Of a stretch of 25,403 nucleotides of DNA, positions 1-25,403 are shown piece after piece. The notes beneath the pieces were generated by a model. It did no database searches. It saw only the letters and a program-made list of their open reading frames with translations, and had not been told where the DNA came from. Source of the DNA: a virus; the IMG/VR virus record IMGVR_UViG_3300032294_001025, positions 1 to 25,403 of that record; one strand, written 5' to 3'. The position numbers were made by a program, and so were the translations under genes. Every line of letters begins with the position of its first letter. Within the stretch, counting starts at the first letter, position 1.

Positions 1-2138
1 CCGACGTTGCCGTTTCCTTGAATAACCATCAATGGATTAGAGTTGTATCCGGAATTATATAGACTTCCGAATACCATATTGGTCATATTTGACCCGTTGT
101 AATCTGTATGTATTTTACCAGTTACATTCGAGGTGTCGTGCCAAACTATACCTCCTCTAGGGGTGGTTCCTGTATAATTAACACTAAGTCTTATCAGCGC
201 ATCAGTAGTTGTACTAGCTTGACCAACTTGAAGTAACGCTCCAGGACTCGTCGTCCCAATACCGACGTTACCTCCATCGGCCTTAATGGTCATCCTAGTT
301 AGCATAGTGCCAGTGCCATTATTCTGCCTAAAGTATATATCTCCCCAAGGCTGACCAGATGTAATTGGATATGTGTTGTCTATATAAGCTCCAGCGCTAT
401 TTGCGTTGTATAATAAATGAAATCCGTGGGTATCTGAATAGTTGTAGCTAATCTTTATACCTTGGTTATTTGCGCTATTAACGTTGTTTATCCTTACAAA
501 TGGGTCTATTCCATCAATGTGTAAGATTGAAGATGGTGCCGTCGTACCAATGCCGACGTTGCCGTTTGCTAAAAAAGTAGTATAAGTACTTCCGTTCCCA
601 GAAGTTATATAGGTAGCTCCAGCACCACCTCCGCTAGCAAGATTGCCTACATAAGTATTTCCACCTACACTTTGAAGTATAGACTTGCCACTGGAATCTC
701 CCCATATTTCTACGTTGGCTCCATTAACTGTGTCAGATACAACCAGTGTTCTTCTGCTTGGTGCGTGTGACACAGGACTCGTAGTTCCAATGCCGACGTT
801 GCCCGCAGCAGTAATCCGCATACGTTCATCATTATTGGCATATAAAATATATGGGTGATTAGTTATTGTACCAGTAACACCGCCAGACCCAGTATAACTT
901 ACTACAGTTCTAATTGTTCCGTCACCACCTTCAATGACCCCCCTTACATCAAGTTTAGAATTCGGCGCCGTCGTCCCAATGCCGACGTTGCCGCCGCTGG
1001 TGATTCGCATAAACTCAGAACCATTGTCGGTTCCTACTGTCGAACCACCAACAAATCTAAGTCCAAAAGAATCAAAGCTAATAGATGCCGGAGCTGATGC
1101 TCCAGCAATCATCATAAGCGATGCTGTATTAGTATCCGAAATCGTTATACCACTTCTTGTGCTTGTTCCATTTGATACAGTAAGCCTTGTATAAGTAGTA
1201 AGTGTTCCAATTAAAACGTTTCCAGCAGCATCAATAATCATTCTTGATGCCCCATCAACAGACAACTGCATACCAGCATTAGTGATGCCTACTATTCCAG
1301 CGCCTATTGACGCATAGTTTCCAGTATCAGTATTTGTGAGTCTTATGGCCGAGCCTCCAGCGCCTACTGTAGCTCCTAAATTTCCAGCAACATTTAGTTT
1401 TGCCCCAGGACTAGTCGTGCCAATGCCGACGTTCCCAGCGTTTGTTATTACAGCAGCCGTTGTGTAGGTGGCGTTTATTTCGTCAGTATTGTTTGCGGTG
1501 ACCAAGAAATTAAATCCAACACCTCCAATTGCAATATCTCTTAATGGTTGAATTTTAGAACCTCCCGATACAGTTGTTCGAATAAACTCTATTCCAGATG
1601 TAAATGCACTACTTGTTAGAGAACCTATTATCTTAATTCCATCAGTACTATTTGCTCCGTCGTTTATTATCGCACGAGCAGCTCTTAATGCGTCCGTAAA
1701 CCTACCCGTCCCATTCACATCAAGCTTGTAACCAGCGTTCGTGGTGGTTCCTATGAGAACGTTGCCGCCATTAGTAACCCTTATACGTGTTGAGTTTCCA
1801 GTGTTAAAATCAATATATCCGCCGGCTCCTTGACCATAAATGTTAATCGAGTTTATGTCATTTTCAAGACCAGAAGCATTCAAGCGAAGCCATCCATTTG
1901 TTCCGGCTCCGTTCAAATAAACACCATTAGACGATGAATAATATGATAATGCACCATCAATTGCATACAAAAGCCCAGCATTAGGAACCATACGCAATCC
2001 TTCACCAATTCTAATGTCAGAAGTAACATCCAGCTTATAAGATGGACTCGCCGTGCCAATACCAACTCGGTTGTTAGCAGAATCAACAAACAGCGTGTTG
2101 GAGTCTATGTTCACTCCTGTCAAATACCTGATGGCCAT
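1..2138 (-). CDS. Tail fibre protein with GNVGIGTT repeats (C-terminus off the window)
   Basis: A reading frame is open from the ATG at 2138 to the left edge, giving about 712 visible residues with no stop. The protein starts MAIRYLTGVN and carries eight complete copies, plus one cut at the left edge, of a motif close to GNVGIGTTSP followed by KLDV-like residues. Copies lie near 2060, 1760, 1430, 1215, 985, 795, 555, 265 and at the left edge. Between them are variable Gly/Ser/Thr/Asn-rich stretches of about 60-110 residues. This repeat is typical of phage tail fibres and adhesins, which often end in an intramolecular chaperone such as the peptidase S74 type; any such domain would be left of the window. 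The role would be host surface recognition. The next gene upstream in transcription, at 2228-3724, is another fibre-like protein, and a terminator plus a -7-like box separate the two, so this gene may be transcribed on its own. The tail fibre call is firm; the receptor is unknown. Confidence 0.85.
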   Translation of the reverse strand, partial: MAIRYLTGVNIDSNTLFVDSANNRVGIGTASPSYKLDVTSDIRIGEGLRMVPNAGLLYAIDGALSYYSSSNGVYLNGAGTNGWLRLNASGLENDINSINIYGQGAGGYIDFNTGNSTRIRVTNGGNVLIGTTTNAGYKLDVNGTGRFTDALRAARAIINDGANSTDGIKIIGSLTSSAFTSGIEFIRTTVSGGSKIQPLRDIAIGGVGFNFLVTANNTDEINATYTTAAVITNAGNVGIGTTSPGAKLNVAGNLGATVGAGGSAIRLTNTDTGNYASIGAGIVGITNAGMQLSVDGASRMIIDAAGNVLIGTLTTYTRLTVSNGTSTRSGITISDTNTASLMMIAGASAPASISFDSFGLRFVGGSTVGTDNGSEFMRITSGGNVGIGTTAPNSKLDVRGVIEGGDGTIRTVVSYTGSGGVTGTITNHPYILYANNDERMRITAAGNVGIGTTSPVSHAPSRRTLVVSDTVNGANVEIWGDSSGKSILQSVGGNTYVGNLASGGGAGATYITSGNGSTYTTFLANGNVGIGTTAPSSILHIDGIDPFVRINNVNSANNQGIKISYNYSDTHGFHLLYNANSAGAYIDNTYPITSGQPWGDIYFRQNNGTGTMLTRMTIKADGGNVGIGTTSPGALLQVGQASTTTDALIRLSVNYTGTTPRGGIVWHDTSNVTGKIHTDYNGSNMTNMVFGSLYNSGYNSNPLMVIQGNGNV

Positions 2139-2160
2139 TTTTCTTCAGTTTCCTATTGTA

Positions 2161-2168
2161 CAAATTTA
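2161..2168 (-). promoter_or_regulatory. TAAATTTG, Bacteroidota -7-like box for the tail fibre
   Basis: Read on the minus strand this is TAAATTTG, matching TAnnTTTG. It lies 22 bases upstream of the tail fibre ATG and just past the terminator at 2172-2205, where a new promoter would be needed. No TTG is present at the usual 19-20 base spacing; the nearest is 27 bases away inside the terminator stem, so the -33 element is missing or unusual. Confidence 0.4.
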
Positions 2169-2171
2169 AGC

Positions 2172-2205
2172 AAAAAGCGGGGGTAAGCTTAATGCCAACC
2201 CCCGC
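2172..2205 (-). terminator. Rho-independent terminator after the 2228-3724 gene
   Basis: On the minus strand GCGGGGGT (2205-2198) and ACCCCCGC (2184-2177) form a perfect 8-base-pair stem with a 13-base loop, followed at once by TTTTT (2176-2172). It lies 22 bases after the stop codon of the upstream gene and would end transcription of the portal-to-fibre run before the large tail fibre gene. Confidence 0.8.
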
Positions 2206-2227
2206 CTACACAATGCATTAGCACCTA

Positions 2228-3724
2228 TTAAGATACGCGCTGGATGAGGACTCTGTACGCATTCGAAGAAGGCACCGTAGGCACCCCGGAGAACGTAACC
2301 GTAACGACATTCACGCTCGTCCGTACCACGTCTGCGTAGACCGTATCGTACGTTGCGTTGTCGTAAAGCTGAACAATAACATCGCGGCTATTGAGGTTGT
2401 GCGTGATGGCGAATGCAATCGCCTCACCATCTCCTACGTTAGCAACAGCTCCCGTAGTGTCAATGATTGCCTGAACAGCACTCGTAAAATCACTTACCTG
2501 AGAAGCAGTGATGGATATTGCTACGTTGGCCGCTGCTGTAGCGCGGCCCTTGGCATCAAACGTAATCTGAGGAACGCTTCCTGCAAGACCGTAAGAGCCT
2601 GCGGTTACTCCGCTGTTGGCAAGCGTAAGCCCAGCCGTTACGTTGGCACTTCCATCAAACGTTACCGTCCACGTAGCGTCACCAGTGATGCTAATCGTAC
2701 GTGCGGTAGCAAGCTTTGTAGCAGTAGAGGCGTTACCAGTAAGCTCACCAGTAAGGTTAGCTACAAGGCGACCAAGGGTGAACTCACCTACCGTAGTAGT
2801 TGGAAGCGTAGTAGTATGACCAAGAGTGAACGAAGCCTCGCCTACGGTACTTACAGAAGCATCGTAGAAGAACGTAGCATACTTCGTTCCGCTGTTGACG
2901 TAGTTACCAAAGAATCCGATGTCTACAGTGTTGTCTACGTTTCCATTGGCATACTGCATCATATTGTCCTTGATGGACACAATGGTGCTGTCAATGGTCG
3001 TAGTAGTTCCGTTTACGGTAAGGTTGCCTCCAATGGTTACCGTAGAACCATCATCCGTAATAAGCGAGTTGGCAAACTGTCCGCTTCCAGTAGTCCATTT
3101 TGGGATGTTATTGTTGGTTAGGCTACCAGCGTTCTTAATCGCTACGTCATCAGCGTTAACCGTGATACCCGTACCAGCGCCCACGTTAAACGTGGCACTC
3201 TCTCCAAGCTCGACAGTTCCGCCACCAGTCAAACCGTTTCCTGCGGTGTAGTTTACACTACTGTCAGCGAGTGAGCTGTTGGGGATGTTGGCGAGTTGAA
3301 GCGTGGTGCTCGTGATGTTGATACCAGTAGCGGTAGAAGCTGTCAACCACTCTGACTTTCCAGCTGAATCGTCCCAAAAGAAGATTCGGTCGGCGTTAGG
3401 GTCAGTCAAGTCTTCAAGACCAAGGTGCTTAAGCTGAACATCGTCAGTATTTACCTGAAGACCTACACCCTGACCTACGTTGATGGTAATGTTGCGAGTT
3501 CCAGTAGAGGTAAGACCAGCACCAGCGGTTACGCTACGAACATCACCACCTACATCAATCCACTCGGTTCCATCCCAAAAGTAGATTGACTTGTCTCCGG
3601 CAGAGGAGTCATAGTAGATTTGACCCTGAACAGGGCTTCCCGGAGGGGACGCTAAATTCTGAATAACTGCATTTTGCAGTTCATTCTGATTTAGGTTAAT
3701 GGACGATACAAACTTGATAGCCAT
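2228..3724 (-). CDS. Tail fibre / virion structural protein
   Basis: A 498-residue fibre-like protein. The N-terminus (MAIKFVSSINLNQNELQNA, residues 1-19) and the following QGQIYYDSS...FWDGTEWIDV stretch match the N-terminal module found in many phage tail fibres. The middle is rich in Gly, Thr, Asn and Val and contains GNASTATKLATARTI and FDGSANVT, motifs typical of fibre shaft modules. The C-terminal 80 residues include a HNLNSRDVIVQLYD segment ending in VLIQRVS, a small beta-rich domain also suggested at the end of the neighbouring 107-residue protein. No signal peptide or membrane segment is seen. Its ATG overlaps the stop of the upstream gene by one base (TGATG), which suggests translational coupling. 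The first residues resemble those of the repeat fibre at 1-2138, so both may dock on the same baseplate site. Exact position in the virion is unknown. Confidence 0.75.
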   Translation of the reverse strand: MAIKFVSSINLNQNELQNAVIQNLASPPGSPVQGQIYYDSSAGDKSIYFWDGTEWIDVGGDVRSVTAGAGLTSTGTRNITINVGQGVGLQVNTDDVQLKHLGLEDLTDPNADRIFFWDDSAGKSEWLTASTATGINITSTTLQLANIPNSSLADSSVNYTAGNGLTGGGTVELGESATFNVGAGTGITVNADDVAIKNAGSLTNNNIPKWTTGSGQFANSLITDDGSTVTIGGNLTVNGTTTTIDSTIVSIKDNMMQYANGNVDNTVDIGFFGNYVNSGTKYATFFYDASVSTVGEASFTLGHTTTLPTTTVGEFTLGRLVANLTGELTGNASTATKLATARTISITGDATWTVTFDGSANVTAGLTLANSGVTAGSYGLAGSVPQITFDAKGRATAAANVAISITASQVSDFTSAVQAIIDTTGAVANVGDGEAIAFAITHNLNSRDVIVQLYDNATYDTVYADVVRTSVNVVTVTFSGVPTVPSSNAYRVLIQRVS

Positions 3725-4047
3725 CAGTTAAAGAATGCTTTACCGCTGAAAGCTCCAGCGAAAGTTATTGTTACTTGGTTTATTGAATCGTATAAAACTT
3801 CTCCATATACTACGTTGAATGCTGAGTCAACTATAGTTACTGAAGGATATTTTGCAAGATTGTGAGTTACAACCCATATAGCTGAAGGAGAAGTTTGAGT
3901 ATAAACGTAATTTGAATCTTGGCTTACGCCGCCAATAACGCCAGTAACGGTAACCGTGTTCCCCTTCTGGTTGGCCACCAAGGTGGTGCCCTGAACTTCG
4001 TTTACCGTTATGTTATTAGCTGACTCACGTACTACTATTGCACTCAT
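3724..4047 (-). CDS. Small virion protein with fibre-type C-terminal domain
   Basis: A 107-residue protein. Residues 45-107 contain YVYTQTSPSAIWVVTHNL, then a YPSVTIVDS stretch, ending FSGKAFFN. This 'HNL + YPSV + VTITF + FSGKA' pattern recurs at the ends of phage tail and fibre proteins, and here it makes up more than half of the protein. The N-terminal 40 residues are Val/Thr/Asn-rich and likely beta-structured. The gene overlaps the upstream 123-residue gene by 4 bases (ATGA) and the downstream fibre gene by 1 base, so the three are probably translated as a coupled unit. A baseplate or fibre accessory role is inferred from neighbours and domain type. No enzymatic motif is seen. Confidence 0.65.
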   Translation of the reverse strand: MSAIVVRESANNITVNEVQGTTLVANQKGNTVTVTGVIGGVSQDSNYVYTQTSPSAIWVVTHNLAKYPSVTIVDSAFNVVYGEVLYDSINQVTITFAGAFSGKAFFN

Positions 4048-4415
4048 TCTACTACGTCCTCGTTAACAGTGAATAGTCCGTACAGCCAAGTTTTGACCGT
4101 TCCTGAGTTGTTACTCTGGAGTCCGTAGATATACATACCTCCGTTAATCGTTGACATCGTAGTTGCTGTAGCTGTTACATACAACTTACCGTTGGCATTT
4201 CCGCTGTAAGTAAAATCTGTGTAGTCTAGTATTGGTGTCGGAGAAGTATCGCTCTCAGAAACCTCCATCTTCCATACATATCCAGTAAGGTTGATAGGTT
4301 GGTCATTGGGGTCATAGAAATCAATCTCAATAGAGAACGTATCACCCTCGCGACATACGATGTCTATTCGTTGCGCGTTGTCTAGATTTACTACAGATGG
4401 ATTAGTGCAGGACAT
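4044..4415 (-). CDS. Small tail/baseplate-associated protein
   Basis: A 123-residue protein of beta-rich character. The segment RIDIVCREGDTFSIEIDFYD (residues 17-36), followed by LTGYVWKMEV, resembles the N-terminal domain of siphophage baseplate upper proteins (BppU-like) and other short phage tail proteins; this is a resemblance judged by eye. The C-terminal half is a second set of probable beta strands ending in YGLFTVNEDVVE. It starts the cluster that leads into the two fibre genes and is separated from the portal gene by only 17 bases. A TAACTTTG box ends 5 bases before its ATG, suggesting its own late promoter with a very short leader. Function within the tail is inferred from context. 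Confidence 0.6.
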   Translation of the reverse strand: MSCTNPSVVNLDNAQRIDIVCREGDTFSIEIDFYDPNDQPINLTGYVWKMEVSESDTSPTPILDYTDFTYSGNANGKLYVTATATTMSTINGGMYIYGLQSNNSGTVKTWLYGLFTVNEDVVE

Positions 4416-4419
4416 AGTG

Positions 4420-4427
4420 CAAAGTTA
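4420..4427 (-). promoter_or_regulatory. TAACTTTG, -7-like box with almost no leader
   Basis: On the minus strand TAACTTTG is followed by CACT and then the ATG of the 4044-4415 gene. With transcription normally starting a few bases after this box, the mRNA would be nearly leaderless. No TTG is seen at the -33 position. Two other leftward genes show the same 4-5 base spacing. Confidence 0.4.
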
Positions 4428-4432
4428 CTTCT

Positions 4433-6895
4433 TTATCGGCTACCGCTTAAGATGATGTCTACGATGTCTTCCTCTCCTTGGAGGTCTTCTTTGTTGAGCT
4501 CAGGACGCTCTCCTTTACGCTGCGAAATCAGTTTGCTTTGGGCTACTGCCTGCTCCTTAATGCGCTCGTCCTTGCGGTCTTCAGCCTCTTTATCTGCGCT
4601 CTGGCGAACACCTGACTCAATCTGCTGTTCTGCAATACCGTATTGGCCCTGAAGCTGTGCCAACTGCATCTTAAGGTTGTATTCAACCTGCAGAAGCTGA
4701 GCCTTGGCCTGTGCTTCCAGCTGAATCTTCTGTGCTTCTAGCTGAGCCTTCATTTGATCCTCCTGCATCTTGGCTTGTGAAGTTACTTGCGCAACTTGTG
4801 CGTTAGCCTGTGCTTGGAACTGAGAGTTCTGCTGAGCCATTTCCTGACGCTGCTTCATACGCTTTTTGCGGCGCACGATAAGCAGGCGCTCGGCTTGATC
4901 GATATCGCGCAGCTGGCGGATTGCCATAGCGTCCTCGATGTCAAGCTCACCCGCAGCGATAGACGCTTGGATGTTCTGCTCAAGGTACATACGGTCTACC
5001 TCGTTCATATCCGTTACCACGCGCACACCGAAGTTGTACATCGGAAGCTTAGCGAAGCTGGTAAGAACAGCCATATTCTCTCGACCGATAGCGGTCTCAT
5101 ATGCTCGGTACAGGATAGACTGAGGAGGCAGGATCTGCAAGCACTTAACTACGTCCTCACATACCTTGCGGTACAGAACCAGAGATGCGTTGGTGATGTC
5201 GTAGAGTGCGTTGTTGGCTGCTGCCAATTGCTGTTGGCGTACACCTACAAGCTGGTCTCCTTTCGGGCTAGAGCCATCCATTACCTCGTTGATGCCCGTA
5301 GCATCACGAATCATACGCAGTGCGTGGTTGTAAATTGTGATGAGTTCGTTGATGTTGCGGATAGCGTTGTCCAGTGGACGGATAGGCGGGTTCTGGAAAC
5401 TACCGTCAGGGTTCTTACTGCGGTAGTAGAACACACCAGTCTGCTCGTAGATGTCTTGGATGTCCAGAGGCTGGAGCTCTCCACCACGACCTAGCTGTAC
5501 GTTTTCCAGACCCTCGATGTCCACGATCAATCCATCAGGCTTAGCCTTCGCAATGGACTGCTGAAGCTTTAGGTGGGTGATCTGGATCTGGTCAGCAAAG
5601 CCGATAACAGAACTCACCATTGACTTAGGGATCATCCGGCGGATGTTGGTAGCCACAGCACTGTAGCTCATCTTCGTGCGGGTAAGGTCGTGTACGTTCT
5701 TCGGGATGTTCTTCTTTACTCCGTAGTCAAAGATGTACTCCGTGCCTACGATGAACTTACCTCCATAGAGCGTTTGGTTTTGCATATAAACGGCCTCACG
5801 GTCGTATACGCTCTGCTGCGGTGCGTTGTACTTATGGCCCTTGAAGTAGAAGCCGATGTTTCCAAAGCGAGACTCTTTCTTCTCAAAGATGATGTTGTCT
5901 ACGCTTACGAACTCAAAGTCCATCACGTCGATGGTGTACTCGTCGTATCCGTAGTAGTAGCGCTCCATACCCACGTCGTACTGTGAGTTCATAAATCGGT
6001 TGGGATCGTTACCAAAACGATTCATAACCGTGCGAGCCATATTCTCGTACTGGTCCTCGGTGAACTGATCACCAGCAATGCGCTTTAGCTCAGCGATGCT
6101 CATACGCTTCATATGACCTGCGTAGGTGATATCGCTAAACGTGGGATCGTCCGTGAAGCTGTGGATGAAGTATGCAGGATCTACATATTCCTCTACGATT
6201 CCGTAGTTCGGGTCGTTGCTGCGCTTGACAACAGCCATACCACAGGTAACGAGGTCCTCTACATTGCGACGAAAGATCTTCTCGTCAAAGTCATTCCAGC
6301 TAAGGGTAAGGTTCGTACCAATCTGTGCGGCAATCTCAGCTGCCGTCTTTACGTTGGTCTCAAGGAAAATCTCTGCCTCTTCAGCAGTGTCAGGCAAAGC
6401 GTCGGGATCAACAGCAGTGCGGAGACCGCTGTCCTTTGCTTCCTTCAGTACGTCCTTGTTCTCGATGAAGATCTTGACCTTGTTCTTCTCAATGTCCTTC
6501 TCGCTGCGGCTTAATGGATCGATAGCCTCGAGGTTAGGGTAGAACTTAGCAGAAAGAATCTTGTTTACTACAATCTTTACGAACTTAGGTACGATAGGTA
6601 CTGGAGTCCAGTCAAGGTTTACCAGTGAGCCATCTCCGTTGTTCGGATCTAGTGAGGTGAGGATTTGCTTGTAGATAGAAGTGTCTTGCGTACCGTTGGC
6701 GTAGTCTCGTGAAATCTCAAATTCCTTCCAACGCTTGCTGTAGAGTGAGCCCTCCCACTGGGCACTACCCCACTGTCCGTAGATAGCCTTAGCATACTGA
6801 AGGCCATAGCCTTTGCTAGCCTTAATCTCGTGTGATGCTAGCGGGTCGGGGAACGTAGAATCGTATCCGCCGCTTTTAACTGAGTATTGATCCAT
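4433..6895 (-). CDS. Portal protein (crAss-like type)
   Basis: An 820-residue protein directly downstream of the large terminase, the usual portal position. Portals form the dodecameric ring at one capsid vertex through which DNA is packaged and ejected. Features seen: an N-terminal region with RDYANGTQDTS (about residues 64-74) and a WTPVPIVPKFVKIVVNKI segment typical of large portals of Bacteroidota phages; a central region with many aromatic residues (YDVGMERYYYGYDEYTIDV); and NEVMDGSSPKGDQLVG, a motif region shared by portals of this type. From about residue 660 to 790 there is a long Gln/Ala/Glu/Lys-rich coiled coil, followed by an acidic tail. The length matches the roughly 800-residue portals of crAss-like phages. 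The call rests on these segments plus position; a profile search was not run. Confidence 0.82.
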   Translation of the reverse strand: MDQYSVKSGGYDSTFPDPLASHEIKASKGYGLQYAKAIYGQWGSAQWEGSLYSKRWKEFEISRDYANGTQDTSIYKQILTSLDPNNGDGSLVNLDWTPVPIVPKFVKIVVNKILSAKFYPNLEAIDPLSRSEKDIEKNKVKIFIENKDVLKEAKDSGLRTAVDPDALPDTAEEAEIFLETNVKTAAEIAAQIGTNLTLSWNDFDEKIFRRNVEDLVTCGMAVVKRSNDPNYGIVEEYVDPAYFIHSFTDDPTFSDITYAGHMKRMSIAELKRIAGDQFTEDQYENMARTVMNRFGNDPNRFMNSQYDVGMERYYYGYDEYTIDVMDFEFVSVDNIIFEKKESRFGNIGFYFKGHKYNAPQQSVYDREAVYMQNQTLYGGKFIVGTEYIFDYGVKKNIPKNVHDLTRTKMSYSAVATNIRRMIPKSMVSSVIGFADQIQITHLKLQQSIAKAKPDGLIVDIEGLENVQLGRGGELQPLDIQDIYEQTGVFYYRSKNPDGSFQNPPIRPLDNAIRNINELITIYNHALRMIRDATGINEVMDGSSPKGDQLVGVRQQQLAAANNALYDITNASLVLYRKVCEDVVKCLQILPPQSILYRAYETAIGRENMAVLTSFAKLPMYNFGVRVVTDMNEVDRMYLEQNIQASIAAGELDIEDAMAIRQLRDIDQAERLLIVRRKKRMKQRQEMAQQNSQFQAQANAQVAQVTSQAKMQEDQMKAQLEAQKIQLEAQAKAQLLQVEYNLKMQLAQLQGQYGIAEQQIESGVRQSADKEAEDRKDERIKEQAVAQSKLISQRKGERPELNKEDLQGEEDIVDIILSGSR

Positions 6896-6912
6896 TTATC
6901 GCAGTTTATACA

Positions 6913-6920
6913 CAAAGGTA
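6913..6920 (-). promoter_or_regulatory. TACCTTTG, -7-like box upstream of the portal gene
   Basis: TACCTTTG on the minus strand lies 17 bases before the portal ATG, in the 34-base gap after the terminase gene. It fits TAnnTTTG, but no TTG stands 19-20 bases further upstream. Confidence 0.35.
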
Positions 6921-6929
6921 CAAGTTATC

Positions 6930-9047
6930 TTAGCGCGTAATTTCCTTACCCTTGCGGAAGAAAACCTTGTCATTGAAGTCTACCTTCTTGACTTGCTTTA
7001 CTTGTTTTTGTGCTGCGAGAAGTGCTAGTCCAGACGAAATCGTCAAGTCAAACTTAGTTCGATCGTCAATCTTAAAGTTAATCCAATCCTCTAGTGTTCG
7101 GTTGAAGTACATCCTACCAAACATTCCAGTCTCGTTGTGAAGGCCGACGTGGTCGTGGATGTACGCCTCAATTGCCTGAGCGTGAGCCTGGATTACGTCT
7201 TGGCTGTTGGATGGGATACCCTTAGTCTTGACGCTTGACTTCATTGCTGTTGTAGCAAGGTGGTCTGGACGTGCCATCAGGTACTCGTCGTAGCCCCGTG
7301 TTTCAAAGTAGCGAGCAATTCCGTACTTGTTGTTTTCTATTAGCACAGGATAACCGTAGAACACCGCGGCCATCAGCACATCCTCGTAGAAGATCTTTGC
7401 AAGTGGCGGACGACTAGCGTACTCTGCTACGAACATATTCGCCGGATGCTCCATTGAGAACTTGTTGTAGACGTGGCACGCACCCTTTGATGCTCGGTAG
7501 TCAATAGTAGTGTCAAGGTCATAGGAGTCAACACCCATTACGCCAAACGCAGAGTTAGGAGCTACCAATTTGTTGTTCTCGGTCTTTCGTTTATTTCGAA
7601 TATCGGGAGGAGCAAGCCACGCTACTCTCCATCTTCCATTTGGATCTGGAGCAAACACAACCTCTGTGTCCTGCTTTCCGTCCTTCCACTGGAAGTTTCC
7701 GATGATCACTGGATTTGGGAACAGCTCTTCGTTATGTTGAATCTGCTCGTAGATCTTCTGGATGTTGAACAGCGAAGACTTAGTTGAGTCGCGGAATGCT
7801 TCGTCTTCGGTAAATGGGAACTGACGGATGATTTCGTTTAGTTCGTAGCTGTTGTTCTGCTGTCCCTTGCGCTCGTTCTTTAGAAAGGTACGTGCTCCAA
7901 TCGAAGTGAACGTCCCATCCTCAGTCATCACTGGCTGCTCTGGATCCTCAATAATAGGCATACCATATTGGTCAAAAAATCCCTCCAATGCTTCATAAGC
8001 TGGAATAAAGATTTTATATAGACCACTTTTGGTACGTCCGTTTTCGTTGCGGTCATTTGGGTCCGAGTCGTAGTACAAGTCTCGGAACTCGCGTCCTCCC
8101 TTGTCGAGTGGGTTTACCGTAGAGCCAACCATTGCCTTTCCAATCACCTTGCGACCAACGAGCAAACAGGTGCGGTGGATGCGCCATACTTCACGTATGT
8201 CATTAGGATTCAACCACTTACCGGCCTCGTCGAGAAACAACATATGGGTCTTGCTACCGTCGTATGCGTTGTTGGTTGTGTTCTTCCAGTTGATGATGGT
8301 GTCTAGTGCCTCGCCGCGGTAGGATGTCTTGTTCTTTTTGGTGATGCGCTTGGCAGGTTCACGGAACGCAAGCTCCATCCGTGGGTTGGTGGTACCGTCA
8401 AGGATAGGCTTTAGGAAGAATGGGTAGCTACGGAAGATGGGTACAATCTTTGAGCCGAACACAGCCTCTTGAGCGTCAGTACCCGTCTTGCTCATAATGC
8501 CCAACAGCTTCTCAGTTACCTGCGATCCCTCGTCCACTAGCGTAGCAGCGCTCATATTGGTGTATCCAGAGCGTCGACACTTGGTGTATATCTGGCCAAG
8601 ACACCGAGGATCAGCCTCGCACGCCGCAAAGTGTGTGAACAGCTTACGCTGGAAGTCTAGGTATCCCGGGTATCCGATGTCAATCTTACTCCACTGGAGA
8701 AACATATAGTGGTGTCCAGTAATGTACGTTGGAACACTATTATTCATAAACCAAAGACCTTCTCTCCTGCGTCGAAACTCCTCCTCAATGTACGGACTCC
8801 ACTTCTGTTGGAACTCACGCGGTGCTTCGTACCAGTCGTCCATACTCTGGATCTGCTGAAGCTCACGTGGCATCTCCTCACGTACCCAACGTTGGTTCAC
8901 TTCTGGTGAACTTGCGTACAGGATATCCTTTGGCATAGCCGGAAGCTGAATCAGGATAGACTCAATCTCAATGATGGGACCATCCGACCCATTGGGACAG
9001 ATGTTCACCACCTCTTTGCCGTCTATCATCTTCAGCCCTGCCATCAC
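6930..9047 (-). CDS. terL: Terminase large subunit
   Basis: A 705-residue packaging motor ATPase and nuclease. Visible motifs: a crAss-like N-terminal signature with PTYITGHHYMFLQWSKIDIG (residues 106-125) and DFQRKLF; a degenerate Walker A region CRRSGYT (about 157-163); a Walker B strand MLFLDEAGK (269-277) with the catalytic DE pair; and a coupling motif GSTVNPLDKGG (308-318). In the C-terminal nuclease half, the first acidic motif is GVDSYD (505-510), with candidate further acidic residues near VLIENN and in TKFDLTISSGLAL. It would cut concatemeric DNA and pump it through the portal encoded next. Its ATG overlaps the previous gene by 4 bases. The length is normal for this family and all expected motif regions are present, so the enzyme looks intact. 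Confidence 0.9.
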   Translation of the reverse strand: MMAGLKMIDGKEVVNICPNGSDGPIIEIESILIQLPAMPKDILYASSPEVNQRWVREEMPRELQQIQSMDDWYEAPREFQQKWSPYIEEEFRRRREGLWFMNNSVPTYITGHHYMFLQWSKIDIGYPGYLDFQRKLFTHFAACEADPRCLGQIYTKCRRSGYTNMSAATLVDEGSQVTEKLLGIMSKTGTDAQEAVFGSKIVPIFRSYPFFLKPILDGTTNPRMELAFREPAKRITKKNKTSYRGEALDTIINWKNTTNNAYDGSKTHMLFLDEAGKWLNPNDIREVWRIHRTCLLVGRKVIGKAMVGSTVNPLDKGGREFRDLYYDSDPNDRNENGRTKSGLYKIFIPAYEALEGFFDQYGMPIIEDPEQPVMTEDGTFTSIGARTFLKNERKGQQNNSYELNEIIRQFPFTEDEAFRDSTKSSLFNIQKIYEQIQHNEELFPNPVIIGNFQWKDGKQDTEVVFAPDPNGRWRVAWLAPPDIRNKRKTENNKLVAPNSAFGVMGVDSYDLDTTIDYRASKGACHVYNKFSMEHPANMFVAEYASRPPLAKIFYEDVLMAAVFYGYPVLIENNKYGIARYFETRGYDEYLMARPDHLATTAMKSSVKTKGIPSNSQDVIQAHAQAIEAYIHDHVGLHNETGMFGRMYFNRTLEDWINFKIDDRTKFDLTISSGLALLAAQKQVKQVKKVDFNDKVFFRKGKEITR

Positions 9048-9340
9048 TTCTTAGCCATTCGTTCTGCGAATCCTCCCTTGAAGTCCTTCTCCTCCTCGAA
9101 TCCACCGGACTCCTCGAGGTCACCAATCAGCTGTTCTAGCTTTTGACGCTCCACAATAAGCTCCTTGCAGGCTAGTGCCGTATCCTTGATGGCTTGTAGC
9201 TCCGCCTTACGAGCAGAACCAGTAAGTTCTGGGTCTACCGGCTTGCGAATCTCCTCGGTCATATTATTGATGGCGGCCTCCATAGCAGATATGAGGTTCT
9301 TCGCAGCGTTTGCTGTAGTGAACTTTACTTCTTTACGCAT
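9044..9340 (-). CDS. Small helical protein in terminase small subunit position
   Basis: A predicted protein of 98 residues starting at the ATG at 9340 (MRKEVKFTTANAAK). A longer GTG start at 9367 is possible but would increase the overlap with the upstream gene from 16 to 43 bases, so the ATG is preferred. The sequence is strongly helical, with ELQAIKDTALACKELIVERQ and KLEQLIGDLEE forming a likely coiled coil, and ends in a charged tail. It overlaps the terminase large subunit start by 4 bases. Small terminase subunits are short helical DNA-binding proteins usually encoded just before the large subunit, so that role is plausible. No helix-turn-helix is clearly visible, so the function is inferred from position only. 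Confidence 0.6.
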   Translation of the reverse strand: MRKEVKFTTANAAKNLISAMEAAINNMTEEIRKPVDPELTGSARKAELQAIKDTALACKELIVERQKLEQLIGDLEESGGFEEEKDFKGGFAERMAKK

Positions 9341-9903
9341 AGCAGGTGGTGAATTTGCATACGCCACAGCTTTCGCCCATTGATGTCCATCTCATAGTCA
9401 GCATCCTTAGCAAAGAACACCACGTCGCCAACAGCAAGACCTTCTGACTCCAACCACTGGCTGCCGTACACAATACGTCCCCAGCGCTTCTCTGGCTCCT
9501 TAAACGTAACTAATTCGATAACATCGCTCTTAAGTTCAGGCTCAACCTCAACTGGCTCAAGGAATACCCAGTCGGCTACAGCAATCAGCGTTCCGTCTGG
9601 CTTCTCGATCAGGTAGGCTTGGTTAGCGCTACCGCCAAATTGGTCGTAGTTGACGCGGTAGATCTTTTCCTTCGGATCAACAACCTGCGTGTCGTTAAGT
9701 GCAACGTGGTGGTGGTGGAATACGTAGTCTCCTACCTCAACCTGACAGTCAAACTTAGCTGGAACACCAACTACCTTAGCCTTCATCGTGCGATGCTGGA
9801 ACTCGTTGTACTTGGTGTCTACGTATAGTTCGGTCTCTCCGACCTTCATCGTCTCATTGACAGCCGATGGGATGTGTACCAAGATATGGTATAGTGGTTT
9901 CAT
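9325..9903 (-). CDS. Putative co-chaperonin with two GroES-like modules
   Basis: A 192-residue protein starting at the ATG at 9903; an upstream extension to 9990 overlaps the preceding gene and is not needed. The C-terminal part (about 140-192) reads like a GroES fold: WGRIVYGS, GLAVGDVVFFAKDADYEM, INGRKLW and HHLLCVKK match the 'GKV..VG', 'VGDVVLF.KYAG.E', 'idg.eY' and 'ILAV' segments of GroES. An earlier part (about 40-117) repeats the pattern with KAKVVGVP, VEVGDYVFHHHHV and DWVFLEPV. Two modules in one chain would be unusual; bacterial GroES has one, about 95 residues long. T4 Gp31 shows that phages use their own co-chaperonin to fold capsid protein with host GroEL, which fits a late gene near terL. 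The fold was assigned by eye; a structure prediction would settle it. Confidence 0.6.
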   Translation of the reverse strand: MKPLYHILVHIPSAVNETMKVGETELYVDTKYNEFQHRTMKAKVVGVPAKFDCQVEVGDYVFHHHHVALNDTQVVDPKEKIYRVNYDQFGGSANQAYLIEKPDGTLIAVADWVFLEPVEVEPELKSDVIELVTFKEPEKRWGRIVYGSQWLESEGLAVGDVVFFAKDADYEMDINGRKLWRMQIHHLLCVKK

Positions 9904-9935
9904 ATGAAGTAATTTAAATTGTAAGTCGGTTACAA

Positions 9936-10169
9936 CTAAAAGTTGCAGTCGTACTCTACGATCGTAGGCATACCCTCGATAGACTTCCACAGCATAATAC
10001 CGCTCTCCTTTTTCAAATAGATAAGGTAACGACGCTCGCCGTGGTTATGTAAGTGCTGTCCATCGAGTATGATGGAGTTAATCTCTCCATCGCCAGCTTT
10101 CTGTCCCACATAGTAGGCCAGAGCTTTTAGCGGATCAGTGCCCGCAATGATTTTACGAATAAGGTCCAT
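9936..10169 (-). CDS. Small conserved-type phage protein, unknown function
   Basis: A 77-residue protein not recognised. The sequence begins MDLIRKIIAGTDPLKALAYY, a likely helix, followed by a beta-rich part with NSIILDGQHL, RRYLIYLKKE and a final IVEYDCNF. No signal peptide, membrane segment or catalytic motif is seen. It sits 5 bases after the stop of the 99-residue gene upstream and 32 bases before the GroES-like gene, and its A/T-rich leader (TAAATTAAATGAA) is like those of the other genes here. It is likely co-transcribed with the packaging and virion genes. Confidence 0.6.
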   Translation of the reverse strand: MDLIRKIIAGTDPLKALAYYVGQKAGDGEINSIILDGQHLHNHGERRYLIYLKKESGIMLWKSIEGMPTIVEYDCNF

Positions 10170-10174
10170 TTCAT

Positions 10175-10474
10175 TTAATTTAGATTTAGCCAGAAGTCTG
10201 GATCAGAAGTGTCTCCACTTTCGTCGTCATCATCGTCCTGGTAAGACGTTGCAAGATACATCAGCAAAGAATTCATCTCTTCCTGGCTGTCTACGTCGAT
10301 GGTAGAGATAGACTCAACCACGTTCTTTCCTTTGTGCTCTCCAGTTACAAGACCTACCGTGCCGATCATCATAAAATCATCGTACACGCCAAGCTCTTTA
10401 GCCTTCTCAGCAATCTCTTCGAAGCTGTTCCTCGCGAAGATGAACAGTTCAACCCTAGCTTGATCTTTATCCAT
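10175..10474 (-). CDS. Small acidic-tailed phage protein, unknown function
   Basis: A 99-residue protein of unknown function. The first two thirds look alpha/beta (VELFIFARNSFEEIAEKAKE, then FMMIGTVGLVTG and a DVDSQEEMNSLLMYLATS helix). The end is very acidic, with a run of five Asp then ESGD, closing on DFWLNLN. Its stop-side neighbour follows after 5 bases, and its start overlaps the stop of the 10474-11385 fibre-like gene by one base, so it lies within the same leftward transcription unit. The acidic tail and small size would suit a scaffold-like or DNA-mimic role, but nothing in the sequence proves it. Confidence 0.55.
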   Translation of the reverse strand: MDKDQARVELFIFARNSFEEIAEKAKELGVYDDFMMIGTVGLVTGEHKGKNVVESISTIDVDSQEEMNSLLMYLATSYQDDDDDESGDTSDPDFWLNLN

Positions 10475-11385
10475 TAAAGAACGCGTAGATGTAGTACTGA
10501 GAATGCGTCTAGTGAAATTGTTCCACTACCGGTCTCTGATGCTCTTACTGATATTACGTCGCCATTATTTAGGTTTTTGAAAAAGGCTTGCGTTACGTGG
10601 TGGTCAGCACCAGCACCTAGTGGTGATTCGCTAACATCTACGATAGCTCCGTTAACTTCTAGGTCGAACTTTACGGAAGTTCCAGATCCAGTTGTAGATA
10701 GACTTGCAGCTATAGTTATCTCAACTAGAATACCGTCAGCCAATATCGTTACCGAATCGTTTACGCCACCATACACGCTTGAAAGAGAGAAATACGCTGC
10801 TCCGTCACCAACTTTGTTGGAGGAACCAGCACCAGTTCCTATAGAAAAGAACTCAAGAACTTGAGGAGTTGATGTTAGGGACAATGTATCTGATGTCTTT
10901 AGCACAAACTCGGGTGCAGACTGATAGCCACCAGGGTTTATGAGCGACTTAAGATTAGAATAGTCGATGCGACGCCAAGAGTTGGTAGATACGTCGTAAA
11001 TCAAGAACCTGTCTCCATTGGCGATAGCACCAATGTCAGAGATAGAGGATGGGTTGTCAAGGCGTACAGTTGAGCTAGTGATAGCAAGAGGAAGCGTGGC
11101 AGCAGTAACAGCGCCACCAGAGAATGCAGCGGCGTTCAGCGTACGCTTTACAACCTGATTGTTTGCATTAAGAAGCAGGGCCGAGGTCTCAGTGGTTCCG
11201 GTAGCAGGAACAGTTGGGAACTCAAGGATTCCATTAACGCCAACTTTCGTGGTTCCGATCTGAAGCGCAGTGGTTACTCCGTCTCCAGACTCCACGTTCT
11301 TTAACGTGGTAGTGGCTGTGTTAGTAGAAAGCTTCAGCAGCGAAGCAAACGCATCTTTAACCTTCTGACCGCTAAGTGTTGCCAT
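10474..11385 (-). CDS. Fibre-like virion protein with jelly-roll-like C-terminus
   Basis: A 303-residue protein starting at the ATG at 11385 (MATLSGQKVKDAF). A start at 11439 would run across the divergent promoter region and into the rightward gene, so it is rejected. The N-terminal half is rich in Thr, Ala, Asn, Val and Gly, with TALQIGTTKVGVNGILEF and TETSALLLNANNQVVKRT, as in phage fibre shafts. The middle contains GDRFLIYDVSTNSWRRIDYS, a module common in phage fibres. The last 120 residues (YFSLSSVYGG, ADGILVEITIAAS, KFDLEVNGAIV, NGDVISVRASETG) look like an all-beta jelly roll of the kind that ends trimeric fibres. It may be a head fibre or tail spike; position relative to terminase and endolysin does not decide between them. 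Confidence 0.65.
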   Translation of the reverse strand: MATLSGQKVKDAFASLLKLSTNTATTTLKNVESGDGVTTALQIGTTKVGVNGILEFPTVPATGTTETSALLLNANNQVVKRTLNAAAFSGGAVTAATLPLAITSSTVRLDNPSSISDIGAIANGDRFLIYDVSTNSWRRIDYSNLKSLINPGGYQSAPEFVLKTSDTLSLTSTPQVLEFFSIGTGAGSSNKVGDGAAYFSLSSVYGGVNDSVTILADGILVEITIAASLSTTGSGTSVKFDLEVNGAIVDVSESPLGAGADHHVTQAFFKNLNNGDVISVRASETGSGTISLDAFSVLHLRVL

Positions 11386-11391
11386 ATTATT

Positions 11392-11410
11392 TACTTTTGC
11401 TACAAAGATA
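11392..11410. promoter_or_regulatory. Divergent pair of TAnnTTTG boxes
   Basis: Between the leftward gene starting at 11385 and the rightward gene starting at 11423, TACTTTTG (plus strand, 11392-11399) and TATCTTTG (minus strand, 11410-11403) face away from their target genes' far ends within 19 bases. The leftward box lies 17 bases before its ATG; the rightward box lies 23 bases before the TTG start. Neither has a TTG at 19-20 bases. If both work, they could not be occupied at the same time. Confidence 0.4.
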
Positions 11411-11422
11411 CAATTTACTTCA

Positions 11423-12055
11423 TTGGCTAAAAAGTTCAAAAAGAAGGAGGACCTTAAGTTCAGGGACTTCGCCTACCGCGACGAGCGTGGTGATCTGTCG
11501 TACAAGTACGTATGGCACGCAGACCGGTTTATCAAACAACACTACGGACTACAGCCTATGTATGTCCAGTTTCTTATTTACGCCTACGACCTAGAGTTCT
11601 TCACCATCGAATGGATGGCTAAACAGTTATCTAAGTCATACAACCAGACCAAAGACTGGCTGACTGTCAAGATGCGTAAGAAAGGGTTGCTGTTCGACTA
11701 CTTCTCGTCAGAGGACATCAACATCCACAAGGACACATCTATGTGGTTTCGTCAGGAGAACAGATGGAACTACCGAAAGCGCTATGCGCTGACGCAAGAA
11801 GGTCGTATGATTGCAGATCGATGGAAGGCGATAGCTTCAGGAAGAGAAAAGGTAGAGCTAGACTATCACCCAAGGGCCGAAAACTTTGAGATACCAGACA
11901 AAAAAGAAGGTCTTCCTATTGGTGGTAAGCTAAAGAAAAGGTTGCGTGGTCACGAGGACACTCCGCTAGGGAAGAAGCTGATAGCTAAGGCTATCGAGAA
12001 TGGGATTGATATAAGCGGAATTTTGCCTCCTTTGAAGCCCCAGCGTGGGGAGTAA
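11423..12055 (+). CDS. Winged-helix protein, putative transcriptional regulator
   Basis: A 210-residue basic protein starting at a TTG (11423); the next ATG is 45 codons in and would remove conserved-looking sequence. Residues about 45-125 suggest a winged helix-turn-helix of MarR type: FLIYAYDLEFFTIEWMAKQL is followed by a probable recognition helix SYNQTKDWLTVKMRKKGLL and then RYALTQEGRMIADRWKAI, like the 'LT.eGr...' wing and following helix of such regulators. The tail is Lys/Arg-rich (LPIGGKLKKRL, LGKKLIAKAI). It is the only rightward gene within the leftward late block, and its 3' end overlaps the convergent small gene at 11991-12164 by 65 bases. A role in switching late transcription is inferred from the fold and from its shared divergent promoter region; a packaging or DNA-binding role is also possible. 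Confidence 0.6.
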   Translation: MAKKFKKKEDLKFRDFAYRDERGDLSYKYVWHADRFIKQHYGLQPMYVQFLIYAYDLEFFTIEWMAKQLSKSYNQTKDWLTVKMRKKGLLFDYFSSEDINIHKDTSMWFRQENRWNYRKRYALTQEGRMIADRWKAIASGREKVELDYHPRAENFEIPDKKEGLPIGGKLKKRLRGHEDTPLGKKLIAKAIENGIDISGILPPLKPQRGE

Positions 12056-12164
12056 ACTTGCCGTCTTTGTCCGGCATCAGGTAGTAACGACCCTTCTCCA
12101 ACATCCAGTGATGACCTTCTGGTGCTGGTACCATTACGTGGGTCTGTTTCTTCTTAGCTTTCAT
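11991..12164 (-). CDS. Small basic phage protein (57 aa)
   Basis: The ATG at 12164 overlaps the stop of the upstream gene as ATGA, and the frame runs 57 codons to a TAG at 11991. The protein begins MKAKKKQTHVMVPAPEGHHW and continues with a LEKGRYYLMPDKDGKFTPH stretch and GAS. The MKAK start is shared with the genes at 12645 and 12829, and MKTKK with the one at 12161, which supports it as a real member of this cluster. The GHHWM / YYLMP / PH-GAS pattern looks like a short conserved phage protein, but no function is recognised. Its 3' end lies antisense to the last 65 bases of the rightward winged-helix gene. Confidence 0.6.
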   Translation of the reverse strand: MKAKKKQTHVMVPAPEGHHWMLEKGRYYLMPDKDGKFTPHAGASKEAKFRLYQSHSR

Positions 12165-12379
12165 TTCTTAGTTCTATTACGTACTGCTGATATAAAGCGC
12201 TTCTCGTCGTGGTCGTAGTCCTTACCGTCTCCGTTGCCGTATGTGCCAGCCTGACGGTTCTTCTTGTTTAAAAACGCACGATATTGCTTACGCTCACGAG
12301 TAGAATGGTACTTCTTGTCGTACGCTTTCTTCTTCTCGTAACTGTCGGGGTTCTCGTCGTAGAACTTCTTAGTCTTCAT
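12161..12379 (-). CDS. Small basic phage protein with YGNGDGKD motif
   Basis: A 72-residue, highly charged protein (MKTKKFYDENPDSYEKKKAY at the start). The middle has RERKQYRAFLNKKNR and then GTYGNGDGKDYDH. This Tyr/Lys-rich pattern followed by GNGDGKD resembles small proteins seen in many Bacteroidota phages next to virion genes; their function is not established. It overlaps the upstream 40-codon gene by 11 bases and the downstream 57-codon gene by 4 bases. A nucleic acid-binding or internal virion role would suit the charge, but this is inference. Confidence 0.65.
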   Translation of the reverse strand: MKTKKFYDENPDSYEKKKAYDKKYHSTRERKQYRAFLNKKNRQAGTYGNGDGKDYDHDEKRFISAVRNRTKK

Positions 12380-12491
12380 TGCTGAGTTTGTTTAGCAATT
12401 GGAAGTTACGAATTCCAACAACAGCACGATCAGCACTGACGCGCTTTACGCCACGGAGGTTTACCCCTCGCTTTTTTGCTGACTTTGCCAT
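12369..12491 (-). CDS. Tiny basic protein (40 aa)
   Basis: A 40-codon frame opens at the ATG at 12491 (MAKSAKKRGVNLRGVKRVSA) and closes with TAA at 12369. It overlaps the upstream gene by 31 bases and the downstream gene's ATG by 11 bases, the same 11-base overlap seen between the 12645 and 12461 genes. It fills what would otherwise be an 81-base gap in a closely packed cluster. The first half is Lys/Arg-rich; the rest includes VVGIRNFQLLNKL. No family is recognised. Overlap pattern and composition support it as real, but it could be a chance frame. Confidence 0.5.
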   Translation of the reverse strand: MAKSAKKRGVNLRGVKRVSADRAVVGIRNFQLLNKLSNED

Positions 12492-12655
12492 TGCTTGAGA
12501 ATATAGCTCGTTAAGCTGTTGATAGAGTCGTGGAAGACGACACGATCGTAGATACCGTTGAAGTAGTCAAGGTAATGGTCACGAGGGATTGCGGCCCACT
12601 GGTCCCGGTAGGGGCTGTAGTGGAACACGTAATCAATCAGTACCTCATTCCTCAT
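12461..12655 (-). CDS. Small aromatic-rich phage protein (64 aa)
   Basis: A 64-residue protein not recognised. It is rich in Tyr, Phe, Trp and His in its first 45 residues (DYVFHYSPYRDQWAAIPRDH, then YLDYFNGIYDRVVF) and ends in a Gln/Ser/Lys-rich tail. No signal peptide or membrane helix is apparent. The start overlaps the end of the preceding gene by 11 bases, so it is probably translated by coupling within the cluster running from the 12829 gene down to 11991. Confidence 0.6.
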   Translation of the reverse strand: MRNEVLIDYVFHYSPYRDQWAAIPRDHYLDYFNGIYDRVVFHDSINSLTSYILKQWQSQQKSEG

Positions 12656-12827
12656 CCTCGTAGAAACAAGCCTTGAACTTAAAGCTCGTAGGCGTCTTAC
12701 CAGAAGCCTTTACAGCAGCCTCTAGCTGTTTCATTCCTGAGGCCATATCCATAGACTTGATCTCGATCTCCTCACCGGACATCTCTTCGCCCATCTTGCC
12801 CCCGTAGTTGTACTTCTTAGCTTTCAT
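12645..12827 (-). CDS. Small phage protein with MKAKK start (60 aa)
   Basis: A 60-residue protein. The N-terminus MKAKKYNYGGKMGEEMSGEE combines the MKAK start of its neighbours with a GGKM motif like those repeated in the 12829 gene product. The rest is a probable helix (MDMASGMKQLEAAVKASG) and a short beta segment ending in acidic EDEE. The stop is followed by an 11-base overlap with the next gene, and only one base separates it from the gene upstream. Probably a minor virion or assembly protein by context; no domain is recognised. Confidence 0.6.
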   Translation of the reverse strand: MKAKKYNYGGKMGEEMSGEEIEIKSMDMASGMKQLEAAVKASGKTPTSFKFKACFYEDEE

Positions 12828-12828
12828 C

Positions 12829-13242
12829 TTACTTCTTCTTTAGCATCTTGAAGTCAACAGAAGAGATCTTTCCGTCCTTGTTGGCGTCAAGCTTTACCTG
12901 ACCGCCCTTGAGGTACTTCATCATTCCACCCTTAGAGTACTTCTTCATCATACCACCTTTTGCGTAGTATCCGTCGACGTTCATCTTACCTCCACCCATC
13001 ATCTTCTTTACGGGCTTCTTGGCGATCATCATACCCTTAGCCTTCAGCTCACGGTCAAAAGCAGGAACAGCATCAGGATCTGATTCCTTCAAAGCATTGC
13101 GCATCTCGGTCAGGTTCTCCATCTCACGAGCCTTTGCATTTGCATTGAACTTCTGGTCAGCCGTCATAGGCTTCTTCTTCTTAGGGTCCGGAACGATCGG
13201 AGCCTTGCCTCCGTTCTGGTACACAGTCATCTTAGCTTTCAT
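12829..13242 (-). CDS. GGMM-repeat basic protein with EF-hand-like loop
   Basis: A 137-residue, Lys/Met/Gly-rich protein. The N-terminus is MKAKMTVYQNGGKAPIVPDP, then a charged helical part, followed from about residue 76 by several GGGKM, KGGMMKKY, KGGMMKYL and KGGQVKL units. The last 18 residues contain DANKDGKISSVD, which fits a canonical calcium-binding EF-hand or dockerin loop (Asp1, Asn3, Asp5, Gly6, Ile8, Asp12). Repeats of the GGMMKKY type are common in small proteins encoded beside virion genes of Bacteroidota phages, but their function is not known to me. A TAACTTTG box ends 6 bases before the ATG. It leads the six-gene small cluster; the endolysin gene lies directly upstream. Confidence 0.65.
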   Translation of the reverse strand: MKAKMTVYQNGGKAPIVPDPKKKKPMTADQKFNANAKAREMENLTEMRNALKESDPDAVPAFDRELKAKGMMIAKKPVKKMMGGGKMNVDGYYAKGGMMKKYSKGGMMKYLKGGQVKLDANKDGKISSVDFKMLKKK

Positions 13243-13247
13243 AGGTA

Positions 13248-13255
13248 CAAAGTTA
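13248..13255 (-). promoter_or_regulatory. TAACTTTG, -7-like box with a 5-base gap to the ATG
   Basis: On the minus strand TAACTTTG is followed by TACCT and the ATG of the 12829-13242 gene. It overlaps the intergenic gap after the endolysin stop. There is no TTG at the -33 position. Transcription starting here would give a near-leaderless mRNA. Confidence 0.4.
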
Positions 13256-13256
13256 T

Positions 13257-13721
13257 TTATTTATACGGTACGTATTTTGTCTTACCACCCTCACGAACAG
13301 CCTTGAGGATCTGCTTGCGGTTAGCACCTTTGCGGTACCCTACGTGTACCCAGTCAGGGTTCTTGTCTGTTCCGAACTCCCAGATCAATTGATCGAACTC
13401 CAGGTTGTCCTTGATGAACTTAAACACATCAGCATTGGTAACACCGTTACCGTGGCCGTCCTGGTCAAGGTCAAGCGCACGACCCAAGTTATGGTCCGAG
13501 GTAGCACTACCTCCAATAGCCTTGTTCAAGGCAGCAGACCGGTACCCGCTGCTTACAAAGATCGGAACACCAAAGTACTCACGTACCTTGTCGAACACCT
13601 CAACAGCAATCGTCTTCATATTCTCCAGATGCTCAGCAGTAGGTTCGTTACTAATGCCCTTACGCTTGGCAGTGTCACTACGTGTGACCTCAGCAAGTGA
13701 TAGATAGTTACTCAGTTTCAT
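13257..13721 (-). CDS. Endolysin, peptidase M15A family
   Basis: A 154-residue zinc peptidase starting at the ATG at 13721 (MKLSNYLSLAEV); an upstream start at 13787 would cross the -7-like box and add a hydrophobic run, so it is less likely. M15 features are visible: GVPIFVSSGYRSAALN (51-66), SATSDHNLGRALDLD (72-86) with zinc ligands His77 and Asp84, QLIWEFG (111-117) with the probable catalytic Glu115, and WVHVGY (125-129) with the third ligand His126. Members cleave peptide cross-links in peptidoglycan, so this protein would lyse the host at the end of infection. It has no signal peptide, so release would need a holin, or it could be a virion-carried enzyme. No holin is obvious nearby. All key residues are present. 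Confidence 0.88.
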   Translation of the reverse strand: MKLSNYLSLAEVTRSDTAKRKGISNEPTAEHLENMKTIAVEVFDKVREYFGVPIFVSSGYRSAALNKAIGGSATSDHNLGRALDLDQDGHGNGVTNADVFKFIKDNLEFDQLIWEFGTDKNPDWVHVGYRKGANRKQILKAVREGGKTKYVPYK

Positions 13722-13726
13722 AGCCA

Positions 13727-13734
13727 CAAAGATA
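13727..13734 (-). promoter_or_regulatory. TATCTTTG, -7-like box before the endolysin
   Basis: TATCTTTG on the minus strand is followed by TGGCT and the ATG at 13721, a 5-base gap identical to that at 13248-13255. No TTG lies 19-20 bases upstream. It supports the shorter start of the endolysin gene. Confidence 0.4.
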
Positions 13735-13816
13735 ACAACACCACCAATAGCTGTTTTTACTAGGTACAAATCGTGTACCCTTACCAATACGCAAAATAAA
13801 CTCCCACTAATCTAGT

Positions 13817-13836
13817 AGGTATTTATATAAGTACCT
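13817..13836. repeat. Near-perfect 20-base palindrome, possible operator
   Basis: AGGTA (13817-13821) and TACCT (13832-13836) flank an A/T-rich core whose centre TTATATAA is itself a palindrome; only one symmetrical base pair of the 20 breaks the symmetry. It sits in the divergent region, about 95 bases upstream of the endolysin start and 33 bases upstream of the RNA promoter. The size and symmetry suit a dimeric repressor or activator site. Confidence 0.4.
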
Positions 13837-13868
13837 GACAACCACACACATAAATCTACACATACCAC

Positions 13869-13899
13869 TTGACTTTCTCGTCTGTAGACCTTAGCTTTG
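13869..13899 (+). promoter_or_regulatory. Strong Bacteroidota-type promoter for a candidate RNA
   Basis: TTG at 13869-13871 and TAGCTTTG at 13892-13899 are separated by exactly 20 bases, matching the Bacteroidota -33/-7 consensus. The same N20 spacing occurs in the promoters at 20924 and 21764. Downstream is not a gene start but a hairpin-rich stretch. Confidence 0.7.
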
Positions 13900-13904
13900 T
13901 GCTA

Positions 13905-14194
13905 CGCTCTTGCGACAAGAGCAGACGAAGTACACTATATCGCCTGACGCTTCTCATATACGAAGCATCACAACCATAGCCCGACGGCGATCTTGAGCCG
14001 AGGGCGTGTAGAGTCAGGGGAGCTAGCCCTAAGGCGACAAGCGACCCGGACAAGCGATAGAGCAACGCAATCAGAAACCGCTTGAAAGCTCTGGCAGATG
14101 TCCTGCCCTGTCCGGTCTGTCCAGTTTCTATAACCGGACGGACACTTCGAACAGCATTATGTAACGCTAGGTTAGGTTCATATAGCTGTTTTCT
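13905..14194 (+). ncRNA. Candidate structured non-coding RNA 1
   Basis: About 290 bases follow the promoter at 13869 with no plausible plus-strand gene. The stretch is G/C-richer than its surroundings and full of stems: GCTCTTG/CAAGAGC with a CGA loop right at the expected 5' end (13906-13922); TGA-GCTTC/GAAGC-TCA (13945-13970); GCCC..CGGC/GCCG..GGGC (13979-14005); GGCAG/CTGCC (14093-14107); GTCCGGT/ACCGGAC (about 14110-14140); and a final hairpin with T-run (14151-14194). A minus-strand reading frame of 69 codons lies across it but has no good ATG and would be antisense to the promoter. A stable 5' hairpin plus a 3' terminator is what one expects of a phage small RNA. Exact ends are estimates. 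Confidence 0.5.
14151..14194 (+). terminator. Probable Rho-independent terminator of RNA 1
   Basis: ACAGC (14151-14155) pairs with GCTGT (14185-14189), and TATGtAAC with GTTCATA inside it, giving about 12 pairs with one small internal loop and one bulge. The T-run after the stem is short (TTTTCT), so efficiency may be moderate. Confidence 0.45.
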
Positions 14195-14520
14195 ACCCAG
14201 TTACAAAGATTGTCAAACATATTGAAGCCTTCCCCCGTAATTCGTTTTAGAAAATAGTATCTAGGGGATTATATACATATACGCGCGGTTTCCTATTGCG
14301 GCGGAAATTGTTTTCCAAAGGTATGCCCCTACGTTTATTTTGTTTTCGTTTCGGTCGTTTGGCGTTTTTGTGGTCGGGCGTTGAATTGTTTGTTCGGGCC
14401 TTGTTAAGGGAGGCGGAACAATCTCCCCAACTTTTCCCACCTTTTCCCACATCCCGCCATAATTACCCGCCTTATATGCGCTTTGCCCGCTAGGGTTAAA
14501 AATTTTTTTTACTTGGTATA
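14195..14520. other. Non-coding stretch before the right-block promoter
   Basis: No convincing gene is seen in these 326 bases. Overlapping minus-strand frames (ending near 14247 and 14261) and a plus-strand frame (14296-14493) contradict each other and lack family features. The stretch alternates T-rich runs with short GGGC/GCGG words and contains TTGTTC/GAACAA flanking CCTT-gtt-AAGG (14390-14421), a tandem repeat at 14431-14450, and a T8 run just before the promoter. It could carry binding sites or part of an origin; nothing proves either. Confidence 0.4.
14431..14450 (+). repeat. Tandem repeat of CTTTTCCCAC
   Basis: Two perfect adjacent copies of the 10-base unit CTTTTCCCAC, preceded by TCCCCAA and followed by ATCCCGCC, make a pyrimidine-rich plus strand about 70 bases before the right-block promoter. 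One helical turn per unit would put bound proteins on the same face of the DNA. Confidence 0.5.
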
Positions 14521-14550
14521 TTGTTTTTTCAAATTGTTGTCGTATGTTTG
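14521..14550 (+). promoter_or_regulatory. Promoter of the rightward block
   Basis: TTG (14521-14523), 19 bases, then TATGTTTG (14543-14550). It lies 55 bases before the ATG at 14606. A 5-base-pair hairpin GTAGG/CCTAC (14555-14569) follows directly, covering the expected start of transcription, and may act as a 5' stabiliser or an operator. Confidence 0.65.
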
Positions 14551-14605
14551 TGACGTAGGTATTCCCTACTTTGTTTTAAGTGTTTAATTATTAATTCTTT
14601 ATGTT

Positions 14606-15016
14606 ATGTCTTTTAAGTATGTTTTATTCCAAGAAGTAGGTAAAGCTAAGACGCGCCGCGAATCAGTGCGGGCGAACTCTTTGCCTATGTTAGTTCGGTC
14701 GCTTTATGTGGGTTTACATACCCAGAAGCGTACCGGGCGCCGTATGTTCAACCTATCGGGCGGCGCGGGCGTATGGCTTGAATTTTTTGATACGGAGTTA
14801 CCCTTCGCGCGCCTTCAAAAGTTAGCGCCCAATTCGTTTAGTCCTTTGGCTATGTACGAAGCATTGCTACAGCTTGAAACGCTAGCGGGCGGGAACTTGG
14901 CCGATTTTCCGGAATTGGAGACGGAGTTTAAAAATTTGCGCGACGAAGCAGCAAAGTATAAAGCAGCAGCGCAAAAAAAGAAGTACACACCTATTAACGA
15001 CGACGCGGCCGTATGA
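14606..15016 (+). CDS. Unknown early phage protein (136 aa)
   Basis: First gene of the rightward block, 136 residues, not recognised. Residues 1-75 look alpha/beta and contain KTRRESVRANSLPMLVRSLY and RRMFNLSGGAGVWLEFFDTE. Residues 80-125 form likely helices (SPLAMYEALLQLETLAGG, then EFKNLRDEAAKYKAAAQKKK), the latter coiled-coil-like, and the end is acidic. The codon use is rich in GCG, CGC and CGG, unlike the GCT/CGT-preferring genes from 16141 on. The next gene overlaps by 4 bases (ATGA). First genes after a strong promoter in phages are often host-takeover factors; that role is inference only. Confidence 0.6.
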   Translation: MSFKYVLFQEVGKAKTRRESVRANSLPMLVRSLYVGLHTQKRTGRRMFNLSGGAGVWLEFFDTELPFARLQKLAPNSFSPLAMYEALLQLETLAGGNLADFPELETEFKNLRDEAAKYKAAAQKKKYTPINDDAAV

Positions 15017-15264
15017 TAGTAGGTACTTTAATTCCGTCTACGTTTGAGCATACTAGCGAAATTCAGGCGCGTTATAGTTCGGCGGGCGAAAAGAAGGCGC
15101 GGGAGTTTAGCCCGCGCGGACTTGCCCGCACTAAAAAACGCAAAAGGGCGCAGGATGCTAGAAACGGCGTGGAACTTGCTGTACTTGGTGCGATTGACAA
15201 GAAGGCCGCAAATAAGCGGGCGAAGTTGGCAGCAAGGGAGGCGAAGCGCCGCGGACTAGTTTAG
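15013..15264 (+). CDS. Small basic protein (83 aa), unknown
   Basis: An 83-residue protein overlapping the previous gene by 4 bases, so probably coupled to it. From residue 27 it is dominated by Lys, Arg and Ala (KKAREFSPRGLARTKKRKRA, then KKAANKRAKLAAREAKRRG), giving a strong positive charge and helical character. Such a tail would bind nucleic acid or ribosomes non-specifically. The same GCG/CGC-rich codon use as the preceding gene is seen. No family is recognised. Confidence 0.55.
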   Translation: MIVGTLIPSTFEHTSEIQARYSSAGEKKAREFSPRGLARTKKRKRAQDARNGVELAVLGAIDKKAANKRAKLAAREAKRRGLV

Positions 15265-15369
15265 TACTTTATTTATTTGCGCTAGGCGCAGGACTACCAA
15301 GGTAGAGTAGTGAGTTCCACACTATAAACGGAATGCCCGCGGGAGAAACGTGTGCCTATTAAAAAAGGT

Positions 15370-15444
15370 ATGCGCGTATTTCGCGGGCTTTACCTGTTAG
15401 ATGCAGGTTATTACTTGTTTCTTTGTTGGGGACTATTAATGTAG
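15370..15444 (+). CDS. Possible 24-residue hydrophobic peptide
   Basis: In the 276-base gap between genes, an ATG at 15370 opens 24 codons (MRVFRGLYLLDAGYYLFLCW...) ending at TAG 15442-15444. The peptide could cross a membrane once. There is no clear leader or overlap to support it, so it may be chance. The rest of the gap (15265-15540) holds short hairpins, for example ACCTG/CAGGT, and the terminator at 15488. Confidence 0.2.
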   Translation: MRVFRGLYLLDAGYYLFLCWGLLM

Positions 15445-15487
15445 GGTTATTGCCTTACGTTATTAGTTCCCTTTATTGTTTAACGCT

Positions 15488-15528
15488 AGGCGCGTAGGTA
15501 GTTTACTACTTATTGCGCCTTTTTATTT
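15488..15528 (+). terminator. Strong terminator 12 bases upstream of a start codon
   Basis: AGGCGC GTAGGTAG (15488-15501) pairs with CTACTTAT T GCGCCT (15506-15520) over 14 pairs including two G-U pairs and one bulged T, with a TTTA loop, then a TTTTTATTT run to 15528. It would end transcription from 14521 after the first two genes. The ATG at 15541 follows so closely that no separate promoter fits between, so readthrough or attenuation is implied. Confidence 0.75.
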
Positions 15529-15540
15529 GCTGTTATTGTT

Positions 15541-15672
15541 ATGGATGCTAAAATGTATCAAGACTTGGTAACATACCAAGCCAAGCGTATTGAAGCACTG
15601 CAAAAAGAAGTGGCAAGGCTTGAAGGCTTGATTAACCAAACTAGTAAACAACATAAACCACAAACGAAGTGA
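15541..15672 (+). CDS. Small coiled-coil protein (43 aa)
   Basis: A 43-residue frame opens at 15541 (MDAKMYQDLVTYQAKRIEAL) and ends at TGA 15670-15672, overlapping the next gene's GTG by 4 bases (GTGA). The central part (AKRIEALQKEVARLEGLINQ) has heptad spacing of hydrophobic residues, suggesting a short coiled coil; the tail is polar. The overlap and the A/T-rich leader (TTTATTTGCTGTTATTGTT) support it. It starts immediately after the terminator at 15488-15528. Function unknown. Confidence 0.55.
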   Translation: MDAKMYQDLVTYQAKRIEALQKEVARLEGLINQTSKQHKPQTK

Positions 15673-15878
15673 GTCAGTTAACTTATAACTACTATGCTAG
15701 CGTAAAAGGTAGTAATGCAGCTCGTAGCATCTGCAATGAGCTAAACACTATGATAGGTAGAACTGCCTGCCGTATTGCACAAAAGAAGGCGGGAGGCGTT
15801 TATTTTCTTGACTTAATCGTAACGGCCGACGAAGCGCTCAAGTACGACATAGAGTCAGACTTTACCTTATCTATTTAA
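15669..15878 (+). CDS. Small unknown protein with GTG start (69 aa)
   Basis: A 69-residue protein starting at GTG 15669, chosen because it overlaps the stop of the previous gene as GTGA. It contains SVKGSNAARSICNELNTMIG and then a beta-rich part, GGVYFLDLIVTADEALKYDI. No family, signal peptide or membrane segment is recognised. It is followed by a hairpin at 15890-15912. Confidence 0.55.
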   Translation: MSQLTYNYYASVKGSNAARSICNELNTMIGRTACRIAQKKAGGVYFLDLIVTADEALKYDIESDFTLSI

Positions 15879-15889
15879 CTAAAGGAGAA

Positions 15890-15912
15890 GTGAACAGCCT
15901 TTAAGTGTTCAC
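15890..15912 (+). promoter_or_regulatory. Hairpin between small genes, role unclear
   Basis: GTGAAC (15890-15895) and GTTCAC (15907-15912) form a perfect 6-base-pair stem with an 11-base loop, followed by a loosely T-rich stretch. It follows an AAAGGAG sequence (15881-15887). It could be a weak terminator or an RNA site affecting the gene at 15935. Confidence 0.3.
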
Positions 15913-15934
15913 ATTATTTCTATTTAATTGTCTT

Positions 15935-16111
15935 ATGAAAACTAAACTATCAACTTTCTATATGGCTGCTGTTGAATATCCTCACGTCCGCGGCCCTTTG
16001 TTTCAAGTACAAGCCCGAACTGAGAAAGAAGCAAGAGCAAAACTACGCTTCCGACTTGGTATGGGACGTTGCCCAAACGGAACGAAGCTCGTAGATTTGT
16101 TCACCATCTAA
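15935..16111 (+). CDS. Small unknown protein (58 aa)
   Basis: The start at 15935 (MKTKLSTFYMAAVEYPHVRG) is chosen over one 30 bases upstream because TTTAATTGTCTT directly before this ATG matches the leader before 16141. The protein has 58 residues, with ARTEKEARAKLRFRLGMGR as a basic helix and a short hydrophobic end. It resembles small conserved phage proteins in which a beta hairpin is followed by a basic helix, but no family is recognised. It lies 29 bases before the amidoligase cassette. Confidence 0.5.
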   Translation: MKTKLSTFYMAAVEYPHVRGPLFQVQARTEKEARAKLRFRLGMGRCPNGTKLVDLFTI

Positions 16112-16140
16112 CCAACTAACCAATTTAATTTTATTGTCTT

Positions 16141-17514
16141 ATGGAACTCAAGCCTTTATTTTGTGTTGGCGAGACTGTAATGATTGTCAAGCCTGAGGAT
16201 CCCATCATTAAGTGGAACTCAGAAGGAGGTATGGACCACCTTATGGGTGAGCTACGTACTATTGTAGAAGTAGATGTATTTACTTATGACGGAACCGATA
16301 CAGTGCGTTATCGAGTTAGCAACGACGGACGCGGCAACGGAAATTACTGGGGCTTTTCTGAGGACTGTTTACGCGAGCCAGACGGTAGTGTTCGGGAACG
16401 CAAGGAGCCAGAGCCTACGTACGACGACCAAGGTCGAGAGACAGTACTAACTAGTTCAGGAGAATTTATCCTTAAAGAAGATGCTGTTCTAACAGACTTT
16501 GACGGGTGGGTTCACGTTGACGAGGTGTTGACTGCTGATGACGGCAAGACGATGCACCAAGACAACTACCGTGACCACGGATACCGAGAGACTCCTAGCG
16601 GTGAGGTGTTCCACAAAAGCGTACTCAATTACGTACAGGACCTAGGCGAGTGGCATCATCAGGACGACGAGGATGATTCTCACTTCCGCCATAGTGACGG
16701 AGACTACTACTCATACGAAGAGCCTGCAAACGACCGACACGATTACCACGCGGGACCTCGTGAGAACTACTCAGACGGCGCTAAGTTTCGGTTTGGCGTA
16801 GAGGTAGAGAAGGAGGACTATAGGCCTATGAGCAACTACGAGCTATACGAGGTAGACAATACTGGGTGGGCTCGTGAGCGTGACGGTTCCCTCGACGACG
16901 AATCAGGCTTCGAGCTAGTTAGTCCTATGTTTGACTTGTTCGGAGATCGTTTCGACGAGCAGGTAAACAGCGATATCCTATCCGAACACATCAACGCCAA
17001 ACATACTAGTTCGTGCGGTGGTCATATGGGGTTCTCTATCAAGAACAAGCGCGGCGCTCAGGTCTTTGACTTGTATAACGGATTCTTCCCGCTGCTTATT
17101 GCTATGTACCGCAAGCGTCTTAATGGCGACTGGTCTAAGCTACGTACTAACAACAGCTACAAGAGCGGGCGACATCGGTACTCAGCTATCAATGTTCAAA
17201 GTGGATACATTGAGTTCCGCATCTTCAGTGCTGTTAAGGACGTATCTAACTTGCTATGGCGCAGGGACTTGCTACGTATTATGGCCAAGAACCCGAAGAA
17301 GGGTGTTATGTGGTGGATTAACCAAGCTATGAACCCTAACTCAGCTCTTCACAATCACATATGTAAGGTGTACAGCATTGAGAATATAACCAAGCTGTGT
17401 GCTTATGCTGCTGCCATTGCCGAGCGTATGAACGGCAGGGAGTATGTGGGTCTTGTGCATTTTGCCGACGAAGAAGTCAAGCAAAGTGCCAAGCGATTTG
17501 TATCTAACGTTTAA
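16141..17514 (+). CDS. Amidoligase-family COOH-NH2 ligase, paralogue 1
   Basis: A 457-residue protein. Its second half (about 215-440) carries the amidoligase signature of the glutamine synthetase-like fold: FGVEVEKE (218-225) with the Mg-ATP-binding Glu pair, GWARERDGSLDDESG (242-256), ELVSP (258-262), CGGHMGFS (292-299), and IEFRIFSA (357-364) with an Arg following a Glu. This family (Amidoligase_2) joins carboxyl and amino groups using ATP. The motif usually read as H-x-H is H-M-G here, so the second His is missing. The N-terminal half begins with a small beta domain (1-85), then a His/Asp/Tyr-rich stretch (about 135-205) of unknown role. It is followed by the amidotransferase at 17554 and paralogue 2 at 18488. 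The substrate is unknown; peptides, cell-wall stem peptides or a nucleotide adduct are all possible. Confidence 0.8.
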   Translation: MELKPLFCVGETVMIVKPEDPIIKWNSEGGMDHLMGELRTIVEVDVFTYDGTDTVRYRVSNDGRGNGNYWGFSEDCLREPDGSVRERKEPEPTYDDQGRETVLTSSGEFILKEDAVLTDFDGWVHVDEVLTADDGKTMHQDNYRDHGYRETPSGEVFHKSVLNYVQDLGEWHHQDDEDDSHFRHSDGDYYSYEEPANDRHDYHAGPRENYSDGAKFRFGVEVEKEDYRPMSNYELYEVDNTGWARERDGSLDDESGFELVSPMFDLFGDRFDEQVNSDILSEHINAKHTSSCGGHMGFSIKNKRGAQVFDLYNGFFPLLIAMYRKRLNGDWSKLRTNNSYKSGRHRYSAINVQSGYIEFRIFSAVKDVSNLLWRRDLLRIMAKNPKKGVMWWINQAMNPNSALHNHICKVYSIENITKLCAYAAAIAERMNGREYVGLVHFADEEVKQSAKRFVSNV

Positions 17515-17553
17515 TTGTTTCTTTTTTCTAATTCTATTTAATTCTTTTTTCTT

Positions 17554-18468
17554 ATGTGTATTGCAATTCTAAACAACGGTAAAAAACTAACCCGTAAAGA
17601 AATGTCTAACTGCTGGGTGTCTAACGACGACGGCGCCGGTATGCTGTTCATCAAGGACGGATACCTTCAGGTCATCAAGCAACCCAATACTGATGGCTTC
17701 AATCGTGCAGGTGCTGCCTTCGACAAGTTCTACAAAGACTACGAGATGGTCTATGCTGAGTCACGTCAGTTCGGTTACCCTATTCTTGTTCACTTCCGTA
17801 TTGCTACTCACGGTATGGATCCCGAGTACCTACATCCATTCCTTGTCAGCGACAGCGTGGGCCTTATCCATAACGGCATCATCTACGGATATGGCACGCG
17901 TGAGGTCAGCGACACTGCTGAGTTTGCCCAAGAGCTAGCTACGCTGCCTTCTGATATGACTAAGAACGTAGAGTTCCTTGACATTCCATTCGTTGCCAAC
18001 TCTATCTTCGACAAGCTAGAGGCTAGTAACAAGGTTATCTTTATGGACGACCGCGGCGAGTACCGCATCTTCAACGAGCAGCTCGGTCACTGGGTCGGCA
18101 ACAACTGGTTCAGCAACGACGCGTACAAGACACGCACTACGTACTACGGTTCTGCTGTTGGCAAGCCAATGGCTAAGTACCAGCCACGTACTCAGAGCTA
18201 CTACGACAAGTGGTCTGCTGATGATTGGTACGGTGATGCTGCCTTTGGAACAGCAAATCTGCCTGCCAACACATCGACAAGTAGTACGCCATACATCTTC
18301 GACAAGAAGTACGATTGCTTCGTGTGTGCTGATGAGGTATACGTCAACGACGAAGCTTGTTGCGTAACGTGCAACTCATACATTGTAGACTCTGAGACTG
18401 ATGTAGTCAACAAGATGCTCAACGAAGATGCTATGCTCAAGCAGTACGGTAATGTTATTATGGACTAA
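17554..18468 (+). CDS. Class II glutamine amidotransferase
   Basis: A 304-residue Ntn-type enzyme that releases ammonia from glutamine. It starts MCIAIL, so removal of Met exposes Cys2, the class II nucleophile; this fixes the start. Other family motifs are in place: NDDGAGMLF (24-32), HFRIATHG (80-87) with the glutamine-binding Arg82, LIHNGIIYG (104-112) with the oxyanion Asn-Gly pair, and SDT (119-121) with the glutamine-binding Asp. It has no synthetase domain, so ammonia must go to a partner; amidoligase genes lie 39 bases upstream and 19 bases downstream. The C-terminus carries CFVC and CCVTC (about 267-290), a likely zinc ribbon. The Ser/Thr/Ala-rich part before it may be a linker. A leader of T-rich sequence precedes the ATG. 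Confidence 0.88.
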   Translation: MCIAILNNGKKLTRKEMSNCWVSNDDGAGMLFIKDGYLQVIKQPNTDGFNRAGAAFDKFYKDYEMVYAESRQFGYPILVHFRIATHGMDPEYLHPFLVSDSVGLIHNGIIYGYGTREVSDTAEFAQELATLPSDMTKNVEFLDIPFVANSIFDKLEASNKVIFMDDRGEYRIFNEQLGHWVGNNWFSNDAYKTRTTYYGSAVGKPMAKYQPRTQSYYDKWSADDWYGDAAFGTANLPANTSTSSTPYIFDKKYDCFVCADEVYVNDEACCVTCNSYIVDSETDVVNKMLNEDAMLKQYGNVIMD

Positions 18469-18487
18469 TGTTTAAACAGATTGTATT

Positions 18488-20233
18488 ATGAAAACTATTG
18501 ACTTAGCTAACGTTATGGCGTTACCACGCCACCCAAAGACCGATGGTATTTTCACACGCTTGGTTAACGGTGAGCAGATGTTTATTGACGTAGACATCCG
18601 TATTGTTCCAACAACAATTGGCGTACTTCGTCCTATGTTTAACTGGGACGGTTCAATTCCAAGCAATGGGCTCATCAATGTTCGACTTACCACAAGTGGC
18701 TTTATGGGATTTGTCTGCGTACAAACAAGGGTAGGCAACTTTAGCGATTCCTTAACAGAAGAGGTGTGTATTTCAGAGACTGACTTCCGATACGACACTA
18801 CAACTGTTGACAAGAACACTCTGGATTTACTTCTGTGGTCTTCTACTGTTGACGACAACAATCCGTTAGAGAATACAGTACTTGGCAAACGAGGCGGAGT
18901 TATAGAGCTCGGCGCTGTGTTTACCCATCCTCTATCGTTTAAGAACAAGTCCTTAACTACAGACGGCATCCCCGTTGAGTTTTTCGGTATATCTACCACC
19001 GACGGACAGGAAGGTGTAGCTATTTTGTATGAGCCAAAGGATCGTATTGCAACCAGTGAATACATAGAGTCTATCAGAGGTAGAGAACGATATATCTGTA
19101 TCAGCTGGTCAAATGAACACAGACAATACGTTACGTGCATTGACGGTGTTACTCGTGCAACTGAAGACTGTAAGCCTTGCATTACTGACATCACCGAGAC
19201 AGGACTAGGTAACGCTATCGTGTTCGTTGGTTTTGTCCCTCGTTCTACGCTTAATAGCATAGTTACTTTCACTACTGTAGATAGACTGGACAGCAACTAT
19301 GATGAGATGCTTATATCAGAAAACACCGCCAATAGACTCATCGGTAAAACATATGGCTCACTCACTCCTGTTATGTACGGTAATAGGTTCTGCCTTGATG
19401 AAAGCCGCAAGCCTATTCGTTACCGGCTTGACTACCACTCTAGCGATAGGGATACTGCTGAAGAGATAACATCAGGTATGACTATTGGGTTTGAGGTAGA
19501 GAAAGAGGACGAGAGTGCGCTTAAGTCTTACGATGCATACACTCTTCTTGAGGATACCGGATGGTTCAAGGAACGAGACGGATCTCTTGACGATGACTCA
19601 GGCTATGAACTTGTCAGTCCTATCTACGACCTGATGAGCGACAAGCTAGACGACGACATCAAGTCAAGTCCTCAGCTCACTGAGCTTATCAATGCTGACT
19701 ATGGTCGACGTTGTGGTGGACACATCCACATTGGTAACGGCAACAGTGGTGCCACGTTGTTTGACAAGATGTCACCTTGGATTCCTCTTATCTATTCTCT
19801 GTACGTTGGTCGCATCGGTGGTGAGTACTGCAAAATCAAGAAGAACAAGGACATCAAGGACGACCACGACAAGTATCAGGCCGTGCGAATCTTTGACAAC
19901 CGCATCGAGATTCGCATCATCTCTGCTGTACCAAACGTAGAGACCCTGCTATGGCGTAGAGACTTGATGCGTATGATTATGAATAATCTTGACTGGACAC
20001 CAATGAAGATTATGAATCAGCTACTCGACGATAAGAGTGAGCTGTATGCTCTGCTGCATAAACAGTACACGCCATCACAAATAGCTGTCAAGGCTAGGCT
20101 CTATGCCTACTTTGCTTCTGAGCTACTTGATGATGCTCACGCTGTCAAGCAACACATTATGAATGCTGTAGACTACTTCAGCAAAACACAAATTCGTCAC
20201 CTTAAATCATACTCTTTCAATGTCAACCAGTAA
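18488..20233 (+). CDS. Amidoligase-family COOH-NH2 ligase, paralogue 2
   Basis: A 581-residue protein with a C-terminal amidoligase domain (about 330-560) clearly related to the gene at 16141. Motifs: IGFEVEKED (333-341), WFKERDGSLDDDSGYELVSP (359-378), CGGHIHIGN (409-417) with both His residues, and IEIRIISA (473-480), followed by TLLWRRDLMRM as in paralogue 1 (NLLWRRDLLRI). Here the H-x-H motif is intact, so this is the copy most likely to be a full ligase. The first 330 residues are a different, mostly beta-structured region with scattered Cys (VTCIDGVTRATEDCKPC, about 215-231, a possible metal site), not recognised. It overlaps the next small gene by 14 bases. It probably acts with the amidotransferase 19 bases upstream, perhaps as a complex of both paralogues; substrate unknown. 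Confidence 0.8.
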   Translation: MKTIDLANVMALPRHPKTDGIFTRLVNGEQMFIDVDIRIVPTTIGVLRPMFNWDGSIPSNGLINVRLTTSGFMGFVCVQTRVGNFSDSLTEEVCISETDFRYDTTTVDKNTLDLLLWSSTVDDNNPLENTVLGKRGGVIELGAVFTHPLSFKNKSLTTDGIPVEFFGISTTDGQEGVAILYEPKDRIATSEYIESIRGRERYICISWSNEHRQYVTCIDGVTRATEDCKPCITDITETGLGNAIVFVGFVPRSTLNSIVTFTTVDRLDSNYDEMLISENTANRLIGKTYGSLTPVMYGNRFCLDESRKPIRYRLDYHSSDRDTAEEITSGMTIGFEVEKEDESALKSYDAYTLLEDTGWFKERDGSLDDDSGYELVSPIYDLMSDKLDDDIKSSPQLTELINADYGRRCGGHIHIGNGNSGATLFDKMSPWIPLIYSLYVGRIGGEYCKIKKNKDIKDDHDKYQAVRIFDNRIEIRIISAVPNVETLLWRRDLMRMIMNNLDWTPMKIMNQLLDDKSELYALLHKQYTPSQIAVKARLYAYFASELLDDAHAVKQHIMNAVDYFSKTQIRHLKSYSFNVNQ

Positions 20234-20456
20234 AATCGAAGCTAACTTCAGCAAGCCGTACAAGCACGGCCTTACACGTTCAACTGCATACGTAACAGCA
20301 TTTGTGTCTATCGATGCGCCTAACCACCGCTTCAAGATAGATGTCACTAGTGGTCACGATACTATGGGCACTGGCTCTGACTTCAACATACCTAAGATGG
20401 AAGCTACGCTGCGTATGAAAGAGGAGATTCTAGAGTACATCAAACAGCACCTTTAA
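20220..20456 (+). CDS. Small unknown protein after the amidoligase (78 aa)
   Basis: A 78-residue protein whose ATG lies 14 bases inside the end of the amidoligase gene, suggesting coupling. It contains a beta-like part (TAYVTAFVSIDAPNHRFKID), a short polar loop with HDTMGTGSDF, and a C-terminal helix (KMEATLRMKEEILEYIKQHL). Because it is tightly linked to the cassette it could be an accessory or a carrier, but no carrier motif such as a phosphopantetheine site is seen and the family is not recognised. Confidence 0.55.
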   Translation: MSTSKIEANFSKPYKHGLTRSTAYVTAFVSIDAPNHRFKIDVTSGHDTMGTGSDFNIPKMEATLRMKEEILEYIKQHL

Positions 20457-20457
20457 T

Positions 20458-20589
20458 ATGAGTGAGGAGAAGATTGACCGAGAGATCAGCCGTCAAAACG
20501 ATCGTATGATTGATGCGGGAATATGGTTTCTTAGATTGACTATATTTGGTAACGTAGTGCTGTTAGTTTTATTTAACCTTCTAATGTAG
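20458..20589 (+). CDS. Small single-pass membrane protein (43 aa)
   Basis: Starting one base after the previous stop, this 43-codon frame encodes a charged N-terminus (MSEEKIDREISRQNDRMIDA) and then a hydrophobic segment from residue 22 to 42 (IWFLRLTIFGNVVLLVLFN) that could span the inner membrane. The frame ends at TAG 20587-20589, two bases before the next ATG. Tight spacing on both sides supports it. It could be a holin-like or inhibitor peptide, but its place among early genes does not favour lysis. Confidence 0.55.
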   Translation: MSEEKIDREISRQNDRMIDAGIWFLRLTIFGNVVLLVLFNLLM

Positions 20590-20591
20590 CT

Positions 20592-20897
20592 ATGATTATG
20601 AAAATGTCTATAGAAGACTTCTTGTCTTCCACATTTAAGATTGACTTCTGCGTTGACGAACACACACGTTACGTTGCGGTGATAGAACCTGAATGGGAAG
20701 ACGACTGGGTTACTGTTAGTGTCGGAGAGTACTACTACGACGTTAACCTTTGGCTTGATGACGATGATGTTGTACGCTTTGCTGTATACAGACTCAAGTC
20801 AGACCCTGATAACTCTCCTGATTTCTTAACTATGATTGACAGCAAGGTCGTCTGTAGTGACGGATGTTCTTCAGCTGTTATTACTGTTGCAGTATAA
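20592..20897 (+). CDS. Small acidic unknown protein (101 aa)
   Basis: A 101-residue, strongly acidic protein; the start is at the first ATG (MIMKMSIEDFL), with further ATGs at codons 3 and 5. Mostly beta-like segments are seen: FKIDFCVDEHTRYVAVIEPE, DWVTVSVGEYYYDVNLWLDD and VVRFAVYRLK, with a CSDGC motif near the end. The Asp/Glu-rich, beta character would suit a DNA mimic or a binding partner, but no family is recognised. It is the last gene of the run that began at 16141. Confidence 0.55.
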   Translation: MIMKMSIEDFLSSTFKIDFCVDEHTRYVAVIEPEWEDDWVTVSVGEYYYDVNLWLDDDDVVRFAVYRLKSDPDNSPDFLTMIDSKVVCSDGCSSAVITVAV

Positions 20898-20923
20898 AGT
20901 TATTAACAATTCTGCAAAAACAC

Positions 20924-20954
20924 TTGCATCTTAATTTTTTCTCGTGTAACTTCG
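20924..20954 (+). promoter_or_regulatory. Promoter with extended AACACTTGCAT element
   Basis: TTG (20924-20926), 20 bases, TAACTTCG (20947-20954). The -7 box deviates from TAnnTTTG at one base. The -33 region AACACTTGCAT (20919-20929) is identical to that of the promoter at 21764. It drives a hairpin-rich stretch and then the gene at 21163. Confidence 0.6.
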
Positions 20955-20959
20955 CCTAG

Positions 20960-21140
20960 CAAAAGCAAGTCAGCGATACGACAGTAGCTGTTCGGATGAT
21001 AGACATACGAAAGGCAGCCGTAGCATCGTGCGTCGTAGCGTAGCGAGAGGGCCTCAAGCCCGACGAAGCGTAGCGCGACGCCTGTGTCTAAGTACGAAAG
21101 ACGTAGACGCAGGACGCGCTCGTTACGTTGTTTGAGCGGC
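20960..21140 (+). ncRNA. Candidate structured RNA 2 or long structured leader
   Basis: About 180 bases between the promoter and the next gene are G/C-rich and structured. The clearest element is CCTGTGTCTA (21081-21090) pairing with TAGACGCAGG (21104-21113), 10 pairs with one G-U and a 13-base loop. Another is GCGTCG (21030-21035) with CGACGC (21076-21081) enclosing GGGC/GCCC (21049-21061). CGCTC/GAGCG follows (21117-21137). Several GTAGC words recur. No terminator is seen, so it may be the 5' leader of the 21163 operon rather than a free RNA. The minus-strand 83-codon frame here is antisense to the promoter and considered spurious. Confidence 0.4.
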
Positions 21141-21162
21141 GTATTATAAACCAACCTAACCT

Positions 21163-21261
21163 ATGAAACAGCAAATTAAATCTTACTCAGACGTAGCTCT
21201 TATGCTTATGTCTATCACACTGATTGTCTTATACTTAGTAGATAAAACAGGATACAAATGA
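21163..21261 (+). CDS. Small membrane peptide (32 aa)
   Basis: A 32-codon frame at 21163 (MKQQIKSYSDVALMLMSITL) has a hydrophobic stretch from about residue 11 to 26 that could form one membrane helix, then a short polar tail. Its TGA overlaps the next ATG as ATGA, good evidence that it is translated and coupled. No family is recognised. Confidence 0.55.
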   Translation: MKQQIKSYSDVALMLMSITLIVLYLVDKTGYK

Positions 21262-21506
21262 AACAGACAGCAGTAGAATGGTTTTCTGAAAAAACATTTA
21301 ATCAGATAGAGTTATTGAAAAGAGGATATGTGAACCAAGAAGAATTCTTAGGTGGCTTAATCAAGTTAAGAGACCAAGCCAAAGAGATGGAGAAAGAACA
21401 AACACTAAAGTTTGGAATTAAGTGTCAGCTAGACTTCATTAAGTCGGATGGCATCCGTAGCGTAGAAGATTTATATGAATCAACCTTTAATCAACAAACA
21501 AAATGA
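21258..21506 (+). CDS. Small helical phage protein, MKQTAVEWF type (82 aa)
   Basis: An 82-residue helical protein. The start MKQTAVEWFSEKTFNQIELL and the central QAKEMEKEQTLKFGIKCQL are like a small protein that recurs in Bacteroidota phages and prophages, without a known function. The C-terminus ends VEDLYESTFNQQTK. It overlaps its neighbours by 4 bases on both sides (ATGA), so three genes from 21163 to 21745 form a coupled unit. Confidence 0.65.
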   Translation: MKQTAVEWFSEKTFNQIELLKRGYVNQEEFLGGLIKLRDQAKEMEKEQTLKFGIKCQLDFIKSDGIRSVEDLYESTFNQQTK

Positions 21507-21745
21507 AATACAGAATCAAAGTAAAAGAAACAAAAGACGGATCGTTATACTACTCACCGCAAGTAAGACACAGTTGGTACCAACCTTGGTTTAACGTTCT
21601 TGATTACGGGATTGACTCTCATATGACAAACGTCTATGTGCGAACAGAACATCAAGCTGTTCAGCTTATTGAAACACATCTTAAGAAGCAAGTACTGAAC
21701 GAAAAGAAAAAAATAAAGTCAATAAAATACATCAACATTAAGTAA
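21503..21745 (+). CDS. Small basic protein (80 aa), unknown
   Basis: An 80-residue basic protein, last of the coupled trio. It has a beta-like first part (MKYRIKVKETKDGSLYYSPQ, then WYQPWFNVLDYG) and a Lys-rich helix at the end (EKKKIKSIKYINIK). The Tyr/Trp-rich middle may form a small beta sheet. No known family. It ends 18 bases before the -33 element of the recombination operon promoter. Confidence 0.55.
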   Translation: MKYRIKVKETKDGSLYYSPQVRHSWYQPWFNVLDYGIDSHMTNVYVRTEHQAVQLIETHLKKQVLNEKKKIKSIKYINIK

Positions 21746-21763
21746 AAAAATAACAGCAAACAC

Positions 21764-21794
21764 TTGCATATCAGTAAGATTGCTGCTATATTTG
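21764..21794 (+). promoter_or_regulatory. Promoter of the recombination operon
   Basis: TTG (21764-21766), 20 bases, TATATTTG (21787-21794), a full match to the Bacteroidota consensus, 21 bases before the ATG of the ERF gene. The -33 region AACACTTGCAT is the same as at 20919-20929, suggesting that both are recognised or regulated together. Confidence 0.75.
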
Positions 21795-21815
21795 TCTAGT
21801 AATTCAATTTAACCT

Positions 21816-22406
21816 ATGGAAAAACTAACATTCCAACAGCGACTGATTAACGTCCAGTCGCGGCTGAAGGCTCCAAAGTCTCAGTACAATTCGTTCGGTA
21901 AGTACGCTTATCGTAACCAGGAGGACATCCTCGAGGCAGTAAAGCCTCTGCTTGCAGAGAACGGACTGACTATGACAATCTCCGATGAGATCATTGGCGT
22001 TGGCGAACTTATGATTGTTCGTGCTGTTGTCAAGGTAACAGATGGAGTAGATGCTACTGAAGTATCAGCCTGCGCTGGTATTGACACCAACCGTAAGGGT
22101 ATGGACATCGCACAATCTTTCGGAGCATCGTCTTCCTACGCTCGCAAGTATGCGCTCAATGGTACGTTCTTGATTGACGACACCAAAGATGCTGACGCTA
22201 CCAATACTCACGGACGTGAGGCAGCAGCACCGGCTACACGTACTGCGGCTAAGCCTCAAGTAAAAGATGACGACAAGTTCCAGCGGGCTATGGACTCAAT
22301 GAAGGAGAAAGGTACCAAGGAGCAGTACGACAAGATTGTATCTGCTATGGGTTCTGAATTCACTCCTGATCAGTATACAGCTCTTTCTAAGTTCATCAAG
22401 AAATAA
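21816..22406 (+). CDS. erf: ERF-family single-strand annealing protein
   Basis: A 196-residue recombinase of the ERF family, which anneals complementary single strands during phage recombination and replication. The N-terminus (LTFQQRLINVQSRLKAPKSQ, then NSFGKYAYRNQEDILEAVKP) and the core signature with DIAQSFGASSSYARKYALNG (about 97-116) followed by DDTKDAD are typical. A polar Ala/Thr-rich linker (about 130-150) leads to a C-terminal helical part. Length fits the family. The RecE-like exonuclease gene follows with TAATG overlap, and an SSB-like gene comes after it, so the three probably work as a two-component recombination system. Expression is expected from the promoter at 21764. Confidence 0.88.
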   Translation: MEKLTFQQRLINVQSRLKAPKSQYNSFGKYAYRNQEDILEAVKPLLAENGLTMTISDEIIGVGELMIVRAVVKVTDGVDATEVSACAGIDTNRKGMDIAQSFGASSSYARKYALNGTFLIDDTKDADATNTHGREAAAPATRTAAKPQVKDDDKFQRAMDSMKEKGTKEQYDKIVSAMGSEFTPDQYTALSKFIKK

Positions 22407-23194
22407 TGAACGAGATCGTATTGCTTGACGGCACGTCTTGGGACCTGCCCACGATCCTTGAGGCTATGATGGATGATGACTTCTACTATGGCTATCTTTC
22501 TTCTGCTTCACTATCATCTTCTTCCGACAAGCTCCTTAACCAGAGCCCGAAAGAATATGCAAAGATGTTGCGTGGGAATTCCCTTGACACAGCCGCGCTT
22601 GCAATGGGTAAACTAATTCACACCGCAGTCCTTGAACCCGATAAAGTTGATACTCTATTCGTCACTGTTGATGTTGCTTCTAAGTCTACTAAGACGTATA
22701 AGGAAGCGAAACAACAGCTAACGAAAGGTCAAACGCTGTTGACCGAGAAGGAATACAGCGACTCTATGTATGTTGTAGACGCACTACTTCGCAACGAGGT
22801 AGTCAAGAATATGCTCAAAGGTGCAGAGTTTGAGATGCCCGCCATTGGCGACGTCGAGGGCTTGCCGCACCGGGCTAAGGCTGACATCCTCCACCGCGGA
22901 GTAGCAGTCTACGATCTTAAGACAACCTCCGACATTGGAGGCTTTAACTACAGCGCACGCAAGTATGGATATCCAGCTCAGGTATACATCTACTGCACGC
23001 TGTTTGGAATTGACTACAAGAACTTCAAGTTCATTGCAGTTGATAAAGGTAGCAAGGACATCGGTGTTTTCTCCGTATCCGAAGCCTTCTACCTCGAGGG
23101 TAAGCGTCTTGTTGAGAATGCTGTTCGTGTTTATACGGACTACTTCATCAACGGCGAAGACCTCGATACCTACATAATCTACGGAGAGCTTTAA
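22406..23194 (+). CDS. RecE-like PD-(D/E)XK exonuclease
   Basis: A 262-residue nuclease that would resect double-stranded ends to give single strands for the ERF partner. Family features: an N-terminal YLSSASLSSSSDKLLNQSP segment typical of RecE/YqaJ-type phage exonucleases; MGKLIHTAVLEPD (67-79) with His72; HRAKADILHRG (155-165) with catalytic Asp160; VYDLKTTSD (168-176) forming the D-x-K core Asp170 and Lys172; and YPAQVYIYC (189-197) with the conserved Gln192. The core motif has Asp where many relatives have Glu, a common variation. It overlaps the ERF gene by one base. All catalytic positions are present, so the enzyme looks active. Confidence 0.85.
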   Translation: MNEIVLLDGTSWDLPTILEAMMDDDFYYGYLSSASLSSSSDKLLNQSPKEYAKMLRGNSLDTAALAMGKLIHTAVLEPDKVDTLFVTVDVASKSTKTYKEAKQQLTKGQTLLTEKEYSDSMYVVDALLRNEVVKNMLKGAEFEMPAIGDVEGLPHRAKADILHRGVAVYDLKTTSDIGGFNYSARKYGYPAQVYIYCTLFGIDYKNFKFIAVDKGSKDIGVFSVSEAFYLEGKRLVENAVRVYTDYFINGEDLDTYIIYGEL

Positions 23195-23205
23195 TTATAT
23201 TTTTT

Positions 23206-23532
23206 ATGTCGCAACAATCAGATCGTCCCAAGTACGCGTTTGTTTCTGAGCCTGAATACCCTGAAGGTGGTAAGGTAAAACAACGTATCAAGCTTTCATT
23301 CAAGCCCGAACAGCTCGAGGCTATGAAGGAGTTTGTTACGGAGAAAGGAAACGTAAACGCTACTGTTGTAATCCTTCACGAAGGATACCCGTTCCTTGAC
23401 GTGTACAACCCTGCTGAAGCAGAGAAGTTCAAGAAGAGCAACGGAGGAGGCTACAACAAGGGTGGCTTTCAGAAGAAGACGTACAACAGTCGCCCCGCTC
23501 ATAACGAGGCTACAAGCGATCTTCCTTTCTGA
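23206..23532 (+). CDS. Putative ssDNA-binding protein with SSB-like tip
   Basis: A 108-residue protein. Residues 1-75 are probably a small beta domain (KQRIKLSFKPEQLEAMKEFV, then NATVVILHEGYPFLDVY). Residues 82-100 form a Gly/Asn/Lys-rich flexible linker (NGGGYNKGGFQKKTYN). The end is EATSDLPF. Bacterial SSB proteins share this layout: folded domain, Gly-rich linker, and an acidic tip ending in D-x-P-F that binds partner proteins. The core is shorter than a standard OB fold (about 110 residues), so it may be a divergent type. Its place after the ERF and exonuclease genes fits. It overlaps the next gene by one base (TGATG). Confidence 0.55.
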   Translation: MSQQSDRPKYAFVSEPEYPEGGKVKQRIKLSFKPEQLEAMKEFVTEKGNVNATVVILHEGYPFLDVYNPAEAEKFKKSNGGGYNKGGFQKKTYNSRPAHNEATSDLPF

Positions 23533-23915
23533 TGTTAGAGTCATCGATTGCTTATCTGCTTTCGATGGAGTGGGGGAGGGACATCATCGTCCCTCCTTCC
23601 TCTTCCTTCACCGTCAAGGACGACAAGGGAGACGAGGTATCGTTCTTCATCGCTCAAGCAAACTGGGAAGGAGACCACATCAAGTTCGTTCCGTTCGGTA
23701 CTCAGAAGAAGTTCATTGTGTTCTTCATTTGGGGCAAGGACAAGGACAACCTGGTGACCATACCAACCGCCCGAATCCAAGATGAGATTGGAACCGGAGT
23801 TCTGTCTGCAAAAGACATTGCAACCAACCTAATCCACAAAATCCGCATCGATGTCTCGTCCGATCTACTACCTTCTGGCAACGATTTCATATACCAAAGG
23901 CAAGCAAAAGTATAA
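23532..23915 (+). CDS. Unknown phage protein (127 aa)
   Basis: A 127-residue protein coupled by TGATG to the SSB-like gene. It shows alternating beta-like segments (SFTVKDDKGDEVSFFIAQAN, IKFVPFGTQKKFIVFFIWG) and a more helical C-terminus (SAKDIATNLIHKIRIDV). Position suggests a DNA replication or recombination accessory. No motif allows a firmer call. Its last 65 bases overlap the next gene. Confidence 0.55.
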   Translation: MLESSIAYLLSMEWGRDIIVPPSSSFTVKDDKGDEVSFFIAQANWEGDHIKFVPFGTQKKFIVFFIWGKDKDNLVTIPTARIQDEIGTGVLSAKDIATNLIHKIRIDVSSDLLPSGNDFIYQRQAKV

Positions 23916-24096
23916 GAAGGAGGAGTGGATCGTAACTAAGTGCGAGACACCAAGCGAGATTATGACAACCGACCACAAGACTATGGACAGCCTGATGGAT
24001 AGGGTCTATGGAGCCAACTACAAGGGAGAGAAGAAGATTGTAATTGTAAAAATTAATTCTAAGAGGATCATTGGTTATGAATCAAGACAACAGTAA
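23851..24096 (+). CDS. Small basic unknown protein (81 aa)
   Basis: An 81-residue, Lys/Tyr-rich protein that starts within the previous gene (65-base overlap). It reads MSRPIYYLLATISYTKGKQK, then a charged helix and a final beta-like KKIVIVKINSKRIIGY. The ATG at 23851 is the only start that keeps the hydrophobic first strand. Its end overlaps the next gene by 20 bases. Family unknown. Confidence 0.5.
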   Translation: MSRPIYYLLATISYTKGKQKYKKEEWIVTKCETPSEIMTTDHKTMDSLMDRVYGANYKGEKKIVIVKINSKRIIGYESRQQ

Positions 24097-24322
24097 AGGC
24101 CCAGGGAGCGATATGAAATTCGTTTGGTGGGACGACATTGGAGACAGCCAGGAACACGTAGACCAACAAGTAAAACCTACGCCCTGCTCAAACCACGCTG
24201 TTCAGCAGGACGAAGATGAAGCAGAGGCCGAGCGCCGTATGATGATCATTATGCGCAACGGAAATACTGGAGAGCATTACCCTGAGTATCAAGACTATAG
24301 CGACGAAGGAGACGATGAGTGA
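24077..24322 (+). CDS. Small acidic unknown protein (81 aa)
   Basis: Predicted from the ATG at 24077 (MNQDNSKGPGSDMKFVWWDD); a TTG two codons earlier is less likely. The protein is acidic, with QQDEDEAEAERRMMIIMRNG and a tail DYSDEGDDE. It overlaps both neighbours (20 and 8 bases), consistent with a compact operon. No fold or family is recognised; the acidity would fit an adaptor or DNA-mimic role, which is speculation. Confidence 0.5.
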   Translation: MNQDNSKGPGSDMKFVWWDDIGDSQEHVDQQVKPTPCSNHAVQQDEDEAEAERRMMIIMRNGNTGEHYPEYQDYSDEGDDE

Positions 24323-24497
24323 TCCAATAAAAGAGATAGAAAAGAATCTACACGAGATGGAATTCAAAGATTTCTATCGTTGGATTGTAATCAATATGCC
24401 AAGACTATCTGGCGGCAAGAAGCCTACTCCAAAGAAACGTGGTGGTGAATTGAGTAAGCTGCACATCCATCCACGCCACAGCCAGTCAAAGTACTGA
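24315..24497 (+). CDS. Small unknown protein (60 aa)
   Basis: A 60-residue protein whose ATG lies 8 bases inside the previous gene. The first half is helical and acidic (EIEKNLHEMEFKDFYRWIV); the second half is basic and probably disordered (SGGKKPTPKKRGGELSKLHI). The second part is antisense to a possible lipoprotein gene at 24424-24567. No family is recognised. Confidence 0.45.
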   Translation: MSDPIKEIEKNLHEMEFKDFYRWIVINMPRLSGGKKPTPKKRGGELSKLHIHPRHSQSKY

Positions 24498-24567
24498 AGC
24501 TGTTTTGGGGTACGGATGCACAAGAGGCGGTGAGTAATGCAAGCAACGCAATCAGGAGTTTCTTCAT
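24424..24567 (-). CDS. Candidate small lipoprotein, antisense to the right block
   Basis: A 47-codon minus-strand frame opens at the ATG at 24567 and ends at TAG 24426-24424. It begins MKKLLIALLALLTASCAS: two Lys, a Leu-rich core, and a lipobox TASC, exactly where a lipoprotein signal peptide should be, at the first residues of the frame. The mature part would be about 32 residues with two further Cys (LTGCGVDGCAAY). It fills the 111-base gap before 24609 and overlaps the end of the rightward 60-residue gene by 74 bases. Small phage lipoproteins can act in superinfection exclusion or as outer-membrane spanins; neither is shown. No clear promoter is present, so it could still be chance. Confidence 0.5.
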   Translation of the reverse strand: MKKLLIALLALLTASCASVPQNSFSTLTGCGVDGCAAYSIHHHVSLE

Positions 24568-24608
24568 CGTATGTTAATTTAATGTTAAATGTACAAATAA
24601 TCTTTTAA

Positions 24609-24971
24609 ATGACAAGGGTATTCTTAATTGACATTGACGGCACCATCTGTGACGACATCAAGAACGAGGACAGCCATCTGTATCCTAATGCTGGTGTTTA
24701 CCCTGATGCGCTTACGATCATCAACAAGTGGTACGACGAGGGTAATGTGATTACGTTTTTCACAGCAAGGGAGTCAAAAGATCGTGCTGTTACCGAGAAG
24801 TGGTTGAGTGACCACGGCTTCAAGTACCACGGACTGGTGATGGACAAGCCACGCATCAAGGACGGACAAGAGTACGTATGGATTGACAACCGAAAGGTTA
24901 GAGCTGTTACTTACTTGGGTACTTGGTCTGAGTTGAAAGAAGTAGATGCTAAAATTCAAACATTCCAATGA
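24609..24971 (+). CDS. HAD-superfamily phosphatase
   Basis: A 120-residue HAD hydrolase. Motif I is LIDIDGTIC (6-14) with nucleophile Asp8 and acid/base Asp10; motif II is TFFTARES (49-56) with Thr52; Lys80 in MDKPR fits motif III; WIDNRKV (91-97) with Asp93 fits motif IV. The compact size without a large cap suggests action on a large substrate such as a nucleic acid end or a phosphoprotein, as for polynucleotide 3'-phosphatases, or on a sugar phosphate. The segment VTEKWLSDHGFKYHGLVMDK resembles phage and capsule-linked members. It overlaps the next gene by 4 bases. All key residues are present; the substrate is not determined. Confidence 0.82.
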   Translation: MTRVFLIDIDGTICDDIKNEDSHLYPNAGVYPDALTIINKWYDEGNVITFFTARESKDRAVTEKWLSDHGFKYHGLVMDKPRIKDGQEYVWIDNRKVRAVTYLGTWSELKEVDAKIQTFQ

Positions 24972-25219
24972 GCAAGTACACTAATAGATACGGAGATGAG
25001 TTCACGTTTGAAAAGAACGAGAACGGAAACATCGACTGGAAGGGAAACTTCAAGTACACACGCTACGGATGGGATGACTCTGGTAAGAAGATATTCGTAG
25101 ACCCGAGCGGAGGCCCATTCATAGGCATAGGAGAGGATATGTCTCTATATGGACTTAAAGGAGTCGCGTCAGGATTCGTTGACCACGGAGACTATTGGGA
25201 GATAGTGCTTAAGAGTTAG
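24968..25219 (+). CDS. Small unknown protein (83 aa)
   Basis: An 83-residue protein coupled to the phosphatase gene by ATGA. It is Gly/Tyr/Asp-rich and probably beta-structured: DEFTFEKNENGNIDWKGNFK, then YTRYGWDD and a C-terminal GDYWEIVLKS. No family is recognised. It is the last gene before the terminator at 25232. Confidence 0.55.
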   Translation: MSKYTNRYGDEFTFEKNENGNIDWKGNFKYTRYGWDDSGKKIFVDPSGGPFIGIGEDMSLYGLKGVASGFVDHGDYWEIVLKS

Positions 25220-25231
25220 CAGACCTATTAA

Positions 25232-25258
25232 ATGATACATTTATATCATAATTTTTTT
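25232..25258 (+). terminator. A/T-rich terminator of the right block
   Basis: ATGATA (25232-25237) pairs with TATCAT (25244-25249) around a CATTTA loop, followed by AA and seven T (25252-25258). The stem is only six A/T-rich pairs, but position 13 bases after the last stop and the T-run support it. Confidence 0.55.
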
Positions 25259-25270
25259 CTAACACCTAAA

Positions 25271-25278
25271 TACATTTG
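25271..25278 (+). promoter_or_regulatory. TACATTTG, -7-like box for the last gene
   Basis: TACATTTG matches TAnnTTTG and lies between the terminator and the gene at 25341, 62 bases before its ATG. No TTG is found at the -33 position. Confidence 0.3.
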
Positions 25279-25340
25279 TAAAACCGAGAAGCCTGATGCG
25301 GTTAAATGAGGGCAAACAAAACCAATTAAATTTTAGAGAA

Positions 25341-25403
25341 ATGAAAAACAACTTATTTGTAATCCTATTGACAGCATTGTTTGTCACGCTCAAACTGACC
25401 TCC
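25341..25403 (+). CDS. Start of a gene with an N-terminal signal or membrane segment
   Basis: Twenty-one codons are visible before the window ends: MKNNLFVILLTALFVTLKLT and one Ser. The positively charged start and hydrophobic core fit a signal peptide or membrane anchor. The leader AATTAAATTTTAGAGAA is like those of the other genes. Nothing more can be said without the rest. Confidence 0.5.
   Translation, partial: MKNNLFVILLTALFVTLKLTS

Follow-up and report, generated by a model that had tools for sequence, protein, structure and literature searches.

A phage cassette of two amidoligases and a class II glutaminase, with a probable role in glutamine-dependent amide formation

Three consecutive genes in the early region of a phage genome

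The stretch of DNA considered here, referred to as the window, is the IMG/VR virus record of an uncultured phage, 25,403 bp in length. It includes three consecutive genes on the plus strand that encode a first amidoligase (AL1), a class II glutamine amidotransferase (GAT) and a second amidoligase (AL2), separated by gaps of 39 bp (AL1/GAT) and 19 bp (GAT/AL2). The left flank holds endolysin, GroES-like, terminase and portal genes on the opposite strand, and the right flank Erf and an exonuclease VIII-like gene on the plus strand. We read the trio as an early-region cassette that probably serves glutamine-dependent amide formation by GAT and its ligases. The positions of the genes and their parts are collected in Table 1.

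Table 1 Features of the cassette, with positions in the window
Feature	Position	Strand	Basis
AL1, GS-fold amidoligase (predicted), 457 aa	16141-17514	+	AlphaFold model with pLDDT 91, GS match, invariant motifs
AL1 N-terminal SH3-like/chromo-barrel domain (predicted), about residues 1-80	16141-16380 (approximate limits)	+	Foldseek; limits inferred from secondary structure
AL1 series of short beta-hairpins (about residues 90-200) that may be degenerate zinc ribbons	16408-16740	+	Secondary structure of the model
AL1 catalytic half, residues 212-457	16774-17511	+	GS structural match and invariant motifs
GAT, class II glutamine amidotransferase, 304 aa	17554-18468	+	Invariant residues; profile matches to GlmS and PurF
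GAT C-terminal CxxC...CxxC zinc-ribbon-like motif	18316-18372	+	Cysteines 255, 258, 270 and 273 in an alignment of 37
AL2, second GS-fold amidoligase (predicted), 581 aa	18488-20233	+	GS structural match, invariant catalytic positions, clade support 100/99
AL2 N-terminal region, residues 1-211, fast-evolving, without predicted fold	18488-19120	+	AlphaFold pLDDT <50; low identity to L007
AL2 catalytic half, residues 326-581	19463-20230	+	GS structural match and invariant positions
78-aa ORF, possible fourth cassette member	20220-20456 (overlaps the AL2 end by 14 nt)	+	Relatives at cassette 3' ends

Comparison with the nearest relative that bears the trio (L007) places dN well below dS for AL1, GAT and AL2. 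The same holds for the 78-aa ORF (dN 0.04, dS 0.78), relatives of which are found at or near the 3' end of the cassette in L007, L008, L010, L019, L037, L041 and L049; it has no match among the PHROGs. Searches with the cassette region by megablast and with AL2 by tblastn against phage records returned no match.

Which host does this phage infect? Among phage records, the relatives of its TerL belong mostly to Flavobacterium and Cellulophaga phages, accompanied by those of Tenacibaculum, Maribacter and Azobacteroides. The closest TerL found in these records, at 48% identity, is that of the Caudoviricetes record MW202828.1. The -7 promoter motif of Bacteroidota, TAnnTTTG, occurs 29 times against 15.5 expected, a count that none of 100 shuffles reached, and several copies lie near gene starts. 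The host is likely to belong to the Bacteroidota.

Two ligases with a glutamine synthetase-like domain

An earlier note on this DNA, made from the letters alone, had described two divergent amidoligase paralogues around a glutamine amidotransferase. Both the gene order and the relationship hold: AL1 and AL2 share 38% of their residues over 238 aa (E=6e-42) and, judged by sequence, are true paralogues. The Pfam search that the note had proposed does return the expected families, but weakly. Amidoligase_2 (PF12224) is matched by AL1 with E=0.0076 and by AL2 with E=8e-4, both below the gathering cut-off, and by 13 of 65 aligned amidoligases at E<=0.01, the best at 3e-7. GATase_6 is matched by GAT with E=0.0082, again below the curated cut-off, and by 21 of the 37 aligned GAT members. 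Because these single-protein matches are weak, the case is built on relatives, fold and residues.

A profile of the amidoligases found no match among PDB sequences, so that a fold search was needed. The note had staked its reading on a glutamine synthetase-like fold, and this is the fold that the AlphaFold models of both ligases present, that of AL2 with a good catalytic half. When the models were compared with known structures, residues 212-400 of AL1 aligned to glutamine synthetase (GS) with Z 10.0 (171 aligned, rmsd 3.8) and residues 326-503 of AL2 with Z 10.2 (165 aligned, rmsd 3.7). Among the 50 matches listed all belong to the GS superfamily, namely GS, GmaS, YbdK-type or glutamate-cysteine ligase.

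The residues point in the same direction. Across 65 aligned amidoligases E221, E223, E246, D248, S250, G256, E258, C292-H295, R326, E358 and R360 (AL1 numbering) are invariant. The metal- and ATP-binding motifs E-x-E, G-x-E, GGH, R and E-x-R do not vary across alignments of 65 and 47 sequences, their equivalence to GS residues being set by motif order and not by residue-level superposition. All catalytic positions are likewise invariant within the AL2 clade, and strong purifying selection acts on the catalytic half of AL2 (dN 0.06, dS 0.71 against L007). Both ligases are confidently modelled as ending in a glutamine-synthetase-like catalytic domain with intact motifs. A pseudoenzyme is disfavoured for AL2 by its invariant catalytic positions, and a chance motif match is ruled out by the fold, the invariant residues and the co-inheritance described below.

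The N-terminus of AL1 resembles SH3-like chromo-barrels, an assignment of moderate confidence: Foldseek pairs it with MSL3/MRG15 chromo-barrel and tudor chains at a probability of ~1.0, with a TM by target of 0.5-0.7 over about 75-80 columns and E-values of 0.03 and above. Bacterial relatives carry CxxC zinc-ribbon-like repeats ahead of the ligase domain, to which the hairpin run of AL1 may possibly be equivalent in degenerate form. The identity of AL2 to its counterpart in L007 is 42% over residues 1-303 and 90% in the catalytic half.

The glutaminase

By its sequence, GAT is a class II glutamine amidotransferase, or glutaminase. The earlier note had credited it with all glutamine-handling residues, and an alignment of 37 sequences bears this out. 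In every one of them the nucleophile C2 directly follows M1, whose removal would make it the first residue, and R82, T85, N107, G108 and D120, which correspond to the glutamine-binding Arg, Thr, Asn-Gly and Asp, are invariant. GAT could also be aligned to GlmS, and among PDB sequences its profile matches GlmS with E=6e-5 and PurF with E=7e-3. The cysteines of its C-terminal motif (255, 258, 270 and 273) are kept in 30, 23, 21 and 21 of the 37 sequences, respectively.

Joint inheritance and history of the cassette

The genes of the cassette are inherited together. Among 76 distinct GATs, 72 are preceded by an amidoligase, in 67 cases at no more than 200 bp and with a median gap of 41 bp; of the other four, two stand at the beginning of a contig and two belong to the phage StenR_269. 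Looking from the ligase side, a GAT follows at most 3 kb downstream in 58/58 sampled AL1 relatives that have room on their contig; because the alignment used to collect this sample consisted mostly of GAT-linked amidoligases, the figure describes this subfamily and not all amidoligases. The next most frequent neighbour family is Erf, present at 16 of 70 loci. Across 63 loci, evolutionary distances between amidoligases rise with those between GATs (Spearman 0.63; 0 of 500 permutations), and in the nine AL-GAT-AL loci all three protein pairs show such a correlation. Main-clade AL2 is always found after an AL1-GAT pair where the contigs allow. Joint inheritance, the other point on which the earlier note had made its reading depend, is thus what we observe, with AL1-GAT as the core pair and AL2 as a paralogue kept beside AL1.

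Part of the shared order is vertical descent, since the majority of trio phages in which TerL could be detected form one lineage: the TerLs of L011, L017, L037, L041 and L049 are 70-78% identical to that of the window. In L010 this identity drops to 37%, and no TerL was detected in L007 or L066. The cassette proteins have diverged much further, with identities of 42-54% for the ligase domains and 38-45% for GAT outside L007 and L019, and the genes flanking the cassette differ between trio phages.

The AL2s of the nine AL-GAT-AL loci form one clade (support 100/99). The AL1s of the same loci do so as well (support 100/99), together with those of L018, which stops just after AL1, and of L008, which has AL1-GAT and the small ORF without AL2. 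We read the missing AL2 of L008 as a loss, from which it follows that AL2 is not always needed. The layout arose independently in at least two further lineages, each time by a duplication of its own: in L066 (support 100/92) and in a Treponema MAG (L104), where the two amidoligases are sisters with 50% identity over 172 columns. Other arrangements include a third, distant amidoligase 823 bp downstream in L090 and the order GAT then amidoligase in L260, whose ligase falls outside the AL2 clade.

Gamma-glutamyl cyclotransferase in related cassettes

A further gene recurs in records that hold the core pair. Gamma-glutamyl cyclotransferase (GGCT, PF06094) is present in 13 of 50 AL-GAT records; it lies directly upstream of AL-GAT in L094 and is fused to GAT in MW202828.1. 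None was found in the record of the window or in the other AL-GAT-AL records searched (G001-G005, G007, G008 and G031), all of which may be incomplete. GGCT and AL2 were not seen together in the records searched, a contrast that is close to a single clade-level one and hence a lead, not a result. Within the RimK family, to which this search was restricted, no ATP-grasp match was obtained in the record of the window or the trio records; the controls and StenR_269 gave matches. COOH-NH2_lig (PF14395) found no match either, and neither did its control. With neither GGCT nor RimK-type ATP-grasp found in its records, the trio is connected only indirectly with the published wall-modification modules.

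A possible mechanism and its rivals

What might the cassette do? A class II glutaminase that is constantly paired with a GS-fold ligase is most naturally read as a system for glutamine-dependent carboxylate amidation. We consider it probable that GAT and an amidoligase carry out this chemistry, for which the reaction and the ammonia hand-off are modelled on their families. The N-terminal cysteine of GAT would hydrolyse glutamine to release ammonia, AL1 and AL2, which both look active by their motifs, would use ATP to turn a carboxylate into an acyl phosphate, and the ammonia from GAT would attack this intermediate to yield an amide. AL2 would probably handle a second carboxylate or a second step, using the ammonia source of AL1.

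Regarding the target, the earlier note had put wall peptide, protein and nucleotide side by side, and these are not equally likely. Related cassettes carry GGCT, once fused to GAT, which favours gamma-glutamyl chemistry on a wall peptide or a metabolite; nothing found points to a modified nucleotide. The most likely target would be a host molecule containing a gamma-glutamyl group. Our ranking, a speculative one, places the stem peptides of the wall first and small gamma-glutamyl metabolites or proteins next, and even for the cell wall we would put the chances somewhat below even. Amidation of the wall in infection could alter it, hinder competing phages or affect lysis, and any such benefit to the phage is speculation. 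A bolder version, which we think is rather doubtful, has AL1 and AL2 draw on the ammonia of one GAT and each amidate a carboxylate of its own, such as those at two positions in a wall peptide; this layout would have evolved at least three times and would take the place of GGCT as the second component in this phage lineage.

Would a small metabolite fit better than the wall? The product could be a gamma-glutamyl-amine, such as those made by GmaS or PuuA, and serve nitrogen or polyamine management in infection. The top three Foldseek matches of AL1 and several of the top matches of AL2 are gamma-glutamyl-methylamide synthetases, and GGCT, an enzyme that acts on gamma-glutamyl-amines, is linked to or fused with GAT in relatives. 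However, the Z of classic glutamine synthetases is as high or higher, so the substrate cannot be told from the fold, and an amine-using ligase would need no glutaminase partner. We regard this outcome as unlikely, and give the same standing to the amidation of carboxylates on a protein of the host or of the virion, in which case the variable domains at the N-termini of both ligases would recognise the substrate. SH3-like or chromo-barrel-like domains and zinc-ribbon-like repeats often bind peptides or nucleic acid, which would suit the N-terminal domain and hairpin repeats of AL1, the zinc-ribbon-like repeats of its relatives and the fast-evolving N-terminus of AL2; yet no partner protein was found to recur in the neighbourhood of the AL-GAT pair, and the link to GGCT fits less well with a protein substrate.

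The role of AL2 could also be other than catalytic. As a regulatory or non-catalytic subunit, it would form a hetero-oligomer with AL1, in agreement with its constant place behind the AL1-GAT pair and with L008, which manages without it. The invariant catalytic positions of its clade and the selection on its catalytic half argue against this, and we judge it improbable. Hypermodification of phage DNA through amidation of a modified base is less probable still. The cassette does lie in the early region close to the recombination genes, but a carboxylated base would need another maker, and the commonest neighbour families, assessed without a model-by-model scan, did not read as base-modification genes, even if a few (for example one family, no. 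9) may act on DNA. The preferred reading remains glutamine-dependent amidation of a gamma-glutamyl-containing host molecule, with the wall as the leading candidate.

Relation to known systems

The earlier note overstated the novelty of the cassette. Phage cassettes of an amidoligase and a glutamine amidotransferase have already been described in LUZ24-like phages, PSA-HP1 and relatives, and MEP401/402, with a role in the cell wall proposed (PMC3890496, PMC5498523, PMC10580990); a prediction by Iyer and co-workers (2009) is cited there, and prophages with an amidoligase and GGCT have been reported as well. In the literature searched, judged largely by titles and the openings of abstracts, we found no report of a tested activity for such cassettes.

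In the Methylophilales phages MEP401 and MEP402 (gp06-gp07) a class II GATase follows directly after an amidoligase (PMC10580990), and this GATase is 39% identical to GAT of the window over residues 1-192. These phages differ in having a single amidoligase from a distant branch and a different host group. The module of LUZ24-like phages, phiEco32, RIO-1 and PSA-HP1 likewise places an amidoligase and a glutamine amidotransferase among early or DNA-metabolism genes, and the window contains both; these modules add ATP-grasp, GGCT and in some cases COOH-NH2_lig, in contrast to the trio records, which gave no match for GGCT or RimK-type ATP-grasp, and their peptidoglycan function is a prediction as well (PMC3890496, PMC5498523, PMC11945000). 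In Stenotrophomonas phage StenR_269 a related GAT is clustered with an amidoligase and with a gene that bears the annotation glutamine synthetase, but there are two GATs, ATP-grasp and GGCT, and the gene order differs. MW202828.1 shares the succession of amidoligase and GAT, but has the GAT-GGCT fusion and no second amidoligase gene within the 10.6 kb examined. Outside this group, GatD is a class I GATase whose partner is a Mur-ligase-like protein, and AsnB is of the asparagine-synthetase kind. MurT/GatD and AsnB, for which glutamine-dependent amidation of a peptidoglycan carboxylate is described (PMC3267633, PMC8554201), offer an analogy of function only.

Since neither GGCT nor RimK-type ATP-grasp was found, we class the trio as a variant that would work like the LUZ24/phiEco32-type modules, not as a member. 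New are the co-inherited two-ligase form, in which no GGCT was found, and the repeated emergence of this form, as well as the fusion of GAT with GGCT. For the predicted editing of the host wall, the trio provides a compact system whose genes are constantly paired and for which point mutations offer clear controls. The comparison of AL-GAT-AL phages, where GGCT was not found, with sister AL-GAT phages, which often have it, points together with the fusion to gamma-glutamyl chemistry, and makes the question of the substrate directly testable by mass spectrometry.

Variation within and around the cassette

The window phage and L007, the nearest relative with the trio, share an exonuclease whose protein is ~100% identical (dS 0.08), while their versions of AL1, the first amidoligase, have diverged to 66% identity (dS ~2). 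This difference is a sign of mosaic exchange.

Relatives also vary in the cassette itself. In L045 the amidoligase is split, which could reflect a frameshift, an intervening sequence or an assembly error. In MW202828.1 the glutamine amidotransferase (GAT) is fused to a gamma-glutamyl cyclotransferase (GGCT) with a cysteine-rich C-terminal tail, and L010 has the order AL-GAT-AL-GAT. On visual inspection, the part of its second GAT beyond residue 165 resembles a degenerate GGCT, a reading that no Pfam match backs. A 78-aa ORF of the window, for which a PHROG search returned no match, has relatives in seven other loci, at or near the cassette 3' end.

Probable host, and chaperonin genes

TAnnTTTG, the Bacteroidota-type -7 promoter motif, is enriched in the window (29 sites versus 15.5 expected), with some sites close to the starts of several genes. 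Together with the TerL (terminase) relatives, this enrichment suggests a Bacteroidota host. Besides the GroES-like gene of the window, one gene of MW202828.1 carries a groEL annotation.

Features of the window and its relatives
Feature	Locus	Position	Strand	Remark
Exonuclease	window	22406-23194		counterpart L007:12444-13232
Amidoligase as two ORFs	L045	4559-5950		upstream of intact GAT
GAT-GGCT fusion	L264 (MW202828.1)	5923-7140		directly after amidoligase gene
Second GAT	L010	9042-10124		after AL2, the second amidoligase
78-aa ORF	window	20220-20456		overlaps AL2 end
TAnnTTTG, example sites	window	4420-4427, 6913-6920, 13248-13255	-	
TAnnTTTG, example site	window	21787-21794	+	
GroES-like co-chaperonin gene	window	9325-9990	-	adjoins terminase gene
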